From an uncultured Pseudomonadota bacterium (GTDB lineage Bacteria; Pseudomonadota; Gammaproteobacteria; Xanthomonadales; Wenzhouxiangellaceae), in NCBI GenBank assembly GCA_937138395.1, contig CAKZPB010000077.1, forward strand, positions 1 to 64,000: a stretch of DNA of 64,000 bases, read 5' to 3'. The position numbers and the translations under genes are program-made. Shown here piece after piece: positions 1-64,000 of this stretch (positions within the stretch are counted from its first letter, which is position 1; each line of letters opens with the position of its first letter). Below the pieces are notes generated by a model. The model was not told the DNA's origin, did not search any database, and worked only from the letters and a program-made list of their open reading frames with translations.

Positions 1-562
1 TTAATTCCTGAACCTGATAGACAGCGGTGCGTCCATATTGCGCATAGACCATGATCCCGAGCGCACCCTCGGGTTTGAGCATGTTCGCCAGCGTCTTCAG
101 TCCGGCGTGCGGATCCGGCAGATGATGCAGTACGCCGGAACAATTGATGTAATCGAACGGTTCCTGATAGGTCGTCTGTGCGTCAAGCAGGGAACCCGAT
201 TCAAAGCGGATATTGTCGAGTCCGCGAACTTCGGCTCGATGCTGCGCGATCGTCCGTGATTGCTTGGAGACATCGAGATAATAGATTGTTGCCGGAGTAT
301 CCCGCAGCTGTTCACCAAGGTAGATCGCGCTATCACCGGTACCGCCACCCGCAACCAGTACACGAAAGGGACCGCTGAGGTCGAGTGCGCCGCTAAAGCA
401 ATAATGACTCAGCTTTGGCAGGTGGTCGAGACTAGTCCGCACCAGGCGCTGGCGCTCATCCTCAGGGTTTCGTGGTGGATAGGGTAGTTGCTCGTATAGC
501 TGACGCAGGGCTTCAGCTGGATCGGCTTGTCGACTCTGATCGACGGGTGGCGCTTTACTCAT
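1..562 (-). CDS. Class I SAM-dependent methyltransferase (partial, C-terminus beyond window)
   Basis: The frame opens at an ATG at 562 on the minus strand and runs without a stop through position 1, so at least 187 residues are present and the C-terminus is missing. Near residue 70 the sequence VLVAGGGTGDSAIYL is a classical SAM-binding motif I, followed by YYLDVS (acidic end of beta-2) and NCSGVLHHLPDP (post-II region), all typical of Methyltransf_11/25-like enzymes. The start overlaps the stop of the TPR/sulfotransferase-like gene by 8 bases, which implies translational coupling. The substrate is unknown. With the neighbouring hydroxylase and second methyltransferase it probably modifies a small molecule, peptide or glycan; that role is inference. 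Confidence 0.8.
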   Translation of the reverse strand, partial: MSKAPPVDQSRQADPAEALRQLYEQLPYPPRNPEDERQRLVRTSLDHLPKLSHYCFSGALDLSGPFRVLVAGGGTGDSAIYLGEQLRDTPATIYYLDVSKQSRTIAQHRAEVRGLDNIRFESGSLLDAQTTYQEPFDYINCSGVLHHLPDPHAGLKTLANMLKPEGALGIMVYAQYGRTAVYQVQEL

Positions 563-2141
563 GACCCGATGATTCGACTGAAACTCCGTGGTTATCGAGA
601 ACCTGACTCATGTCACGCACATACTCCGGATAGGCCTTCCAGCGATCGGGCGTCTGAAAGTGATGGGGCTGCTGGATTGCATGCAGTGCTTCGGTTCCGG
701 AAACGACGCGTTCCAGGGTTTCGACACAGCGCGACTCGATGCTGAGATTGCAGAAGCTCATCAGCGTCTTCAGTGCTTGTTCCGGACTGGACTTCAACTG
801 ATCAGCCGACAGGACCAGCAGATTGGCGGCTGGTATCCATTCCTGCCAGGCAGCGATCAACTGCCGGTAGGCGGCGACGTAGCCGGCCAGATCCTGCAGG
901 CTGTAGCTGAACGGATATTCCGGGCCTGAAAACAACGTCGAGTAGAGTTCAAAACAGCTGCTTAACGGGTGTTCGTCAAGCAGGATGATTCTGCTGTTTG
1001 GCAGCGCGAGATGAATCAACCCGGCATAGAGCGCATTGTCTGGATTGGTGTCCACAACGTGCTCGCTGTAGTCGGTGCGGAAGTGTACCCGCTGCAGGTA
1101 GTCTTCGCCAAGTTGGGCATAGTCGATTGCAGAAAACACCTCGTTCGCCGATACCGGGTCGGTCTCACCGTCGGCTTTTGGCATGGCTTGGCCAAGCAGA
1201 TAGCGGAATTCGTTGAAGCGGTCCGCAGCCTGGATATCCGGATGCGCCCGCAGGCTTTGTTGCAGAGCGCTAATCAGCGAATGACTCAAGCCGGTGATGA
1301 AGATCGGTGCCTGACTTTGCTGCGCATCATCGGCTGTCTGATCCAGCGAAGGGATCGTCTGTCGAATATGTTCCAGCGCCTGAATATCTCGTTTGACCTG
1401 GTATGCGCTTTGCTGACGCATCGATGCGGCTGCTTCGGTCAGGGCTTGAAAGGCCTGATCGTGTTGCTCGCGTCTGTCGCGGTATTCAAATAGCGCATAG
1501 CCCAGCAGCACCCGATCACGCTTCGAGGTGGAACGCTCGAAGGCGGACTCGAGCGATTCGATCGGATCGGCCGAATCGCAGAGCAGCGACCGCGCATACT
1601 GCACTTCGCCGGCTGCGGGCTGCTGGTCGAGGATTTCCTGCAGAATATCACGCGCCTGCTCATGATCACCGTTTGCCATCAGGCATCGAGCCAGCTTGAA
1701 CAGTACATTCGGATTGCCGCTATCCAGCTGAAGTGATTGCCCGTAGGCACTGGCCGCCTGCTGAAACAGGCGACAGGCAAACAGGACATCGCCCAGCTGA
1801 TCGAGATCCCGCGGACTTTCAATGCCGGCCTTGATGGCCTTGTCCAGAATCATCAGGGCCGACGTTTCATCACCGTTGAGTTGATGACAATGCGCCAGCT
1901 GCAGGTTCAACGGCACGGCGTCGGGCTCGAGTTCGACGGCATGAGCTGCGCAGGCGCCTGCGCGTTCCAGTGCACCGCAAGCAATCCACAAGCGACTGAA
2001 GGCGAGCCAGCCGGGCGCAAAGTCGGGTTCAGTTTGCACCAGCCGTTCGCAGGCATGGCCCGCATCTTCCAGCTTCCCGGAGCTAATTTTACGATATATT
2101 TCAACGACTTGAGATTTAAGTTGAGCTTGAGAATCAGGCAT
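555..2141 (-). CDS. TPR protein with degenerate sulfotransferase domain
   Basis: The 528-residue product has TPR-like helical repeats over roughly residues 5-200 and a sulfotransferase-like fold from about 278 to the end. The second half keeps the architecture of TPR-sulfotransferases: a first strand PIFITGLSHS near 279-288, DTNPDNALYAGLI near 364-376 and PNSRIILLDEHPLSSC near 381-396. The residues that bind the PAPS 5'-phosphate are lost: the usual RSGTT loop is replaced by SHSLI, and the usual R-x-P of the 3'-phosphate loop reads EHP. The protein is therefore probably a non-catalytic relative, perhaps a scaffold for the neighbouring modifying enzymes. It is translationally coupled to the downstream methyltransferase. 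Homology is well supported; loss of activity is inferred from the missing residues. Confidence 0.75.
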   Translation of the reverse strand: MPDSQAQLKSQVVEIYRKISSGKLEDAGHACERLVQTEPDFAPGWLAFSRLWIACGALERAGACAAHAVELEPDAVPLNLQLAHCHQLNGDETSALMILDKAIKAGIESPRDLDQLGDVLFACRLFQQAASAYGQSLQLDSGNPNVLFKLARCLMANGDHEQARDILQEILDQQPAAGEVQYARSLLCDSADPIESLESAFERSTSKRDRVLLGYALFEYRDRREQHDQAFQALTEAAASMRQQSAYQVKRDIQALEHIRQTIPSLDQTADDAQQSQAPIFITGLSHSLISALQQSLRAHPDIQAADRFNEFRYLLGQAMPKADGETDPVSANEVFSAIDYAQLGEDYLQRVHFRTDYSEHVVDTNPDNALYAGLIHLALPNSRIILLDEHPLSSCFELYSTLFSGPEYPFSYSLQDLAGYVAAYRQLIAAWQEWIPAANLLVLSADQLKSSPEQALKTLMSFCNLSIESRCVETLERVVSGTEALHAIQQPHHFQTPDRWKAYPEYVRDMSQVLDNHGVSVESSGHE

Positions 2142-2204
2142 GGTTTAACTTCGGGCAGACCGGTTACGTTTGCAATGTGGGTAAATAATCGCGTAGTTTA
2201 CCAG

Positions 2205-2210
2205 TATAAT
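2205..2210 (+). promoter_or_regulatory. Consensus -10 hexamer ahead of the hydroxylase gene
   Basis: A perfect TATAAT lies at 2205-2210 in the AT-rich divergent spacer, 22 bases before the ATG at 2232. No good -35 hexamer sits at 16-18 bases upstream, so the assignment rests on the -10 alone. The predicted transcript would have a leader of only about 15 nt and no obvious Shine-Dalgarno sequence. Confidence 0.4.
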
Positions 2211-2231
2211 TTTTTTGATTTATCAGCAGTT

Positions 2232-3047
2232 ATGGCGACAGAGATGATTCCCGAACCGTATCAGAAAAAATCCTTCAGGCGATTCAGTGCGGCGATTGAC
2301 ATTGACCAGTTGCGCGCCGAGTACCAGTCGATCGACGAAGACGAATGGTATGCCTCCTACTGGGGCGATATCCATTGTTCGGTGGGCATGCTGTTGTTGC
2401 GCGGCGGGAATACAGGCGCGCAGGAAGATTTTTATTGTGACGACGTGCATGATCATCCGCTCCTTGAGCGACTGGACTACATTCGTTCCCTGCTTGGTGA
2501 CGATGGCCCGTTTGGCCAGGCTAAATATGCTTTCATTTTTCGGATGCGTCCGAATGGCGTCACGCTGGTGCACCGCGATACGATCGAGCGCTGGCACCAG
2601 ATGTATCGAATCCATGTGCCGATTCAGACCAACCCCGATGCGTTCCTGATTTCATCGAACCGCTCCCAGCACTTTGCCGCGGGCTCGGCCTGGTCGTTCG
2701 ATAACCAGACCCGGCATGGTGTGGTCAATGGGCCCGAAGAACGGGTTCACCTGATAATGGACGTGGACTGGAATGATCGACTCAAGTCTGCCGTTGAGCA
2801 ATCCGAGGTGCTGCCGGGTGAATCCGTGCAGCAGCATATCGATGCCATACACAGCAAGGAACGTGCGGTGCCATCGTACTTTGGCGACCCGGTCATACTC
2901 AGCGGCATCCGCAGGCTGCGCGCCAGGGGCCTGAATCAGGATCAGATCGTGCAGTTCTTCAACCAGAAGAATGTGCCGACCAAATCCTATTTTTCAAAAC
3001 GGTGGACCGCCGACATGATTACCGAGATCGAGCAGGCGTCCGCTTGA
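2232..3047 (+). CDS. Aspartyl/asparaginyl beta-hydroxylase-like 2OG-Fe oxygenase
   Basis: From the ATG at 2232 the product is 271 residues. The central part resembles the Asp/Asn beta-hydroxylase family (PF05118): MRPNGVTLVHRD supplies the first metal-binding His (about H114), TRHGVVN the second (about H162), and the Arg in EERVHL (about R171) is the expected 2-oxoglutarate ligand. Family members use 2-oxoglutarate and O2 to hydroxylate a peptide or amino-acid side chain in the cytoplasm. About 80 residues follow the catalytic core, ending in a helical segment not needed by the core fold. The open frame extends upstream to 1737, but that part overlaps the divergent TPR gene in antisense and is not counted. 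The end overlaps the convergent methyltransferase gene by 29 bases. Confidence 0.75.
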   Translation: MATEMIPEPYQKKSFRRFSAAIDIDQLRAEYQSIDEDEWYASYWGDIHCSVGMLLLRGGNTGAQEDFYCDDVHDHPLLERLDYIRSLLGDDGPFGQAKYAFIFRMRPNGVTLVHRDTIERWHQMYRIHVPIQTNPDAFLISSNRSQHFAAGSAWSFDNQTRHGVVNGPEERVHLIMDVDWNDRLKSAVEQSEVLPGESVQQHIDAIHSKERAVPSYFGDPVILSGIRRLRARGLNQDQIVQFFNQKNVPTKSYFSKRWTADMITEIEQASA

Positions 3048-3675
3048 GAAAGGCCGCTGGGCAGAAACTCAGCATATGGCGTTCCTGGTTCCTGTCAACA
3101 ACGAACTCAGGCCGTTCACGAATGAAGCGCTGCACTGCGTCAGCCGGTCCCGGACCGAATTCCGGCCAGGCCGGATAGAAATCGAACACGCTGTCTTCGG
3201 CAATCAGATAATTATCGTCTGAGACAAAGTCGGCATAGGCCTTGAGTTCCTGGTACTTGTAATCGGCTTTGTGGTCGGCATCCAGAATGACCATGACGGA
3301 ACTCGCCTGGTCGACTTTGGCCCGGATCTGTTCAAGTATTGCCGGATCAACGCTCGAGCCCTTCAGGTATTCGATGCGCGGGTGTTGAGGAAGGTCGTCT
3401 GGTAGTTGAATGTCGACCGAGATGACCTGCCCCTGGCCGATCATGTCCAGCACGTGGGCAAAGTACAGCGCCGAGCCGCCCAGCCAGGTGCCGGTTTCGA
3501 TCAACAGATCGACGTTCAGCCGATGCATCAGTTCCTGATAGACCCACATGTCCATCGGACACTTGGCGGCCTTGACGCCCATCCATTCGGTATTCTGGAA
3601 TACGCCGCTTCTGAAATACAGAATGTTGGCCAGGCGTTGAATTTCACGGGACTGCTGGTTGGCTTTTGAGGTCAT
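3019..3675 (-). CDS. CmcI-family (cephalosporin hydroxylase-like) methyltransferase
   Basis: The 218-residue product contains DLLIETGTWLGGSALYFAH (about residues 55-73, SAM motif I), VISVDIQLPD, a metal/SAM-site strand VMVILDADH and LIAEDSVFD. These match the CmcI/rhamnosyl O-methyltransferase family (PF04989), which are Rossmann-fold O-methyltransferases that despite the family name act on small molecules or sugars. It converges on, and overlaps by 29 bases, the hydroxylase gene, and diverges from the large sensor kinase at 3750. The nearby hydroxylase and second methyltransferase suggest a shared modification pathway, which is inference. The substrate cannot be read from sequence. Confidence 0.75.
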   Translation of the reverse strand: MTSKANQQSREIQRLANILYFRSGVFQNTEWMGVKAAKCPMDMWVYQELMHRLNVDLLIETGTWLGGSALYFAHVLDMIGQGQVISVDIQLPDDLPQHPRIEYLKGSSVDPAILEQIRAKVDQASSVMVILDADHKADYKYQELKAYADFVSDDNYLIAEDSVFDFYPAWPEFGPGPADAVQRFIRERPEFVVDRNQERHMLSFCPAAFLKRTPARSR

Positions 3676-3749
3676 TAAGGTTGAACCGCTTGGCAGGTGT
3701 CAGGTAACCACATTGAATTGAATGGAGGATTTCATTACCATTGTAGTGG

Positions 3750-6700
3750 GTGTTGGCAGCGGGTAATGGCTTGGTGGCTTCTGGTAATAATGGCTTGATT
3801 GGCTTCGCATGTCTGGTGCTTTTCCCGGCAGGTTGGCTTATGCCTGCATCGGCCACTCTCCAATTCGCCGGCGGGGCAGGGGACGAAAGTCTGATCGAGG
3901 CCCCACCCCAATTCAACACGCTGGACGTCGATTCCGGTCTGCCCAGCATGTCCATCGAGCAAGTCACACAGGATGCTCAAGGGTATATCTGGATTGCAAC
4001 CGCAAACGGGTTGGTCCGGCACGAAGGACATGAATTACGCGTATTGCGGCATGATCCGGCAGATCGCACAACCCTGCCGGGCAATAATATCCAAAGCTTG
4101 CTCGCGACCCCGGATGGCAGCCTGTGGGTTGCCATATCCGGTCATGGCATCGTTGAGCTTCAAGGCCTTGAAATTATTCGCCATTGGCCACCACTGGCCC
4201 AACAGGGGCCGCTCAAAAACGATTTTATCTGGGAGTTGGAGCAGGACTGCGAAGGCAATATCTGGCTGATGTATGCGCGCGGCGGATTGAGCAGGATTGA
4301 TGTGGCGACAGGCGATGTAACGCACTTTGATTCAGGTCAATATGGCATACCCGATGTTGGTTTCCAGACATCGCTATTGATTGATTCCAGCTGTTCGATG
4401 TGGCTGGTCAAGCCGGACGGATTGCTGCGTACGAATCGCAGCAGTGAACCTCGTTTTTCAAATTACCTCGAGGCGTCGCAGGTTGCCGATAGGGGGCTTT
4501 TCGCCATGTACGAGTTTCCGGAACTCGGCCTGTTTCTGGTCACAAGACAGGGCATTCTCCAGCTGCCACTGTCCATAGGCGATGAAACGAAGGGTGAATT
4601 CGATACCAGCAACTTCGTTCAGACGAGCAGCGGGGTCACCAGCCTGGCACGGGCCGGTCAGGGGCAGTTGTGGCTTGGTTCCTCCGAGGGGCTCGGACTG
4701 TATGACCCTGACAGCGGTCAGATCCAGTTTTTTGCCGATCGTGAAAGCAGCACGAACGATCAGCCTCTCCGCCGCATCAATCACTTGTTTCGTGATGATG
4801 AAGGCAGTCTGTGGATCAGTCGGTTTCAGCGCGGAATGTTGCGTCTGGCACCAGACTGGCGCGGCTTCAGGATCTATCGATGGAATGATGATGCAGTTCC
4901 CCTCGGCAGCACCGGCAACATTCATGCGCTGGCGCTGGATTCAGCACGCGATGAAGTGTACTTCACGACCAATTCCGGTCAGCTCAGCGCGTTGATGGTT
5001 CAGAATCAGCAGGCAGCACAACCGCTATTGAACCGTTTCATTACGCAGCTCGAGTTCAATGATCGCATTGTCGGTATTGAACGCCAGGGTGGGCAATTCT
5101 GGGTGGCCACAGAAAAAGAACTGTCGGTGATCGATCAAAAGACGGGCCAACAGCGTGTGCTGATGACGTTTGATGACCAGCAGTTACCGCGCATCTTCAT
5201 GTCCAGGACGCCCGGGACGTTCTGGCTGTATAACGTCAGCGGTGACTTGACGCTGCGAGATCAGGCAGGTGGCGTGATGCAATCCTGGCCGACACGACGA
5301 TCGGGTTCGAACGTCTTCGACCTGAATCCTGTTCACCAGATTGTGCGTGGACCGAAAAACGATTGGTGGGCGCTGAGTGATTATGCTGTGAGTCGAATTC
5401 TTCCCGACGGAACGTTTGAAGTCGTGCTGGAACGGCCGGGTCTGCGCATGCAGACCATGACCGTCAATGGGTCAGACATTTGGCTGGCTGGAGATTCCTT
5501 TCTCGAGCAGCTGCGGCTTTCCGGCGAGCGAGTGCTTCCCGTTCGGCGCTGGGTGGCGAGTGATGGCCTGCCGCTGGCCAGAATACTGCGTGCATTCAAA
5601 CATCAGCGGCAGCTCTGGTTATTGCTCGAGTCGGGTTTGGCCAAGCTGGACCTGTCGACTAATGAATTTCGGGTCTACTCGCGAAGTGAAGGTTTGCCGT
5701 TAGCGTACTTCAGCGCGAATGCAGCCGTCATGACACGCAATGGCCAGATGGTTGCGGGCAGCCCGGATGGCTTGATTGTTGTTGATCCTGAACAACTGGA
5801 CTTATCTTCGCGGCCGCCGCCTGTGTTTCTGACTGAAGTCCGTTCAGGTGATCAAATCACTGAGCTGTCTGCCAGTCAGCGACCCGAACTGAGTTTCGAC
5901 TGGCAAGACAACTCGATCGAATTCTCGTTTACCGCGCTGTCCTACTTGAACCCGCAGCGCAATCAGTTCCGGATGCGGCTGCATGGCTGGGACACTGAAT
6001 GGCAAGTACAGTCCGGTCAGTTCAGCCGCTATTACAGCAATCTGCCGGCCGGTCGTTATGCGTTCGAGGTCCAGGCTGCCAATGTCAATGGGGTCTGGAA
6101 TCCAGCAGCGGATCGCATTGAGGTTACTATCAGGCCGCCAGCCTGGCGAAGCCCACTGGCCATTGCTGGCTACGTGGTCATGCTTGGGCTGCTCGCCATT
6201 GTTCTGGTTCGATCCTGGCAAGCGACGCGGATCCGCAGACTGGAATTGATTCGCGCCCGTGAGCAGCGCGCGCTGGCCCGTTCGCAGCGGGAATTTCTGG
6301 ATACGCTGAATCTGAGCCTGGAGCCGAACGACCTGGCCCAGACGATCGGTCGTGCCGTGATGGGCCTGCTCCAGCAATCGCGGGGTTATTTTCTATTCCT
6401 GACCAACGATATGCCAACGGACCTCATCCCACTGGGCCTATTTCGGCAACCGAAAGATCGACTGTCGGATCAGGTTCGAACGGCCATTCGACAGGGAAAG
6501 CAGATTAACGGACACCTGGTTGAGCTGGAGGCTGATCAATCCAGATTGGCTGCGCTCTATCTTCCCGAGATGAAGCAGGCCCCGTCCGCAACTATTCAAT
6601 CCGAAATTGACTTGCTGTGCCAGGCGGCTGGACAGGTGCTGCAGAATGCGCGTTTGTTGATCAGTGTCCGGCGATATGCCGAGCAAGCCGAAACGGCCAA

Positions 6701-7760
6701 TCAGGCCAAGTCGGATTTTCTGGCCACCATGAGCCATGAGATTCGAACCCCGCTGCATGGCCTGCTCGGCATGATCGACTTGATGCGGCAAGCGCCGCTG
6801 GATCACACGGCAAAGGAGTTGCTCAACACGATGCGGACCTCGGGCCAGCAGCTGCATCGAATTCTGAACGATATTCTTGATTTGTCGCGCATCGAGGCGC
6901 AAGAAATCGAATTGAAGCAGGCCTTATTCGAGCTGGTGCCGTTGCTCGAGCATGCCGTCGAACTCCATGCGCCGAACGCAGCCGCGGCAGGTCATGACCT
7001 GAGACTTCGAATGGCCTCCGATCTGCCGGTCATCGCCGTCGGTGATGACGATCGAATGGGCCAGATCATCGGTAACTTGATCAACAATGCGGTCAAGTTT
7101 ACCGAGCGTGGTGAGATCGAAATCGAAGCCTGGATGAACAACAGCAACACCTTGAATATCGCGGTCTCCGACACCGGGCCCGGGATTGATCCGAAGCTGC
7201 AGCAACAGCTCTTCGAGCCGTTTACACAGCTCGACACGCATTCGACCAGGCCACATAGCGGCACCGGGCTGGGACTGGCCATCTGCCGCAGAATTGCCCA
7301 GCAGATGGGCGGACAGCTTGACCTGTTCAGCCAGCCAGGACGCGGCAGTCGGTTCACGTTGCGCTTGCCGCTGCAAGTGAGTCCAACGGCGTTGCCGCAC
7401 AACAGCTGCTTATTGCGAAACACCACCCTGGCTGCTTCGGTATCACCGTCATACGGACGAATCCTGTTACGTATGTGCCGTCGCTGGGGCATGCGCTTTG
7501 CCCGGGCCAGTGCAGATGTTGCCAAGGATTTTGTTGTCATTCAGCCGGGCTGGTTTGACCCGGGACAACTGAAACAGTGGCAACTGAAGGGGGTGCCGAT
7601 CTGGATGCTGCATTGGCCCGATGATGAACCCAATGAAGTGCCGGATGGCGTTGTGTCCGTCCGTCTGCCGCTGCTGACCAGTCGGCTGATCGCGGCAATG
7701 ATCGAACATCAGCTGAATGGGCAGGCTCAGGTTGACGGTGTTAGCTTGCCCGACCTGTAG
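3750..7760 (+). CDS. Large propeller-sensor histidine kinase (reg_prop/Y_Y_Y type)
   Basis: The product is about 1336 residues. A hydrophobic N-terminus (1-35, signal or anchor) is followed by a two-component-regulator propeller region to about 690, with repeated units such as GYIWIATANGL and GSLWVAISGHG, then a Y_Y_Y Ig-like domain (about 745-797) and one membrane helix (about 804-822). The cytoplasmic part has a GAF-like stretch, HisKA with SHEIRTPLHGLLGM (His near 996), and a HATPase with NNAVKF, DTGPGI and GTGLGLAI. The last 110 residues resemble a receiver fold but have no obvious phosphoacceptor Asp cluster, and no DNA-binding domain follows. No cognate regulator is adjacent. The start is uncertain: GTG at 3750 is the first start codon after an in-frame stop at 3744 and lacks a well-spaced Shine-Dalgarno. 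The 3' end overlaps hemE convergently by 34 bases. Confidence 0.85.
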   Translation: MLAAGNGLVASGNNGLIGFACLVLFPAGWLMPASATLQFAGGAGDESLIEAPPQFNTLDVDSGLPSMSIEQVTQDAQGYIWIATANGLVRHEGHELRVLRHDPADRTTLPGNNIQSLLATPDGSLWVAISGHGIVELQGLEIIRHWPPLAQQGPLKNDFIWELEQDCEGNIWLMYARGGLSRIDVATGDVTHFDSGQYGIPDVGFQTSLLIDSSCSMWLVKPDGLLRTNRSSEPRFSNYLEASQVADRGLFAMYEFPELGLFLVTRQGILQLPLSIGDETKGEFDTSNFVQTSSGVTSLARAGQGQLWLGSSEGLGLYDPDSGQIQFFADRESSTNDQPLRRINHLFRDDEGSLWISRFQRGMLRLAPDWRGFRIYRWNDDAVPLGSTGNIHALALDSARDEVYFTTNSGQLSALMVQNQQAAQPLLNRFITQLEFNDRIVGIERQGGQFWVATEKELSVIDQKTGQQRVLMTFDDQQLPRIFMSRTPGTFWLYNVSGDLTLRDQAGGVMQSWPTRRSGSNVFDLNPVHQIVRGPKNDWWALSDYAVSRILPDGTFEVVLERPGLRMQTMTVNGSDIWLAGDSFLEQLRLSGERVLPVRRWVASDGLPLARILRAFKHQRQLWLLLESGLAKLDLSTNEFRVYSRSEGLPLAYFSANAAVMTRNGQMVAGSPDGLIVVDPEQLDLSSRPPPVFLTEVRSGDQITELSASQRPELSFDWQDNSIEFSFTALSYLNPQRNQFRMRLHGWDTEWQVQSGQFSRYYSNLPAGRYAFEVQAANVNGVWNPAADRIEVTIRPPAWRSPLAIAGYVVMLGLLAIVLVRSWQATRIRRLELIRAREQRALARSQREFLDTLNLSLEPNDLAQTIGRAVMGLLQQSRGYFLFLTNDMPTDLIPLGLFRQPKDRLSDQVRTAIRQGKQINGHLVELEADQSRLAALYLPEMKQAPSATIQSEIDLLCQAAGQVLQNARLLISVRRYAEQAETANQAKSDFLATMSHEIRTPLHGLLGMIDLMRQAPLDHTAKELLNTMRTSGQQLHRILNDILDLSRIEAQEIELKQALFELVPLLEHAVELHAPNAAAAGHDLRLRMASDLPVIAVGDDDRMGQIIGNLINNAVKFTERGEIEIEAWMNNSNTLNIAVSDTGPGIDPKLQQQLFEPFTQLDTHSTRPHSGTGLGLAICRRIAQQMGGQLDLFSQPGRGSRFTLRLPLQVSPTALPHNSCLLRNTTLAASVSPSYGRILLRMCRRWGMRFARASADVAKDFVVIQPGWFDPGQLKQWQLKGVPIWMLHWPDDEPNEVPDGVVSVRLPLLTSRLIAAMIEHQLNGQAQVDGVSLPDL

Positions 7761-8821
7761 TTGCGCACGGTTTCGACCAGTACGTCGACATGTTCGGGGG
7801 GCACATCCGGCGTGATGCCGTGGCCCAGATTGAATACATGGCCTGGCCCCTCCCCATAGTCATCCAGCGTATCTTGCACCGCTTGCTCAATGACCGCTGC
7901 AGATGAAGTCAGCACAACTGGATCAAGGTTGCCCTGCAGCGCAACGCGATCACCCACACGTCGACGGGCGTCAGACAGTGTGGTCGTCCAATCGATGCCC
8001 AGCGCCTGGCAGCCGGTGTCGGCCAGCGCTTCCAGATGAAATGCGCAGCCTTTGGCAAACAGAATGATCGGAACATCCGGGTGTTGCTGTTGAATCGTCT
8101 GCACGATGCTTTTCATGCCGTTCAGCGAGAAGCGATGAAACAGCGATGGGCTCAATACGCCGCCCCAGCTGTCAAACAGCATCAGGGCATCGGCACCGGA
8201 CGCTACTTGCGCCAGTAGATAGTCGGTCGTGCATCGGGCCAGGTGTTGGATCAGGTGTTCAGCAGCTTCGGGCTGCTGCAGCAGGAAACGGCGTGCCTTG
8301 GCAAAGTCCTTGCTGCTGCCCCCTTCAATCATGTAGGTTGCCACCGTCCACGGGCTGCCGGCAAAACCGATCAATGGAGTTTCAGCAGGCAGTTCCTGTC
8401 GGATCAACTCAACGGCCTGCATGACGGCCCTGGTCTCGTTCATCGGATCCGGTGTTGGCAAATTCCTGACATCATCCGGATGCCGAATCGTGCGCGCAAA
8501 TTTCGGCCCCTCGCCGGGTGTGAAGCTCAATTCAAGGCCCATGACGTGCGGCAGGATCAGGATGTCGGAAAACAGTATGGACGCATCAAACCCATAGCGC
8601 TGGATGGGTTGCAGCGTGACTTCGCAGGCTAGCTCCGGCGTGCCGGCCAGGGTCAGAAAATCGCCGGCTTTTGCACGCGTTGCCCGGTATTCTGGCAAGT
8701 ATCGGCCGGCCTGGCGCATCAGCCAGATCGGGGTCTGGTCGACCGGTTCGCGTCGCAGCGCGCGCATGAAACGGGACTCACGGCGGTTCATTCGCGCAGA
8801 AGTGCTGGAGGATTCATTCAT
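7727..8821 (-). CDS. hemE: Uroporphyrinogen decarboxylase
   Basis: HemE removes the four acetate carboxyls of uroporphyrinogen III to give coproporphyrinogen III in heme synthesis, in the cytosol. The 364-residue product has the near-invariant PIWLMRQAGRYLPEYR near the N-terminus, FSDILILPHVMG, GFAGSPWTVATYMIEGG and the C-terminal FNLGHGI. An alternative ATG ten codons in (8791) would give 354 residues, the usual proteobacterial length, so the true start may be there. The gene lies 12 bases after aroB, giving the order aroK-aroB-hemE seen in many gammaproteobacteria. Confidence 0.97.
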   Translation of the reverse strand: MNESSSTSARMNRRESRFMRALRREPVDQTPIWLMRQAGRYLPEYRATRAKAGDFLTLAGTPELACEVTLQPIQRYGFDASILFSDILILPHVMGLELSFTPGEGPKFARTIRHPDDVRNLPTPDPMNETRAVMQAVELIRQELPAETPLIGFAGSPWTVATYMIEGGSSKDFAKARRFLLQQPEAAEHLIQHLARCTTDYLLAQVASGADALMLFDSWGGVLSPSLFHRFSLNGMKSIVQTIQQQHPDVPIILFAKGCAFHLEALADTGCQALGIDWTTTLSDARRRVGDRVALQGNLDPVVLTSSAAVIEQAVQDTLDDYGEGPGHVFNLGHGITPDVPPEHVDVLVETVRNYRSGKLTPST

Positions 8822-8833
8822 GGCTAAGACTCG

Positions 8834-9916
8834 TTATCGCGACTGCAGTGAGTGCTGCATGACTGCCAGCACCTGTTCCGATGGTACGTCGTCGGTGACT
8901 ATAGCCTGTCCCAGTGCTTTCAGCAGAACCAATCGCAATCGGCCAGCCTGATTTTTCTTGTCCAGCTGCATCAGATCAAGCAGCTGCTCGGCACGCAGGG
9001 ATTCAGGGATGTTCAATGGCAGCTTGAAGGCGGTCAACAGGCGACGTAATCGATCTGCATCGTCGCTGTCAATCCAGCCGAGCTCTGCCGATAGATTGGC
9101 GGCCAGTTGCATGCCAATGGCCACCGCTTCACCATGCCGGTATTGTTGATACGCGGTTGCTGTTTCAATCGCATGGCCAAACGTGTGGCCCAGATTCAGC
9201 AGGGCGCGTTGGCCTTGCTCACGCTCATCGGCCTCGACGACCTCGACTTTATGCTGCACCGATCGACTGATCATGCTGACCAGTGATTCCGGCTCACGTC
9301 GCATGATTTGTTCCTTGTTCTGCTCAAGCCAGTCCAGAAATGCGCAATCACGGATCAAACCATACTTGACTACTTCCGCCAGCCCGGCTGAATATTCGCG
9401 TTGCTCGAGCGTATCGAGGCACTCGACGTCAATGATGACGCTGCTGGGTTGATGGAATGCACCGACCAGGTTCTTGCCCTGATTCAGGTTGACGCCGGTT
9501 TTGCCTCCGACGGCGGCATCGACCTGGGCCAGCAACGTGGTCGGCACCTGAATGACGTTGATGCCGCGCATGTAGCTGGCCGCCGCAAACCCCGTCATGT
9601 CGCCGATGACGCCGCCACCCAGTGCGATCAGCGTGGTATCACGCTGCGCACCGGTCTCGGCCAGGTGGTCCAGAATCCGTTGCCAGGTACTCAGCGTTTT
9701 GTGCTGCTCGCCGTCCGGTAACACCAGGTAATCAACAGCGCTGCCGTTCAATGCCTGTAATAGCCCGGGTAGATACAGATCGGCCACGGTTTCATCGGTT
9801 ACGATCAAGCCGCGCGCCGAAATCAACTGTTGCCAGAGCGTTTGTTCGCGAAGCAGGGCCGCGCCGCAGCGGATCGGAGTGAGCCCAGCGGCATGTTGGA
9901 GTGTGATGGTCTGCAT
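8834..9916 (-). CDS. aroB: 3-dehydroquinate synthase
   Basis: AroB converts DAHP to 3-dehydroquinate, the second step of the shikimate pathway, using NAD and a divalent metal. The 360-residue protein shows the NAD-binding segment LIALGGGVIGDMTGFAA, LPDGEQHKTL, the metal-site helix around GLAEVVKYGLI and LNLGHTFGHAIE. Length and motifs are normal. Its ATG overlaps the aroK stop by one base (TGATG), so the two are translationally coupled; hemE follows. Confidence 0.97.
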   Translation of the reverse strand: MQTITLQHAAGLTPIRCGAALLREQTLWQQLISARGLIVTDETVADLYLPGLLQALNGSAVDYLVLPDGEQHKTLSTWQRILDHLAETGAQRDTTLIALGGGVIGDMTGFAAASYMRGINVIQVPTTLLAQVDAAVGGKTGVNLNQGKNLVGAFHQPSSVIIDVECLDTLEQREYSAGLAEVVKYGLIRDCAFLDWLEQNKEQIMRREPESLVSMISRSVQHKVEVVEADEREQGQRALLNLGHTFGHAIETATAYQQYRHGEAVAIGMQLAANLSAELGWIDSDDADRLRRLLTAFKLPLNIPESLRAEQLLDLMQLDKKNQAGRLRLVLLKALGQAIVTDDVPSEQVLAVMQHSLQSR

Positions 9917-10497
9917 CAGTCGACTTGATCCGGTTGCAGGTGAGGCAGGATGGATTGGTGCAGCGCGTTGGCCATGCGGGGCAGCGGCAGATTTCTGGAG
10001 ACGAATTCCACGTCAGCCATGGATTGATAGATCGGATTCCGGAGTTCGGCCATTTCAGTCAGGCGTTGCTCGCGGTCAGGCGCGGCCAGTAAAGGCCTCC
10101 TGCGGTCACGTCTGAGTCGCTGAACCTGTTGATTGACGCTGGTGTTAAGCCAGACAACCAGCCCATTGTCCTGCATCAATTCGCGGTTGTTGACCTCCAG
10201 CACGCTGCCACCGCCGGTGGCCAGCACCAGGCCGCGTCGCTGCACCAACTCGGCCAGCAGTGCGCTTTCGCGCTTGCGAAATCCTTCTTCTCCTTCGATA
10301 TCAAAGACCACGGCAACTTCGACACCGCAGCGTCGTTCAAGCTCATCATCAAGATCGATGAATTTGCGTCCTAGCAACGGCGCCAAGCGTCGTCCGAGCG
10401 TCGTTTTGCCAGACCCCATCGGACCGATCAGGATAATATTGCGCAGACCCTCGCCAGAATTGGCATTCGCAGAAGACGTCGTCGCAGGCTTGTTCAT
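9916..10497 (-). CDS. aroK: Shikimate kinase
   Basis: AroK phosphorylates shikimate at the 3-hydroxyl using ATP. The 193-residue product has a P-loop GPMGSGKTTLGRRLA (about residues 26-40), FIDLDDELE (shikimate-binding DxD region), FRKRESALL and the GGG strand LATGGGSVL. In many relatives the gene follows pilMNOPQ; here its upstream side is a divergent DNA glycosylase gene, so that linkage is absent in this genome. First gene of the aroK-aroB-hemE unit. Confidence 0.96.
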   Translation of the reverse strand: MNKPATTSSANANSGEGLRNIILIGPMGSGKTTLGRRLAPLLGRKFIDLDDELERRCGVEVAVVFDIEGEEGFRKRESALLAELVQRRGLVLATGGGSVLEVNNRELMQDNGLVVWLNTSVNQQVQRLRRDRRRPLLAAPDREQRLTEMAELRNPIYQSMADVEFVSRNLPLPRMANALHQSILPHLQPDQVD

Positions 10498-10565
10498 GGC
10501 GATTATTTTACGTTGCCGCGATCGGTAGCGAGTAGGCTCTACCTACATCCGTTTCGCAACATCGA

Positions 10566-11075
10566 ATGATCCATAGTTTTGATCCAATCATCAACCAGCA
10601 CGCAACGCTGTTGATTCTAGGCAGCATGCCGGGCAACCGATCGCTTCAGCAACAGCAATACTACGCCCATCCGCGTAATGCATTCTGGTCGATCATGCAT
10701 CGCATAGCCGATGCGGGTCCGGAGCTGGATTACCCAACACGACTGACCAGGTTGCAATCGGCACGAATTGCACTCTGGGACGTGTTGAAATCCTGTCGTC
10801 GCAACGGCAGTCTGGATGCGGCAATTCGCCCGGAATCAATGCAAACGAATGATTTTTCAGGCCTGCTGAGCGCCTATCCCAACATCCAGCGCATTGCGTT
10901 CAACGGCAAGAAGGCGGAAACCGTGTTTCGTCGACATGCGCTACCGCTGCTGGATGACCGGCTGCGATCGATCGACCTGATTGGTCTTCCATCAACCAGC
11001 CCGGCCCACGCTGCTATGACGTTTGAACAAAAACTCGACGCCTGGTGTAAGGGCTTGAATCTGTTGTCGGGCTAA
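10566..11075 (+). CDS. DNA-deoxyinosine (hypoxanthine) glycosylase, UDG superfamily
   Basis: The 169-residue product carries the signatures of the uracil-DNA-glycosylase superfamily branch that removes deaminated adenine: an early strand LLILGSMPGNRSL, the segment QQYYAHPRNAFWSIM, IALWDVLKSCRRNGSLD and a C-terminal LPSTSPAHA that corresponds to motif 2. Such enzymes (family 6 HDG-like) excise hypoxanthine, and sometimes uracil, from DNA in base-excision repair. Length is typical. The gene is divergent from aroK and stands alone. Superfamily placement is firm; substrate preference follows from family knowledge. Confidence 0.85.
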   Translation: MIHSFDPIINQHATLLILGSMPGNRSLQQQQYYAHPRNAFWSIMHRIADAGPELDYPTRLTRLQSARIALWDVLKSCRRNGSLDAAIRPESMQTNDFSGLLSAYPNIQRIAFNGKKAETVFRRHALPLLDDRLRSIDLIGLPSTSPAHAAMTFEQKLDAWCKGLNLLSG

Positions 11076-11144
11076 AGTGGTCCACGCAGCGCGAAGGGTG
11101 CGAATTGGGTACTATACGGTTCCACCAACGTTCGGCTGATCGAG

Positions 11145-11687
11145 ATGGTCCGATTCTTCATTGTTTTTGTCGTGCTCCTAGTCACTTTATTTACGCTGGA
11201 AGTGACCAAGCCGGTGCAGGAGCACGTGATTTTGCCATTTACCGCTGGTATTGCCTGGGTAAGCGTCAACCTGATCGAGTTGTTTGATTCCGGCGTCATA
11301 GCCGCCGGCAAAGTCATTCGCGATATGGAGAGCGGTTTCGCCGTCAGCATTGAACCCGGCTGCAATGGCGTTGAAGCGCTGATCATCCTGTTTGCCGCCA
11401 TTTTTGCGTTTCCCGCCCCGCTGAAAAACAAGTTGATCGGTTTTGCCATCGGTTTTGCCGCCATTCAGGGTTTGAATCTGGTTCGAATCATCAGCCTGTT
11501 CTACATGGGCCAGTGGAACATGACCTGGTTCAACTGGTTTCATTTGTACTTGTGGCAGGCGCTGATCATTCTTGACGCGCTGGTCGTGTGGTTGATCTGG
11601 CTGCGTATGCTGCCGCCACCGGACCGGGGCGGGCCGCCAAGCTCAGGCGACGGTAACGCGCTGGATGCCGAACCACAGCAAGCCTGA
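11145..11687 (+). CDS. xrtH: Exosortase H (XrtH-type transpeptidase)
   Basis: A 180-residue integral membrane protein with about five hydrophobic segments. The exosortase catalytic triad is visible: Cys in EPGCNGVEALI (about C73), Arg in NLVRIISLF (about R113) and His in FHLYLWQA (about H132). The small size and the SIEPGCNGVE context fit the XrtH subtype, whose known partners carry a C-terminal IPTLxxWG-type sorting signal. Exosortases cleave such signals at the cytoplasmic membrane during export. No protein with such a tail lies in this window. The 3' end overlaps the SDR gene by 23 bases. A related accessory membrane protein may be the one at 54885-55622. Confidence 0.88.
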   Translation: MVRFFIVFVVLLVTLFTLEVTKPVQEHVILPFTAGIAWVSVNLIELFDSGVIAAGKVIRDMESGFAVSIEPGCNGVEALIILFAAIFAFPAPLKNKLIGFAIGFAAIQGLNLVRIISLFYMGQWNMTWFNWFHLYLWQALIILDALVVWLIWLRMLPPPDRGGPPSSGDGNALDAEPQQA

Positions 11688-12519
11688 TCAGGCAGGTGCG
11701 CCGCGCCTGTTGATCGCAGGCTTTGGTGACCTTGGGCAGCGCTTGCAGTCGCTGGTGTCGTCTGATTGGCAGGTCGTCGGGCTGCGCCGCTCGAACGCAC
11801 CAGATGAGAATGTCATTTCCGTTCAGGCCGATCTGAATCAACGCCAGTCGCTGGAGCCCGTTCGCGGCGATTGGGATGCGGTCATCTATACCGCTACGCC
11901 GGCTGAACGTACACCGGACGCGTATCGATCCACCTATGTTGACGGGCTCAGCAATTTGCTGGCCACGGTCAGGGCACGCCGCCTGATTTTCGTGTCCAGC
12001 ACGGCCGTGTTCGGCCAGCAGCAAGGTGACTGGGTCGATGAAACTTCTTCGACCGAGCCAGTTCAGTTCAACGGTCAGATCCTGCTTGAAGCCGAACGCC
12101 TTACCGTCCAGGCTGGTGGGCTGGTGGTGCGGTTTTCCGGGATCTATGGTCCGGGTCGAAATCGATTGCTCGAACGCGTCCGAGCCGGTAAGGTTCGCTG
12201 TCAGCGCACACCCCCGCGCTGGACCAATCGAATCCACGCTGATGATTGCGCGGCCGTACTGGCGCACTTGATCAGGATGGATGATCCGGCATCGCTGTAT
12301 CTGGCTAGTGATCACAAACCCGCGCCCCGCTGGGACGTGCTGTCCTGGCTGGCCAGACAGCTTGATGTGCAGGGCCCGGTTGAAATTGCCGACAGCAGCG
12401 ACCATCAAGGCAAACGGGTGGACAACCGACGACTGATCGATAGCGGCTTTACATTTCGCTACCCGGACTATCGTTCAGGCTACTCCAGCCTGCTGGATTC
12501 AAGCCGGCCCGGGATTTGA
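11665..12519 (+). CDS. NAD(P)-dependent epimerase/dehydratase-like SDR protein
   Basis: The 284-residue product begins its Rossmann fold with LLIAGFGDLGQRL (a GxGxxG variant), then SVQADL, VIYTATPAE, RRLIFVSSTAVFG and VVRFSGIYGPGR. These are the landmarks of extended SDRs of the YeeZ/nucleoside-diphosphate-sugar epimerase group. The catalytic YxxxK motif is not evident; the corresponding place reads NGQILLEAERL, so ordinary epimerase chemistry is doubtful. It overlaps the end of xrtH by 23 bases and is probably co-transcribed with it. A specific reaction cannot be assigned. Confidence 0.75.
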   Translation: MPNHSKPDQAGAPRLLIAGFGDLGQRLQSLVSSDWQVVGLRRSNAPDENVISVQADLNQRQSLEPVRGDWDAVIYTATPAERTPDAYRSTYVDGLSNLLATVRARRLIFVSSTAVFGQQQGDWVDETSSTEPVQFNGQILLEAERLTVQAGGLVVRFSGIYGPGRNRLLERVRAGKVRCQRTPPRWTNRIHADDCAAVLAHLIRMDDPASLYLASDHKPAPRWDVLSWLARQLDVQGPVEIADSSDHQGKRVDNRRLIDSGFTFRYPDYRSGYSSLLDSSRPGI

Positions 12520-12606
12520 TGCGGCATGATCAGGCCCTATGGTCTTGACCTGACCAGTTGTAATGAAATCAAATCAACACCGAGGCCGTATGCTGAGCAA
12601 CGTCAT

Positions 12607-12623
12607 TGGCTACGTTGTAGCCA
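12607..12623. promoter_or_regulatory. Inverted repeat upstream of pdxH
   Basis: TGGCTAC at 12607-12613 and GTAGCCA at 12617-12623 form a perfect 7-bp stem with a 3-base loop, 34 bases before the pdxH ATG. There is no following T-run, so it is not a standard terminator; it could be an operator or an mRNA hairpin. The rest of the 12520-12657 spacer shows nothing I recognise. Confidence 0.25.
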
Positions 12624-12657
12624 TACTATTGATGTCGAAATCTGACACGAGTGCCGC

Positions 12658-13242
12658 ATGAAACTGAATAAAAAAATCCTCGAGCTGTTCGAACGCGGAA
12701 TGCAACAGGCCGTCCAGGCTGGGGTACCAGAGCCCACCGCGATGACGCTGGCCACGGCCGATGATTCCGGTCAGCCCAGCGCACGCACGGTGCTTTTGAA
12801 AGGCGTGGATGAACTGGGCTTCACGTTCTATACCAATCTGACCAGTCGAAAAGGGCTTCAGCTGCAGCAGAACCCGAGGGCCAGCCTGCTGTTCTGGTGG
12901 CGCGAAAACGAACAGCAGGTCCTGGCTGATGGCCGGATCGAAGCCGTCAGTCCGGACACTGCCGACGATTACTTCGCATCGCGTCCGCGCGGCAGCCAGA
13001 TCGGAGCCTGGGCTTCACGGCAATCCAGTCCGCTGGCTTCTCGCCAGCAGCTACTTGATCGGGTCCATGAGATTGAGCAGCGATACGAAGGCCAGTCAGT
13101 ACCGCGGCCGCCGCATTGGTCCGGTTTCACATTGGTTCCGTCCCGGGTCGAGTTCTGGTTTGGCCGTGAATATCGTCTGCATGAACGCATTTGTTTCGAG
13201 GCTGGCGCAGACGACTGGCACGAACAGTTGCTTTACCCCTGA
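12658..13242 (+). CDS. pdxH: Pyridoxamine 5'-phosphate oxidase
   Basis: PdxH oxidises pyridoxine/pyridoxamine phosphate to PLP using FMN. Conserved blocks are PTAMTLATADDSGQP, RTVLLKGVDELGFTFYTN, SRKGLQLQQNP, SRPRGSQIGAWASRQSS and RPPHWSGFTLVPSRVEFW, ending in YRLHERI. At 194 residues it is about 25 shorter than the E. coli enzyme: the usual N-terminal LRREY...DP segment is missing. An in-frame TGA five codons upstream of the ATG shows that this short form is real and not a start-calling error. The end overlaps convergent trmH by 10 bases. Confidence 0.95.
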   Translation: MKLNKKILELFERGMQQAVQAGVPEPTAMTLATADDSGQPSARTVLLKGVDELGFTFYTNLTSRKGLQLQQNPRASLLFWWRENEQQVLADGRIEAVSPDTADDYFASRPRGSQIGAWASRQSSPLASRQQLLDRVHEIEQRYEGQSVPRPPHWSGFTLVPSRVEFWFGREYRLHERICFEAGADDWHEQLLYP

Positions 13243-13901
13243 TCGGACTCTGGATCCGGTTCAGGTGAAATCGAGGGCTGGCCAACTGCTGTTTTGCGCC
13301 GGGCCAGATCGCGCGCAATCCAGTGCTGAATCAAATCACGCCAGGGCGATGCCTCGGTCGAGCGGGGTTGATACATGCCGGCTTCAGCTCGCTGTCGCTG
13401 CGCTTCGTACAGTATCAGCGCATTGGCAACCGACACGTTCAGCGATTGCGTCATGCCGACCATCGGAATGATGATCTCGGCATCGCATAATTCAAGTGCT
13501 TCGGTACTGACGCCAAATTTTTCGGTTCCCAAAACGACCGCCGTGGGCTGCGTATAGTCGATGCTGCGAAAATCAACTGCGTGCTCGGAACAATGCGCGG
13601 CCACACAGCGGAAACCAGCTGCTTTCAGGGTTTTGAGTCCACGGGCGCTGTCCTGGTGCCGCGTCAGTTGAACCCATCGCTGGGCGCCCTGGGCGGTGTG
13701 GTTCAGCGCCGGTAGTCCTTTGCTGCCGGGTACTGCATGGGCATGCATGACACCGACCGCGTCACAGGTGCGCAATACGGCCGCGAGATTATGCGGTTTG
13801 TGGACCCGCTCCATGAACACGGTCAGGTCCGGCTGGCGACGAACAGCGACCTGCTCGATGCGCGCTTGACGTTCCGGCGTCATTCGGCGAGCTGCTGACA
13901 A
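13233..13901 (-). CDS. trmH: tRNA (guanosine(18)-2'-O)-methyltransferase
   Basis: The 222-residue SPOUT methyltransferase has the TrmH-specific N-terminal stretch RRQPDLTVFMERVHKPHN, close to that of E. coli TrmH (formerly SpoU), followed by the knot motifs VVLGTEKFGVS and IIPMVGMTQSLNVSVANA. TrmH methylates the ribose of G18 in the D-loop of tRNAs. Length matches the family (about 229 in E. coli). It is monocistronic and convergent with pdxH. Confidence 0.93.
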   Translation of the reverse strand: MSAARRMTPERQARIEQVAVRRQPDLTVFMERVHKPHNLAAVLRTCDAVGVMHAHAVPGSKGLPALNHTAQGAQRWVQLTRHQDSARGLKTLKAAGFRCVAAHCSEHAVDFRSIDYTQPTAVVLGTEKFGVSTEALELCDAEIIIPMVGMTQSLNVSVANALILYEAQRQRAEAGMYQPRSTEASPWRDLIQHWIARDLARRKTAVGQPSISPEPDPESDQG

Positions 13902-13988
13902 TGCAATGGCCTCATGCCCGTATCATAGCGGACCGACCCGGCAAGCGCCGGTTATTCATTCAACCAATTCATCATTCAGCCAACCACC

Positions 13989-14459
13989 ATGCAAGAATTT
14001 TTAGTTTCGCTGCGTCGAATCATCAACCCGGCACCCGAAACCGGGACTGAAGAAGATCAACACACGGCGACGGCCAAAGCGGCTGCCGTGTTGTTGCTCG
14101 AAATGGCCATGGCCGATGATCATGCCGTGGAGGAAGAACATCAAGTCATCGAGCAGGCCATTCAGCAGGCATTCGGCCTGGATGATGCGCAAAGGAAGGC
14201 GTTGATGGGTCAGGCCCGATCGATTCAGCAACAGTCGACTTCACTGCATGATTTCACTCAGCAGCTGCGTCGCAGCATGAACGCAGACGAACGCGGCGAC
14301 CTGATTGAATGGTTATGGCATGTGGCCTATGCCGACGGCGCGCTTGACCAGTACGAGGAGCAATTGATTCGCCGCATGTGTGATCTGGTTGGCGTGCCGC
14401 ATATGGAAATGATGCGACGCAAGCACCGCGCCATCAAGCACGCTGGCTTGAATGCCTGA
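13989..14459 (+). CDS. TerB-family protein
   Basis: A 156-residue acidic all-helical protein with two TerB-like halves: AAAVLLLEMAMADDHAVEEEHQVIEQA and DLIEWLWHVAYADGALDQYEEQLIRR are split around a central linker. The A-x-A-D-x-x-x-x-x-E pattern repeated in both halves is typical of the TerB/tellurite-resistance-like fold (PF05099), which binds metal ions through acidic residues. The cellular role of such stand-alone copies is not established. It stands divergent from trmH and converges on the DUF4426 gene. Confidence 0.75.
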   Translation: MQEFLVSLRRIINPAPETGTEEDQHTATAKAAAVLLLEMAMADDHAVEEEHQVIEQAIQQAFGLDDAQRKALMGQARSIQQQSTSLHDFTQQLRRSMNADERGDLIEWLWHVAYADGALDQYEEQLIRRMCDLVGVPHMEMMRRKHRAIKHAGLNA

Positions 14460-14477
14460 ACATTGGTGGTCGGTTGA

Positions 14478-14924
14478 TCAGTCGGTAAAAAATTGCTGGC
14501 GGAATTCCACCATGAATGGCTGACCATCGTGTGCAGTCGGTTTGACATTCAGCTCGAAGCGCAATGTTTCCTCATCATGAATCCGGAACTGGCCGATGTA
14601 GTAAATGGCTTCCTGCTCACGCAATTCCCGCAGGTTCAGCTCACGCAGCTGACCGGTCAGATTGATGGCTGAACCGTTGATGTCGGCCTCAACGGCTTCG
14701 TCGGTATCGCTATCCAGCACTGTGATGTTCAGCATGGCCTGTGTGCCGGCACGCTGAATGCCGAATGCGCGGGCTATTTCCGGGGACAGCTGATTCGTAT
14801 ACAGCGTGCTGTAGTGCACTTCGTATTTCCCAAACGATTCGAATTGTTGTGCTTGAGCCGACCAGGCCAACGCCAAAAGGACTGCAAGCACTGTGATCCG
14901 GATATAGTTGAGCGGTCTCGCCAT
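14478..14924 (-). CDS. DUF4426 secreted protein
   Basis: The 148-residue product has a signal peptide (residues 1-25, positively charged start, hydrophobic core, cleavage after AQAQ-like sequence) and a beta-rich domain beginning FGKYEVHYSTLYTNQLSPEIARA, which fits the DUF4426 family. Members are periplasmic or envelope proteins of unknown function and are commonly found beside yggT-proC-yggS-pilT, as here. A perfect anti-16S sequence AAGGAGG lies at about 14931-14937, seven bases before the ATG. The 148-base spacer to yggT (14925-15072) holds nothing else that I can identify. Confidence 0.8.
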   Translation of the reverse strand: MARPLNYIRITVLAVLLALAWSAQAQQFESFGKYEVHYSTLYTNQLSPEIARAFGIQRAGTQAMLNITVLDSDTDEAVEADINGSAINLTGQLRELNLRELREQEAIYYIGQFRIHDEETLRFELNVKPTAHDGQPFMVEFRQQFFTD

Positions 14925-15072
14925 TACACACCTCCTTGAAGGTCAAGCCCTTGAATAAACACACCACGTCTGAACGGCGGATGCATTCCGTACCACGATC
15001 CTACTCCTGCAGATCAGCAACTGCAAATCAAAGCACTTGGCAGGCGATTTCGAAGCGCGTGTCGGGCTGCGG

Positions 15073-15618
15073 CTAGCGCAAGCCAATCAGGATCATCAGA
15101 AACTGAATGCCGATAATGGCAATCAGCGGTGACAAATCGATGCCGGCAAGTGGTGGCACGAGTCTGCGGATGGGTGCCAGCACCGGCTGAGTCAACTGGT
15201 AGATCAACGGAATGATCGGGTGGCGCATCCCGCCGCCGACCCAGGACAGGATCACCTCGACGATAATCAGCACCAGGTACATCATCAGCAGCAGACGCAG
15301 CAGTTTCAGGCAGGCAATCCATAGCGCAAACAGTGGATCGATGGCCAGGCCGGAGATCGCGGTAGTAACCAGCACGGCGATGGTCTGAATTGCAATCAAC
15401 AGCACGATGGCAGCCATGTTGATCGCACCAATGGACGGGATCACCTTGCTCAGCGGTCCTACCAGCGGCTGGGTGATTTTCAGCAGTATCTGGCTGACCG
15501 GGTTGTAATAGTCGGCCTTGGTCGCTTCCAGCAAGATGCGCAACAACAGTGCCGCGAGGTACAGACTGAATATCGTTTCAATCAGAAAGGAAAATGCATT
15601 GGCGACCGAACCGTTCAT
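15073..15618 (-). CDS. YggT-family inner membrane protein
   Basis: From the ATG at 15618 the product is 181 residues with four hydrophobic segments arranged as two copies of the YGGT repeat: LLLRILLEATKADYYNPVSQ...TQPLVGPLSKVIP and LIIVEVILSW...LIYQLTQPVLAPIRRLVPP. The TQP-x-L-x-P-x-R/K-x-x-x-P motif is the family signature. YggT proteins are linked to osmotic tolerance and cell division in other bacteria. An open frame extends upstream inside proC, but the ATGA overlap with the proC stop (15615-15618) marks the true start. Part of the yggS-proC-yggT unit. Confidence 0.9.
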   Translation of the reverse strand: MNGSVANAFSFLIETIFSLYLAALLLRILLEATKADYYNPVSQILLKITQPLVGPLSKVIPSIGAINMAAIVLLIAIQTIAVLVTTAISGLAIDPLFALWIACLKLLRLLLMMYLVLIIVEVILSWVGGGMRHPIIPLIYQLTQPVLAPIRRLVPPLAGIDLSPLIAIIGIQFLMILIGLR

Positions 15619-16463
15619 GCGCTGTGTGTCCGGTCGGTCTGTGTCAATGACTGACCGCGTTGAATGGCGGCTTCCACGGCGCTCAGGACAACCTGATCGA
15701 AGTTGGCCAGACTGAATGCATCCAGCGCGGCGGCAGTCGTGCCACCCGGCGAGGTGACCTGTTGACGAAGTCGTGTCGCGCTGGCGCCGGGTTGACCCAG
15801 CATGGCGCCGGCACCGGCTGCGGTTTGCTGGGCCAGTAAACGGGCGACGTCCGATGGCAGTCCAGAGTGTTCGGCTGCCTTCTGCAGTGCTTCGGTCAAG
15901 GCAAAAAAGTAGGCTGGTCCGGATCCGGAAACGGCCGTCACTACATTCATCAGTGCTTGATCCTCGATCATCGCAACGCGTCCGACAGCCGCGAAGATCG
16001 AACGCGCTTGTTCGACCTGCTCGGTGCTGCATCCGGGGCCTGCAAACAGTCCCGTGGCGCCCTGACCAAGCAGGGCAGGAGTGTTTGGCATGGCCCGTAC
16101 AATCGCCAGCTCGCAGCAAGACAGGGACTGGAGCTGTTCAACGCTGACCCCGGCGGCGACGCTGATCAACAAATGGTTTGAGGTCAAGTGATTCGACAAG
16201 TTGGCCATGACCGGCTCGATCAGCTGTGGCTTGACTGCCAACAGCACGATATCGGCAGCTGGGACCCGGTGGCCATGGTCCGATTCGACAGCAATGCCAT
16301 AGTCATCCTTGACCTGAGCTCGAACGGTTGGATCCGGGTCAATGGCCGAAATCTGCGTGTTTGGGTGACCCTGGTTCAGCAGACCGCCGATCAAGGCTTG
16401 GGCCATATTGCCAGCACCGATAAAAACAATGCGTGATGTCATGGATGAGTTCCGATCGTTCAT
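15615..16463 (-). CDS. proC: Pyrroline-5-carboxylate reductase
   Basis: ProC reduces pyrroline-5-carboxylate to proline with NAD(P)H, the last step of proline synthesis. The 282-residue protein shows the N-terminal Rossmann motif IVFIGAGNMAQALIGGL, VLLAVKPQ, RAMPNTPALLGQGATGL and the substrate-site AVSGSGPAYFFALTEAL, followed by QVTSPGGTTAAALDAF. A start at the ATG 7 codons in (16442) would trim a poorly conserved extension. It is followed by yggT with a 4-base overlap and preceded by yggS, a classic arrangement. Confidence 0.96.
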   Translation of the reverse strand: MNDRNSSMTSRIVFIGAGNMAQALIGGLLNQGHPNTQISAIDPDPTVRAQVKDDYGIAVESDHGHRVPAADIVLLAVKPQLIEPVMANLSNHLTSNHLLISVAAGVSVEQLQSLSCCELAIVRAMPNTPALLGQGATGLFAGPGCSTEQVEQARSIFAAVGRVAMIEDQALMNVVTAVSGSGPAYFFALTEALQKAAEHSGLPSDVARLLAQQTAAGAGAMLGQPGASATRLRQQVTSPGGTTAAALDAFSLANFDQVVLSAVEAAIQRGQSLTQTDRTHSA

Positions 16464-16473
16464 TTAGCCAGTG

Positions 16474-17202
16474 TCAGGTCGTGCGGGGCCCGAACAGGTC
16501 TGTGCCTATGCGGATCATGGTAGAACCAGCCTCAATGGCCGGCTCAAGGTCCGACGACATGCCCAAGGATAGCGTATCAATCTGTGCATGCTGCTGTTTT
16601 AAGCTTTCAAACAACGCGGCCATTTCCTCAAAGGATGCCGTTGAGTCCCTGCTCGCTGCAGCCGGAATCGCCATCAGACCGCGCAGATTCAGTTCCTTGC
16701 GCTGGACAATGCTGTCGACCAGGGCATCGAGCTGCTCGGGCAGACAGCCGGACTTCTGGGGTTCGCGGTCGATATTGACCTGAATCAGTACCTGCAGCGC
16801 AGGTCGTTGCGCCGGCCGTTGATCGGCCAGGCGTCGAACGATTTTTTCGCGATCGACGCTCTGCACCCAGTCAAACAAGGCGGCGATGGCTTTGGTCTTG
16901 TTCGACTGCATGGGTCCGATGAAATGCCATTCGATATCCTGTTGGCTCAGCTGATGTAGTTTGCGCTCGGCCTCAGCCAGATAATTTTCACCAAAGGCAC
17001 CGACGCCCATCGCGCGCAAGGCGCGGATCTCATCGCTGGACCGGGTTTTGCTGACCGCCAGCAAGCGCACACTGGAAACAGCGCGCTGGGCTTGTCGACA
17101 GGCGCGGTTCATGCGCTGCTGCACCTGCTCCAGTCGTTTAGCAAGCGGCCCGGTCACGGGCAATTTGTCGACCGGTTCACGATTCTCGGTTTTATCTGAC
17201 AT
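16474..17202 (-). CDS. yggS: PLP homeostasis protein (YggS/PLPBP family)
   Basis: From the ATG at 17202 the product is 242 residues, a single-domain alanine-racemase-like TIM barrel. The PLP-lysine motif is RLLAVSKTRSSDEIRAL, followed by AFGENYLAEAERK, IEWHFIGPMQSNK and the C-terminal LSLGMSSDLEPAIEAGSTMIRIGT, all family hallmarks. YggS binds PLP without enzyme activity and buffers vitamin B6 and amino-acid pools. The frame can be extended 25 codons to 17277, but the added residues are unlike the family. Divergent from pilT and 10 bases from proC. Confidence 0.94.
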   Translation of the reverse strand: MSDKTENREPVDKLPVTGPLAKRLEQVQQRMNRACRQAQRAVSSVRLLAVSKTRSSDEIRALRAMGVGAFGENYLAEAERKLHQLSQQDIEWHFIGPMQSNKTKAIAALFDWVQSVDREKIVRRLADQRPAQRPALQVLIQVNIDREPQKSGCLPEQLDALVDSIVQRKELNLRGLMAIPAAASRDSTASFEEMAALFESLKQQHAQIDTLSLGMSSDLEPAIEAGSTMIRIGTDLFGPRTT

Positions 17203-17323
17203 CGAGGTTGCGGTATGATCAGCAAGTAATTGTTTCGATTGGCTGTATTGTGAGGTCCTGTCTGGTCGACATGACATTCAAGGGGCCGGTTGAGTCGGCA
17301 ACTAATTCTGCAAGGGATGGACT

Positions 17324-18361
17324 ATGGATATTACCGAATTATTGGCGTTTACCGTGAAGAACAAGGCTTCCGATCTGCATTTGTCGGCCGGACTGCCTCC
17401 GATGATCCGCGTGGACGGTGATATTCACCGCATCAACGTGCCGGAGATTGACCGCAAGGAAATGGCTGACCTGGTCTACTCGACAATGAATGATCACCAG
17501 CGTCGCGATTTCGAGGCCGAGCTTGAAGTCGATTTTTCCTACGATGTGCCGGGACTGGCTCGATTCCGAGTCAATGCGTTTCATCAGGACCGCGGCACCG
17601 GCGCGGTGTTTCGAGTCATTCCCAGCGAGATCATGACGCTCGAGGATTTGCAGGCGCCGAGCGTGTTCAAGGACATTATCGATGTGCCGCGGGGTCTGGT
17701 GCTGGTGACCGGTCCGACCGGTTCAGGCAAGTCAACCACGCTGGCAGCCATGGTCGATCATTTGAACGATCATATGTCGGGCCATATTCTGACGATTGAA
17801 GACCCGATCGAATTTGTACACAACTCGAAGAAGTGTCTGATCAACCAGCGTGAGGTCAAGAAAGATACGCGCGGTTTCAACGAGGCGCTGCGTTCGGCGC
17901 TGCGTGAAGATCCCGATATTATTCTGGTCGGTGAGCTGCGTGATACCGAAACGGTCCGGCTGGCCCTGACGGCTGCTGAAACGGGGCACCTCGTGTTCGG
18001 CACGCTGCATACTTCCTCTGCGGCCAAGACGATTGACCGTATTATCGATGTGTTCCCCGGCGAAGAGAAAGCCATGGTCCGGTCGATGTTGTCGGAATCG
18101 CTGCGTGCGGTGATTTCACAGACGCTGCTCAAGCGTATTGGCGGTGGTCGTGTTGCTGCGCATGAAATCATGATCGCAACGCCTGCGATTCGGAACCTGA
18201 TTCGCGAGGACAAGGTTGCCCAGATGTACTCGGCGATCCAGACCGGGCAGAATGTCGGTATGACGACATTGGATCAGTCATTGACTGAATTGGTACGACG
18301 GGGCATCGTCGGCAAGCCCGAGGCGCGCCGCAAGGCCGTCGACAAACGTGCGTTTGCATAA
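17324..18361 (+). CDS. pilT: Type IV pilus retraction ATPase PilT
   Basis: PilT is the hexameric ATPase that depolymerises type IV pili at the inner membrane for twitching. The 345-residue product has N-terminal ASDLHLSAGLPPMIRVDG, Walker A GPTGSGKSTT (about 130-139), the Asp box HILTIEDPIEF, Walker B IILVGELRD, the His box TGHLVFGTLHT and the C-terminal AIRNLIRE sequence required for retraction. An AAGGGA Shine-Dalgarno lies 7-12 bases before the ATG. pilU follows after 12 bases. Confidence 0.97.
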   Translation: MDITELLAFTVKNKASDLHLSAGLPPMIRVDGDIHRINVPEIDRKEMADLVYSTMNDHQRRDFEAELEVDFSYDVPGLARFRVNAFHQDRGTGAVFRVIPSEIMTLEDLQAPSVFKDIIDVPRGLVLVTGPTGSGKSTTLAAMVDHLNDHMSGHILTIEDPIEFVHNSKKCLINQREVKKDTRGFNEALRSALREDPDIILVGELRDTETVRLALTAAETGHLVFGTLHTSSAAKTIDRIIDVFPGEEKAMVRSMLSESLRAVISQTLLKRIGGGRVAAHEIMIATPAIRNLIREDKVAQMYSAIQTGQNVGMTTLDQSLTELVRRGIVGKPEARRKAVDKRAFA

Positions 18362-18373
18362 CAGGAATTCGAT

Positions 18374-19513
18374 ATGAGTGAAATTGATCAGTCCCAGAAA
18401 ATTGGCGAATGGCTGAAGATGCTGCACGAAGAGCGCGGCTCGGATTTATTCATTACCGTGGGTGCACCGCCCTGTATCAAGGTAAACGGCCGCATTCGCC
18501 CGGTCAGTGATGAATCGCTGGGTCCGGATGAGGCCAGCCAGATCGTGCTCGATACGATGAACGAAACTCAAATCCGGCAGTTCGAAGAGGAGCGCGAACT
18601 CCAGTACGCGGTCTCGATTGCCGGCTTCGCGCGGTTTCGAATGAGTGCGTTTTTTCAGCGTAATTCGATCGGCGTGGTTTGTCGGCGCATTGAAACCCGG
18701 ATTCCGACCTTTGAAGAACTCGATCTGCCCGAGAACCTGGCCGATTTGGCGATGACCAAGCGCGGCATTATCGTCATGGTCGGCGCTACTGGCACCGGTA
18801 AGTCGACCACGCTGGCCGCCATGGTCGGACACCGAAACGAAAATAGCCTGGGCCATATCATTTCAATTGAAGATCCGATTGAATACGTTCATCGCCACCG
18901 CCGCTGCATCGTGACTCAGCGTGAGGTGGGTATTGATACCGACTCATTCGAGATCGCGCTGCGCAATACGCTGCGCCAAGCACCGGATGTCATTCTGATC
19001 GGTGAGGTGCGAACACGCGAAGCGATGGAACACGCCATCACGTTTGCCGAGACCGGTCACTTGTGTCTGACGACGCTGCACGCCAACAATGCGAACCAGG
19101 CCATGGATCGCATCCTGCATTTCTTCCCGGAGGATCGGCATCAGCAGGTGCTGCTGGATCTTAGCTTCAACCTGCGTGCGGTCGTTGCCCAACAGTTGAT
19201 CCCTTCCGTCGACGGCAGCCGCCGTCATGTTGCGCTGGAAATCCTGCTGAACAGCCCGCTGGTACAGGAAAAGATCCGCAAGGGCAAGATCGAAGAGCTG
19301 AAAGACATCATGAAGGATTCGACCCACCACGGCATGGTCACGTTTGACCAAAGCCTGTTGCAGCTGTATCAGGAAGGCATGATTTCGTACGACGAAGCGG
19401 TGCGCCACGCTGATTCTGCCAACGATATCCGCCTGGCGGTGAAACTGAGCGAGGGTGGTGACGCAGAATCACTGTCCCGGCGCCTGCGCAATGTCGACGT
19501 GGTGGATTACTAG
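18374..19513 (+). CDS. pilU: PilT-like ATPase PilU
   Basis: PilU assists PilT in pilus retraction. The 379-residue product has RGSDLFITVGAPPCIKVNG, Walker A GATGTGKST (about 137-145), HIISIEDPIEYVH, Walker B VILIGEVRTREAME, TGHLCLTTLHANNA and a longer C-terminal tail than PilT, as PilU proteins do. The Walker B and His boxes look intact, so ATPase activity is expected. It lies in an operon with pilT; a terminator-like hairpin follows at 19708-19736. Confidence 0.95.
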   Translation: MSEIDQSQKIGEWLKMLHEERGSDLFITVGAPPCIKVNGRIRPVSDESLGPDEASQIVLDTMNETQIRQFEEERELQYAVSIAGFARFRMSAFFQRNSIGVVCRRIETRIPTFEELDLPENLADLAMTKRGIIVMVGATGTGKSTTLAAMVGHRNENSLGHIISIEDPIEYVHRHRRCIVTQREVGIDTDSFEIALRNTLRQAPDVILIGEVRTREAMEHAITFAETGHLCLTTLHANNANQAMDRILHFFPEDRHQQVLLDLSFNLRAVVAQQLIPSVDGSRRHVALEILLNSPLVQEKIRKGKIEELKDIMKDSTHHGMVTFDQSLLQLYQEGMISYDEAVRHADSANDIRLAVKLSEGGDAESLSRRLRNVDVVDY

Positions 19514-19600
19514 CAGCGCCGTGCAAGCAGGCTGTCGACCGCTGTCTGATAGCGAGCAGGCAACGAAGCCGTTGTCAAGCACTGGTTTGGCCCCGAATCG

Positions 19601-19635
19601 GCTTAACTTTTGCTTAACTGACGTTTCGATAGGAT
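19601..19635 (+). promoter_or_regulatory. Tandem OmpR/PhoB-type box and -10 ahead of the response regulator
   Basis: Two identical octamers GCTTAACT occur at 19601-19608 and 19612-19619, an 11-base period typical of winged-helix OmpR-family dimers binding side by side. Ten bases after the second copy lies TAGGAT (19630-19635), a plausible -10, as in PhoB-activated promoters that lack a -35. The regulator encoded at 19777 may bind here and control itself; that is inference from spacing. Confidence 0.5.
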
Positions 19636-19638
19636 TAG

Positions 19639-19663
19639 TTTAGCCGCGACTCTCTCGGCTAAA
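19639..19663 (+). other. Perfect 8-bp stem in the response-regulator leader
   Basis: TTTAGCCG (19639-19646) and CGGCTAAA (19656-19663) pair perfectly around a 9-base loop. The stem lies at the expected transcript start and before the terminator-like hairpin at 19708, so it would sit near the 5' end of the leader RNA. Confidence 0.4.
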
Positions 19664-19707
19664 TGAACTGCCTTACTCTGCTAGTGATTACGAACGGGGC
19701 AATCCTT

Positions 19708-19736
19708 GGCCTGGGCCGCAAAGCCCGGGCCTTTTT
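19708..19736 (+). terminator. Intrinsic terminator-like hairpin in the leader of the two-component operon
   Basis: A 9-bp GC-rich stem (19708-19716 with 19723-19731, one G-U pair, 6-base loop) is followed by five T residues (19732-19736). It ends 40 bases before the response-regulator ATG. It may terminate pilU transcripts, or, because a probable promoter lies upstream at 19601-19635, attenuate the two-component operon itself. Confidence 0.7.
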
Positions 19737-19776
19737 CATGCTGGATGGTCATCGACTGGAAGATTCAGGACAAGCT

Positions 19777-20481
19777 ATGCGAATTTTGATCATTGAAGAC
19801 AATCGCGATATCGCGGCCAATCTGGGCGACTATTTGAGCGATTGTGGTCACGAAGTGGATTATGCGTATGACGGGGTCTCCGGCCTGCACCTGGCTGAGA
19901 CGAATGAATTCGATGCCATGGTGCTGGATGTTTCGTTGCCGGGTATGGATGGATTGGAAGTTTGTCGCAAGCTGCGCGAGGAAAGCCTGAAAGAAACGCC
20001 CATCTTGATGCTGACTGCACGGGATCAGCTTAACGACAAACTGGCCGGCTTTGAATCCGGGGCGGATGATTATCTGGTCAAACCCTTCGAGCTCAAGGAA
20101 GTCGATGCCCGCTTGGCCGTACTGGCGCGACGCGGGCAGCGCATCGCGCCACGTGAATACCAGGTTGGAGATCTGCATTTCAATCTGCAAACCTACAGTG
20201 TGCGGCGCTCAGGCCAGCCAATTGACCTGAATCCGATCGGCCTGAAGCTGCTTGAAAAACTGATGTCTGCTTCCCCTGCCGTGGTTTCCAGGACCGACCT
20301 CGAGCGCCACGTCTGGGGCGAGGAATTACCGGACAGTGATAGTCTGCGTGTGCATATCCACAGTTTGCGCGCCGCCATCGACAAACCGTTTGATCGGCCG
20401 ATGATCCATACCCGTCACGGTATCGGATACAGCCTGGTCGAGCCGGAGTCGGAGCAGGATGCAGTATCGTCGCCGGCTTAA
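19777..20481 (+). CDS. OmpR-family response regulator
   Basis: From the ATG at 19777 the product is 234 residues. The receiver domain has the acidic pair in LIIEDN, phospho-acceptor D51 in VLDVSLPGMDG, T80 in LMLTARD and K102 in YLVKPF. A winged-helix DNA-binding domain follows (about 125-225) with RTDLERHVWGEELPDSDSL and VHIHSLRAAIDKPF. An in-frame upstream ATG at 19663 would read through the terminator hairpin and adds residues unlike the family, so it is rejected. The 3' end overlaps the kinase gene by 23 bases. The tandem repeats at 19601-19619 are a likely autoregulatory site. The signal is unknown. Confidence 0.93.
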   Translation: MRILIIEDNRDIAANLGDYLSDCGHEVDYAYDGVSGLHLAETNEFDAMVLDVSLPGMDGLEVCRKLREESLKETPILMLTARDQLNDKLAGFESGADDYLVKPFELKEVDARLAVLARRGQRIAPREYQVGDLHFNLQTYSVRRSGQPIDLNPIGLKLLEKLMSASPAVVSRTDLERHVWGEELPDSDSLRVHIHSLRAAIDKPFDRPMIHTRHGIGYSLVEPESEQDAVSSPA

Positions 20482-21757
20482 GAGTCGCATCACCTTTTCG
20501 TTTGTTGTGTTCGGCACGCTGCTCAGCGTGCTGTTTGCGGTTTCGGTTGTGCTGCTGCAGCAGTGGATCGAGGATGCACTGATTTCAAGGACGTTGGCGC
20601 AGGAGCTTGACCAGTACCTGGTCGAGCTGCGACAGGACCCGACGATCGTCGAACCGTTTTATTCACGCATCCAAGGCTATGTGACGCGACCAGGCCGGGC
20701 CGAGATTGTGCCCGAAGCCTTTCGAGGGTTGCCAACCGGTGTGCACAGCGTTCAATCCGAAGGCGCGTCTTACAAGGCCGCGGTTCGCAAGGACGAGGAT
20801 TTCTGGGGCTTCATCACCTACGATGTCTCGGATAATCAGGAATTGGCACGTCGGCTGTGGGTCGCGCTGATTGGCGCTGTGCTGATCTTCTCGCTGTTGT
20901 CGCTGGCACTTGGGCTTTGGTCTGCAGGCCGGGTCATGGCACCGGTCAGCAATCTGGCCAGGCGGCTGGATGAACTGGAAAGCGACAAGGATTACCCCGG
21001 GCTTGCCCAGCATTTTCCCGACGATGAAGTAGGTCAGCTGGCTGCTGCCCTCGATGACTATGCCCACCGGCTGAATGAAATCGCTGAACGCGACAAGGCT
21101 TTCAATGCCGATGTATCGCATGAGCTGCGAACACCGCTGGCCGTCATCTCAGGCGCAACGGAGTTGTTGCTGGCGCAGCAGGACCTGCCTGACCGGGTGC
21201 GTGAACGGTTGCTCCGTATTGCGCGAGCTGCAAGGCAATCGACCGACACCACGACGGCGCTGCTTCATCTGGTGCGGGCAGAACGCGGTTCGGCGGGCGC
21301 TGCCTCTGCTCAGGATATTGGACAGATCGCTGAACAACTGGTCAACAACTACCGGCCATTGATTGAGGGTCGGCCAGTCGAGCTGAATGTCACGCATACG
21401 ACGCGCCTGAGCGTAATCGCGCCCGAGGCGGTCATTGCGGTCACGCTGGGTAACTTGATCGGGAATGCGGTTCGATATACTGCGAACGGTTCGGTTACGG
21501 TTGACGTGCGAACGGGTGAAGTTGAAATTCTGGATACCGGGCCGGGAATCCCTGAGCAGGAGCTGCCACAAATCTTCGACCGTCATTTTCGCGGTCGCGA
21601 TGTGGGTGGCAAGGGGTCCGGACTTGGTCTTTCCATCGTCCGTCGCCTGTGTAATCTGTACGGCTGGACGATTGAATTCAGCAATCGAAGCGATCAATCG
21701 GGCTTGAGAGTGCTGATTCGATTTTATCCTGACCGTGACCAACTGAGCCCGGAATAA
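20459..21757 (+). CDS. Sensor histidine kinase, partner of the OmpR-type regulator
   Basis: A 432-residue membrane kinase. Two transmembrane helices (about 12-34 and 133-156) bracket a roughly 100-residue periplasmic sensor domain. A HAMP-like linker follows, then HisKA with NADVSHELRTPLAVISG (phospho-acceptor H221), and a HATPase with GNLIGNAVRYT, DTGPGIPE and KGSGLGLSIVRRL. The start overlaps the response regulator by 23 bases, so the two are coupled and surely cognate. The sensor domain lacks recognisable ligand motifs. Confidence 0.93.
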   Translation: MQYRRRLKSRITFSFVVFGTLLSVLFAVSVVLLQQWIEDALISRTLAQELDQYLVELRQDPTIVEPFYSRIQGYVTRPGRAEIVPEAFRGLPTGVHSVQSEGASYKAAVRKDEDFWGFITYDVSDNQELARRLWVALIGAVLIFSLLSLALGLWSAGRVMAPVSNLARRLDELESDKDYPGLAQHFPDDEVGQLAAALDDYAHRLNEIAERDKAFNADVSHELRTPLAVISGATELLLAQQDLPDRVRERLLRIARAARQSTDTTTALLHLVRAERGSAGAASAQDIGQIAEQLVNNYRPLIEGRPVELNVTHTTRLSVIAPEAVIAVTLGNLIGNAVRYTANGSVTVDVRTGEVEILDTGPGIPEQELPQIFDRHFRGRDVGGKGSGLGLSIVRRLCNLYGWTIEFSNRSDQSGLRVLIRFYPDRDQLSPE

Positions 21758-21831
21758 TCGACTTGGAATAATCGACTTCAAGTTCAGTTGTTCAAGCTGA
21801 TCAACCCCAATACGAATACTGGAAAAAGCGT

Positions 21832-22164
21832 ATGGCAATCATTCACTGTCCGGCCTGCAACCAACGCATGTCATCGGTCGCCAAAACCTGTCCTGCCTGC
21901 AGTAGCCCGATCGGCAAGCTCAGTGAAGAAGACCGCGAACGCCTACAGGCGCGACGTCGAAAAACCCGAATCTATCGGGCGCGGAACGTGACCTATGTTG
22001 CCATGACGCTGATTGTCTTGGGCATGTTGGTCTGGTGGTTTCAGCCACCCAGTGGACTGGCGCTGCCCGTGCCGTTCATGCCTGCACTGCTGTTCGGTCT
22101 GGGTACCGTCGCATATGTGGTGGGTTGGTGCTGGCTGCTGATGATTCGATTCGGTCGCAGCTAG
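21832..22164 (+). CDS. Small zinc-ribbon membrane protein
   Basis: The 110-residue product starts with two CxxC knuckles, CPACNQRM and CPACSSPIG (residues 6-27), that form a zinc ribbon. A basic segment RERLQARRRKTRIYRARN and two hydrophobic helices (about 53-69 and 83-103) follow. The layout of cytosolic zinc ribbon plus two membrane spans is common in proteins of unknown function. It lies 74 bases after the two-component operon and could be its target or simply a neighbour. Confidence 0.7.
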   Translation: MAIIHCPACNQRMSSVAKTCPACSSPIGKLSEEDRERLQARRRKTRIYRARNVTYVAMTLIVLGMLVWWFQPPSGLALPVPFMPALLFGLGTVAYVVGWCWLLMIRFGRS

Positions 22165-22177
22165 TCGATTTCGTACA

Positions 22178-22202
22178 GCCGACTCCCCCGGGCGGGGCCG
22201 GC
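22178..22202. other. GC-rich inverted repeat between convergent genes
   Basis: GCCG and CCCC at 22178-22188 can pair with GGGG and CGGC at 22194-22202 in a bulged hairpin between the converging zinc-ribbon and secreted-protein genes. No T-run follows on either strand, so it is at best a weak bidirectional terminator. Confidence 0.3.
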
Positions 22203-22210
22203 ATCAGGCT

Positions 22211-22747
22211 CTAGCGGATTCGTGTTACTCGAACACGCTTGTTGTAGTTACCGACCTGCATGGACCAACTCCCGAGCATACCCGGGCGAATCGTCACCTC
22301 CGGGCTTTCAAGTCTGCTCACGGTGTAGGTCTCATTGCCAACCTGCTCCCAGACCATCCCGTTTTGAAGCGTAAACTGGGTGCCGCCACTCCAGCCGGTA
22401 AATTGGCCGACCAGCGTTGACGTGATCGCCTGGTTGGGCATGTTGAAGTCACCGCTACGGCTTGATCCACTGCCGCCCTGGATGCGCGCTTCCGCAAGCT
22501 GCTGTTCCAACGCCTGATTTTCGGCCAGCGCTTGCTGTAGATCCACATCTTCAGAGACTGCGAGGTTACGCACGCGCACCCACTCATTCAGGGCAGCCAG
22601 TTCTTCCGGCGACAATTTATGCAGGCCGGCATCAGTAAATTCCTGCCCGGTCATGCGCTCCTCAAATGAAGAAAAGTCGGTTTGGGCTATGGCCTGAGTA
22701 CCGGCCAACAGCAACGTGCTGATCATTATGAAACGAATGGTGTTCAA
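22211..22747 (-). CDS. Secreted protein of unknown function with coiled-coil segment
   Basis: The start is uncertain: TTG at 22774, TTG at 22747 or ATG at 22726 are all in frame; 22747 gives the best signal peptide (NTIRFIMISTLLLAGTQAIA). The mature part has a short helical heptad-like segment (LQQALAENQALEQQLAEARIQ), a Gly/Ser linker GGSGSSRSG and a beta-rich C-terminal half with LVGQFTGWSGGTQFTLQNGMVW and a basic end. The C-terminal half resembles small beta-barrel domains in periplasmic proteins, but I cannot name a family. It follows the TonB-receptor-like gene by a short gap and is probably co-transcribed. Confidence 0.65.
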   Translation of the reverse strand: MNTIRFIMISTLLLAGTQAIAQTDFSSFEERMTGQEFTDAGLHKLSPEELAALNEWVRVRNLAVSEDVDLQQALAENQALEQQLAEARIQGGSGSSRSGDFNMPNQAITSTLVGQFTGWSGGTQFTLQNGMVWEQVGNETYTVSRLESPEVTIRPGMLGSWSMQVGNYNKRVRVTRIR

Positions 22748-22783
22748 TGATGCGTACTCTGCAAAGAGGCTCAAGATGAGATT

Positions 22784-23908
22784 CTACAGGTCGTGCTTGA
22801 ATCGCACGTAAGGAATTCGGCCGTAAATGCTATCGATTGAATCGTGCATGGCCTGATCAACGCTGTTGGCCGCCTCGGGCCGGCTATCGAGCACATTCGA
22901 AATGCCGACGCTGATCGATGTATTGACCGGCGCTCGCCATGAGAATTCGATGTCAAACGAGTTGAAGCCTTCGCCACCCACTTCGGAACCAAACCAGTAG
23001 GGAAGCTCCTGATACTGGCCGACCAGATCCGCGCTGAACTGATTTCGACGCCAGCCCAGCCCCAGTTGACCTGCCGTTTGATACTGAGATTCCATGGTAT
23101 TCAGCGGATTCACGCCGAGCTCAGCAGGTGCATCAAACAGACCTGAACGAAGGGCGAATGATTCCGGCGAACGTCGATAGCGGGAAAGCTCGAGGTCCAG
23201 GATCAGGTCTCCGATGCGACCGGCCTGCAAGCCAAAACTCAGGTTCATGCTGACGCCATCCACCTGATCAACCACATCATTGAGCGCTGCGATCGGCCTG
23301 GTGGGCAGGCTGGCCGCTGCAGACCCGAACGGGTCTGTCGTTGAACTCATGATCGGCTGTTGGCCGGTAAATGCGCCCAAACCCAATTGCAGTCCTGGAG
23401 CTGCAAGCCACTGGCCTTCCACCTGAAATAAATTCATGGCGCTGGCAGGCGCGGGCTGATCCACGAAACGACAATCCTGTGCAATCAGCGTCTCGAGCGT
23501 TTGCGAGGCACTGCTGCACCGAATATGAGCCAGGCTGGCGGTATTCATCTGCCAGGCTTCCAGCGACCAGGACACGCGCGAACGAGCCGTGGCGTCAGCA
23601 CGACGAACCGCGTTCGACTGAAAGGGCAGCATCGCGAAAGGACCCGCAGTGGACTGAGGCAACGCAACCGAAATTTTCGGGCGGATCGACTCAGTCGGGA
23701 TGACATCGTGAAAATGACTGGAGCCAATGCCCGTTGCCGAAAGCGTGAAGTCGGGCTGTAGAACGGGCGATGATGTGCCCGGAACGGTCATTGGTGCTCG
23801 ATTATCTGTCGCGAGCGCAATCGAAGACACCAAACAGGCGGCCGCCAGCAGGCACCTCATCAATCGATGCGGTCCCGGGCCAGACTGATACGCGTGTAAG
23901 GTGCTCAT
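22784..23908 (-). CDS. Outer-membrane beta-barrel protein resembling the C-terminus of a TonB-dependent receptor
   Basis: The 374-residue product has a signal peptide (hydrophobic LLAAACLVSSIALA; a second ATG at 23860 is possible) and a beta-rich body. The last 150 residues have the alternating pattern and phrases of a receptor barrel, such as LGLGWRRNQFSADLVGQYQ, DIEFSWRAPVNTSISVGISNV, and a terminal aromatic-containing strand GRIPYVRFKHDL. There is no TonB box, no recognisable plug domain, and the length is about half that of a true receptor. It may be a shortened, repurposed or decayed receptor; the frame itself is open and carries no internal stops. Specific function is unknown. Confidence 0.6.
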   Translation of the reverse strand: MSTLHAYQSGPGPHRLMRCLLAAACLVSSIALATDNRAPMTVPGTSSPVLQPDFTLSATGIGSSHFHDVIPTESIRPKISVALPQSTAGPFAMLPFQSNAVRRADATARSRVSWSLEAWQMNTASLAHIRCSSASQTLETLIAQDCRFVDQPAPASAMNLFQVEGQWLAAPGLQLGLGAFTGQQPIMSSTTDPFGSAAASLPTRPIAALNDVVDQVDGVSMNLSFGLQAGRIGDLILDLELSRYRRSPESFALRSGLFDAPAELGVNPLNTMESQYQTAGQLGLGWRRNQFSADLVGQYQELPYWFGSEVGGEGFNSFDIEFSWRAPVNTSISVGISNVLDSRPEAANSVDQAMHDSIDSIYGRIPYVRFKHDL

Positions 23909-24171
23909 TACTTATCGGATAATTTGCTTAATTATGGCAACTGGGTCTTGGATAGCGTAAACGGCAAAAAGTTTAGTGCTAAGTGCTTTAGGTCATGGTA
24001 TCACTCGAATTCGAACATTTCATCCCCTAAATACAACCAAAACCAATCATTTAGCTGCTGAATCTGAAACCGGATGTGCGCGATAATGGGATCTTCAGAA
24101 CAGCTTGATTTGCAAAATGTGCGGTGGTTCGTTAGTTTTGCAGGCAATTCAATAAAACAACAGGATGTTCA

Positions 24172-24603
24172 ATGAGTCTGTACCTAGTGGGAATTGATGG
24201 CAGCGCAGGCGGAGAACGTGCCCTCGAGGCGGCGATTGCGATGGCCGGTGAAAGTCAGTCCAGACTGTTGTTGGTTTATGTCATTGCCTGGTCACCGTTC
24301 AGTTTTTCAACGCCGGAAGAAAATGCCGAGCGCCACCGCCGTCGCGAGGAGGAGCTGGCAATTGCACACAGCAAACTCTTGCAGCCCTTACTCGAAAAGG
24401 TCCAGGCCCAATCAATTCCAGTCGAGGGTTTGGCTACGCACGGTCATCCTGCCCGAAAACTGGCCTCATTGGCCGAAGAACACGCGGCGCGGATGATTAT
24501 CGTGGCTCGATCCGGAGACAAGCCGATCAAAAGCCGATTCTTTGGCGGTACCGCCAGTGCCCTGACACAATCTGCAGGCTGCCCGGTGCTGGTGGTTCCT
24601 TAG
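24172..24603 (+). CDS. Universal stress protein (UspA family)
   Basis: The 143-residue single-domain protein starts LYLVGIDGSAGGERALEAAIAMA and ends in the nucleotide-binding signature RSGDKPIKSRFFGGTASALTQ, a variant of G-x2-G-x9-GS/T, followed by CPVLVVP. This places it with the ATP-binding UspA group. Such proteins respond to starvation and other stress. The 263-base spacer upstream (23909-24171) is AT-rich and shows no feature I can name with confidence; an ACAGGA Shine-Dalgarno precedes the ATG. Confidence 0.9.
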   Translation: MSLYLVGIDGSAGGERALEAAIAMAGESQSRLLLVYVIAWSPFSFSTPEENAERHRRREEELAIAHSKLLQPLLEKVQAQSIPVEGLATHGHPARKLASLAEEHAARMIIVARSGDKPIKSRFFGGTASALTQSAGCPVLVVP

Positions 24604-24697
24604 GGCGGCAATTTCAATTTTTTCAAGCACCGGCGCGGGCCTGTAGCTTGTCTATTTTCCTCATCGTAGTTCCAATAACCAGGACGCCACTGTTGCC

Positions 24698-26215
24698 ATG
24701 ATTTCACTTCGAATTGCTCTTGCCTTTTGCGCCACGTTCATCGCCTCCAGCGCTCACGCCACGCTCGACGAGGTCATTGATCGAGCCATATCACCACTCT
24801 CGGATGCGCTATCGGCCGCAATTTTCTATGAAATCCCACTGCCGATGGTCGACCAGGGGGTGCCGTTCATCGTAGCCTGGCTGGTGATTGCTGCGGTGGT
24901 ATTCACGCTGTATTTCGGATTCATCAACCTGCGCGCAATGCGGCATTCGTTTGGCCTGATTCGAGGTCGGTACACCCCGCCCGATGCTGTGGGTGAAGTC
25001 ACTCATTTCCAGGCATTGGCTACTGCGCTATCGGGTACGGTCGGTCTCGGCAATATCGCCGGTGTCGCCATCGCGGTTTCGCTGGGCGGGCCGGGCGCCA
25101 CGTTCTGGATGATTCTGGCCGGTTTGCTGTCGATGAGCACCAAGTTTGCCGAATGCACGCTCGGCGTCAAATACCGAAACGAATATGCCGATGGCACGGT
25201 TTCAGGCGGGCCGATGTACTACCTGAGCAAGGGTATTGCCGAACAGCATCCCAGGTTGAAACCGCTGGGAAAAATTCTGGCGGTTGTATTTGCCGTATTC
25301 TGTATCGGCGGTGCCATCGGTGCAGGCACGATGTTCCAGACCAACCAGGCGTTCAGCCAGTTGCTGAATGTCACCGGTGGTGAAGCCAGTCCGCTGAATG
25401 GCTTCGGCTGGTTGTTCGGGCTGGGTATCGCCTTTCTGGTGGGTATGGTCATTATTGGCGGCATCAAGTCGATTGCCCGTGTAACCGCGAAAGTGGTACC
25501 GACCATGGCGATTGTCTATGTTGTGGCAGGTCTGACCATTATTCTGCTCAACATCGATCAGGTGCCTGCAGCCGTCGGCGCAATCCTGGATGGCGCTTTC
25601 CGTCCTGAGGGCGTGGCCGGCGGTCTGATCGGGGTCATCATTCTCGGCTTCCGTCGTGCGGCGTTCTCCAATGAGGCCGGGGTTGGCTCTGCGGCCATTG
25701 CCCATTCGGCGGTGCGGACCGACCGGCCGGTCACCGAAGGCCTGGTGGCGCTGTATGAGCCGCTTATCGACACCGTGGTGATTTGCACGATCACTGCATT
25801 GGTCATCATCATTACCGGCTCATTGGTGGGTGCAGGTGATATCGAGGGTGTGGCGCTGACCTCCCGGGCATTTGAATCTGCGTTTTCCTGGTTTCCTTAT
25901 GTGCTGCTGGTTGCAGTGCTGTTGTTTGCCTTCTCAACGACCATCGCGTGGTCCTATTATGGATTGAAGTCATGGACGTATCTGGTTGGCGAAGGAAAGA
26001 CGAAGGAACTGATTTTCAAGTTTTCCATTCTGCCGGCCATCGTGGTTGGTGCCTCAATCAATCTGACGTCGGTCATGGATTTTGCCGACGGCATGATTCT
26101 CGCAATGGCGCTGCCCAACCTGATCGGGGTCTATTTGCTGGCGCCGGTCGTTAAAAAAGAACTTCAGTCCTATTGGGCTGACTACAAATCCGGACGTTTG
26201 CAAACCTATGATTAA
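24698..26215 (+). CDS. Sodium:alanine symporter family protein (AGCS)
   Basis: The 505-residue transporter has a signal-like N-terminus and about ten transmembrane helices. Diagnostic AGCS sequences include ALSGTVGLGNIAGVAIAVSLGGPGATFWM, GTVSGGPMYYLSKGI and RRAAFSNEAGVGSAAIAHS. AGCS proteins import alanine or glycine with Na+. A short conserved periplasmic segment between helices 1 and 2 (MVDQGVPFIVAWLV) is typical. The gene has its own spacer on both sides and is probably monocistronic. Confidence 0.95.
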   Translation: MISLRIALAFCATFIASSAHATLDEVIDRAISPLSDALSAAIFYEIPLPMVDQGVPFIVAWLVIAAVVFTLYFGFINLRAMRHSFGLIRGRYTPPDAVGEVTHFQALATALSGTVGLGNIAGVAIAVSLGGPGATFWMILAGLLSMSTKFAECTLGVKYRNEYADGTVSGGPMYYLSKGIAEQHPRLKPLGKILAVVFAVFCIGGAIGAGTMFQTNQAFSQLLNVTGGEASPLNGFGWLFGLGIAFLVGMVIIGGIKSIARVTAKVVPTMAIVYVVAGLTIILLNIDQVPAAVGAILDGAFRPEGVAGGLIGVIILGFRRAAFSNEAGVGSAAIAHSAVRTDRPVTEGLVALYEPLIDTVVICTITALVIIITGSLVGAGDIEGVALTSRAFESAFSWFPYVLLVAVLLFAFSTTIAWSYYGLKSWTYLVGEGKTKELIFKFSILPAIVVGASINLTSVMDFADGMILAMALPNLIGVYLLAPVVKKELQSYWADYKSGRLQTYD

Positions 26216-26325
26216 GGATTATCGGGCAATGACCAGGCGTAGCGCATCGCAGTTCGATTCCGCCCGACTGAACGCAGTGCGAACCGCCTTAACCGACTCA
26301 ATTGGATCAATTACTCGTTGAAGCC

Positions 26326-27123
26326 ATGCCGAACACAGACGCGTTTCATTTGCTTAGCGGCTATCAATTTGTTGCGTTGAACGACTTGCCGCTGAAGCGC
26401 GAACGCATCAAAGCCTGGGCGCTGCAGGCCGGGTTGAAAGGGACTGTGTTGATCGCTGAAGAAGGGATCAACTTCAGTTTGTTCGGCTCATCCGATCGCT
26501 TGGCCGAGTGGCGGGTCTGGCTATCTGATCGGCTTGGTTGCTCAGCGCCGGTACTGAATCAGCAGCGCATCAGCGAATCGCCGTTTCAGCGTTTGAAAGT
26601 CAGGGTCCGGCCAGAGATCGTCACCTTTGATCGAAGATTCGACGCACAGGGCCAAGTCGGGCAGCCAGTCGATCCCCATGACTGGAATCAGCTCCTGGAG
26701 CGCGATGATGTTCAGCTGGTTGATACGCGAAATCGATATGAAGTTGAACTGGGATCATTTGAAGGCGCGTTGAATCCCGGGACTGAAAGCTTTACTGATT
26801 TTCAGCAGTGGGCAAGCGACAGGCTTGATCCCCAACGACCCGTTGCCATGTTCTGCACCGGCGGTGTGCGCTGCGAGAAAGCCAGTGACTGGCTGATGCG
26901 TCAGGGTTTTGCCGACGTGTATCAGCTCCATGGGGGCATTCTGTCGTACCTCGAGCAGATTGATCCAGAGAATTCACGATGGCACGGCGAGTGTTTCGTA
27001 TTTGACGACCGTGTTGCGGTGAATCACGCCTTAGAGCCAACCGGTCGTCAACTCGCTGATACGCGTCGAATGACAACGGATGGAACGTTGGACGATTCAC
27101 CCACTGCGGACCACGCTGCATGA
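26326..27123 (+). CDS. trhO: tRNA uridine(34) hydroxylase TrhO (rhodanese-like)
   Basis: TrhO (YceA) introduces the 5-hydroxyl of the wobble uridine in a subset of tRNAs with molecular oxygen. From the ATG at 26326 the product is 265 residues: an N-terminal domain with GTVLIAEEGINFSLFG, the linker LKVRVRPEIVTF and a rhodanese domain with LVDTRNRYEVELGSFEGA and the catalytic Cys in MFCTGGVRCEKAS. A TTG at 26302 would add eight residues. The stop overlaps the start of the MscS gene by 4 bases (ATGA). Confidence 0.92.
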   Translation: MPNTDAFHLLSGYQFVALNDLPLKRERIKAWALQAGLKGTVLIAEEGINFSLFGSSDRLAEWRVWLSDRLGCSAPVLNQQRISESPFQRLKVRVRPEIVTFDRRFDAQGQVGQPVDPHDWNQLLERDDVQLVDTRNRYEVELGSFEGALNPGTESFTDFQQWASDRLDPQRPVAMFCTGGVRCEKASDWLMRQGFADVYQLHGGILSYLEQIDPENSRWHGECFVFDDRVAVNHALEPTGRQLADTRRMTTDGTLDDSPTADHAA

Positions 27124-28247
27124 GCACGTCAGGACTGAATTTGCCCCAGTGGCTGCCTGAACAGGCTGAACAGGGCTTTTTGTGGATGCAGGCCTATCCG
27201 GTGGCATCCAGTATTGCCGTTGCGTTGGCCGGTCTGCTGTTGGCCTGGGTGGTGCAGACTATTCTGCGTTTTTTCGGCAGGCATATCGCCAATTACTTCC
27301 CCGGTGATCTCGATGATCGACTGATCCGGATATTGACTTCGGTGGTCGGACTGGTCATTGTCTACCTTTCCTTGCTGCTGGCCGTTTGGCTACTGGACCT
27401 GAGCCCGCCGGTCGAAACCGCGCTGACGCGCATCCTGTTGAGCCTGCTGGTACTGCAGCTGATGCGACGTGCCATGAAGCTGTGCGCTATTTTCATCGAC
27501 GGGCTCAGTCATCTGCGCGATCGTTTTGAAGTGATCGAGGCGCGAACGATACCGTTGTTCAATCTGATTACTTCGGTCGCCGTGATCGGCATCGCCTCCT
27601 ATGCGCTGCTGATGATCTGGAACATCAATCCGACTGCCTGGTTGGCATCGGCCGGCGTGATCGGCATCGCCGTCGGCTTTGCGGCGCGCGACACGCTGGC
27701 CAATCTGTTTTCCGGGTTCTTCATCATTGCCGACAGCCCGTACAAGACCGGTGACTATGTCGTGCTCGATACCGGTGATCGCGGTGAAATCACCCAGGTC
27801 GGGATTCGTTCGACCCGGATGCTGACCCGGGACGATGTTGAAATCACAATTCCGAATGCGGAAATGGCAAACGCCAAGATCTACAACGAATCCGGCGGCC
27901 GCTGGGAAAAATTCCGCATCCGGCTCAAAGTGGGCGTTGCCTACGGCACCGATGTGCATCAGGTAGTTAAGCTACTTGAGCAACTGGCGAGCGATCATCC
28001 AACCGTTTGCAAAAACCCCTCGCCGCGGGTGCGCATGCGCGGATTCGGTGATTCCTCGCTTGATTTCGAGCTGTTGTGCTGGGTGGATCTTCCGGCCAGC
28101 CGCGGCCTGGTATCACATGAGCTGTATATGAAAATCTACGATGCGCTGAATGAGGCGAATATCGAAATTCCCTACGCCCAGCACGACGTGTGGTTCCGCA
28201 ATGCGCTGCCGGATGATGGGGCGAAGACTATGCTGAAAGACGATTAA
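27120..28247 (+). CDS. Small-conductance mechanosensitive channel (MscS family)
   Basis: The 375-residue product has four membrane helices in the N-terminal half (about 30-50, 70-95, 100-120, 145-165), then the pore helix AWLASAGVIGIAVGFAARDTLANLFSGFFII and the MscS beta domain with YVVLDTGDRGEITQVGIRSTRML and IPNAEMANAKIYNESG. This is a MscS-type channel that relieves turgor during hypo-osmotic shock. It is translationally coupled to trhO. The gene lacks the long N-terminal extensions of MscK-like homologues. Confidence 0.9.
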   Translation: MSTSGLNLPQWLPEQAEQGFLWMQAYPVASSIAVALAGLLLAWVVQTILRFFGRHIANYFPGDLDDRLIRILTSVVGLVIVYLSLLLAVWLLDLSPPVETALTRILLSLLVLQLMRRAMKLCAIFIDGLSHLRDRFEVIEARTIPLFNLITSVAVIGIASYALLMIWNINPTAWLASAGVIGIAVGFAARDTLANLFSGFFIIADSPYKTGDYVVLDTGDRGEITQVGIRSTRMLTRDDVEITIPNAEMANAKIYNESGGRWEKFRIRLKVGVAYGTDVHQVVKLLEQLASDHPTVCKNPSPRVRMRGFGDSSLDFELLCWVDLPASRGLVSHELYMKIYDALNEANIEIPYAQHDVWFRNALPDDGAKTMLKDD

Positions 28248-28262
28248 GAACTGAAAGACTGG

Positions 28263-28488
28263 AACCGCAAATTACACCGATTGCACGGATTATTGAATCG
28301 AAACAACAAAGGCCTTGATACTTGAAGGCCGGGTAGTATTGTTCCGCACAATGCGTTTCAAACAAATTTTTTTCAGCACTTGTTTTGCTATTGTCAGCCT
28401 GTTTTTCTCAACTTGAAGACTGACGATTCCATTTTGAATCGACCATACAGCGGTTTTCAATCTGCGAAATCGGCGAAATCTGCGGTTT
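28263..28488. repeat. Element bounded by inverted 29-bp ends next to proS
   Basis: At 28263 a plus-strand copy of AACCGCAAATT begins a 29-base end with a 9-base internal period; its reversed partner (AACCGCAGATT on the minus strand) starts at 28488 and reads leftward, 23 of 29 positions matching. The two ends enclose about 226 bases that hold a short hairpin (28311-28330) and no gene. The right end touches the proS stop codon. Related ends bound 30263-30453 on the other side of proS. Confidence 0.45.
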
Positions 28489-30203
28489 CAAACTTTTCCA
28501 ACCAGCTCAAGCGCAAACGCCTCGACTTCATCGAGCGGAATGTCCTGTTGCTCGCCGCCACGCTTTCGATACTCGACCATGCCTTGATCGAGCCCGCGTT
28601 CGCCGATGACCAGCACGTGTGGAATGCCCAGCAACTCGGCATCGGCAAACATCACGCCGGGCCGTAACGGGCGATCATCCATCAGAACGTCGACGCCGGC
28701 AGTCTGCAGTGATTGATACAGCTTGTCGGCGGCTTCTCGTACGCGGTGCGCCTTTTGATGGTTCAGCGGCAGAATGGCAATCGTGAACGGCGCCAGCGCC
28801 TGCGGCCAGATAATGCCGTGCTCATCATGATTCTGTTCGATGGCGGCGGCCACGATCCGGGATACACCGATGCCATAGCAGCCCATGGCGGGATGCTGTG
28901 CGCGGCCGTTTTCATCCATCACAACGGCATTCATCGATTCCGAGTATTTCGAACCGAGCTGGAAGATATGACCGACCTCAATGCCGCGCATCAGCGCAAG
29001 CGGGCCACTGCCATCTGCCGCCGGGTCGCCCTCGACCACCTTGCGCAGATCAGCAACCGGCGGCAGCGCTAGATCGCGTTCCCAGTTGATCCCGAACCAA
29101 TGCTTGTGATCAGCATTGGCGCCTGCAGCAAAGTCATTCATTTCGGCCACACTGCGGTCGACGATGGCGGGGATAGGCAAATTGACCGGGCCCAGGCTGC
29201 CGGGGCCGGCGCCAATGGCTGCTCGAATTTCAGCTTCGTCGGCCATGACCAACGGGCTGGCGACTTCATCCAGTTTTTCAGCCTTGACCGGGTTCAGTTC
29301 ATGATCACCACGCACAATCAGTGCGATCAGCGGTTGCTTCTGGCCGTCAGCAGCATGCACCACCAGGGTCTTGATCGTGCGTTCGATGTTCAAATCAAAC
29401 TGCTCAACCAATTGATCGATCGTCTTGGCGTCGGGTGTATCCACTTCGCGAAAGTCTTCCGAGGGCTCACCGCGTTGACCCACGGTGACGGCTTCGGCGC
29501 GCTCGACGTTGGCCGCATAGCCGCTACCTTCAACGTGCGCAATCTGGTCTTCTCCTGAATCGGCCAGCACGTGAAATTCGTGACTGGTGGCACCACCGAT
29601 ATTGCCGGAATCGGCTTCGACGGCCTTGAACTGGAGCTGCAGTCGCTCGAAGATGCGCGTGTAGGTTGAATACATGACTTGATAAAACGCATCCAGATCG
29701 GCCTCGTCGATATGAAACGAATAGCCGTCTTTCATCAGGAACTCACGGGCCCGCATCACGCCAAAGCGGGGCCTGATCTCGTCACGGAACTTGGTCTGGA
29801 TCTGATAAAAACAGATCGGCAGCTGCTTGTAAGAGCGAAGCTCAGCGCGGGCGAATTCGGTTATGACCTCTTCATGGGTGGGTCCGAACGCAAACGCGCG
29901 GCCGGCCCGGTCGGTCATTTTCAGCAGCAGCGGCCCGAAGTTGTCCCAGCGTCCGGTTTCCTGCCACAGTTCGGCTGGTTGCACCGAGGGCATCAACAGT
30001 TCAAGGCAGCCTGCGGCATCCATTTCTTCACGCACGATTTGTTCGACCTTGCGCAGTACTTTCAGCCCCAGCGGAGTCCAGCTGTAGATGCCCGAGGTGA
30101 GCTTGCGGATCATGCCGGTGCGAATCATCAGCTGATGGCTGACAATTTCGGCATCTGCAGGGACTTCGCGCTGCGTTGCAAGGTGGAACTGACTGATTTT
30201 CAT
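28488..30203 (-). CDS. proS: Prolyl-tRNA synthetase (bacterial type)
   Basis: The 571-residue class II synthetase ligates proline to tRNA(Pro). Motif 1 is in [20 protein letters not shown], motif 2 in [33 protein letters not shown], motif 3 in [18 protein letters not shown], and the INS editing domain is the stretch from about 230 to 390, with THEEV present before motif 2. The protein has the usual bacterial-type length. The stop lies on the border of an inverted repeat (28263-28488), and the gene is followed by no convincing T-rich terminator. Confidence 0.97.
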
Positions 30204-30262
30204 GGCGTTGGACCAGCGTCTTGAATCAAGCCAGCAAGTCTAGCAGTTTCAAAAAACCGGGT

Positions 30263-30453
30263 AACCGCAGATTGAGCGGAATTTGCGAATCAATCAATTG
30301 ACCAATTCGGGATCAGACGCCCTGGCCCCAATACACGTTCAGGACCTGTGCTTCAGAGAACGCATTGCGCTGTTCTGGACCGAGAGCAAACAGGTTGCAG
30401 AGTACAGAGGTGATGCTGTCAGGACGGGTGATCGATTCGCGCAATCTGTGGTT
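30263..30453. repeat. Second element with AACC-CAGATT inverted ends upstream of proS
   Basis: A plus-strand end AACCGCAGATT at 30263 is mirrored by AACCACAGATT on the minus strand starting at 30453. The ends match those of 28263-28488 in sequence and orientation, but the interiors are not alike. The 280-base spacer 30204-30483 holds this repeat plus a 7-bp stem at 30452-30471 without a T-run, and no gene that I can support. Confidence 0.35.
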
Positions 30454-30483
30454 CCCGCTGGTTCGCGGGAATCAAGCTCGGTA

Positions 30484-30927
30484 TCAGCCGCCCTGACACC
30501 ACTCATCGATAAAGGCCTGGGTTTCCTCCATCATCGTGATGCGGTCATCACCTTGAACGAATTCTTCGCTTCCGTCCGGTTTCTCGACTGCAATACGACG
30601 GCGGTTCTGCAGCCAGAACAGGTTCTCGCGCGCCTGCTCGCAGCGGGCCGCCACCTCTTCAGGGTCGGGTTCACCTTCGCGCGGCATCAGCGACTCATCG
30701 GTCTGCTCCACCGGCTCATCATCGTTGTTTTCGAACGTCATGTCCGACGAAGTGCCAATCACGTTGCCGGTGGTGTCAACGCGTTCAAACGCGCGGTCCT
30801 GCGGCGGTTCTGCGGTAAAGTGGACCGTGCCTTGATCATCCACCCATTTGAAAAACGTCTGGGCCTGTGCCGATGAGGCGGCAGCAACCAGCAGTAACAA
30901 CGAAACTAGAACAAATAGCATGCGCAT
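30484..30927 (-). CDS. DUF4124-domain periplasmic protein
   Basis: The 147-residue product starts with a signal peptide (MRMLFVLVSLLLLVAAASS) followed by the DUF4124 pattern FFKWVDDQGTVHFTAEPPQ near residues 25-43. The remaining part is acidic with a conserved Cys pair-like CEQARENLFWLQNRRRI and a C-terminal WCQGG. DUF4124 proteins are envelope proteins of unknown role, common in gamma- and betaproteobacteria. It diverges from pssA; the 144-base spacer contains a 7-bp stem at 30956-30978 of unknown meaning. Confidence 0.85.
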   Translation of the reverse strand: MRMLFVLVSLLLLVAAASSAQAQTFFKWVDDQGTVHFTAEPPQDRAFERVDTTGNVIGTSSDMTFENNDDEPVEQTDESLMPREGEPDPEEVAARCEQARENLFWLQNRRRIAVEKPDGSEEFVQGDDRITMMEETQAFIDEWCQGG

Positions 30928-31071
30928 AGCGATACATCAATCTTTAAACTGGGCCAGAACCGATAGAGTAGCGGTTCTTGGGTTGTTTGTGCAAGGGAAT
31001 CACTCGGTTTAGGATAGCCTAGCTACTTTGAAGGAAGCCGCTTTCGGCAGCGCCGGGGCACGAGGACATGC

Positions 31072-31848
31072 ATGAGCGATCAGCAAAATCATAATCGACC
31101 ACCACCCAAAGGCGCTTTTCTGCTGCCCAATGCGCTGACCACGACGGCCTTGCTGGCCGGGTTTTTTGCGATGGTCTCGGCCATTCAGGGTGATCCGGTG
31201 GCTGGTTGTATTGCGATTGTCATCGCTGGTGTGCTGGATGGCATTGACGGGCGCGTAGCCCGCATGACCGGCACACAGTCGGAATTTGGTACCCAATATG
31301 ACAGTCTGGCCGATATTGTATCGTTCGGTGTTGCACCGGCAATTCTGGTCTGGAGTTGGTCGTTGAACACGCTCGAGATGGTCGGCCCGATTGGCCAGAA
31401 GGTCGGCTGGCTGGCGGCGTTTTTCTATACTGCCTGTGCGGCGCTGCGCCTGGCACGTTTCAATACCCAGGCGGGTGTGGCAGATAAACGCTTCTTTCAG
31501 GGTTTGGCCAGTCCGGCTGCCGCCGGGACCCTGGTGTCCACGATCTGGTTCCTGGAAAGTCGGTCTATTGACTCCGAGCAGGTGGCATGGATCATGCTGG
31601 CGCTGACCGTCATTCTGGGCAGCTTGATGGTCTCACGCGTGCGTTACGTCAGCTTCAAGGGCGGCAACACGCGCGGCCGTGTGCCGATCACCTGGATCTT
31701 CGTGTTGCTGGTCGTGATTGTGTTGCTGGCCATTGATCTGCCGGCCGGGCTGTTCACGGTTGGCCTGGTGTATGTCAGCGCCGGCCTGCTCCTGACTGTG
31801 TTCGGGCGCTATCAGCGACGGCGTGGGCGCAAGCGGGAGGCCCGGTGA
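31072..31848 (+). CDS. pssA: CDP-diacylglycerol--serine O-phosphatidyltransferase
   Basis: This integral membrane enzyme makes phosphatidylserine, the precursor of phosphatidylethanolamine. The 258-residue product carries the CDP-alcohol phosphotransferase signature as DGIDGRVARMTGTQSEFG followed by YDSLADIVSFGVAPA, with the Asp residues spaced as D-G-x2-A-R...G...D-x3-D. It has about eight hydrophobic segments, as in the membrane-bound Bacillus-type PssA rather than the soluble E. coli enzyme. The stop overlaps the next gene by 4 bases (GTGA). Confidence 0.93.
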   Translation: MSDQQNHNRPPPKGAFLLPNALTTTALLAGFFAMVSAIQGDPVAGCIAIVIAGVLDGIDGRVARMTGTQSEFGTQYDSLADIVSFGVAPAILVWSWSLNTLEMVGPIGQKVGWLAAFFYTACAALRLARFNTQAGVADKRFFQGLASPAAAGTLVSTIWFLESRSIDSEQVAWIMLALTVILGSLMVSRVRYVSFKGGNTRGRVPITWIFVLLVVIVLLAIDLPAGLFTVGLVYVSAGLLLTVFGRYQRRRGRKREAR

Positions 31849-32297
31849 ATCTTCCGCACAAGTCCAGAGAACGCTTGAATGCCATGGGCATTGACCTTTG
31901 GCAGCGACGTGGAGCCCGCATGCCGCATGCTTCAGCGGCACAGCCTCGCATTCGCCTGGCTTCGGGCAGCGGTGACTGGCTGCTGGTCATTCAGGGCGGT
32001 GTTCCGGAAAGTCATCGTGTCCTGATGGACGACGTGATGGCCAGTATTGGTGCTGCGCGCTGCCGCTTCGGTGAATGGTCGGATTCTCCGAGTGCCGGTG
32101 TGGCAGCCGATGAATGGCAGGCACACGGTATCGAGCATGTGCTGGTCTTTGCAGAAGCCGAACAGGGTCGACGCCCCGGCCGGGCGCGGCTGGATGATCC
32201 GCGACTGGTCACGGCGCCGACGCTGGCGGCACTGGCCGAGTCCGGCGACGCACGAAAACAGCTCTGGCAGCAATTATCCATGCGTCTGGGTCATTGA
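31845..32297 (+). CDS. holD: Probable DNA polymerase III psi subunit (HolD-like)
   Basis: The 150-residue product uses GTG at 31845 with a GGGAGG Shine-Dalgarno about seven bases upstream. It resembles E. coli HolD in order: an N-terminal helix RERLNAMGIDLWQRRG (HolD has QLQQLGITQWSLRR) and a C-terminal VTAPTLAALAESGDARKQLW (HolD has a VASPALTDLRANPTARAALW-like end), with WQQ following in both. It directly precedes rimI, exactly as holD does in E. coli. Psi bridges the chi subunit (holC here at 37395) to the clamp loader. Similarity is weak in the middle, so the call rests on ends and synteny. Confidence 0.65.
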   Translation: MNLPHKSRERLNAMGIDLWQRRGARMPHASAAQPRIRLASGSGDWLLVIQGGVPESHRVLMDDVMASIGAARCRFGEWSDSPSAGVAADEWQAHGIEHVLVFAEAEQGRRPGRARLDDPRLVTAPTLAALAESGDARKQLWQQLSMRLGH

Positions 32298-32298
32298 C

Positions 32299-32778
32299 AT
32301 GGCGGCCGTGCTAAAACCGGAATGGCAGATTCGACCGATGCGTCGCAGCGATGTGTCGGACGTGGCTGACATCGAGCAGGACGCATACCCGTTCCCGTGG
32401 ACGCGTGGCATTTTTTCCGACTGCATTCGCATTGGGTACTGCTGTCGCGTACTCGAAGTCGACGCTGAACTGGTTGGGTATGCGGTGCTATCGGCGGCAG
32501 CGGGTGAAGCTCATTTATTGAACTTGTGTGTTGCCGCCACGGCCCGTGGTCAGGGCTGCGGCAAGGCGTTGTTGGACGGCATGCTGCTTGAAGCGCGATT
32601 GAAACAGGCGCGGCGGATGTTTCTCGAGGTTCGGCCGTCCAACGAATCGGCAATTCGACTGTATCGGAATCATCAATTCCGACAGATTGGCCGCCGGCCT
32701 AACTATTATCCGGACTATGAAGGTCGGGAGGATGCGCTGGTCATGGTTCATCACCTGGAGCCGGAGCAGGATGGCTGA
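32299..32778 (+). CDS. rimI: Ribosomal-protein S18-alanine N-acetyltransferase (GNAT)
   Basis: From the ATG at 32299 the product is 159 residues, a GNAT domain with IRPMRRSDVSDVADIEQDAYPFPWT, the acetyl-CoA loop VAATARGQGCGKALLDGML (R-G-x-G-x-G/A) and LEVRPSNESAIRLYRNHQFRQIGRRPNYY, which is the RimI signature ending. RimI acetylates the N-terminal Ala of S18 and in some bacteria other targets. It lies directly after holD-like and overlaps the nitrilase gene by 8 bases. Confidence 0.9.
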   Translation: MAAVLKPEWQIRPMRRSDVSDVADIEQDAYPFPWTRGIFSDCIRIGYCCRVLEVDAELVGYAVLSAAAGEAHLLNLCVAATARGQGCGKALLDGMLLEARLKQARRMFLEVRPSNESAIRLYRNHQFRQIGRRPNYYPDYEGREDALVMVHHLEPEQDG

Positions 32779-33742
32779 AACGCGCGAGGGCAGTATTCGA
32801 ATTGCTGCGGCCCAGATTGCCCCGGTCTGGCTGAATCGTGACGCGACGCTGGCGCGAGTGGTCGACGCAATCGATCAAGCAGGACGGGCCGAAGTTCAGC
32901 TGATCGCGTTTGGCGAATGCCTGGTGCCGGGCTACCCGTTCTGGGTTGATCGCACTGACGGCGCGCGATTTGATTCAGCGCTGCAGGCCGAGCTCTACGC
33001 CCATTACGTGGATCAGGCCGTCACGCTTGAGCGTGGTCATCTGGATGGTGTTCGCGATGCGGCCAAGCGCAATCAGACGGCTGTTGTGCTGGGCGTTGTT
33101 GAGCGTCCGGATGATCGTGGCGACAGTGTGTATGCCTGCGTGGTCTCGATCGATCCCGGCGGCTCGATTCGGGCGGCACACCGAAAATTGATGCCGACCT
33201 ACGAAGAACGACTGGTCTGGGCGACTGGCGACGGGCAAGGGCTGCGTACCTGGCGCCTGGGCTCATTTACCGTCGGCGCTCTGAATTGCTGGGAAAACTG
33301 GATGCCGCTGGCGCGTGCCAGTCTGCAGGCCCAGGGCGAGGACCTGCATATCGCGGTCTGGCCGGGCAGTCCGCGCAATACCGCCGAGCTGACTCGACAC
33401 ATGGCCTACGAGGGTCGCAGCTATGCGTTGTCGGTATCCGGGCTGATGCGGGCTGAGGACCTGCCGGATGAAGTTCTGGACAATTTGCCGTCATCCGGGC
33501 TGCTGAAATCCATCCGTAGCGATATGCCCTGGGCCCAGGGCGGTTCCTGCCTGGCCGGACCCGATGGCGAGTGGATCATTGAACCTACCACTGAAGAAGG
33601 CCTGTTCATCGCCGAAATTGATCCATCCGAAGTCCGCAAGGCGCGCCACCTGTTCGATCCGAGCGGACACTATTCCAGGCCCGACGTGTTGCAGCTGAAC
33701 GTGAATCGAAACCGGCAGTCATTGGCCAAATTCGAAGACTGA
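32771..33742 (+). CDS. Carbon-nitrogen hydrolase (nitrilase family)
   Basis: From the ATG at 32771 the product is 323 residues with a complete nitrilase triad: Glu in IAFGECLVPGYP (E49), Lys in HRKLMPTYEER (K139) and Cys in GALNCWENWMPL (C173). The C-W-E-N-W-M surrounding is typical of the aliphatic nitrilase/cyanide hydratase branch, so hydrolysis of a nitrile to acid and ammonia is likely; the natural substrate is unknown. The first ATG is preceded by a Shine-Dalgarno-like GGAGCAGG within the end of rimI. Confidence 0.85.
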   Translation: MAETREGSIRIAAAQIAPVWLNRDATLARVVDAIDQAGRAEVQLIAFGECLVPGYPFWVDRTDGARFDSALQAELYAHYVDQAVTLERGHLDGVRDAAKRNQTAVVLGVVERPDDRGDSVYACVVSIDPGGSIRAAHRKLMPTYEERLVWATGDGQGLRTWRLGSFTVGALNCWENWMPLARASLQAQGEDLHIAVWPGSPRNTAELTRHMAYEGRSYALSVSGLMRAEDLPDEVLDNLPSSGLLKSIRSDMPWAQGGSCLAGPDGEWIIEPTTEEGLFIAEIDPSEVRKARHLFDPSGHYSRPDVLQLNVNRNRQSLAKFED

Positions 33743-33779
33743 GGTACCATCCAATTTGATTCACCACGAGGTGTTGGCA

Positions 33780-34535
33780 ATGATCCGTTGGTTATTAATC
33801 GTGCTCTTTTCAAATCTGGTTGCTCCGCTGTCTGTTGCCAGCGGCTTGCCGGATGGTCCTTATCTGTCGACCAGTGCAGAAGCTGCAGAAAAGGTTGACC
33901 CCGACTATGCGGTACTAAATCTACGCTTCAAAACAATAGAGCCAAGCGCCGAAGTCGCTCGACAACGAACGAATGAAGCACAGCAGATCTTGGCCGCTAT
34001 CCTTGAGGAGTATTCAGATGCACTGAAATCTCATCAGGTCAATTCACTGCTGTTTGGCGAAGAATTGGACTATGACGGCGAACGGCATCGACGCGTCAGC
34101 GTTGGTTTTTTTGGGTCCTTCGACGTCGAGTTGGAAGTACATGACTTTGACGAGTTGAAGACGCTGCATTATGAACTCGCCGGCCTGGAATGGGATCAAT
34201 TGAGTAGTCCGCGCTTTGCGGTCGAAGATCATGAGCGTTTCGAGCGAATTGTTCGATCGCGCGCGCTGGAAAAAGCAAACGAAAAAGCCAGAGAATTGGC
34301 TGAAGTGCAGGGTGCAACGCTGGGTTCAATTTGGGGCATTCTGCACGAGCCGCTGCATGACCTTGCCGGGAGATCGCCTGGGGTTGTTGACCAGGCCAAC
34401 ATTCGAATGCAGCCTCCAGCCATGAGCATTTCATTTGCCGAATTTGCGCTACCTGTAGAGCCACGCCCGATCGTGTTCGAAGCCAGGGTCGGCGTAGTCT
34501 TTGAGTTAATCCCCAGCCGCGATGCTGTCGAGTAG
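33780..34535 (+). CDS. SIMPL (DUF541) domain protein, secreted
   Basis: From the ATG at 33780 (Shine-Dalgarno GAGGTG at 33767-33772) the product is 251 residues with a signal peptide MIRWLLIVLFSNLVAPLSVAS. The body begins PYLSTSAEAAEKVDPDYAVLNLRFKT, a SIMPL-like opening, with the usual AxxARQRTNEAQQIL helix and ERIVRSRALEKANEKARELAEVQG in the second half. SIMPL/DUF541 proteins are periplasmic or outer-membrane associated with no defined function in most species. Upstream frame to 33756 is not needed. Confidence 0.85.
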   Translation: MIRWLLIVLFSNLVAPLSVASGLPDGPYLSTSAEAAEKVDPDYAVLNLRFKTIEPSAEVARQRTNEAQQILAAILEEYSDALKSHQVNSLLFGEELDYDGERHRRVSVGFFGSFDVELEVHDFDELKTLHYELAGLEWDQLSSPRFAVEDHERFERIVRSRALEKANEKARELAEVQGATLGSIWGILHEPLHDLAGRSPGVVDQANIRMQPPAMSISFAEFALPVEPRPIVFEARVGVVFELIPSRDAVE

Positions 34536-34576
34536 CTGACTGGGACGCGCTCAATTCGGCACTAGCAGCACCTGCA

Positions 34577-37345
34577 CTACTCGATATTCCGCAGCTTTTC
34601 GATCTGCTGATCCAGCTGCGCCAAAGCGGCCTCATGCTCTTTGAGTCGGGTGCGCTCTTTTTCGACGACGGCTTCGGGCGCGTTCTGAACGAAGCGCTCG
34701 TTGGCCAGTTTGTTCTGCACCATCTCAAGCCCTTTGCTTTCACGTTGATGCTGTTTTTCCAGCCGCGCCAGTTCCTCGCCGATATCGACCAGGCCGGCGA
34801 GCGGAATCAGCAAGCGCATTTCGCCGCACAGCTGCACAGCGCAGTCGCCAGCGTCGCGGTCATCACCGACCAGCTCGATGGATTCCAGCCGCGCCAGCCT
34901 GCGAATCCAGTGGTCAAATTGCACGAATCGCTGTTGATCACGATCCGTTGCCTGCTGCACCAGCAGCGGCATCGGTTTGCCGGGTGGTAGCTGTAGCTCG
35001 GTGCGCGCGGAGCGAATCGCCGAGATGACCTGTTTCAGCCAATCGACTTCAGTCTCGGCCACGTGATCTGTTGCGCCGGCCTCGGGCCAGGCTGCGGTGG
35101 CAATGAAATCGCCCTCCAGCGCCAGCGGCGCACGCAGGCGCTGCCAGATTTCTTCAGTGATAAATGGCGCGAATGGATGCAGCAATCGGAGACAGGTTTC
35201 GAGGACTTCAGCCAGCGTCCGCCTTGTTTGCTGCTGGAGTGCAGTATCGTCGTCGTGATTCAGTGCCGGCTTGGCCAGTTCCAGGTACCAATCGCAGAAT
35301 TCATTCCAGATAAACTCGTAGAGCGCCTGGCTGGCCAGATCGAAGCGATAGTTGGCCAGCGCATCGTCAACCTGGGCGATGGTGCGGTTCAGAGAGGAAC
35401 GAATCCAGCCTGAAATCGGATCAGGGTTGGCATCATCGATCACGGGTAGCGGTTGATTACCAATGTTCATCAGCACAAAGCGAGAGGCGTTCCACAGCTT
35501 GTTCAGGAAATTCCGGTAGCCCTCGCAGCGCGACAGGTCGAACTTGATGTCGCGGCCGTATCCGGCCAGCGAAGTGAAGGTAAAGCGCAGCGCATCGGCG
35601 CCATAGGCGGAAATGCCGTCCGGAAATTCCTCGCTCGTATGCTGCTCGATGGAGGCTTTCATCTCCGGCTGCATCAAGGCCGAGGTGCGTTTTTCAATCA
35701 GCGGTGTAAGCTCAATGCCGTCAATCAGATCAAGCGGATCCAGCACGTTGCCCTTTGACTTCGACATTTTCTGGCCGTCGCGGTCGCGAATCAGTCCGGT
35801 CATGTAGACCTGCTTGAACGGCACCTGGCCGGTGAAATGACCGGTCATCATGATCATCCGGGCAACCCAGAAAAAGATGATGTCGAAGCCGGTGATCAGT
35901 ACCGAGCTGGGCAGGTAGCGGCTGTAGCCATCGTTTTTCATTCGGTCCGGGTCCGGCCAGCCCATCGTGGAATGCGCCCACAGCGCCGATGAGAACCAGG
36001 TTTCCAATACGTCGGGATCCTGTTCAAGCGCAACGCCGTCGGCGATACCGTGCTGTTGACGAACTTCAGTTTCACTGCGGCCGACGTAGATATTGCCATC
36101 CAGGTCATGCCAGGCCGGAATCCGGTGGCCCCACCAGAGCTGACGAGAGATGCACCAGTCCTGCAGATTGTTCATCCAGTGCCGGTAGGTATTGATCCAG
36201 TTGCCTGGCACGAACTCCACCTTGCCGGATTCGACGGTGTTGAGCGCATCCCGGCCCAACTCATTCATGTTCACAAACCACTGGTGGGTCAGGAAGGGCT
36301 CGATGATCTGGCCGGAACGATCGCCTCTGGGCACGACCATGGCGTGGTCCTTTTCGGACACCAGCAGCCCCTCGCTGCGCAGGTCTTCAATGATGCGTTT
36401 GCGCGCTGCAAAACGATCCAGTCCACGATAATGCTCGGGTACTTCGTCGTTCATCCGGGCCCGGGGTGTGAAGATATTGATCGGCTCGAAATCATGCCGC
36501 TGGCCAACCTCCCAGTCATTGAAGTCATGCGCCGGCGTGATCTTCACGCAGCCGGTGCCGAATTCAGGATCGACATAGTCATCGGCTACGACCGGAATTT
36601 CACGACCGGTCAGTGGCAGCTGGACGGTTTGACCGACCAGGTCTGCGTAGCGCTCGTCTTCCGGATGAACGGCGACACAGACGTCGCCAAGCAGCGTTTC
36701 CGGGCGCGTGGTTGCGACCACAATATCGCCCTGGCCATCGCTTCTTGGATAGCGAATGGACCACAATTTGCCCTGTTCGTCGCTGTTCACGACTTCAAGA
36801 TCAGAAATGGCGGTCTGCAGCACCGGGTCCCAATTGACCAGGCGTGGCCCGCGGTAGATCTTGCCTTCATCATGCAGGCGCACGAAGGTTTCAATCACGG
36901 CTTCGGACAGGCTATCGTCCATCGTGAACCGTTCACGTGACCAGTCAACCGACGTGCCCAGCCGCCGCATCTGGCGCGTGATGGTCGAACCCGATTCCTG
37001 TTTCCATTGCCAGACCCGATCAATGAACTGCTGGCGGGTGTAATCCTCACGCGCCCCACCCTCAGCCTCGATCTGACGAGTGACAACCATTTCGGTGGCG
37101 ATGCCGGCATGATCAACGCCGGCTTGCCACAAGGTATCGTAGCCTTTCATCCGGTGCGCACGGATCAGGCAATCCATCAGCGTATGCTGAAATGCATGGC
37201 CCATATGCAGTGTGCCGGTGACGTTGGGCGGCGGCAGCAGAATACAAAACGGCGTGCCTTGGCCCGTGGGCTTGAAGCAGCCTTCGGTTTCCCACTCCTG
37301 ATACCAGCGCTGTTCCAGCGCTTCTGGTTGATAGTTTTTTTCCAT
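34577..37345 (-). CDS. valS: Valyl-tRNA synthetase
   Basis: The 922-residue class I synthetase charges tRNA(Val). The HIGH motif appears as HMGHAFQHTLMD near residue 46 and the KMSKS motif as GQKMSKSKGNVLDP, with the CP1 editing domain between them (TTRPETLLGD). The C-terminal arm ends in the helical coiled-coil region LEKQHQRESKGLEMVQNKLA typical of ValRS. Follows holC and pepA on the minus strand, the conserved pepA-holC-valS order. Confidence 0.98.
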   Translation of the reverse strand: MEKNYQPEALEQRWYQEWETEGCFKPTGQGTPFCILLPPPNVTGTLHMGHAFQHTLMDCLIRAHRMKGYDTLWQAGVDHAGIATEMVVTRQIEAEGGAREDYTRQQFIDRVWQWKQESGSTITRQMRRLGTSVDWSRERFTMDDSLSEAVIETFVRLHDEGKIYRGPRLVNWDPVLQTAISDLEVVNSDEQGKLWSIRYPRSDGQGDIVVATTRPETLLGDVCVAVHPEDERYADLVGQTVQLPLTGREIPVVADDYVDPEFGTGCVKITPAHDFNDWEVGQRHDFEPINIFTPRARMNDEVPEHYRGLDRFAARKRIIEDLRSEGLLVSEKDHAMVVPRGDRSGQIIEPFLTHQWFVNMNELGRDALNTVESGKVEFVPGNWINTYRHWMNNLQDWCISRQLWWGHRIPAWHDLDGNIYVGRSETEVRQQHGIADGVALEQDPDVLETWFSSALWAHSTMGWPDPDRMKNDGYSRYLPSSVLITGFDIIFFWVARMIMMTGHFTGQVPFKQVYMTGLIRDRDGQKMSKSKGNVLDPLDLIDGIELTPLIEKRTSALMQPEMKASIEQHTSEEFPDGISAYGADALRFTFTSLAGYGRDIKFDLSRCEGYRNFLNKLWNASRFVLMNIGNQPLPVIDDANPDPISGWIRSSLNRTIAQVDDALANYRFDLASQALYEFIWNEFCDWYLELAKPALNHDDDTALQQQTRRTLAEVLETCLRLLHPFAPFITEEIWQRLRAPLALEGDFIATAAWPEAGATDHVAETEVDWLKQVISAIRSARTELQLPPGKPMPLLVQQATDRDQQRFVQFDHWIRRLARLESIELVGDDRDAGDCAVQLCGEMRLLIPLAGLVDIGEELARLEKQHQRESKGLEMVQNKLANERFVQNAPEAVVEKERTRLKEHEAALAQLDQQIEKLRNIE

Positions 37346-37394
37346 TGGCCTAGCCTGACACCATTCTCAGTTCAGTCGATGATCCTGCAGCCGG

Positions 37395-37820
37395 TTATTT
37401 CAGCACATGATGATGCAAGTCGGCACCACGCTGTTTCCAATCGGACCAGCGCTGGCGCAGCGCCTGCTTGAGCGTTTCGTCCTGGGGCACGATTTCAAGC
37501 ACGCGGGTGAATTGACCCGCCGGCAGCGCGCCTTCTGGCACAAGATTGATCAGCACGTCGGAATGGTCCGGTGATTGTTCACTCAGCACGATCGTGCGGT
37601 CTGCAGTCGAATCCGGTTGCTGGCCGGATCGAATACGGATATGCGGCAGGAATCGGCCTTTGGGCTCATGCCAGAGGCGCTCATCGAGTTGATCAAGCTG
37701 CTCCGGGCCGCCGACGATGGCCAGGCGACCGCAGCTTGGCCATGCGCGCCCGCTCAGCACCGCCGCAACGAACAGCGGATCGGTATAGCGACCCTTCATT
37801 TCATAAAAATCGACTCGCAT
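37395..37820 (-). CDS. holC: DNA polymerase III chi subunit
   Basis: From the ATG at 37820 the product is 141 residues and matches HolC in order: an N-terminal VDFYEM strand, RLAIVGGPEQLDQLDERLWHEPKGRFLPH (chi has LDEALW...FVPH), a SDVLINLVPEGALPAGQFTRVLEIVP block, and a C-terminal RQRWSDWKQRGADLHHH. The chi subunit links the clamp loader to SSB and to psi (probable holD at 31845). It lies between pepA and valS, the usual neighbours. The frame continues upstream but adds non-homologous residues. Confidence 0.9.
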   Translation of the reverse strand: MRVDFYEMKGRYTDPLFVAAVLSGRAWPSCGRLAIVGGPEQLDQLDERLWHEPKGRFLPHIRIRSGQQPDSTADRTIVLSEQSPDHSDVLINLVPEGALPAGQFTRVLEIVPQDETLKQALRQRWSDWKQRGADLHHHVLK

Positions 37821-37846
37821 GCTGCAATATCGCCGAGAAACCCGAG

Positions 37847-39340
37847 TCAGGCGACCTTGTTGATCAACCAGTTGCTGAGCAGGCCGACCGGACGTCCGGA
37901 TGCGCTCTCCGGCTTGCCCCAGCGCCACGCCGAGCCGGCGATATCCAGGTGAGCCCAGCGCTGACCTTCAGCGAAACGGGCCAGAAAACAGCCGGCCGTA
38001 ATCGAGCCTGCGCCGGATCCGCCAATATTGCGCATATCGGCAAACGTGGAGTCGATGAGTGGCTGATATTCGTCCCAGAGCGGCAAGCGCCAGGCACGAT
38101 CGGCCGCCTCCAGGCCGGCTTCCAGCAGCTCTCCGGCCAGTTCGTCGTCCTGTGTCATGACGGCTGTGGCCAGATGACCGAAAGTCACTACGCAGGCGCC
38201 GGTCAGTGTGGCGATATCGACCATCATGTCCGGTTCGACGTTTCTTGCGGTCCAGGTCAGCGCATCGGCCAGAATCATGCGGCCTTCGGCATCGGTGTTC
38301 TGGACTTCAATGGTCTTGCCGGACATGGCCGTGATGACATCGCCGGGGCGATACGACTTTCCGTCGGGCATGTTTTCGACCAGCGCAACAACACAGTCCA
38401 CGTTCAGCTCAAGCCCCATGCGGGCGATACTTTCAATGGTGCCGATCGCGCTGGCTGCCCCGCACATATCAAACTTCATTTGCTCCATCAGCTCGCGCGG
38501 TTTGATTGAAATGCCGCCGGTATCGAACGTCACACCCTTGCCGACCATGGCAATCGGTTTCTGATCAGCCGAACCACCGCGCCAGCGCAAATGCACAAGC
38601 CGCGATGGATTGACGCTGCCCTGACCGACCGCCAGCAGCGCGTTCATGTCGAGTGCCTGCATTTGGTCCTCATCGAGCACATCAACCTCGAGCCCTTCAA
38701 TGTCGTTGGCAAGATCGGCCGCTAATTCAGCCACGTAGACCGGCGTACAGATATTGGGTGGCAAATCGCCCAGCATGCGGCAGCGTCGCACGCCGGTCGC
38801 AATGTGACCGGCACGCCCTACTGCGGCACCGGCGCCTTCGAGATCTTCGAAGCTGACGCTGGCCGTAGCCGGCGGCGCGTCGTCTTTCGGCTTCTTGGTC
38901 AGATCATAGCGATAGTCACTGTGGTCCAGGGCCAGCGCTGCCTGTTGAATTTTCCACGAAGGCGATCGGCCTGCCACCTCCAGGCGAGGAATCAGGCAGT
39001 GGGCACGCACAGCCTGGGAATCTCTCAGTGCCTTGCCCGCGCCCAGCGCAATGGCCTGATACACCTGATCGGACATCTTATTGAGCTTGCCGGTACCGGT
39101 AATCAGCAGCCGGTCGGCGCCCAGTCCGGTCGGGTGATACAGGGTGACAGTCTTGCCAGCAGTCCGGGGAAGCTCACCGGCATCGGCCATGCGCTGAACA
39201 AAGCCCTGGGTCGCTTCGGCCAGTTCAGGAAGCTGTTCGGCAATCGGTTGTTCGGTATTGAGGGCTACAATCAGGCAGTCGGTTTGAATGGTCGCAACTG
39301 CGCTGGAATCTGTCGAGAACTGTATGGTCGTAATCTGCAT
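37847..39340 (-). CDS. pepA: Leucyl aminopeptidase (M17)
   Basis: From the ATG at 39340 the product is 497 residues. The metal- and substrate-binding motifs of M17 peptidases are present: GKGVTFDTGGISIKP and NTDAEGRMILADALTW, with MKFDMCGAASAIG. PepA removes N-terminal amino acids in the cytosol and also binds DNA in some bacteria. A longer open frame to 39433 lacks family similarity. A palindrome CCGGTT-TAG-AACCGG at 39359-39373 lies in its leader and could be regulatory. Divergent from lptF. Confidence 0.96.
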   Translation of the reverse strand: MQITTIQFSTDSSAVATIQTDCLIVALNTEQPIAEQLPELAEATQGFVQRMADAGELPRTAGKTVTLYHPTGLGADRLLITGTGKLNKMSDQVYQAIALGAGKALRDSQAVRAHCLIPRLEVAGRSPSWKIQQAALALDHSDYRYDLTKKPKDDAPPATASVSFEDLEGAGAAVGRAGHIATGVRRCRMLGDLPPNICTPVYVAELAADLANDIEGLEVDVLDEDQMQALDMNALLAVGQGSVNPSRLVHLRWRGGSADQKPIAMVGKGVTFDTGGISIKPRELMEQMKFDMCGAASAIGTIESIARMGLELNVDCVVALVENMPDGKSYRPGDVITAMSGKTIEVQNTDAEGRMILADALTWTARNVEPDMMVDIATLTGACVVTFGHLATAVMTQDDELAGELLEAGLEAADRAWRLPLWDEYQPLIDSTFADMRNIGGSGAGSITAGCFLARFAEGQRWAHLDIAGSAWRWGKPESASGRPVGLLSNWLINKVA

Positions 39341-39358
39341 AACAAATGGATCCTGGTG

Positions 39359-39373
39359 CCGGTTTAGAACCGG
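39359..39373. promoter_or_regulatory. Inverted repeat in the pepA/lptF divergent region
   Basis: A perfect 6-bp palindrome CCGGTT/AACCGG with a 3-base spacer lies 19 bases ahead of the pepA start, between divergent pepA and lptF. It is a plausible operator or hairpin; nothing identifies the binding factor. Confidence 0.25.
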
Positions 39374-39492
39374 TGTTTGAAATGAAATTGAATGGGCTTT
39401 ATCCGAAACCATCATTGTACCTGCCGTGGTCACCCTTGGCTGTGGTCAATGCCGGCTGGCAGCAATTCGTCTTGATCGTGGATTGTTGAAGC

Positions 39493-40566
39493 ATGTTGTT
39501 GAGTCGAATGGACCGCCATGTGCTGGCTTCTGCATTCTGGGCCAGCTTGATGACGCTGCTGGTGTTGTTGGCGATCACGCTGGCGCTGTTTCTGGCCGAA
39601 TTATTGGCCGATGTAGGCCAGGGTCAGGCGGCAGCCGGTCAAGTGATCCAACTGCTTGGACTGCGCATTCCAGAAGCGCTGCTGCTGATAGCACCACTTG
39701 CATTGATGCTCGGCTTGATGCTGGCGCTGGGTCAGATGACGCAGCAACACGAGCTGGGTATCTTTCGTTCTTCCGGGCTTGCGGCGGGGCGCCTGATGAA
39801 ACCCGTTGTGCTGCTGGCGATGGCCTGGGTGCTTGGTCTGCTGTTGATTTCTGGTTGGCTGGCGCCATGGGCCGAACGGCAGTCACAGTCGATTCATCAA
39901 GAACTGGCCGAACAGTTGCTGGTTGCCAGCGTCAAGCCCGGCCAATTCAACGTCATCGGTAACGATGGGTTCAGCGTGTATGTCGAGCGCATGGACCCCG
40001 ACACTGCCGCACTTGAAAATCTGTTCATCTACCTACCAACCGAGGCCGGCGTCGAGGTCGTCACAGCGTCACAGGGGGCGCTGCAGTTCGATTCCGTCCG
40101 TGGTCAGCGCATGCTGTCGTTGTTTGACGGCGTGCATGTTCGGCATGATGCCAGCCTGCCGTCCGGCCTGAGTCGGATCGAGTTCGAGCGAAATGATATC
40201 TTCTTGCCGCAGCCGACCGCGGCCATCACAATGCGCGACATTGATGGCATGAGCCTGCCAACGTTATTTGAACAGCCGCTTGTCGATGGGCTGGCTGAGC
40301 GGCATGAACGCTATGCGCCTGCGGTCATTGCGATTGTATTCATGCTGATCGTGCTGCCGGTGACCCTGGAGCGACCGCGTGCCAATCGTTATGGCATCGT
40401 TTTACTTGGCCTGCTCAGTTATCTGCTGTATAGCAATGCCATCCAGATCGCCCTCGGTCAATTCGAACAATCGGTGTTCCTGGCGCGCTTCGGTCTTTGG
40501 CCGATGCATGCGCTGGCGCTGCTGTTGGCATTCGGGTTATGGCTAAACTGGTATCGCCGGTGGTGA
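39493..40566 (+). CDS. lptF: LPS export permease LptF
   Basis: LptF is a permease subunit of the LptB2FG ABC exporter that extracts lipopolysaccharide from the inner membrane. The 357-residue protein has three N-terminal and three C-terminal membrane helices around a periplasmic jelly-roll domain (SVKPGQFNVIGNDGFSVYVERM). Characteristic stretches are LRIPEALLLIAPLALMLGLMLALGQM and HELGIFRSSGLAAGRLM. It lies 13 bases before lptG. Confidence 0.93.
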   Translation: MLLSRMDRHVLASAFWASLMTLLVLLAITLALFLAELLADVGQGQAAAGQVIQLLGLRIPEALLLIAPLALMLGLMLALGQMTQQHELGIFRSSGLAAGRLMKPVVLLAMAWVLGLLLISGWLAPWAERQSQSIHQELAEQLLVASVKPGQFNVIGNDGFSVYVERMDPDTAALENLFIYLPTEAGVEVVTASQGALQFDSVRGQRMLSLFDGVHVRHDASLPSGLSRIEFERNDIFLPQPTAAITMRDIDGMSLPTLFEQPLVDGLAERHERYAPAVIAIVFMLIVLPVTLERPRANRYGIVLLGLLSYLLYSNAIQIALGQFEQSVFLARFGLWPMHALALLLAFGLWLNWYRRW

Positions 40567-40579
40567 GGTCAGAAAGCCA

Positions 40580-41671
40580 ATGAAGCTAACTGCATTGCTT
40601 ACTCGCTATCTTGTGTCGGCCTCACTGTCGGCCGTTGTTCAGGTTGGTTTGATCCTGGGCGGACTGTATCTGACCTTCCAGCTGGTGCGCGAGCTTGGGG
40701 ATCTGGAAGGAGGCTATGGCGTTGTTCAGATGTTGGCTTATCTGTTGCGCACGTTCCCGACGGGCTTGTACGACATGTTTCCGTTCATTGTGCTGATCGG
40801 CTGCATGATTGCAGCCGGCCGGCTGGCTTCCAGTCATGAGCTGGTGGCCATGCGTGCCAGCGGATTTGATCGAAGGCACATTGCTTCCAGAATCATGCTG
40901 GTGGTGCTGGGGCTTTCATTGTTCATGATGGCCATGGCCGAGTGGTGGATGCCCGCGCTCGAAATGAACGCCAGAGCCGATCGCGAACAGGCCCGCAGCG
41001 GCCAGTTGTCGGCCAGCCAGGGTCGGGAAATCTGGATTCGTGATGCGAATCGCATGATCCAGGCTGAATTGCTGGTCAACGATCCAGCGCTGGGCGTTCG
41101 ATTTGCCAATCTGCAGTTCTATGAACTCAACGACCGCTATCGGCCAGTACAGCTGGTCCACGCCCGCTTTGCAGTCCATCAGGATCGGCAGTGGCGATTG
41201 CAGGAAGTGCAACGGATGAGCATGGCTGCTACCCGGGCTGCGAATCAAGTTCGGCTGGCGAAACAAGAATCGCTGGTGCTGGAGTCATCGATCAATCCTG
41301 ACGTGTTCCTGGCGTTGTCAACCCGGCCACGACTGATGTCGATGCGGGATATCCGCCGGATCTCGGGCTACCTTGACCAGAATGAACTGGATACCTCGCG
41401 CTATCAGGAAGCATTCTGGCGGCGCCTGTTTTATCCGCTGAATATACTGGCCATGGTGTTGGCCGGATTGCCGCTGCTATTTCGAGCGGACCGTCAGTTG
41501 GCTCCAGCCACCAGTGTCTTTGCAGGCATTGCAGTCGGCATTGCATTCTTTATAGTCTGGCGTACGGTAACCGGATTATCCGGGCTGTTGCCATTGCCGC
41601 TATGGCAATTCCATCTTGTACCGGCAGTGCTGTTTATCGGGTTCGGGTTGTGGCGGCTGCAAAAGGGATGA
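40580..41671 (+). CDS. lptG: LPS export permease LptG
   Basis: The 363-residue protein is the second permease subunit of the LPS transporter. It begins LTALLTRYLVSASLSAVVQVGLIL and has the coupling stretch ASSHELVAMRASGFDRRHIA, a periplasmic domain with QGREIWIRDANRMIQAELLV, and three final helices ending LPLPLWQFHLVPAVLFIGFGLWRL. Paired with lptF, as in nearly all gammaproteobacteria. The 385-base gap downstream is filled by a MITE-like repeat. Confidence 0.93.
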   Translation: MKLTALLTRYLVSASLSAVVQVGLILGGLYLTFQLVRELGDLEGGYGVVQMLAYLLRTFPTGLYDMFPFIVLIGCMIAAGRLASSHELVAMRASGFDRRHIASRIMLVVLGLSLFMMAMAEWWMPALEMNARADREQARSGQLSASQGREIWIRDANRMIQAELLVNDPALGVRFANLQFYELNDRYRPVQLVHARFAVHQDRQWRLQEVQRMSMAATRAANQVRLAKQESLVLESSINPDVFLALSTRPRLMSMRDIRRISGYLDQNELDTSRYQEAFWRRLFYPLNILAMVLAGLPLLFRADRQLAPATSVFAGIAVGIAFFIVWRTVTGLSGLLPLPLWQFHLVPAVLFIGFGLWRLQKG

Positions 41672-41722
41672 CGATCACGGATCCTTTGAACAGCGCCCAT
41701 TCGGCTCTGAAAGTCGAGTAGC

Positions 41723-42004
41723 TCAAGGAACCTCTGGATAACTATACCCGGGCGCGACGGGTCTTTGCGGGAGGCTCCGGCGCGGCTTGGGCGAGTGCCG
41801 TTTGGTCATTCCAAATAAGCGAGTCCAAACGAGGCGGAGGCCCCGCGAAGCTCCGTCCCCTAAGGGTTTCACCGGAAAAACTGCATCTCGCACGTCGCGC
41901 CACTCGGCCGTAGCTACGGCTACTGTCACTCGCGTCGCACCACACGATCTGCGGCTTTTCTGACTGAAGCGCGCTCAGAGCATAGTTATTCAGAGGTTAC
42001 TTAA
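41723..42004. mobile_element. MITE-like element, copy 1 (282 bp)
   Basis: This occupies most of the 41672-42056 gap. The ends are inverted repeats of 23 bases with 20 matches: the left end (41723-41745) contains AACCTCTGGATAACTAT and the right end (41982-42004) its reversed near-copy ATAGTTATTCAGAGGTT. The interior holds a 12-bp palindrome CCGTAGCTACGG (near 41908) and a GC-rich block shared with the second copy at 50539-50880, including GAGGCGGAGGCCCCGC. There is no long reading frame or transposase. The remaining bases of the gap show nothing. Confidence 0.75.
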
Positions 42005-42056
42005 AAAACGTTCAATGTTCATGACGTGTCGAATTATCAGTGCATGATTCGAATGG

Positions 42057-42554
42057 TCACTGGCTGTATTCGACGGATTGCATGACGATGATCCGTGAAC
42101 GACTGGCAAGATCATGCCAGGTGGCAGAATCCTTGCGCAATAAAGCCCAGAGAAAACCGAAGCCGAGCAATAGGAGCGAAATGCCGCCGACCAAAACGCG
42201 CACAACAGAATCGGACACGCTGATGGTGCCTTTTGGGTGTTGCGACCGCACGGATATCAGGCGCATGTTCCAGGCCCGCATGCCTACGGTTTGACCACCC
42301 AGCAGCCAGCCACTGGCAAAATAGCCCCAGGTCAGTACCAGCAGATAGCCTTGAAACAATAAATTGCCGGGCTCGACCGCGGCATTGGTTGGAAGTACAA
42401 CCAGGCTGCTGCCGACAATCCAGACCGCAATCAGGATCAGTCCGTCATAGATCAACGCGCCACAGCGACGGAGCAGCGAACAGGCTTCATGTTCATGAGG
42501 GATTGGATGATTCACGGGATCAAGCAAAACTTTCGGTTTGCACTTTTGGCGCAT
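42057..42554 (-). CDS. RDD-family membrane protein
   Basis: The 165-residue product has the RDD pattern: LLRRCGALIYDGLILIAVW (R near residue 29, with D), a second helix LLFQGYLLVLTWGYFASGWLLGG, the connecting QTVGMRAWNMRLIS and a third helix GGISLLLLGFGFLW followed by WHDLASRSRIIV. RDD proteins are small membrane proteins, in some species implicated in cation transport or folding of other membrane proteins. Its stop lies 53 bases from the MITE-like element; it diverges from the DUF3450-TonB operon. Confidence 0.9.
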   Translation of the reverse strand: MRQKCKPKVLLDPVNHPIPHEHEACSLLRRCGALIYDGLILIAVWIVGSSLVVLPTNAAVEPGNLLFQGYLLVLTWGYFASGWLLGGQTVGMRAWNMRLISVRSQHPKGTISVSDSVVRVLVGGISLLLLGFGFLWALLRKDSATWHDLASRSRIIVMQSVEYSQ

Positions 42555-42762
42555 TGTGGCATAGTTAACAAAAATTCAAGTTAATACCCGACAGAGTGCT
42601 CATTGCGCAATTAACCGCGCATTGCGAAAGCGAAGCTGGCAGAATGAACTTGATTTAATGGATGAGGTGGCGGCATGATTGCCGTCTTCGTGACAGCAAC
42701 AACCCAATCTGGATCTTTAAATCAAAATCGAATTGACCAAAATTCACCACACGGAAATCATT

Positions 42763-43536
42763 ATGGTTAAACACTATTCTCCAAAACTCATCGTATTAAG
42801 CCTGGCGTTGGTCGCCCTGGCTTTGATGAGTGGTCTGAGTGCATGGGCACAGGTTCTGGATCAAAGTATTCAGACTGAGAATCGCATCACGCGTGATGCC
42901 GCACAGGCACAAGAGCAAATCGATAACGTCGTCGATCAAACCGATCGCATCACCGATGAATACCGCAGTTTATTGATCGAAATCGATGGTATGCAGATCT
43001 ATAACGATCAACTCGAGCGCGTGGTCAACAACCAGCAAAGTGAAATTACCTCGATCAACAACCAGCTTGAAAATCTGGAAGACACCAACCGCGACGTTGT
43101 TCCGCTGATGATCGAGATGGCCGAAACGCTGCCGCGGTTGATTCGGGCTGATGTGCCGTTCCGTGTTGATCAGCGCATGTCGCGCGCCGAGAATCTGGTC
43201 ACCGCGCTGGACCGTTCGGATGTCACCACCTCGGAAAAATTCCGTCGGATTCTCGAAGCCTATCAGGATGAAATCGAACTCGGCCGAACCACGGAAGGTT
43301 ACCGTGGCCGCCTGCCGGATGGTCAGCAGGTCGATTTTTTGCGCATTGGTCGCACATTGCTGTTCTATCAATCGCTCGACGGTACCGAGACCGGTTGGTA
43401 CAACCCGACCTCGCGCCAGTTCGAGCTGCTGGGCGATAATTATCGCCTGCCGGTCAGCGATGGTTTGGCGATCGCGCAAAACCAGGTTGCACCGGATCTG
43501 GTGCGTCTTCCCGTCCCAGCCCCGACGAGCGAATAA
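42763..43536 (+). CDS. DUF3450 periplasmic coiled-coil protein
   Basis: From the ATG at 42763 the product is 257 residues: a signal peptide (LIVLSLALVALALMSGLSAWA), a long coiled coil (about 35-110, containing ERVVNNQQSEITSINNQLEN), and a globular end with PLMIEMAETLPRLIRADVPF, YRGRLPDGQQVDFLRIGRTL and QSLDGTETGWYNP. This is a DUF3450 protein, which precedes TtpC/ExbB-type genes in TonB2-like operons of other gammaproteobacteria. It starts the six-gene operon and lies 2 bases before the next gene. The spacer 42555-42762 has two CATTGCG copies 19 bases apart (42601, 42620) of unknown meaning. Confidence 0.88.
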   Translation: MVKHYSPKLIVLSLALVALALMSGLSAWAQVLDQSIQTENRITRDAAQAQEQIDNVVDQTDRITDEYRSLLIEIDGMQIYNDQLERVVNNQQSEITSINNQLENLEDTNRDVVPLMIEMAETLPRLIRADVPFRVDQRMSRAENLVTALDRSDVTTSEKFRRILEAYQDEIELGRTTEGYRGRLPDGQQVDFLRIGRTLLFYQSLDGTETGWYNPTSRQFELLGDNYRLPVSDGLAIAQNQVAPDLVRLPVPAPTSE

Positions 43537-43538
43537 CA

Positions 43539-44894
43539 ATGAAAAAATTTATTCTTATTTTGATTGCCTCCGTGCTGTTGCTGCCTGCCACCACGTGGGC
43601 CCAGGAAACGCTGGACGAACTGCTGCGTGAAGTTGAACAGGCCGCCAGTGAAGAAGCGCGCATTGATCAACAACGCCTGCAGGCCTTCCAGCGTGAACGT
43701 AACCAGCAGCAGCAGTTATTGAATGAAGCGCGCCAGCAACTGCGTGCCGAAGAGCAGCGCACCGATCGCTTGAACGCGCAGTTCGATGCCAATGAACAGC
43801 AGCTAGCCGAATTGGAAATCGTTCTCGACGAACGCCTCGGAAACCTCGGTGAGTTGTTTGGCGTGGTTCGACAGGTTGCCGGTGACATGCGTGCAACGAT
43901 GAACGATTCGATGGTGTCGGCGCAGCTGCCCGGCCGTGCCGCATTCTTTGCTGACCTGGCCGAGCGCAGCGAGTTACCGACCGTCGCCGAGCTCAGAGAG
44001 CTATGGACCGGCATGGTGCGCGAAGTCGCTGAGAGCGGTAAAGTGGTCGAGTTCAATTCCGACATCATTAACTCCGATGGCGACCTGCAGCCTGGTCAGC
44101 AGGTCGTGCGAATCGGTGTCTTCAACGCCATTTCGGATGGCCGTTTCCTGCAGTGGGATTCCGAACAGAATTTGCTGCTCGAATTGCCGCGTCAGCCAGC
44201 CGGTCGATTCCAGAGTATGGCGGCAGACTTGCAAAATGCCTCGCCTGGAAGCGTTCAGGAAATGGCGGTTGACTTTACCCGAGGTGATATCTTGGCCCAG
44301 GTCGTGCGGGCACCTGACTTGCGTGAGCGCTTGCGCCAGGGTGGAACGATCGGTTGGGTCATTGTCATCGGCGGTCTGATTGCCTTCCTGTTCTCTGTAT
44401 TTATCGGTCTGCGTCTGATCGGTAGCGGTCTGAAGATCAATCGTCAGGTCAAGCGTTCCGAAGTCAGTCAGAAGAATGCGCTGGGTCGTGTGCTGAGCGT
44501 GTATGAAGACAATCCGAATGCAGATGTTGAAACGCTGGAACTGAAGCTGGATGAAGCCATTCTGCGCGAAACGCCACCACTGGAATTCGGCCTGCCGATC
44601 ATCAAAGTGGCCTACGTCGTCGCGCCATTGGTGGGTCTGCTCGGTACGGTGCTGGGTATGATCCTGACCTTCCAGCAGATTACGCTGTTTGGTACCGGTG
44701 ACCCCCGAATGATGGCTGGAGGCATTTCGATGGCCTTGATTACAACGGTCTTGGGTCTGGTCGTGGCGATTCCATTGACGCTGATTCACAGCATCCTACA
44801 GTCTTACAGCCGAAGCCTCGTGCAGGTGCTGGAAGAACAATCCGCAGGTATCATCGCCCGTAAAGCAGAGCAGCATCATGGTAGCGCTATATAA
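43539..44894 (+). CDS. Large ExbB/TolQ-type proton-channel protein with periplasmic domain (TtpC-like)
   Basis: The 451-residue product has a signal peptide, an N-terminal periplasmic coiled-coil region (about 20-95), a helix near residues 270-290 (TIGWVIVIGGLIAFLFSVFI), and a MotA/TolQ/ExbB domain at the C-terminus with IKVAYVVAPLVGLLGTVLGM and GISMALITTVLGLVVAIP. This fits the TtpC subunit, which adds a third proton-channel-like member to TonB2 systems. It belongs to the DUF3450-TtpC-ExbB-ExbD-TonB-TPR operon and overlaps the next gene by 17 bases. Confidence 0.88.
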   Translation: MKKFILILIASVLLLPATTWAQETLDELLREVEQAASEEARIDQQRLQAFQRERNQQQQLLNEARQQLRAEEQRTDRLNAQFDANEQQLAELEIVLDERLGNLGELFGVVRQVAGDMRATMNDSMVSAQLPGRAAFFADLAERSELPTVAELRELWTGMVREVAESGKVVEFNSDIINSDGDLQPGQQVVRIGVFNAISDGRFLQWDSEQNLLLELPRQPAGRFQSMAADLQNASPGSVQEMAVDFTRGDILAQVVRAPDLRERLRQGGTIGWVIVIGGLIAFLFSVFIGLRLIGSGLKINRQVKRSEVSQKNALGRVLSVYEDNPNADVETLELKLDEAILRETPPLEFGLPIIKVAYVVAPLVGLLGTVLGMILTFQQITLFGTGDPRMMAGGISMALITTVLGLVVAIPLTLIHSILQSYSRSLVQVLEEQSAGIIARKAEQHHGSAI

Positions 44895-45411
44895 CGTTAT
44901 CGAAGGCATCCGGGGCTTCATCGAGCTCGGAGGGAACGTGCTGTGGGCGATCATGTTCGTCCTGCTGATCATGTGGACGCTGATCATCGAACGCTATTGG
45001 TATTTGTTTCAAGTGTTACCCGGCCAAAAGCGCGATGTGATCGAAGCATGGGATGCCCGCAGTGATCATCGCTCCTGGCATGCGCATCAGATTAAAGCCG
45101 AGATGGTCAGTGCAGTCCGGCAGGATCTGAGACGAAATGTATTGACGATTCAGACGCTCGTCGCGATCTGTCCGCTGCTGGGCCTGCTCGGCACGGTGAC
45201 TGGCATGGTTGCAGTGTTCGACGTCATGGCGTTCTTTGGTACCGGTAACGCGCGCGCCATGGCTGCCGGAGTATCTCAGGCAACCATTCCAACCATGGCC
45301 GGCATGGTTGCAGCGCTGTCCGGCGTGTACTTTGCCTCGCATCTCGATCGCAAAGTGGACGCAGAGGCCGGCAAGCTGGAGGATCAACTCCAGCACGAAC
45401 GCGTCGAATGA
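44878..45411 (+). CDS. exbB: ExbB-family proton channel subunit
   Basis: The 177-residue protein has a first helix LWAIMFVLLIMWTLIIERYWYLF followed by the channel pair LVAICPLLGLLGTVTGMVAVFDVMAFFGTGN and ATIPTMAGMVAALSGVY, the MotA_ExbB motif. It lacks the long periplasmic extension of the preceding gene, as the second ExbB of TonB2 clusters does. It supplies the proton path that energises TonB. Overlap with the upstream gene is 17 bases. Confidence 0.9.
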   Translation: MVALYNVIEGIRGFIELGGNVLWAIMFVLLIMWTLIIERYWYLFQVLPGQKRDVIEAWDARSDHRSWHAHQIKAEMVSAVRQDLRRNVLTIQTLVAICPLLGLLGTVTGMVAVFDVMAFFGTGNARAMAAGVSQATIPTMAGMVAALSGVYFASHLDRKVDAEAGKLEDQLQHERVE

Positions 45412-45451
45412 TCTCGACTGAGCGCGGTCCAAACTACAGGTATATTCTGAA

Positions 45452-45859
45452 ATGAATCGTAGACATGCAGCCAAGGACGAGCCGGAAATCAACATCACAC
45501 CGATGTTGGATATCGTGTTCATCATGCTGATCTTTTTTATTGTGACGACGACGTTTGTCCGCGAAACGGGCGTTGAGGTCGAGCGACCCGATGCGCTCAC
45601 AGCTGAAGCACGACCCCAAGGTAATGTCTTGATTGCCATTCGCGACAACGACGAAATCTGGATGAACGGACGCGCCATTGAGCTCAGCGATGTCAGAACA
45701 CTGGTTCAACGTGCGCGTGCCGAGAATCCGGAAGGCAGCGTCATCCTGATTTCCGACAAAGGCGCACGTACTGGTATGCTGGTTGACGTGATGGATCAAG
45801 TCCAGGCCGCGGGCGTGACCCGCATGGCAATATCGGCCGATCAAATCGGCGGAGGTTGA
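45452..45859 (+). CDS. exbD: ExbD-family biopolymer transport protein
   Basis: The 135-residue protein begins with the ExbD pattern EPEINITPMLDIVFIMLIFFIVTTTF, where the membrane Asp near residue 18 (MLD) is the proton-relay residue. A periplasmic domain follows with IAIRDNDEIWMNGR and SVILISDKGARTGMLVDVMDQ. It pairs with the ExbB subunit upstream. Its stop overlaps a TTG that could start the next frame, but the next gene more probably starts at the ATG at 45865. Confidence 0.92.
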   Translation: MNRRHAAKDEPEINITPMLDIVFIMLIFFIVTTTFVRETGVEVERPDALTAEARPQGNVLIAIRDNDEIWMNGRAIELSDVRTLVQRARAENPEGSVILISDKGARTGMLVDVMDQVQAAGVTRMAISADQIGGG

Positions 45860-45864
45860 ATAGG

Positions 45865-46497
45865 ATGAACAGCGGAATGCGATATGTCATCTCAGTGTTG
45901 ATCGCAATCGTGGTCACCCTGAGTGCGTTTTATCTGATGCACCGGCTGATTTCAGGCGCTACAGGCGAGCGGGAGAACATGGATCCGCCACCCGGTATTC
46001 GTTTTGGTCCTGTCGAGCTGGACGACACGATCACACGCGAAGACCGGCGCAAGCCAGAACCGCCACCGCCACCCGATACGCCGCCACCCCCGCCGGACAT
46101 GGAAATTGCCGAAGTTGATCAAGTCGATCAGCAAATGCCGGATATCGATATGCCGGAACTGAACCTGAGCATGACCGGTTCGGGTCCGATGCTGGGTAAT
46201 GTGGGCATGGACCGAAATGAAGAGGGCGATGTGGTTCCGCTGGTGCGTATCCAGCCCCAATACCCTCGTGAAGCGGCCATGAATCAGATCGAGGGCTTTG
46301 TCACGGTTGAATTCACGATTACCGAAACCGGCGGTGTGACCAATCCCCGCGTGATCGACGCGAAACCGCCACGGGTATTTGACCGTGCCGCGATGCGCGC
46401 TATCCTGCGATGGAAATTCAAACCGCGCGTGGTCGACGGTGTTGCAGTATCCCGAACGGCTACACAAACACTGGAATTCAATCTGGACGGCGCATGA
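45865..46497 (+). CDS. tonB: TonB-family energy transducer
   Basis: The 210-residue product from the ATG at 45865 (GGAGG at 45851-45855) has one N-terminal membrane helix (YVISVLIAIVVTLSAFYLM), a short Pro-rich linker (KPEPPPPPDTPPPPP) and a TonB C-terminal domain with VRIQPQYPREAAMNQIEGFV and AMRAILRWKFKPRVVDG. It links the ExbB/ExbD proton motor to outer-membrane receptors. The stop overlaps the TPR gene by 4 bases. Confidence 0.92.
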   Translation: MNSGMRYVISVLIAIVVTLSAFYLMHRLISGATGERENMDPPPGIRFGPVELDDTITREDRRKPEPPPPPDTPPPPPDMEIAEVDQVDQQMPDIDMPELNLSMTGSGPMLGNVGMDRNEEGDVVPLVRIQPQYPREAAMNQIEGFVTVEFTITETGGVTNPRVIDAKPPRVFDRAAMRAILRWKFKPRVVDGVAVSRTATQTLEFNLDGA

Positions 46498-47768
46498 ATC
46501 GTATATACCCATTTCTTGTATTGATGCTGACTGCGGGATTTCTACAGACGTCCGTTGTCGTTGCGCAAACGGTCGGCAATACACCCTGCGGACAAGAGCG
46601 GGAAGTTGAAAGCCAGCTGATGACACCGGAAATGTTCGAACGGTTGTCCGATGCGTTCGAATTGATCGGTGAAGAGCAATACAGCGAAGCCTATCAGGAT
46701 CTGCTTGATCTGCGCGATCGTCGGCTGAATGACACCGAAAAAGCGACCGTCGAACAAGCCCTGGGCTTTTCAGCTGCGCAGATGGAGCGATATGATCAGG
46801 CGATCTCGCATATGCGGGAAGCGATTCGTCTGGATGTATTGCCCGATAACCAACACTTTGAAATGATTTTGCAGGTTGCACAGCTGCTTCACCTTGTCGA
46901 GCAATACGATGAAGCGCTGCTTCAGTTGGATTATTGGTTTTGTGTTTCTACCGAAGATGCACAAAAATTTGCTGAAGTCTGGGTATTGAAGGCCAGCCTG
47001 CATATTCAACAGGAAGACTATCCAGAAGCGCTGACGGCGATTGATCAGGCGATCGAAATCAGCGAGGATCCGGAAGAGGCCTGGTATCGCGTCAAGCTCG
47101 GCATGCATCTGGAGCTGAAACAATATTCTCCGGCAGTGGATGTTCTTAAAATTCTGATTCAGATGGACTCCAACCGGAAAGATTATTGGATGCAGTTAGC
47201 CGGCTCTTACCTTGAATTGAATGACAACCAGGAAGCCATGGCCGCGCTTCGCCTGGCGTACCGCAAGAACCTGCTTGACCGCAGCAGTGAATTCCTGCAG
47301 CTTGCAGGCTTGCTGCAGGAACAGGATTCACCTCGACAGGCGGCTGAAGTGATGCAGGACGGACTTCGACGCGGCATTATCGAAGCCACCAGTCGTAACT
47401 GGGAAATGGCTGCAGGTGCCTGGTTTGAAGCACGTGAAATGGATGAGTCACTGGCTGCCTATGAGCGTGCCGGTGAACTATCGGATAGTGGTCGAATCGA
47501 TTTTCAGCGTGCCTCTATTCTGACCAATCTCGAAGATTGGCCGAATGTCATTGATTCGGCCAGCCGTGCACTGGAAAAGGGTGGTTTGACCGATTCCCAA
47601 GTTGGCAATGCACACTTGCTGGTTGGGATGGCTCAGTTCAATGAAGGTGATCTGGATGCGGCTGAGTCTGCTTTCCAGCAGGCACAGAACTACGATCGAG
47701 TCGCCGATGCAGCAAGCGAGTGGATCAATCATATCGGTTCGACCAGACAGCGTATAGCTCGCAACTGA
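46494..47768 (+). CDS. TPR protein of the TonB2 operon
   Basis: From the ATG at 46494 the product is 424 residues with a signal peptide (IYPFLVLMLTAGFLQTSVVVAQ) and about eight TPR motifs, for example AEQALGF-type GFSAAQMERYDQAISHMREA and AQFNEGDLDAAESAFQQAQN at the end. The TPR gene is the last member of the conserved DUF3450-TtpC-ExbB-ExbD-TonB-TPR arrangement. Partner and function are unknown, though an envelope scaffold for the complex is plausible. It is coupled to tonB by an ATGA overlap. Confidence 0.85.
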   Translation: MNRIYPFLVLMLTAGFLQTSVVVAQTVGNTPCGQEREVESQLMTPEMFERLSDAFELIGEEQYSEAYQDLLDLRDRRLNDTEKATVEQALGFSAAQMERYDQAISHMREAIRLDVLPDNQHFEMILQVAQLLHLVEQYDEALLQLDYWFCVSTEDAQKFAEVWVLKASLHIQQEDYPEALTAIDQAIEISEDPEEAWYRVKLGMHLELKQYSPAVDVLKILIQMDSNRKDYWMQLAGSYLELNDNQEAMAALRLAYRKNLLDRSSEFLQLAGLLQEQDSPRQAAEVMQDGLRRGIIEATSRNWEMAAGAWFEAREMDESLAAYERAGELSDSGRIDFQRASILTNLEDWPNVIDSASRALEKGGLTDSQVGNAHLLVGMAQFNEGDLDAAESAFQQAQNYDRVADAASEWINHIGSTRQRIARN

Positions 47769-47829
47769 ATCGGATTGCTGGTAACGTAAGCGCCAACGAA
47801 ATCATAATTACAAGACCGGGGAGGTCAAG

Positions 47830-48618
47830 ATGCAGAACAACACTGACAACCAACTTGATCAAAAAGTAGACGACGAAGCAGGTTCAGCCGCGGCAGCCGC
47901 ATCGCCGGCTGCTTCAAAGAAAAAAGCATCCAAGAAGAAATCTACTAAGAAGAAATCCACTAAGAAAAAATCGACCAAGAAAAAAGCCGCGAAAAAGAAA
48001 ACTGCCAAGAAGAAGGCTACCAAGAAAAAAGCCAGCAAGAAAAAAGCGAGCAAGAAAAAAGCCAGTAAGAAAAAAGCCGGCAAAAAGAAGGCTGCGAAAA
48101 AGAAGGTAGCCAAGAAGAAGGCGAGTAAGAAAAAAGCCGGCAAGAAAAAAGCCAGTAAGAAAAAAGCGAGCAAGAAAAAGCGGCGCAAAAAGAAAGCAGC
48201 CAAAAAGAAAGCCAGCAAGAAGCGCGGTAAGAAAAAAGCGAGCAAGAAAAAAGCGAGCAAGAAAAAAGCGAGCAAGAAAAAAGCGAGCAAGAAAAAAACC
48301 AGCAAGAAGCGCGGTAAGAAAAAAGCATCCAAGAAAAAAGCATCCAAAAAACGCGGTAAGAAAAAATCGTCCAAAAAAAAGTCGACCAAGAAAAAAAGAC
48401 GGAAAAAAAAAGCCTCAAAAAAAGGGGTAAGTGATTCCCCCTGGCACCGTCTGGCCGATGCTGCAGAACTGATGCGTGAAGCGGCCATGGAGCTGGCGGC
48501 ACGTGAAGGTGCGGAGCGCACCCGTGCGCTGAAAGATTTTGCCGAAGCAACCCGCAATAAGCTGCATGATCTCGAAACCGCTGCTCAACGCGGCATTGCA
48601 CGCTTAGCAAGAAAGTAA
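47830..48618 (+). CDS. Lysine-rich histone-H1-like protein
   Basis: The 262-residue product has an acidic N-terminus (MQNNTDNQLDQKVDDEAGS), a long basic region (about 31-198) built from KKxxKKK and KKAxKKK units, and a 64-residue C-terminal segment that is not basic-repetitive (DAAELMREAAMELAAREG and AEATRNKLHDLETAAQRGIA), predicted helical. The basic region resembles histone H1 tails and chlamydial HC2. The DNA is built of near-identical AAGAAAAAAGCC-like units, so the reading length may vary between strains. GGGGAGG precedes the ATG. It is followed closely by xerD. Binding to DNA is inferred. Confidence 0.8.
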   Translation: MQNNTDNQLDQKVDDEAGSAAAAASPAASKKKASKKKSTKKKSTKKKSTKKKAAKKKTAKKKATKKKASKKKASKKKASKKKAGKKKAAKKKVAKKKASKKKAGKKKASKKKASKKKRRKKKAAKKKASKKRGKKKASKKKASKKKASKKKASKKKTSKKRGKKKASKKKASKKRGKKKSSKKKSTKKKRRKKKASKKGVSDSPWHRLADAAELMREAAMELAAREGAERTRALKDFAEATRNKLHDLETAAQRGIARLARK

Positions 48619-48636
48619 GGCGGATGCTCGAGCTGA

Positions 48637-49539
48637 ATGCGTTCAGCCATGACTGCTGAGGCACTGATCGAACGGTTCATCGACTCGATCTGGGCCGAGG
48701 ACGGCTTGGCAAACAAAACGCTGGATGCGTATCGAAACGACCTGATCGGCTTTGGCCGGTCAGGTTTTTTTGGTGATGGTCGATCCATTCGTGTCGATCA
48801 AAGCCAATTGATGCAGCATTTGTCGCGTCAGTTGCGTGCTGGCCAGAAAGTATCCACACTGCGCCGCCAGATCAGCGCTCTCAGGCGATTTTGCAGCTGG
48901 TTGCGACGAGAGGGCTTGCTGGACTCCGACCCGCTCGTAGCCTTGTTACCGCCCAAACAGTCGCTGCGTCTCCCCAATGTGTTGAGCGAATCCGAGGTGC
49001 GCCAGCTCATGACATCGCCTGATGTTGATACTGCCTTGGGTCTTAGAGATCGCGCCATGCTCGAGGTACTCTATGCAACGGGGCTCAGAGTCAGTGAACT
49101 GGCCGGCATGCAGCTCAATAACGTGAATTTCCGACAGGGTTTGATTCGTGTTACCGGCAAGGGCGGCAAGGATCGATTGGTGCCTCTGGGTGATGATGCA
49201 CACGATTGGTTGCAGCAGTGGTGCACTGGCACGCGACAGCTGTGGGCCAAGGCCGGGCAGCCGAATGAGGTGTTTATCAGCCAACGTGGCCATGGTTTGA
49301 CTCGTCAGGCGATCTGGTATCGGATACGGTCGTATGCCAAGGCGCTGGGGTTGAGTGATCGACTCTCTCCACATAAGCTGCGGCATTCCTTTGCAACACA
49401 TATGCTGGACCATGGCGCCGACCTGCGTGTGGTGCAGCTGTTGCTGGGCCACGCCGATCTCTCCACCACGCAAATTTATACCCATGTGGCCAGCGCTCGA
49501 TTGAAAAGCCTGCACCAGAATCATCACCCCAGGGGCTGA
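48637..49539 (+). CDS. xerD: Site-specific tyrosine recombinase XerD
   Basis: The 300-residue product has the SAM-like N-terminal domain (IERFIDSIWAEDGLANKTLDAYRND) and a catalytic domain with GLRVSELAG (first Arg), the Lys in GKGGKDRLVPLG, HKLRHSFATH (His-x-x-Arg), LLGHADLSTTQIYTH (His and nucleophile Tyr). It ends LHQNHHPRG, close to XerD's usual end. XerC/XerD resolve chromosome dimers at dif. dsbC follows, as in E. coli. An alternative ATG is at 48649. No att-like sequence or phage genes are nearby, so it is not a phage integrase. Confidence 0.93.
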   Translation: MRSAMTAEALIERFIDSIWAEDGLANKTLDAYRNDLIGFGRSGFFGDGRSIRVDQSQLMQHLSRQLRAGQKVSTLRRQISALRRFCSWLRREGLLDSDPLVALLPPKQSLRLPNVLSESEVRQLMTSPDVDTALGLRDRAMLEVLYATGLRVSELAGMQLNNVNFRQGLIRVTGKGGKDRLVPLGDDAHDWLQQWCTGTRQLWAKAGQPNEVFISQRGHGLTRQAIWYRIRSYAKALGLSDRLSPHKLRHSFATHMLDHGADLRVVQLLLGHADLSTTQIYTHVASARLKSLHQNHHPRG

Positions 49540-49716
49540 TTTTTCGGAACTTAATTCTGGGCTGTGCCTCAAATGGTCAGGATGAAGGTCATGAATAGCC
49601 GTCGATCCATTCGGTTGCGTTCGATATTGAAGATCACATCACACAGTTGCAGCGTGCATTCCTTTACAGTACGCAAGCTGCAAGACAACTGAACAACGAT
49701 TAGTCAGGAGAAGATA

Positions 49717-50457
49717 GTGAAATCGCTTTGTATTCGAATTCATACAGTCAGCATCGGCTTATTGATGTTGGCCGCATTGCCGGCCATGGCCCAGGATTAC
49801 CAGGCCGTGCTGGACCGCTTGGCGGGCTTGACCGGCCAGGATGTTGACCCGGTGATTGCTGAAACGCCAATTGACGGCATTTTGCAAATCCGCCTGGGTT
49901 CCGAGATCGTATACATGACCGCGGACGCGAGGTACCTGATGCAGGGCCGCTTGCTGGACCTCGATACTCGACAGGATCTGACCGATCAGGCCAAGTCGGA
50001 AGTGCGGCGCGAATTGATAGCCAATATTGACGAATCCGAAATGGTCAGCTACGGGCCGGAAGACGCAGCGCATGAAATCATGGTATTTACCGATGTGGAT
50101 TGTGGTTTTTGTCGCAAACTGCACCAGGAAATACCGCAATACAGCGAGGCTGGAATCAAAATTCACTACCTGGCGTTTCCACGAGCGGGTTTGGCCTCCA
50201 ACACATTCAATAAAATGCAGTCGGTCTGGTGCGCCGAGAACCCCAATGCGGCCATGGATATCGCCAAAGCCGGCGATGAACCCGAGCCAGCCAGCTGTGA
50301 TTCGCCGGTCGATTCGCAGTATCAACTTGGGCAGAGTATTGGCGTAACCGGTACACCGGCAATAGTCACCATGAATGGAGATCTGATTCCAGGGTACGTG
50401 CCACCCGATGATTTGAGAGCCCGCCTGGAACAACTGGCTGCAGCTGGCCAGAATTAA
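49717..50457 (+). CDS. dsbC: Thiol:disulfide interchange protein DsbC
   Basis: The 246-residue periplasmic isomerase starts at GTG 49717 with an AGGAGAAG Shine-Dalgarno. It has a signal peptide (LLMLAALPAMAQ), a dimerisation domain, and a thioredoxin-fold domain with catalytic CGFC (C129 and C132) in FTDVDCGFCRKLH and a cis-Pro loop GVTGTPAIV. A second Cys pair (VWCAENP...ASC) is also typical. It lies after xerD as in E. coli. A strong terminator follows at 50476-50503. Confidence 0.93.
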   Translation: MKSLCIRIHTVSIGLLMLAALPAMAQDYQAVLDRLAGLTGQDVDPVIAETPIDGILQIRLGSEIVYMTADARYLMQGRLLDLDTRQDLTDQAKSEVRRELIANIDESEMVSYGPEDAAHEIMVFTDVDCGFCRKLHQEIPQYSEAGIKIHYLAFPRAGLASNTFNKMQSVWCAENPNAAMDIAKAGDEPEPASCDSPVDSQYQLGQSIGVTGTPAIVTMNGDLIPGYVPPDDLRARLEQLAAAGQN

Positions 50458-50475
50458 TCCAAATGCTTGACCCGC

Positions 50476-50503
50476 AACGGCGCCTGATGGCGCCGTTTTT
50501 TTT
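50476..50503 (+). terminator. Intrinsic terminator after dsbC
   Basis: AACGGCGCC (50476-50484) pairs perfectly with GGCGCCGTT (50489-50497) around a TGAT loop, and a run of eight T residues follows (50496-50503). It lies 19 bases after the dsbC stop. Confidence 0.93.
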
Positions 50504-50538
50504 GCTGAACATTCCATTGACCCTGATGCGCAGGATAC

Positions 50539-50880
50539 GTAAATAACCCCTGAATACCTCTGCACGGGTGCGCCGGCGGATTTGCAGGATACGCCGGCTT
50601 GCCTTGGGTGAGTACCGATAGGGTTCACAATCGATTGTTCCAAATTGTCGAGTCCGCCTGTCATCACAATCGAGGCGGAGGCCCCGCAGAAGCCCGTTCC
50701 GCATGGCGATTGAAATAACAGGCCTGATGAGAAGCGTGATACCAAGCGGCCGGAAAGTAGCAGCTCGCACGCTGCGATCTTCGGCCGTAGCTACGTCTAC
50801 TGTCTTTCAGATCGCACCAAACGATCTGCGGCGTTCTGACTGAAACGCGCTCGGTGCAGAGTTGTTCAGAGGTTCCTTAA
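50539..50880. mobile_element. MITE-like element, copy 2 (342 bp)
   Basis: Left end 50539-50565 and right end 50854-50880 are 27-base inverted repeats with 21 matches, sharing CTCTGCAC near the inner border and the AACCTCTG-like block with copy 1. The interior shares GAGGCGGAGGCCCCGC, the GGCCGTAGCTACG palindromic block and GATCTGCGGC with 41723-42004. No transposase or long frame lies inside. It fills most of the 484-base gap 50458-50941, the rest being the dsbC terminator and the purL promoter region. The right end is 23 bases before the purL -10. Confidence 0.75.
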
Positions 50881-50898
50881 ACGATGGCGCGCAGGCCA

Positions 50899-50914
50899 TC
50901 ACGTATAATCGTGA
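50899..50914 (+). promoter_or_regulatory. purL -10 element inside an inverted repeat
   Basis: A perfect TATAAT at 50904-50909 is flanked by TCACG (50899-50903) and CGTGA (50910-50914), a 5-bp inverted repeat, 32 bases ahead of the purL ATG at 50942. No consensus -35 sits at 16-18 bases upstream. The flanking arms could be an operator. It does not resemble a PurR box that I know. Confidence 0.45.
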
Positions 50915-50941
50915 CCTTTCTCGTTGAATGGCATCGCGCCC

Positions 50942-53900
50942 ATGAAATTTCTATTCGGACGTGATGGATTGCCGGCTTTCAGGGAACAGGCGCTGGCCGA
51001 ACGCCTGTCGTCCCAGCTCGGTCGCAGTATCCAGATCAAGACCCGGTCCATGTTTCTGTTGTCGGACCTGCCGGACAGCGCGGATCGATTGCTGCAGCTG
51101 CTCGATGCCGAGATCGATTCCCGGCTTGCGAATCATCACCATCGATTATTTGTCGTTCCGCGCCGCGGTACACGGAGTGGATGGTCGAGCAAGGCCAGTG
51201 ACATTCTGGTCCGCTGTGGCTTTGCTCAGATTGACCGTATCGAACATGGCCTGGTCATTGAATGTGCCGAGTATCCGCTGAACGAGTTACCCGCTTCGGC
51301 ATTGATGGCGTTGCATGACCGGATGACCGAATCCGTTGTGCTTGATTTCGAGCAATTGAGCCATTGGTTTGATCCGTTGCCGCCCGCTGTTCTCGAGCAT
51401 ATTGAGTTGGGTGATGACCCAATCGCCAGCCTGGCTCAGGCCAACGATACACTCGGATTGGCGCTGAACCGGGAAGAAATGGCCTACCTGGTTGACGCAT
51501 ATTCCGCATTGAATCGTGATCCGACCGACGCGGAGTTGATGATGTTCGCGCAGGCCAACTCCGAACACTGTCGACACAAGATCTTCAACGCCGATTGGCG
51601 TATTGACGGTCAGCCGCTGCAGGACAGCCTGTTTGGTATGGTTCGCAAGACTCATGCAGCCACACCCGAGGGCGTGATCGTTGCCTATGATGACAATGCG
51701 GCCGTACTGGAGGGGTTCAACGCAACTGTACTGGTCACTACGATAGCCAGGCCGGAATGGCACGAGCTTGCGCTGAGACAACACGTCCAGATCAAAGTTG
51801 AAACGCATAACCATCCGACTGCAATTTCGCCAGACCCCGGTGCCGCAACGGGCGCAGGAGGAGAAATTCGCGATGAATCTGCGACTGGCCGCGGCGCTCG
51901 CCCGATTGCCGGCCTGACCGGCTTCAGTGTATCCAATTTGAATATTCCCGGATTCAAGCAGCCCTGGGAAATCAGCCCGGCTGCGCCATCGCGTCAGGCT
52001 TCGGCACTGGACATCATGATCGAAGGTCCGGTTGGCGCCGCTCGATTCAACAATGAATTCGGTCGACCGAATTTGCTTGGCTATTTCCGCAGCTTCAGTC
52101 AGCAGGTGGATGATCGCCTATGGGGCTATCACAAGCCGATCATGCTGGCTGGCGGTGCCGGCATGATCATGCACGGTCAGACCAGCAAACGGTCGTTACA
52201 GCCCGGTGATCGGATCATCGTGCTGGGCGGGCCGGCACTATTGATCGGGCTTGGCGGTGGTGCAGCTTCGAGCCTGGATTCGGGCCAGTCCAGTGAAGCG
52301 CTGGATTTTGCTTCGGTTCAGCGCGCCAATCCGGAAATGCAGCGGCGCTGTCAGGAAGTCATTGACCGTTGCTGGAGCCAGATGGACGAAAATGGCAACC
52401 GCAATCCGATTGCCTCGATGCATGATGTCGGTGCAGGCGGATTGTCCAACGCCATACCCGAGCTGCTGCATGATGGCGGCGTCGGCGCCGAACTGGAACT
52501 GCGCGAGATTCCAACGGCAGACCCCTCACTGGCGCCGGTCGCGATCTGGTGCAACGAAGCACAGGAACGCTACGTGCTGGCGATTCGCCCTGCACGGATG
52601 GAAGAGTTTGATCAGATTTGCCGTCGCGAGCGCTGCCCTTATGCCGACCTGGGCGCTGCGACCCAGTCGCACCGGCTGCTGTTGACGGATCGCGCTGCAC
52701 GGGATGGAACCACGCAGGGCTTGCACCCTGTGGATCTGGATCTGGATGTGCTGCTTGGCAAGACGCCCAGGATGCTGCGGGACGCCCAGCGCAAACCGGT
52801 TGCAATTCAACATCGGGATCTCCCTGCGCTTGATCTGACCGAAACCTTCAAGGGCATACTTCGTATTCCGGCGGTGGCCAGCAAACAGTTCCTGATCACG
52901 ATCGGCGACCGCACGGTGGGCGGTTTGAGTGCGCGAGATCAGATGGTCGGCCCCTGGCAGATACCGGTCGCCGATTGTGCCGTTACCTTGAGTGACTATC
53001 GTGGGTATTCCGGAACAGTGATGGCGATAGGTGAACGGACGCCGCTGGCGATCTGGGACGGTCCGGCCTCTGGCCGAATGGCCATTGCTGAAGCGTTGAC
53101 CAACCTGGTTGGCACGCCGGTGGAGGGACTGAATCGAGTCAAATTGTCGGCCAACTGGATGGCCGCGGCCGGAGCGCCTGGCCAAGATGCTGTGCTGCGC
53201 GACACCGTCGAGGCCGTAGCTATGGTGTTCTGCCGGCAGTTGAACCTGGCGATTCCAGTGGGTAAGGACTCGATGTCCATGCAGACCCACTGGCAGGCCG
53301 ATGGCCAGGAATTTCGAATGACCGCGCCGGTATCGCTGATCGCATCCGCATTCGCGCCCGTGCCTGACGTTCGGCACGCGATAAGCCCCGAACTCAACAT
53401 TGGTGAACAGGACACCGTGCTGCTGTTGATTGACCTGGGCCAGCAGCGCATGGGTGGTTCGGCGCTGGCACAGCTTTGCCAACGAGCGCTGGGCGCTGTG
53501 CCGGATGTTGATGAACCGGCCGCGCTATCGGCCATGTTTCATGAAGTTCAGGCCCTGATTCGAGAGGGTCTGTTGCTGGCCATTCACGACCGCTCCGATG
53601 GTGGCGTGTTGGTCAGCCTGCTGGAGATGGGATTGGCAGGGCATACCGGACTGGATGTGCAGTTGCCACCGGACGTTGATCCGTTGACCTATTTGTTCAA
53701 CGAAGAAATTGGCCTGGTCATGCAATGCAATGCGCGTGATCAGGCTGCGGTTTCACAACGTCTGGCTGAGGCGGGTCTGGCGTCCTGCTTGCACACGATT
53801 GCCGTGCCGGCTGAGCATGATCGCTTGACCATCCGGGATGCCCGGTCCGGGCTGTTGATGGACGAAGCCATGGCCGATCTGCATCAGGTCTGGAGTGAAA

Positions 53901-54817
53901 CCAGTTATCGCATCCAGCGCCTGCGCGATCATCCGGATTGTGCTGACGAGGAGTTCGAGGCGCTGTCTGACTGGTCTCGACCCGGCTTGAGCCCCCGACT
54001 GACATTTGATCCGGATGTTCCGGTTGGAGCACCGGCGATCGGCGGACATAAGCCGGAGGTAGCGATTCTGCGCGAGCAGGGCGTCAACGGCCAGCGAGAA
54101 ATGGCGATGGCTTTTCTTGGCGCTGGCTTTACGCCAGTCGATGTCCATATGAGCGACCTCGAATCCGGCCGGGTCGCGCTGGCGCGTTTTGTCGGTCTGG
54201 TCGCCTGCGGTGGTTTTTCCTTCGGCGACGTGCTCGGTGCAGGCAATGGTTGGGCAAGGTCGATACTGTTCAACTCGATGTTGCGCGATCAGTTCGAGGC
54301 CTTTCTGAACGATACCGCCACATTCGCGCTGGGCGTTTGCAATGGCTGTCAGATGCTGTCATCGTTAAATGACCTGATTCCGGGCAGCGAGCACTGGCCG
54401 CGCTTCGTGCACAACCGGTCACGCCAGTTCGAGGCGCGCCTGAGCCTGGTCGAGGTTGCCGACTCACCCTCGCTGTTTTTCCGCGGCATGGTCGGCAGCC
54501 GCATACCCGTGGCCACGGCCCATGGTGAGGGTCGCGCTGAGTTTGCACAGCATCAACAGGCGGCCAATCTGGCCGACCAGGTGGCCATGCGCTATGTCGA
54601 TGGAAGGGGCCGGACTGCCAGGCACTATCCCGACAATCCGAACGGTTCGCCGGATGGCATCACCGGCGTGTGCAATCAGGATGGACGCGTGACGATCTTG
54701 ATGCCGCATCCCGAGCGCCTGCTGCGCGCCGTCAATTTCTCATGGGCACCACCAACATGGGGCGATCGTTCTCCATGGATGCGCATGTTCGAAAACGCGC
54801 GCGAATGGGTTAGCTGA
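50942..54817 (+). CDS. purL: Phosphoribosylformylglycinamidine synthase (large type)
   Basis: PurL makes FGAM from FGAR, glutamine and ATP in purine synthesis. From the ATG at 50942 the product is 1291 residues, the long proteobacterial form with the glutaminase domain fused. Visible are SEHCRHKIFNADW, VETHNHPTAISPDPGAATGAGG, LGGGAASS and MHDVGAGGLSNAIPEL, with the catalytic Cys of the glutamine amidotransferase in FALGVCNGCQMLS and the HP in ILMPHPERL. Length is normal. Upstream TTG at 50924 is in frame but not needed. The gene lies 24 bases past the -10 element's far arm. Confidence 0.97.
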   Translation: MKFLFGRDGLPAFREQALAERLSSQLGRSIQIKTRSMFLLSDLPDSADRLLQLLDAEIDSRLANHHHRLFVVPRRGTRSGWSSKASDILVRCGFAQIDRIEHGLVIECAEYPLNELPASALMALHDRMTESVVLDFEQLSHWFDPLPPAVLEHIELGDDPIASLAQANDTLGLALNREEMAYLVDAYSALNRDPTDAELMMFAQANSEHCRHKIFNADWRIDGQPLQDSLFGMVRKTHAATPEGVIVAYDDNAAVLEGFNATVLVTTIARPEWHELALRQHVQIKVETHNHPTAISPDPGAATGAGGEIRDESATGRGARPIAGLTGFSVSNLNIPGFKQPWEISPAAPSRQASALDIMIEGPVGAARFNNEFGRPNLLGYFRSFSQQVDDRLWGYHKPIMLAGGAGMIMHGQTSKRSLQPGDRIIVLGGPALLIGLGGGAASSLDSGQSSEALDFASVQRANPEMQRRCQEVIDRCWSQMDENGNRNPIASMHDVGAGGLSNAIPELLHDGGVGAELELREIPTADPSLAPVAIWCNEAQERYVLAIRPARMEEFDQICRRERCPYADLGAATQSHRLLLTDRAARDGTTQGLHPVDLDLDVLLGKTPRMLRDAQRKPVAIQHRDLPALDLTETFKGILRIPAVASKQFLITIGDRTVGGLSARDQMVGPWQIPVADCAVTLSDYRGYSGTVMAIGERTPLAIWDGPASGRMAIAEALTNLVGTPVEGLNRVKLSANWMAAAGAPGQDAVLRDTVEAVAMVFCRQLNLAIPVGKDSMSMQTHWQADGQEFRMTAPVSLIASAFAPVPDVRHAISPELNIGEQDTVLLLIDLGQQRMGGSALAQLCQRALGAVPDVDEPAALSAMFHEVQALIREGLLLAIHDRSDGGVLVSLLEMGLAGHTGLDVQLPPDVDPLTYLFNEEIGLVMQCNARDQAAVSQRLAEAGLASCLHTIAVPAEHDRLTIRDARSGLLMDEAMADLHQVWSETSYRIQRLRDHPDCADEEFEALSDWSRPGLSPRLTFDPDVPVGAPAIGGHKPEVAILREQGVNGQREMAMAFLGAGFTPVDVHMSDLESGRVALARFVGLVACGGFSFGDVLGAGNGWARSILFNSMLRDQFEAFLNDTATFALGVCNGCQMLSSLNDLIPGSEHWPRFVHNRSRQFEARLSLVEVADSPSLFFRGMVGSRIPVATAHGEGRAEFAQHQQAANLADQVAMRYVDGRGRTARHYPDNPNGSPDGITGVCNQDGRVTILMPHPERLLRAVNFSWAPPTWGDRSPWMRMFENAREWVS

Positions 54818-54884
54818 TTGACTACAATGATTTCCTGATTTCGCCGTTTCATCACGGCCCGATGTAGATTGTGACTAAGCGAGT

Positions 54885-55622
54885 ATGGCTATGAGTTCAT
54901 CCGATCCGCACGACCCAACAGGCTCACACTCTGATTCCGGCTCTGATGAGCTCATGTCGGGATCACCTGAACCGACGAACCAGCCGCACAGTGGCAACCA
55001 GGGTCAACCCCACTCTGATTCGGAGGAAAAGCAGGGCGATCCGATCAAGGAAATGTTTCTGCTGGCCGCCTTGTATCTGCCGATGGGCTTTTTTCTGTGG
55101 TTCTTTTTTGCCGATGCGCTGATGTTCCTGCCGGCGCGCATTACCGAGTGGCTGATGACCACTACATCACCTGATGTGTTCGAGCGCATCGTGCAACTGC
55201 AGTACAAGTTTGAAATCCAGACCGCCATTCAGATGGCGCGTCAGGTCGAGGGCCAGATTGCATTGCTGAATGCATTCATCAATCCGATGATTTATGCCTG
55301 GGGCATGGCGTTGCTGTTTGGCCTGATCATGGCCACTCCGCTGACGGCCAAGCGCCGGATCGTTCAGATGGTGATCGGCTACCTGGTGGTGTCGCTGGTC
55401 GTGATCTGGGGCGTGTTCTGGGAAACCTGGAAAGACATGGCGTTTCGGCTCGGGCCGGAGGCAGCTGCAACGGTGGCCGAGTCCGTACTTGAACCAAACA
55501 TGATTGCCCTGTTTTATCAACTGGGCTACCTGATGTTACCGGCTGTGGTGCCAGTGGCCTGCTGGATCTTGATGAATCGGCCGTTTCTTGAAGATGTCGT
55601 GTTCACGCGAAAGACCCGGTGA
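54885..55622 (+). CDS. Membrane protein resembling exosortase-H-associated proteins
   Basis: A 245-residue protein with a disordered Ser/Asp/His-rich N-terminus (1-52) and four membrane helices: FLLAALYLPMGFFLWFFFADALM, ALLNAFINPMIYAWGMALLFGLIM, VIGYLVVSLVVIWGVFWETW and FYQLGYLMLPAVVPVACWIL. The opening YLPMGFFLWFFFA and the arrangement recall proteins annotated as exosortase-H-associated, which normally lie near xrtH. Here xrtH is at 11145, so if this is the partner the two are unlinked. The resemblance is from memory of the family and is not verified. It stands alone between purL and the gsp operon. Confidence 0.5.
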   Translation: MAMSSSDPHDPTGSHSDSGSDELMSGSPEPTNQPHSGNQGQPHSDSEEKQGDPIKEMFLLAALYLPMGFFLWFFFADALMFLPARITEWLMTTTSPDVFERIVQLQYKFEIQTAIQMARQVEGQIALLNAFINPMIYAWGMALLFGLIMATPLTAKRRIVQMVIGYLVVSLVVIWGVFWETWKDMAFRLGPEAAATVAESVLEPNMIALFYQLGYLMLPAVVPVACWILMNRPFLEDVVFTRKTR

Positions 55623-55713
55623 GCGCAGGCCGTGCTGGTCGATTGGGATTCCTGCGAGTGAACCGTGCCGGCAGCGCATTGTCCATACTTGCGGCATGCT
55701 GATAAACAAGACC

Positions 55714-55719
55714 TATAAT
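55714..55719 (+). promoter_or_regulatory. -10 element upstream of the type II secretion operon
   Basis: A perfect TATAAT lies 192 bases before the gspE ATG. A weak TTGCGG is at 55689-55694 with a 19-base spacer. If used, the leader is about 185 nt and contains short frames of unproven significance. The rest of 55623-55910 shows no other feature. Confidence 0.4.
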
Positions 55720-55910
55720 TGAACTCTCTTCACACGACGAAACAGGCTGCTGTAGTGACTGAAAAAACGTCAATCCACGTGCGAGGCGGACAGTTTGGTG
55801 GTTTCAAATGAATAATGAGCTTCGCCGAGTGGCGCGATATCGGCCCCGACCCCACCGGGCCATGGTCAATGATTGTGGCCATTTGTATCGTGTGAATAGG
55901 CGCTATTGCC

Positions 55911-57665
55911 ATGGAAACTGAACCGCTGACTGCTGTACAGGATACGGACCTGCTACCCCAGGTTGGAAGCCACCTGGAAGACCGGGCCGCAGACTTGTGC
56001 CAGCTGATGATCGATCAGAATCGGTTGAAACCTGAGGATCTGGCCCGCGCGCGGGCCTACCGTGACCAGCATGGTGGTAACTTGCTGACCCTGCTGGTGC
56101 GGCTTGGGCTGGTCTCCGAGCGCGATCTGGCCAATGCGCAATCCGAACTGCTCGATATTCCGCTGTTGTCCGATAGTGATTATCCAGAGCAGGCGCCGGA
56201 TATCGACAGTATTGCCATTCGATTCATGAAGCAGCAGCACCTGGTGCCGATTCGGGTCACCGACGATGCGGTGGAAGTGGTCATGGCCGATCCCCAGGAT
56301 CCGATGCTGTTGAAGTCGCTGAAGATGGCGACGGGCCTCCAGATTCAGCCGCGGGTAGGAATCTCGTCTGAAATTGATAATCAGATCGAGCGCTACTTTG
56401 GCGGCGGGCGCAGCGCCATGGGCCAGATTGCCGAGGGCCTGGGCTCCGATATCGAGAGCGACGACGAGGAAAATGTCGAGCACTTGCGCGACCTGGCCTC
56501 CGAGGCACCGGTGATCCGCCTGGTCAATCTGATTCTGCAGCGCGCGGTCGAAGCGCGCGCGTCCGATATTCATATCGAGCCGTTCGAAAACCGCCTGAAA
56601 GTACGCTACAGGATTGATGGCGTACTGCAGGAAGTCGAAGCGCCGCCGTCGCGTTCAACCGCGGCCGTGATTTCGCGCGTCAAGATCATGGCCAAGTTGA
56701 ATATTGCAGAGCGCCGCCTGCCGCAGGATGGCCGCATCATGCACCGGGTTCAGGGCAAGGAGCTCGATTTGCGTGTGTCGACAGTGCCGACCTCGCATGG
56801 CGAAAGCGTGGTCATGCGTATTCTCGATCGCGAAGCGGTCACGCTGGATTTTGCCGCGCTCGGGTTTGCCGATGACATGCGCGATGCCTTCATCAAGGCG
56901 CTGGAAATGCCGCACGGCATTATCCTGGTCACCGGCCCGACCGGTTCAGGTAAGACCACCACGCTGTATACCGCGCTGAGTCAGCTCAATGCACCTTCGC
57001 GCAAGATCATCACGGTCGAGGACCCGGTCGAATACCAGCTTGAGGGCGTCAATCAGATCCAGGCCAAGTCATCGATTGGCCTGAACTTTGCCAGCGCACT
57101 GCGCGCGATCGTTCGACAGGATCCGGACGTGATCATGATCGGTGAGATGCGCGATCTTGAAACGGCCAAAATTGCAATCCAGTCGGCGCTGACCGGTCAC
57201 CTGGTGCTGTCGACACTGCACACCAACGACGCCGCAGGCGGCGTGACCCGTATGCTGGATATGGGCGTTGAAGATTATCTGTTGACTTCGACCGTCAACG
57301 CCATCATGGCGCAGCGGCTGGTGCGAAGACTCGACCCAGCCACACGCGAGGCCTATCAAGTGCTGCCGGAAATGGTCCGCGAACTCGGACTCGACGAATT
57401 GACCAATGCATCTGATATTACGCTGTATCGCCCGGGCACCTCGGATGAAAACCCGACCGGTTACAAGGGCCGCGCCAGTATCATCGAGCTGCTGCTGATG
57501 ACCGATGAAATCCGCCGGATGGTCATGAAGCAGGCCACTTCCGGCGACCTGGAGCGTCAGGCCATTCAGGAAGGCATGCGCACGATGTATCAGGACGGCA
57601 TGCTCAAAGCGCTGCAGGGCATTACCTCGCAGGAAGAAGTACTGCGCGTTACGCAGGAATCATAA
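55911..57665 (+). CDS. gspE: Type II secretion ATPase GspE
   Basis: GspE is the cytoplasmic hexameric ATPase that powers the pseudopilus of the type II system. The 584-residue product has an N1/N2 region, a helical linker, Walker A GPTGSGKTT (about 342-350), the Asp box KIITVEDPVEYQ, Walker B VIMIGEMRDLETAKIA and the His box LVLSTLHTNDAAG. The usual four-cysteine zinc motif in the C-terminal domain is absent: the stretch from RLVRRLDPATREAY to GYKGRASIIE has no Cys; only one Cys (near residue 30) is present. First gene of a gspE-to-M operon without gspC. Confidence 0.93.
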   Translation: METEPLTAVQDTDLLPQVGSHLEDRAADLCQLMIDQNRLKPEDLARARAYRDQHGGNLLTLLVRLGLVSERDLANAQSELLDIPLLSDSDYPEQAPDIDSIAIRFMKQQHLVPIRVTDDAVEVVMADPQDPMLLKSLKMATGLQIQPRVGISSEIDNQIERYFGGGRSAMGQIAEGLGSDIESDDEENVEHLRDLASEAPVIRLVNLILQRAVEARASDIHIEPFENRLKVRYRIDGVLQEVEAPPSRSTAAVISRVKIMAKLNIAERRLPQDGRIMHRVQGKELDLRVSTVPTSHGESVVMRILDREAVTLDFAALGFADDMRDAFIKALEMPHGIILVTGPTGSGKTTTLYTALSQLNAPSRKIITVEDPVEYQLEGVNQIQAKSSIGLNFASALRAIVRQDPDVIMIGEMRDLETAKIAIQSALTGHLVLSTLHTNDAAGGVTRMLDMGVEDYLLTSTVNAIMAQRLVRRLDPATREAYQVLPEMVRELGLDELTNASDITLYRPGTSDENPTGYKGRASIIELLLMTDEIRRMVMKQATSGDLERQAIQEGMRTMYQDGMLKALQGITSQEEVLRVTQES

Positions 57666-57677
57666 GGGTCCGCTGGT

Positions 57678-58889
57678 ATGGCGCTATTTGAATACAAGGC
57701 CGTGACGCCTGGCGGTGAAACACTGACCGGCGAAATGGAAGCACCCAGCGCCGATCTCGTCATTGCGCATATTCAGGAAACCGGCAATATTCCGGTACAG
57801 GCCCGTGAAGTGGGCAGCGGTTTTCGCCTGGAAACCCTGTTTCGCGGTCGCCAGGGCTTATCGCAGCGAGAAATCGGCGACATTACCGGCCAGCTGGCCA
57901 CGCTGCTTGGCGCTGGTCTGCCGCTGGATCGCTCGCTGGGCATTCTGGTCGAACTGGCCGCCAACGAGCGGATCGGCAACGTGCTGACCAAGATCCGCGA
58001 TCGCGTACGCGAAGGGATTTCGCTGTCCGAAGCCCTGGAAGAACGGCACGGCGTGTTTTCGCGCTTCTACATCAATATGGTGCGCGCCGGCGAACTGGGG
58101 GGTGCATTGGACCAGACCCTGGCGCGAATGGCCGAATACCTGGAGCGCGCAAAGGAACTCAAGGACGGTGTTGTTTCAGCGTTGATTTATCCAGCACTGC
58201 TGGTCATTCTGGCGGTCGCTTCCTTGCTGCTGCTGATGGTCTATGTCATCCCGCAATTTACGCCGATGTTTGAAGATTTTGGCGCCGAATTACCGCTGTT
58301 GACGCGTATTGTCATGGCTGTTGGTGAATTGCTGCAGAATTTCTGGTGGGGGTTGATTGGCATTGCCTTACTGCTGGTACTCTGGTTTCGTTCACAGATG
58401 AGTAACTCGAAGTCTCGCAGGGTATGGGATTCGCGCTTCCTGTCGATGAAATGGGTCGGTGATGTGATTGCCAAAATCGAGATGGCGCGTCTGGCGCGAA
58501 CGGCAGGCACGCTTTTGATCAATGGCGTGCCGCTACTGTCGGCCATATCAATTTCGCGAAATGTGATGAGCAATACAGTTTTACAGGACGACGTGGCTCA
58601 AGCGGCAAAGAAAGTCAAGACCGGTATGCCGCTGGCGCGCGCACTGAATGAAAGCGGTCATTTCCCGCGCTTGGCGCTGCAGATGGTGAACGTTGGTGAG
58701 GAGACCGGCCAGCTGGATGAGATGCTGCTGAAGGTAGCCGATACTTACGATCGTGAGGTCAAGACCACGATTGATCGGATCATGGCCCTGCTGGTGCCAG
58801 CGCTGACGCTGGGACTTGCTGCATTGATCGGAACCATCGTGATGTCGGTTCTGATGGCAATTCTGGGCATCAATGAGCTTGTGGGGTAG
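57678..58889 (+). CDS. gspF: Type II secretion inner-membrane platform protein GspF
   Basis: The 403-residue polytopic protein starts MALFEYKAVTPGGETLTGEMEAPS and contains the two repeated GspF domains, the first beginning FTQLATLLGAGLPL-like LPASWPRCL... here LSQREIGDITGQLATLLGAG and LDRSLGILVEL, the second LINGVPLLSAISISRNVMSN. Three transmembrane helices are visible, the last near the C-terminus with LLVPALTLGLAALIGTIV. GspF links GspE to the pseudopilus and GspL/M. Gap to gspE is 12 bases; 74 bases separate it from gspG. Confidence 0.93.
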   Translation: MALFEYKAVTPGGETLTGEMEAPSADLVIAHIQETGNIPVQAREVGSGFRLETLFRGRQGLSQREIGDITGQLATLLGAGLPLDRSLGILVELAANERIGNVLTKIRDRVREGISLSEALEERHGVFSRFYINMVRAGELGGALDQTLARMAEYLERAKELKDGVVSALIYPALLVILAVASLLLLMVYVIPQFTPMFEDFGAELPLLTRIVMAVGELLQNFWWGLIGIALLLVLWFRSQMSNSKSRRVWDSRFLSMKWVGDVIAKIEMARLARTAGTLLINGVPLLSAISISRNVMSNTVLQDDVAQAAKKVKTGMPLARALNESGHFPRLALQMVNVGEETGQLDEMLLKVADTYDREVKTTIDRIMALLVPALTLGLAALIGTIVMSVLMAILGINELVG

Positions 58890-58963
58890 TTGTACGCAAC
58901 TACTGACGAAACTTTAGGGCTTGATGCGGTCCAATTACTGAATATTGAATACAGGGTAAAGGT

Positions 58964-59374
58964 ATGAATATCAAACAATCGAGCCAGGGTTTTTCGCTGG
59001 TTGAGCTGTTGGTAGTGCTGATTATTCTCGGTCTGATCGCAGGCCTGGTCGTGCCCAATATCATGGGGCGTGGCGAGGATGCCAAAGCGCGCACGGCCGT
59101 GGCGGAAGTTCAACGCCTGTCGATGGCGGTGGATGAGTTCTATCTGGATACAGGACGTGCACCGCGCGAACTGCGTGAGTTGGTTGAACAGCCGGGTAAT
59201 GCCTCCAACTGGAATGGGCCCTACGTCAACAATTCGAACCTGAACGACCCATGGGGCAATCCATACCAGTACCGGTTCCCTGGTCAGCAGCGAGATTTCG
59301 ACATCATCTCTCTGGGTGCTGACGGCGCTGCTGGAGGCGAAGGCAGGGATAGCGATGTCACCAACGCCAATTAA
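58964..59374 (+). CDS. gspG: Major pseudopilin GspG
   Basis: The 136-residue prepilin begins MNIKQSSQGFSLVELLVVLI, where cleavage before F in GFSLVELL is the usual prepilin peptidase site with Glu5 following. The mature protein has a long hydrophobic helix (LVVLIILGLIAGLVVPNI), RTAVAEVQRLSMAVDEFYLDTGRAP, and the calcium-binding-loop end DPWGNPYQYRFPG and FDIISLGADGAAGGEG. It is the main structural subunit of the pseudopilus. Confidence 0.96.
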   Translation: MNIKQSSQGFSLVELLVVLIILGLIAGLVVPNIMGRGEDAKARTAVAEVQRLSMAVDEFYLDTGRAPRELRELVEQPGNASNWNGPYVNNSNLNDPWGNPYQYRFPGQQRDFDIISLGADGAAGGEGRDSDVTNAN

Positions 59375-59385
59375 TTGACTCTCTG

Positions 59386-59868
59386 GTGCTGAAACAGCCG
59401 GAAAAACTTCTCAGGCATCCGGGCTTGATGCGCGGATTCAGCCTGATTGAATTGATGGTTGTGATCATCCTTGTGATGATGCTGTTCGGACTTGTCGGGG
59501 CATCATTGAGCCGTTCGATTTCTGCGGCTGAACTTCGCAATGAAGTACGCGATGTCATTGCCGGCCTGCGCCACACGCGCGGCCAGGCGATCGTGCAACG
59601 ACAGGAGCAGGTATTTCTGGTCGATGCCGAGCAGCGCACCTGGCAGGCGGCCGGTCGTGAGCCCGAGGCATTGCCCGAAGGCCTGGATATCACCTTGAGC
59701 ACCGCGCGTTCGGAACTGACCGGGGAGAATGCCGGTGGCATTCGGTTCTATCCGGACGGCGCGTCGACCGGCGGCAGCGTATTGCTGAGTGTCGATGAGC
59801 GCAAATGGTATGTCACCGTCGGTTGGTTGACCGGTGAAATCAGCCAGGATCCGCCGGAGGATGCATGA
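59386..59868 (+). CDS. gspH: Minor pseudopilin GspH
   Basis: The 160-residue product starts at GTG 59386 (an ATG at 59428 inside would leave MRGFSLIELM) and has the prepilin leader with GFSLIELMVVIILVMMLFGL. The beta-rich globular part has SRSISAAELRNEVRDVIAGLRHTRGQAI and ends DGASTGGSVLLSVDERKWYV. It belongs to the pseudopilin tip with GspI, GspJ and GspK. The stop overlaps gspI by 4 bases. Confidence 0.9.
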   Translation: MLKQPEKLLRHPGLMRGFSLIELMVVIILVMMLFGLVGASLSRSISAAELRNEVRDVIAGLRHTRGQAIVQRQEQVFLVDAEQRTWQAAGREPEALPEGLDITLSTARSELTGENAGGIRFYPDGASTGGSVLLSVDERKWYVTVGWLTGEISQDPPEDA

Positions 59869-60350
59869 TGGCTGGGCTGCCACAGTCTATGCGGAGCGGT
59901 CTGCGACCGCCATGTTTGACTCACGCGTACAGGCACGCGCAGGCCGGATTTACCCTGGTCGAAGTCATGGCCGCATTTGCCATCTTTGCGGTGTTGTTCG
60001 GCATCATATTGCAGATTCTGAGTACTTCGGTCAGCAACACCCGTCGCAGTGCTGATTTCACCCAGGCGGCCTTGATTGCCCAGGCCCAGCTCGACATGGT
60101 CGGCATTGAAAGCATGCCGCAGCCGGGCCAATATGGTGGCGAAGTCAACGAACGTTATCGCTGGACGATGGACATCGAGCCGTATTTCATTCAAAGCGAC
60201 AGCGGGGCCAACTACGACGAGCTGCCGGTTGACCTGTATCGCGTCGTTCTGACCGTGTATTGGGGTGACGATTACTCCGAGCGCTCGGCGACGTTTGAAA
60301 CGCTGCGCTCGGTCGATCGTTTCTTTGCCGAACGACAGTTGGGGCGATGA
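59865..60350 (+). CDS. gspI: Minor pseudopilin GspI
   Basis: The 161-residue product has a 28-residue leader ending before AGFTLVEVMAAFAIFAVLFGI, the prepilin hydrophobic helix with Glu5. The globular part has TQAALIAQAQLDMVG and YRWTMDIEPYF, with WTM/V typical of GspI. The leader is longer than usual for GspI. It overlaps gspH and gspJ by 4 bases each. Confidence 0.9.
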   Translation: MMAGLPQSMRSGLRPPCLTHAYRHAQAGFTLVEVMAAFAIFAVLFGIILQILSTSVSNTRRSADFTQAALIAQAQLDMVGIESMPQPGQYGGEVNERYRWTMDIEPYFIQSDSGANYDELPVDLYRVVLTVYWGDDYSERSATFETLRSVDRFFAERQLGR

Positions 60351-61078
60351 TGAATTCGGGATATCACAATGCTACGCGGCAATCCGGCTTCACGCTGATC
60401 GAACTGCTGCTTGCCACTGCGCTGATTGCCATCATCATGGCCATGGCCTACGGTGGCTTCCGGGCGGGCGTTCGCGCGTCGACCAGCGGCGAGGAACGCA
60501 TTGAAGAAACCAATCGCATCCGTCTGGCGCATGAATTCGTTCGCCGGCAAATTTCACTGGCCCAACCGTTGATCATCGAGCAGGACGAGGGCGGCCAGTC
60601 GCCGCCGATTCGTTTTGAAGGTGAAGACGATCGCATCCGGCTGGTTGCGCCATTGCCGGGCTATCTGGGGTTTGGCGGGCCGTATGTACAGGAATTCCGC
60701 ATCGAGCGCGGCGAGCAGGGCATGGACCTGGTGTTTGCCTTTGCCATGCTGAATAGCTACGAGCCCGGCAATCTGGATGCCGAGCCACCGATTACGCTGC
60801 TGGAAAACGTTGGCGATATCGCGTTTGAATTTCTCGGTTTTACCGAGGACGGGGAGGACGTGTTCTGGGGGAATTTCTGGGAATTTTCCGAGCGCATGCC
60901 GCTGGCCATTTCGATGCAGATGGACCTGCCGCGCGATAACGGTCTGATCTGGCCGACGCTGAATACCCCGATCATGGTCGATAACGCCGCGGTGGGCGCG
61001 CGGGTTACGCGTGATCCGAACCTGATCAGTTCGCCGATCGGGCCCAGGCAGCGACCGAATCAGCGCGAGCAGCAATAA
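60347..61078 (+). CDS. gspJ: Minor pseudopilin GspJ
   Basis: The 243-residue product starts with SGFTLIELLLATALIAIIMAMAYGGFRAG, the prepilin segment, after a 13-residue leader. The mature part includes RIRLAHEFVRRQISLAQPLII and PPIRFEGEDDRIRLVAPLPGYLGFGGPYVQEF, with a Pro/Arg-rich C-terminus (IGPRQRPNQREQQ). It is one of the tip pseudopilins. It overlaps gspI by 4 bases; gspK starts 2 bases after. Confidence 0.92.
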   Translation: MMNSGYHNATRQSGFTLIELLLATALIAIIMAMAYGGFRAGVRASTSGEERIEETNRIRLAHEFVRRQISLAQPLIIEQDEGGQSPPIRFEGEDDRIRLVAPLPGYLGFGGPYVQEFRIERGEQGMDLVFAFAMLNSYEPGNLDAEPPITLLENVGDIAFEFLGFTEDGEDVFWGNFWEFSERMPLAISMQMDLPRDNGLIWPTLNTPIMVDNAAVGARVTRDPNLISSPIGPRQRPNQREQQ

Positions 61079-61080
61079 GC

Positions 61081-62010
61081 ATGTCGGCAGTGGCCTTTCA
61101 ATCGTTACGCTATCGGGCGCCGAAGTACCACAGCGGCATCGCGCTGATCGTGGTGCTGTGGATGCTGGCGCTGCTCACTATCATCATTGGCAGCTTCGCC
61201 GTGTTGGCACGCACCGAGAGCCTGCAGTCCCGCTTCCTGTTCGATACCACGGCGGCACGCTATGCGGCCGAAGCGGGTCTGCACCGCGCCGTCGTCGAGC
61301 TGCGCAACCCTGATCTGATGACGCGCTGGGTCGCCGATGGTCGTCCCTATCAATTCGAATTTGCCGGTGCCGAAGTCGAAGTGCGCATGACCGACGAAAG
61401 CGGCTTGTTGGATATCAACGCCGCGCCGCAATCAATGCCGGAGATGATGATCAACCTGCTGGTGACTCAGGGGCTGGATCTACAGCAGGCCGAACAGCTG
61501 ACCGATGCGATGGCCGACTGGGTTGATCCGGACGATCAGGTCCGAATCAATGGCGCGGAACAGCGCGAATACGAGAGTGCTGGCTATCCCTACGGACCGG
61601 CCAATGCGCCGTTCACCTCGATCGATGAACTGCAGCAGGTTATCGGCATGAGCTGGCCGTTGTTCAAACGTATCGAGGATTCGATTACAATTCATTCTGG
61701 ACGATCCATGGTCAATCCGGCATTTGCCCCGGCCAGCGTACTGGCTGCACTGCCGGAGATGGACATGCAATCGGCGAACCTGTTTATAGAAGAACGTTCG
61801 CAGTATCATCCATCCGATGAGGTGCCATTGCAGCTGCCGGATGGCACACCGGTCAATCAGCGTGGGGGAGGCTTGACTCATACGATCAAGGTCAAGGCCA
61901 CGCTGGACAGTGGTACCTGGACTGAAATCCTCGCCACTATTCGATTGGGTACCGACCAGCGCGGTCGGCCATTCAGGATTGTGCGCTGGATCGAAAACGT
62001 CACGGATTAG
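61081..62010 (+). CDS. gspK: Minor pseudopilin GspK
   Basis: The 309-residue protein has the GspK-type N-terminus GIALIVVLWMLALLTIIIGSF, with no Glu at position 5 as is normal for GspK, then ARYAAEAGLHRAVVELRNP, a DINAAPQ-like DESGLLDINAAPQSMPEMM and DAMADWVDPDDQVRINGAEQREYESAGYPYGPANAPF, where the Asp-rich loop can bind calcium. GspK caps the pseudopilus. 113 bases separate it from gspL, and a perfect inverted repeat (62061-62078) lies in that gap. Confidence 0.93.
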   Translation: MSAVAFQSLRYRAPKYHSGIALIVVLWMLALLTIIIGSFAVLARTESLQSRFLFDTTAARYAAEAGLHRAVVELRNPDLMTRWVADGRPYQFEFAGAEVEVRMTDESGLLDINAAPQSMPEMMINLLVTQGLDLQQAEQLTDAMADWVDPDDQVRINGAEQREYESAGYPYGPANAPFTSIDELQQVIGMSWPLFKRIEDSITIHSGRSMVNPAFAPASVLAALPEMDMQSANLFIEERSQYHPSDEVPLQLPDGTPVNQRGGGLTHTIKVKATLDSGTWTEILATIRLGTDQRGRPFRIVRWIENVTD

Positions 62011-62060
62011 ATCGTCCGGAGTTTGACGCTGCTTCATGCCAGCCATGCATGCCGCCCGAT

Positions 62061-62078
62061 TGCTTGATTGATCAAGCA
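62061..62078. other. Inverted repeat in the gspK-gspL spacer
   Basis: TGCTTGAT (62061-62068) and ATCAAGCA (62071-62078) are perfect inverted arms with a 2-base centre, in the only long gap within the gsp operon. There is no T-run, so a terminator is unlikely; it could be an operator or mRNA processing site. Confidence 0.35.
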
Positions 62079-62123
62079 CAACAATATTGAACTACTGACG
62101 GACATCCGTAATCAGATAAACCC

Positions 62124-63383
62124 ATGATCCAGTCCTTTCTGCAATCCAGTCGCGAGCAATTTCGTGCCCGCTATCAGGCCACGCCGCTGCCGGCGTTTCT
62201 GTCCTGGTGGGGCAGTGAATTGTCTGCCCTGGTGCCGGCGCACATTGCCAGACGGATGATGCCGCCCAAGCCTGAACTCTGGATTATTCCGGCTCAAACC
62301 GGCGGTGGTGATCTGCGCATCGTTCGACCGGGACCGGACCGTAATCTGCCGCTGGATGTGTTCGGCGCCGGTGAGGATGTTGAGCTGCTGGCCAATCGCT
62401 GGAAGGATCTGCTGGCGGAATTTACCGATGGACAGCCTGAGATCCGCGTGTGTCTTCCCCCTGAACACTATCTGGCCCTGCCGGTAGAACTGCCGGCCGC
62501 AGTCGAAGCCAATTTGCAGCAGACCGTGGCCTACCAGTTGGATCAGCTGTCGCCATTCAGAGCCGATCAGGTGTTTGTTGATCAGCGCGTTCAGCGATCG
62601 GATGAAAAGCCAGCCGAGGCGCGTCGCAACCAGATCAAGGTCCAGCTCCGGCTGGTACCAAAAGAACAATTAGCACCGCTGCTGGCAAGGCTGAAGGCGA
62701 TCGGCATCCAGATTCATGGGCTTGATACGCTTCGAGATCGAGCTGGCGAGGACCAGGAACAGGCCGTGCCCGAAGGCTTCAATCTGTTGCCAGAATCGCA
62801 GCGCGCCCACTACGTGCATGCGCGCGCCCGCTTCAATGTCATGCTGGCGCTGGGCCTGTTTGCCGTACTCGGTGTGGTCATGTTCCAGTCCATCTGGTTG
62901 CGCGAAAATGCAATTGAAACGCTCCAGGCGGAAGCCGATCGTCAGCGCGTTGAAGCCCGCCAGGTCATGCAGCTGCAGGAACAGCTTGACCAGTCGCTGC
63001 TGGCGGCCAATTTCTTGTCGGATCGGCGAGCACGGCAACCCGCCGCGATCGAGTTGCTGGCTGAAATGACGCGCATCATGCCGCGCGATATCTGGCTGCA
63101 GCGCTTTCAGATTCAGGGTGATGAAGTCATTGTCCAGGGCCTGGCCGACGGTTCGCAGCGAGTCATCGAGATCATGAATGAGTCGCCGCTGCTGGAGTCA
63201 CCGAGTTTCCAGGGCCCGATCCGCATGGATCCGAATAGCGGCAAGGAAAACTTCACAACCACTGCCATCCTGCGGCCCAGTTCGATGATAGCGCTGGATG
63301 AACCGGTCGAATCACCGGAAGCGGATGATGAGAGCGTCAATCAGCCGACGACGGCGACCACCATCGACCCGGAGCGCAGCTGA
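62124..63383 (+). CDS. gspL: Type II secretion assembly protein GspL
   Basis: The 419-residue protein has an actin-like cytoplasmic N-terminal domain, with LWIIPAQTGGGDLRIVRPGP and VCLPPEHYLALPVELP, then one membrane helix (MLALGLFAVLGVVMFQSIWL, near 237-256) and a periplasmic ferredoxin-like domain with MTRIMPRDIWLQRFQIQGDEVIVQG and FQGPIRMDPNSGKENF. GspL links GspE to GspM. The C-terminal tail after the fold is acidic and Thr-rich. gspM starts in a TGATG overlap. Confidence 0.9.
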   Translation: MIQSFLQSSREQFRARYQATPLPAFLSWWGSELSALVPAHIARRMMPPKPELWIIPAQTGGGDLRIVRPGPDRNLPLDVFGAGEDVELLANRWKDLLAEFTDGQPEIRVCLPPEHYLALPVELPAAVEANLQQTVAYQLDQLSPFRADQVFVDQRVQRSDEKPAEARRNQIKVQLRLVPKEQLAPLLARLKAIGIQIHGLDTLRDRAGEDQEQAVPEGFNLLPESQRAHYVHARARFNVMLALGLFAVLGVVMFQSIWLRENAIETLQAEADRQRVEARQVMQLQEQLDQSLLAANFLSDRRARQPAAIELLAEMTRIMPRDIWLQRFQIQGDEVIVQGLADGSQRVIEIMNESPLLESPSFQGPIRMDPNSGKENFTTTAILRPSSMIALDEPVESPEADDESVNQPTTATTIDPERS

Positions 63384-63997
63384 TGCAGCTGCTTCCCGAT
63401 CGTGAACAGGGCCGGCCGCTGGCCATCGGCTTGCTGTTGATTGCCTTGATCGTGGTCTACCTGGTCGGTTTCCACTGGTTCATCATGCGGCATGTCGAGT
63501 TGGGCAGCCAGACTTCGGATCTGAAACAACAGATCGCACGCTTCAAGGCAACCGCTGCTCAGCGTTCTGCGCTGGAAGACCGCCTCGATCGTTTGCAGTC
63601 CGAACGCCTGGACAGTGCGCTTTTCCTGCCTGAAAATCAATTCAGCATCGCCGCAGCCGGCCTGATCCGTACGCTGCGCGAATGGATTGATAATGAAACA
63701 GCCGATCCCGATCTTTGCCAGATTTCGAACACGGCGCCGCAGCGCGCGCGTGAGCCCGAGCTGTTCGAAGTCGTCCGCGTGGATGTTCGCATGAGCTGTC
63801 CGCTCGACGATTTCATCAACGTGCTGCATGAGCTCGAAAGCTCGGTACCACTGATCTTTATCGACAACTTACGCATCAATCAGCGCTATCGACCGGAAAT
63901 GCGCGACAATCGTCGCAGCCGTGCAACCTATGGTCTACTGGATATTCAGTTCCAGATGGCCGGCTATATCAACCAGCCAGGTGAGACCAATACATGA
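63383..63997 (+). CDS. gspM: Type II secretion protein GspM
   Basis: The 204-residue protein has a short cytosolic start, one membrane helix (ALIVVYLVGFHWFIMRHVE, near 17-36), a coiled coil LKQQIARFKATAAQRSALEDRLDRLQSE, and a C-terminal ferredoxin-like domain with FEVVRVDVRMSCPLDDFINVLHE and VPLIFIDNLRIN. The order and size fit GspM of the Xps type. Overlaps gspL by one base. Confidence 0.88.
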   Translation: MQLLPDREQGRPLAIGLLLIALIVVYLVGFHWFIMRHVELGSQTSDLKQQIARFKATAAQRSALEDRLDRLQSERLDSALFLPENQFSIAAAGLIRTLREWIDNETADPDLCQISNTAPQRAREPELFEVVRVDVRMSCPLDDFINVLHELESSVPLIFIDNLRINQRYRPEMRDNRRSRATYGLLDIQFQMAGYINQPGETNT

Positions 63998-64000
63998 TTC
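63994..64000 (+). CDS. Start of the next gsp gene (partial, possibly gspN)
   Basis: ATG at 63994 overlaps the gspM stop (ATGA) and continues to the window end. In Xps-type operons gspN follows gspM, so gspN is the expected gene, but only seven bases are visible. Confidence 0.3.

Follow-up and report, generated by a model that had tools for sequence, protein, structure and literature searches.

The DNA analyzed here, a 64-kb stretch that we refer to as the window, carries on its plus strand a two-component operon that had been recognized in the original prediction. The first gene (positions 19777..20481) encodes a response regulator of 234 aa, in which both the receiver domain (PF00072) and the Trans_reg_C winged helix (PF00486) score above cutoff, as is characteristic of the OmpR/PhoB family. 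The second gene (20459..21757) encodes a sensor histidine kinase of 432 aa with matches to the HAMP, HisKA, and HATPase_c domains. The solved chains nearest to the regulator include DrrD and BasR, and BasR/PmrA is also among the nearest NCBIfam models; none of the best 25 of these models reached its cutoff, and assignment of the regulator as PmrA/BasR was rejected, as it scored 152.6 bits versus the cutoff of 330 for the NCBIfam PmrA equivalog. The regulator start codon (ATG, 19777) is preceded by an AGGA ribosome site. The same frame is open upstream to an in-frame ATG at 19663, giving a 272-aa frame (19663-20481) that runs through the terminator described below and is probably a matter of chance; we rejected this ATG as the start of the regulator, as no ribosome site was seen before it and the regulators of related bacteria align from 19777. 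Directly 3' of the kinase gene, positions 21832-22164 encode a small protein that starts with a CxxC...CxxC motif and contains hydrophobic stretches; its only Pfam match, to DUF2721, is sub-threshold.

Upstream of the regulator gene and on the same strand lies a tandem response-regulator box (19601..19619), formed by two copies of GCTTAACT (19601-19608 and 19612-19619) that are repeated exactly with a period of 11 bases. The second copy is separated by exactly 10 bases from the sequence TAGGAT (19630..19635), a -10 element located 11 nt past the TTAAC-N6-TTAAC core of the box. The core occurs once in the window versus 0.01 occurrences expected, and the whole 19-base box, with up to three mismatches allowed, also occurs once versus 0.09 expected. 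Both the exact repeat with its spacing and the OmpR-type character of the box had been pointed out beforehand; the former is confirmed and the latter is supported. CTTAAC-N5-CTTAAC consists of two 6-bp head-to-tail half-sites with 5 bp between them, which is the 6+5+6 geometry of the Salmonella PmrA (BasR) box, given as CTTAAG-N5-XTTAAT with half-sites 5 bp apart in the text available to us (PMC3973317). Unlike the PmrA box, the half-site found here ends in C/T.

Downstream of this promoter we predict a small RNA of about 95 nt (19642..19736, plus strand), whose start is placed 7 nt after the -10 element. At its 5' end, TTTAGCCG and CGGCTAAA (19639-19646 with 19656-19663) constitute an inverted repeat (19639..19663) with a 9-base loop. 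The perfect 8-bp stem originally described there is present in the DNA, whereas only five of the eight pairs would fall within the RNA if its start is at 19642. The conserved core CTGCTAGTGATTACGAACGGGGCA (19678..19701), delineated from alignments A1, A3, and A4, includes the G-rich segment GGGGCA (19696-19701). It is followed by an intrinsic terminator (19708..19736), in which the GC-rich 9-bp stem GGCCTGGGC/GCCCGGGCC (19708-19716 with 19723-19731) precedes five T residues (19732-19736) and ends 40 bases before the regulator ATG, in full agreement with the original prediction. Taken alone, such terminators are not above chance (4 in 5 kb versus 5.0 +/- 2.0 expected), and the fold of 19642-19736 by itself is modestly stable (z -1.88 versus shuffles). 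The elements exceed chance because they are conserved in relatives, and the case for them therefore rests on comparison.

For this comparison we extracted 55 RNAs and built a covariance model, R1, from 42 of them, the 13 omitted sequences being either close to others or divergent. The orthologues in the family and the order share a common upstream arrangement, namely a tandem box, a -10 element, a variable structured stretch, the core (for example GATTACGGTAATCGGGGCAGT or CGGTTACGGGGCAATG), and, last, a GC-rich hairpin followed by a T-run, and their RNAs have a median length of 113.5 nt. Altogether 147 hits were gathered, 138 of which are unique, and 137 of the latter have at least 100 nt upstream and form the set used for box scoring. 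The best TTAAC-N6-TTAAC box matches at 9 or 10 of 10 positions in 136 of these 137 upstream regions (43 are perfect), while a score of 9 is reached in 0.28% of shuffled upstream regions. The gap between the box and the -10 element is 11 nt in 113 of the 136 relatives and 13 nt in 21, accounting together for 134. Absence of the boxes from close relatives had been named as grounds for abandoning the prediction; their conservation, together with a -10 element at fixed spacing, instead suggests a dedicated promoter ahead of the RNA and supports the plausible promoter that had been proposed 5' of the terminator.

Conserved stems in orthologous leaders had been suggested as a further check, and covariation was observed at both ends of the RNA. 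In the terminator stem of the 42 sequences, 94.3% of cells are paired and 8 of 10 pairs have changes on both sides; the covariation of 0.511 compares with 0.290 in shuffles (0 of 500 reach the observed value) and with at most 0.243 when the stem is slid. The covarying stem and the T-run together indicate a Rho-independent terminator at the RNA 3' end. The stem equivalent to the 5' hairpin covaries in A3, a set of 18 related members, with 6 of 9 pairs changed on both sides and 96.9% of cells paired, whereas slid controls for the whole A3 structure fall to 34-46% paired. Each of the only four aligned sequences from the window's genus seems able to form a 5' hairpin, although the sequences differ. 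The G-rich segment, which is probably exposed and unpaired, reads GGGGCA in 114 of 136 RNAs and GGGGCG in two; five have a CGGGA form and 15 have other sequences. The Xanthomonas- and Stenotrophomonas-like members have low model scores and a core changed to CGGGA. We found no conserved short reading frame among the 136 RNAs, only 31 of which contain a complete frame of at least 10 codons.

At a cutoff of E<=0.01, the R1 model has matches in 131 of the 200 genomes searched from the order, some of the weakest being terminator-only partial matches, and gives 113 hits at E<=1e-5; the remaining 69 genomes have no match. Ten of the sampled families of the order contain matches to the RNA. In the window's genome the predicted RNA itself is the single full-length hit (42.4 bits), and the runner-up is partial (21.5 bits). 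Outside the order nothing convincing was detected: six of 369 genomes of the class matched at E<=0.001, of which two belong to this order and the other four are weak (with E values of 4e-5 in one case and of 4e-4 to 9e-4 in three). A search of 84,980 named species genomes with an exact 20-base core pattern returned 65 stretches, mostly from Luteimonas, Silanimonas, Dokdonella, Rudaea, Pseudomarimonas, and Lysobacterales/Rhodanobacteraceae. The regulator is found downstream on the same strand in 63 of the 65, including loci where it lies 3.0 kb (L234) or 4.9 kb (L192) away; of the other two, L181 is truncated where its contig ends and L235 is a chance match within a gene.

The RNA is closely associated with the regulator. 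It was matched in 131 of 192 genomes with a regulator orthologue and in none of eight genomes without one (Fisher p 1.5e-4, a value that treats genomes as independent despite their relatedness and counts weak matches in). For 109 of the 113 hits at E<=1e-5 the position of the regulator could be assigned, and without exception the regulator lies 0-5 kb downstream of the RNA, on its contig and strand; the distance is up to 60 nt in 41 cases, 61-350 nt in 55, and greater in 13. Among the 138 unique hits, the regulator start is within 900 nt in 127, and the other 11 comprise six loci that end just past the start codon, four with longer inserts (L161, L165, L192, and L234), and one at a contig end (L181). 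The regulator also occurs without the RNA, namely at L057, in several members of families f8 and f7, and in one of the two G002 copies. Because some relatives have lost the RNA, it is not essential to the regulator everywhere. At locus L052 of genome G033 the box and the -10 element are retained while the RNA and the terminator are gone, and the promoter apparently drives the regulator directly.

We used pattern searches to count the promoter sites in each genome. With the full pattern, a box followed after 11 nt by TANNNT, we found 38 sites in 36 of the 43 family genomes, and 35 of these sites are at the RNA locus; the three sites elsewhere compare with two in the reversed control. Across 111 of the order's genomes, a stricter Y-form of the pattern gave 52 sites. 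Of the 35 Y-form sites that are not from family f9, 34 are at the RNA locus, whereas within f9 there are 17 sites versus 9 in the control. Apart from family f9, sites away from the locus are thus at the level of the reversed control, and the searches revealed no wider regulon, for a stringent pattern that degenerate, weaker, or differently spaced sites would escape. The box without the -10 element gave 9 sites (5 at the RNA locus) versus 51 in the reversed control, a comparison that is informative only against enrichment, as the control differs in composition. Judged by these patterns, most of the genomes searched have no clear canonical site other than the predicted RNA promoter.

Two additional sites were observed in these searches. 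In the window's genome, a perfect box/-10 match (G000:C137:25088-25120, minus strand, locus L249) lies just 5' of a bactofilin gene (PF04519) and is the sole other site even with one mismatch allowed, which makes this gene a possible second target of the response regulator. In three genomes of one genus of family f9 (G087, G105, and G119), the near-identical second box TTTAACTGTTATTTAATTNAATTTATTGTATCAT recurs and may mark a further conserved target.

On the basis of the conserved sequence, the covarying pairs, the synteny, and the geometry and near-uniqueness of the promoter, we consider it likely that the two-component operon has its own small-RNA gene at 19601-19736. The phosphorylated response regulator would activate the promoter by binding the tandem box, with which the -35 region overlaps; the resulting transcript, about 95 nt long, would extend from near 19642 to position 19736, where the intrinsic terminator ends. 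Its architecture, in which a structured 5' domain and the probably exposed GGGGCA precede a hairpin terminator and a U tail, is that of a base-pairing regulatory RNA, and this RNA would act on its targets in trans. In the window's family some polymerases probably continue past the terminator and transcribe both the regulator and the kinase gene, which would result in autoregulation; the regulator of other families seems to be transcribed from a promoter of its own. Given that each genome has hardly any other copy of the complete promoter, this RNA probably constitutes the chief direct output of the signalling system.

A small RNA gene beside its presumed regulator is an arrangement of a known kind. 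In the divergent LysR-type pairs GcvA/GcvB and OxyR/OxyS the regulator gene likewise adjoins the small RNA gene that it presumably controls, whereas the RNA described here is in line with the two-component operon and 5' of it. In contrast to the GacA-RsmY/RsmZ system, whose regulator GacA is of the LuxR type, the regulator here is of the OmpR/PhoB type and the RNA gene directly adjoins it. The likeness to that system of Pseudomonas, in which the direct output of a two-component regulator is one or few small RNA promoters according to the text of PMC4866733 available to us, lies in a box/-10 promoter that is almost unique per genome. Unlike RsmY and RsmZ, the RNA has fewer GGA triplets than expected and is therefore no obvious decoy for CsrA/RsmA. 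More speculatively, and with somewhat less than even confidence, we propose an order-wide Xanthomonadales/Lysobacterales small RNA family that would be the dedicated, nearly exclusive direct output of the adjoining OmpR-type system and would regulate in trans via GGGGCA, following a GacA-Rsm-like logic that evolved separately and does not involve CsrA titration.

The original prediction had interpreted the locus as autoregulation combined with premature termination. A promoter ahead of the terminator and conservation of the box and of both stems are supported, but a mainly attenuating leader is not. According to this interpretation the RNA would be a cis-acting 5' leader of the regulator operon, whose terminator is conditionally bypassed so that autoregulation is tuned. 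The RNA is indeed upstream of the regulator on the same strand in every testable case, the gap between the terminator and the start codon is only 14-60 nt in most members of the window's family, and the RNA-less promoter of L052 agrees with such a role. However, 42 of 115 close cases have a -10-like element between the terminator and the regulator start. A TANNNT sequence 4-10 nt before the regulator start is present in 31 of 71 cases with a spacing of 61-350 nt (4% expected by chance) and in 11 of 44 with a spacing of up to 60 nt (9% by chance); ribosome sites were seen in 27 of the 71 and in 6 of the 44. Moreover, in some members other genes separate the RNA from the regulator, with promoter-like sequence, judged by eye, between the terminator and the inserted gene. 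These separate -10-like elements and promoter-like sequences argue that the RNA and the regulator are predicted separate units in much of the order. The one antiterminator candidate examined, a 4-bp GGGC/GCCC pairing that could compete with the terminator in most sequences, is almost without covariation and is mostly broken where one side changes to a non-G-U form. Neither an Rfam riboswitch or leader match nor a conserved leader-peptide frame was found to favor attenuation. We regard a cis-acting attenuator as unlikely; attenuation through partial read-through may occur in the window's own family. No clear -10 element is present in the window at 19737-19776, so the RNA could serve as a leader there, and the regulator mRNA would most likely derive from transcripts that begin at the RNA promoter, or come from pilU, and pass the terminator.

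The other possibility originally raised was that the terminator merely ends transcription of pilU, with the promoter serving the regulator. The element does sit 3' of pilU in the window, but the gene upstream of it is rimK at L234, where the RNA, box, and terminator remain with the regulator, so the element does not travel with pilU; in addition, the promoter and the RNA core are conserved jointly, far more than a bare terminator would be. This explanation is highly improbable. We also give little credence to a sponge, in which the G-rich segment would either capture a C-rich-loop RNA like sX13 of Xanthomonas or titrate CsrA/RsmA in the manner of RsmY/Z. The almost invariant GGGGC in a probably unpaired stretch would suit the former, as sX13 works via C-rich loops on 4G motifs (PMC3771888, in the text available to us). 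This idea is weakened by the CGGGA carried by the Xanthomonas- and Stenotrophomonas-like members, sX13 itself being reported in that text from Xanthomonadaceae only. Titration of CsrA/RsmA is opposed by a depletion of GGA triplets in the RNAs (116 versus 220 in shuffles) and by ANGGA motifs that are not enriched (26 versus 37). The small-RNA gene that we favor resembles sX13 in being small, structured, and fixed in genomic place across related bacteria; it differs in having a G-rich segment instead of C-rich loops and in its locus, that of sX13 being downstream of polA (PMC3771888, same text).

No Rfam family matched the locus at either permissive or gathering thresholds, and a literature search covering main texts yielded no description of the RNA. 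It was likewise not found in main-text passages of two Xanthomonas RNA catalogues (PMC3744752, PMC6192180), whose supplements may list a Xanthomonas member without a recognized family. We believe the RNA family to be undescribed. Should the RNA be produced and act in trans, a single RNA would be the defined output of a conserved two-component system. This would account for the presence of about one complete regulator promoter in each genome, and a family that is absent from Rfam and spans ten sampled families of the order would be added to the known RNAs. The locus also illustrates that a terminator between a promoter and a start codon does not necessarily imply attenuation.

The genes inserted between the RNA and the regulator all run in the same direction as both. 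In one family of the order they encode small secreted-looking proteins, sometimes in tandem, which have no Pfam or NCBIfam match and constitute a protein family of their own (L157:583-1143, L165:700-1797, L192, and L234). Further inserted genes are present in G121, where the product is a BlaI-like repressor, and at L234, where it is an M56 peptidase of the BlaR1 type.

Follow-up and report, generated by a model that had tools for sequence, protein, structure and literature searches.

A noncoding element between lptG and an RDD-family gene

The DNA analysed here, a stretch of 64,000 nucleotides referred to as the window, carries lptG and a convergent gene for an RDD-family membrane protein, with a block lying between them that the initial annotation had described as MITE-like and placed at 41723-42004. 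These coordinates proved exact. The block begins 51 bp after the lptG stop, and 52 bp separate it from the 3' end of the RDD gene. It reads as TCAA, a 274-bp element and TTAA, that is, an element within a 4-bp target duplication whose two copies differ at one position. The features are as follows.

40580-41671, plus strand: lptG (LptF_LptG family), upstream neighbour of copy 1
41723-41726: left target-site duplication, TCAA, one mismatch against the right copy, TTAA
41727-42000, plus strand: MITE copy 1, 274 bp, without coding content
41727-41751, plus strand: left terminal inverted repeat, 25 bp, GGAACCTCTGGATAACTATACCCGG, matching the right end at 20/25 positions
41757-41860 (approximate): inner stem 1, pairs of alignment columns 37-161
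41871-41965 (approximate): inner stem 2, with GTAGCTACG at its apex, alignment columns 215-321
41976-42000, minus strand: right terminal inverted repeat
42001-42004: right target-site duplication, TTAA
42057-42554, minus strand: RDD-family membrane protein, convergent downstream neighbour of copy 1
50539-50880, plus strand: MITE copy 2, with extra insertions, element at 50543-50876 bounded by GTAA/TTAA, lying between a dsbC-like and a purL-like gene

Copy 1 falls within the size range of MITEs (70-300 bp, noncoding), and the block contains no ORF of at least 100 aa, in agreement with the earlier view that it holds no gene. Its 25-bp terminal inverted repeats also fall within the expected range (15-30 bp), and they are near-perfect in young copies from relatives. 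The ends had been described as 23 bases long with 20 matches, which holds if the 4-bp target duplication is counted in; the first four bases, however, belong to that duplication and not to the inverted end. By a hand calculation, ends of copy-1 quality are expected by chance about once per 64-kb window, so that the reality of copy 1 rests on the family described below and not on its ends alone. We observed no terminator-like site between the convergent lptG and RDD genes, and no sign that the element acts as a terminator.

The element belongs to a dispersed family

From two copies in the window, a family with many members had been predicted, and a BLAST search of the genome, a full-length IS with the same ends and the target-site duplications had been named as checks. 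The search of the genome itself gave 19 matches at about 18 places, most of them 70-84% alike, and together with the alignment it confirmed that the copy at 50539-50880 is a relative of copy 1. Copy 2 reaches 342 bp because of its extra insertions. Two of these, CCGCCTGTCATCACAATCG and GGCGATTGAAATAACAGGC (window positions 50650-50760), lie on both sides of one stem and are nearly complementary; thus, the stem is lengthened on both arms.

Multiple dispersed copies, as expected of a MITE, were also found outside this genome. The element is present in 30 of 61 relatives, at up to 88% identity to the window copy, and the best of these copies are closer to it than its own-genome siblings are. A sequence-model search across 299 genomes of the order was positive in 46, strongly in Wenzhouxiangellaceae and two genomes of another family and more weakly elsewhere, and the named records carrying the core motif are Wenzhouxiangella and related MAGs. 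Judged by this distribution, the element is largely a Wenzhouxiangellaceae family, found in most genomes searched there and more sporadically elsewhere in the order. Outside Wenzhouxiangellaceae, full-length copies occur in G189 and G205, which belong to family f8 of this order (E about 1e-52 and 1e-64, respectively); they may point to an older origin or to horizontal transfer. When the 2 kb around the element were used as query against plasmids, no matches were returned, and among the papers listed by a literature search none dealt with MITEs of Wenzhouxiangella.

Two kinds of variant were seen among the relatives. Long forms in G015 (L105:1501-1914; also L101, L107, L091 and L111) carry an extra palindromic element of ~65 bp, GCGCCGTTTCGTGCCAGG...GCGCCTGGTGACGAAACGATCAGCGCGT, which sits at two distinct sites within the MITE, the GTAGC apex being one. 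It has the appearance of a REP-like hairpin in its own right, with the MITE as its target. In addition, L072 and L086, from different genomes, each have a variant block in the inter-stem spacer at alignment columns 155-175, and the two blocks are almost identical (GCGCCGGCCCTTCGGG / GCGCCGGCCCTCCGGG).

Ends and target sites match IS5-group insertion sequences of relatives

In an alignment of the ends and flanks of 48 copies, the borders of the element are GGRRCCTCTGAAYAA-type ends. The 4-bp flanks match or nearly match, being mostly CTAG, CTAA, TTAG or TTAA (YTAR-type), and where a copy has unusual flanks, its left and right flanks are still alike (CCAG/CCAG, CTTG/CTTG, ATAA/ATAA). The target duplications are thus 4 bp and of YTAR type in most copies, with copy 1 differing by its one mismatch.

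Complete insertion sequences with such ends were found in relatives, but not in the window's own genome. They are ~1.16 kb long and encode a transposase of 316-319 aa with DUF772 and DDE_Tnp_1 domains. The G016 element (L127:1437-2596) carries GGAGCCTCTGAATAA at both ends, with CTAA as target on both sides; these ends are identical to many MITE ends, including 15/15 positions of the GGAGCC-type copies, and the MITE copies L051 and L052 have 26 bp in common with its right end at 96%. The G001 and G017 elements have GGAARCTCTGAAYAA ends with YTAR flanks and differ from the MITE ends at one or two positions. The IS5 group is defined by a YTAR target of 4 bp, and the features of the partner elements fit this group of the IS5 family. 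They resemble the MITE in end sequence and target, and differ from it in encoding a transposase, the MITE being a non-autonomous passenger. No IS or transposase with these ends was found in the window's own genome (G000), a 142-contig draft that can lose repeats, and no partner IS was detectable in most MITE-rich relatives.

Minimal forms of the ends also exist. At G015:C1:302307-302361 (L114), two IS5-type ends face each other with next to nothing in between and form a palindrome of ~50-55 bp flanked by CTAG/CTGG, and a similar, looser palindrome of ~50-55 bp lies at L123:3160-3209 in G017. Since such two-ended forms exist, the ends alone appear to suffice.

Insertion sites and history of copy 1

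The sites of both window copies are empty in relatives, as would be expected for a MITE. Where relatives yielded both genes on one locus, lptG converges on the adjacent RDD gene across a short gap without the element, and dsbC and purL, which flank copy 2, are likewise adjacent without one. Because the lptG-RDD site is empty in the compared relatives, copy 1 most likely inserted there in the window's own lineage.

A stop-free span of at least 500 bp runs through the rejoined site in 33% of 49 copies, versus 81% at random window positions. These shorter spans indicate that most copies are intergenic; about six may interrupt a gene.

The initial annotation had made mobilisation conditional on the element being still active. 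In this genome, where no partner transposase was found, it appears inactive: the missing transposase, the divergence of the copies and the empty sites of related species suggest that copy 1 is probably a fossil here.

The two arms covary

Across the copies, the left and right ends match each other at 1049 positions, versus 951 expected under random dealing (2000 shuffles, largest value 981). Over the consensus fold, double changes occur in 39 of 70 pairs, with 209 double-change cells compared with 54 in shuffled data and 14-32 with slid partners. By parsimony, on a tree built from unpaired columns, we counted 95 changes from one Watson-Crick pair to another (42 in the ends, 53 inside) versus 2-5 with slid partners, a control that has fewer pairable cells and serves as a rough guide. 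Among pairs of copies that differ by 5-10%, 350 changes are two-sided and 340 one-sided, where 49 two-sided changes would be expected if the sides were independent, the pairwise counts being mutually dependent.

The balance differs with age. Older own-genome copies show 80 single and 27 double changes, whereas the remaining, younger copies show 70 single and 143 double changes. Since single changes dominate in the old copies and double changes in the others, pairing appears to have been maintained while the element was mobile and to have been lost once a copy had inserted.

One explanation would be that the element is a mobile structured noncoding RNA, whose transcript fold is conserved and whose ends merely spread it. 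The whole element folds better than shuffled sequences on both strands (z -6.6 and -4.3), and the double changes lie far above both shuffled and slid structures. However, a single selected transcript should tolerate G-U and avoid A-C on its strand throughout, and the pairs common to the folds of both strands contain 65 G-U and 58 A-C cells. When the pairs of both folds are pooled, G-U is favoured on the plus strand in stem 1 and on the minus strand in stem 2, leanings that are partly built in by structure choice; the ends are even at 42/42. The mismatch types on both strands thus give no support to selection on a single transcript; the older copies have moreover lost their pairing, and we consider this explanation unlikely. 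An Rfam search with the element gave no match even at E 10. An apparent plus-strand RNA signature (122 G-U versus 27 A-C in the inner stems) was discarded: with the reverse-strand fold the bias was inverted (27 versus 274), which makes the signature a product of structure choice.

The covariation may be better explained by concerted evolution of the arms, or by selection acting while the element was mobile, than by one transcribed RNA. We tentatively propose as one possible source a mutational route, in which template switching or correction in hairpins during replication or transposition would keep the arms in concert and generate covariation without RNA selection. Template switching is known to make the arms of imperfect palindromes more alike (PMC8794818, PMC8604942), and it would also account for the matched insertions on both stem sides of copy 2. 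The decay of the old copies is not accounted for by template switching alone.

A new MITE family of a known type

It is very unlikely that the element is a decayed IS, derived from a full-length one by an internal deletion that removed the transposase. Its ends and target agree with IS5-group elements, but its similarity to the IS found stops about 15-26 bp in from the ends, with unrelated interiors, and one 274-bp form recurs in dozens of copies and many species. Because only the ends are held in common, the MITE is not a simple internal deletion of the IS found. A REP/BIME- or ERIC-type intergenic repeat moving without an IS-type transposase would likewise be palindromic, mostly intergenic and present in many copies, and is hardly tenable in view of the 4-bp target duplications and the ends common with IS5-group IS, which depart from the REP definition.

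With high confidence, we regard the element as a MITE that was most likely moved in trans by an IS5-group transposase, inserted at YTAR-like sites and since decayed here. The identification as a MITE, put forward at the outset, is supported by the ends, the target duplications, the copy number and the empty sites in relatives, and its mobilisation in trans by the full-length IS in relatives with matching ends and target. Our model suggests that the transposase of an IS5-group IS with the same 15-bp tips would bind the MITE ends and insert the element at YTAR-like sites, producing the 4-bp target duplication. Insertion between lptG and the RDD gene in the window's lineage would have been followed by decay, and no matching transposase is found in the genome today. 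We infer both the part of the IS5-group transposase and the present inactivity of copy 1.

The closest described relative in kind is MITEPsy1 of Pseudomonas syringae pv. phaseolicola, a 100-bp MITE of probable IS5 type with imperfect 18-bp repeats, which transposes in vivo with a transposase probably supplied by the IS5-family IS ISPsy2 (PMC3189936). Its ends (GGAAGGTCTGAAAAAGCC / GTATCCTCTGAAAAAGCC) have a TCTGAA core in common with the present family, and its target, a 4-bp duplication at CTAG or YTAA, is of the same kind (PMC3189936). MITEPsy1 differs in size and in the detail of its ends, the present family having 274 bp, 25-bp co-varying ends and structured inner stems. As generally described, ERIC/NEMIS/QMITE-type MITEs have other ends and target sites. 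They are likewise non-coding and mostly intergenic, with a stem-loop formed by the whole element (review PMC10969869).

As judged from these comparisons, the element is an ordinary MITE and a new family of a well-known type. It adds an IS5-type MITE family with identified partner elements, and explains an intergenic repeat that is dispersed in Wenzhouxiangellaceae. Only the concerted arms merit a specialist's second look. They caution that covariation by itself is no proof of a functional RNA, and they offer material for separating template-switch mutation (PMC8794818, PMC8604942) from selection. If the mutational route is true, the range of ages among its copies would make this family a natural system in which to test it.
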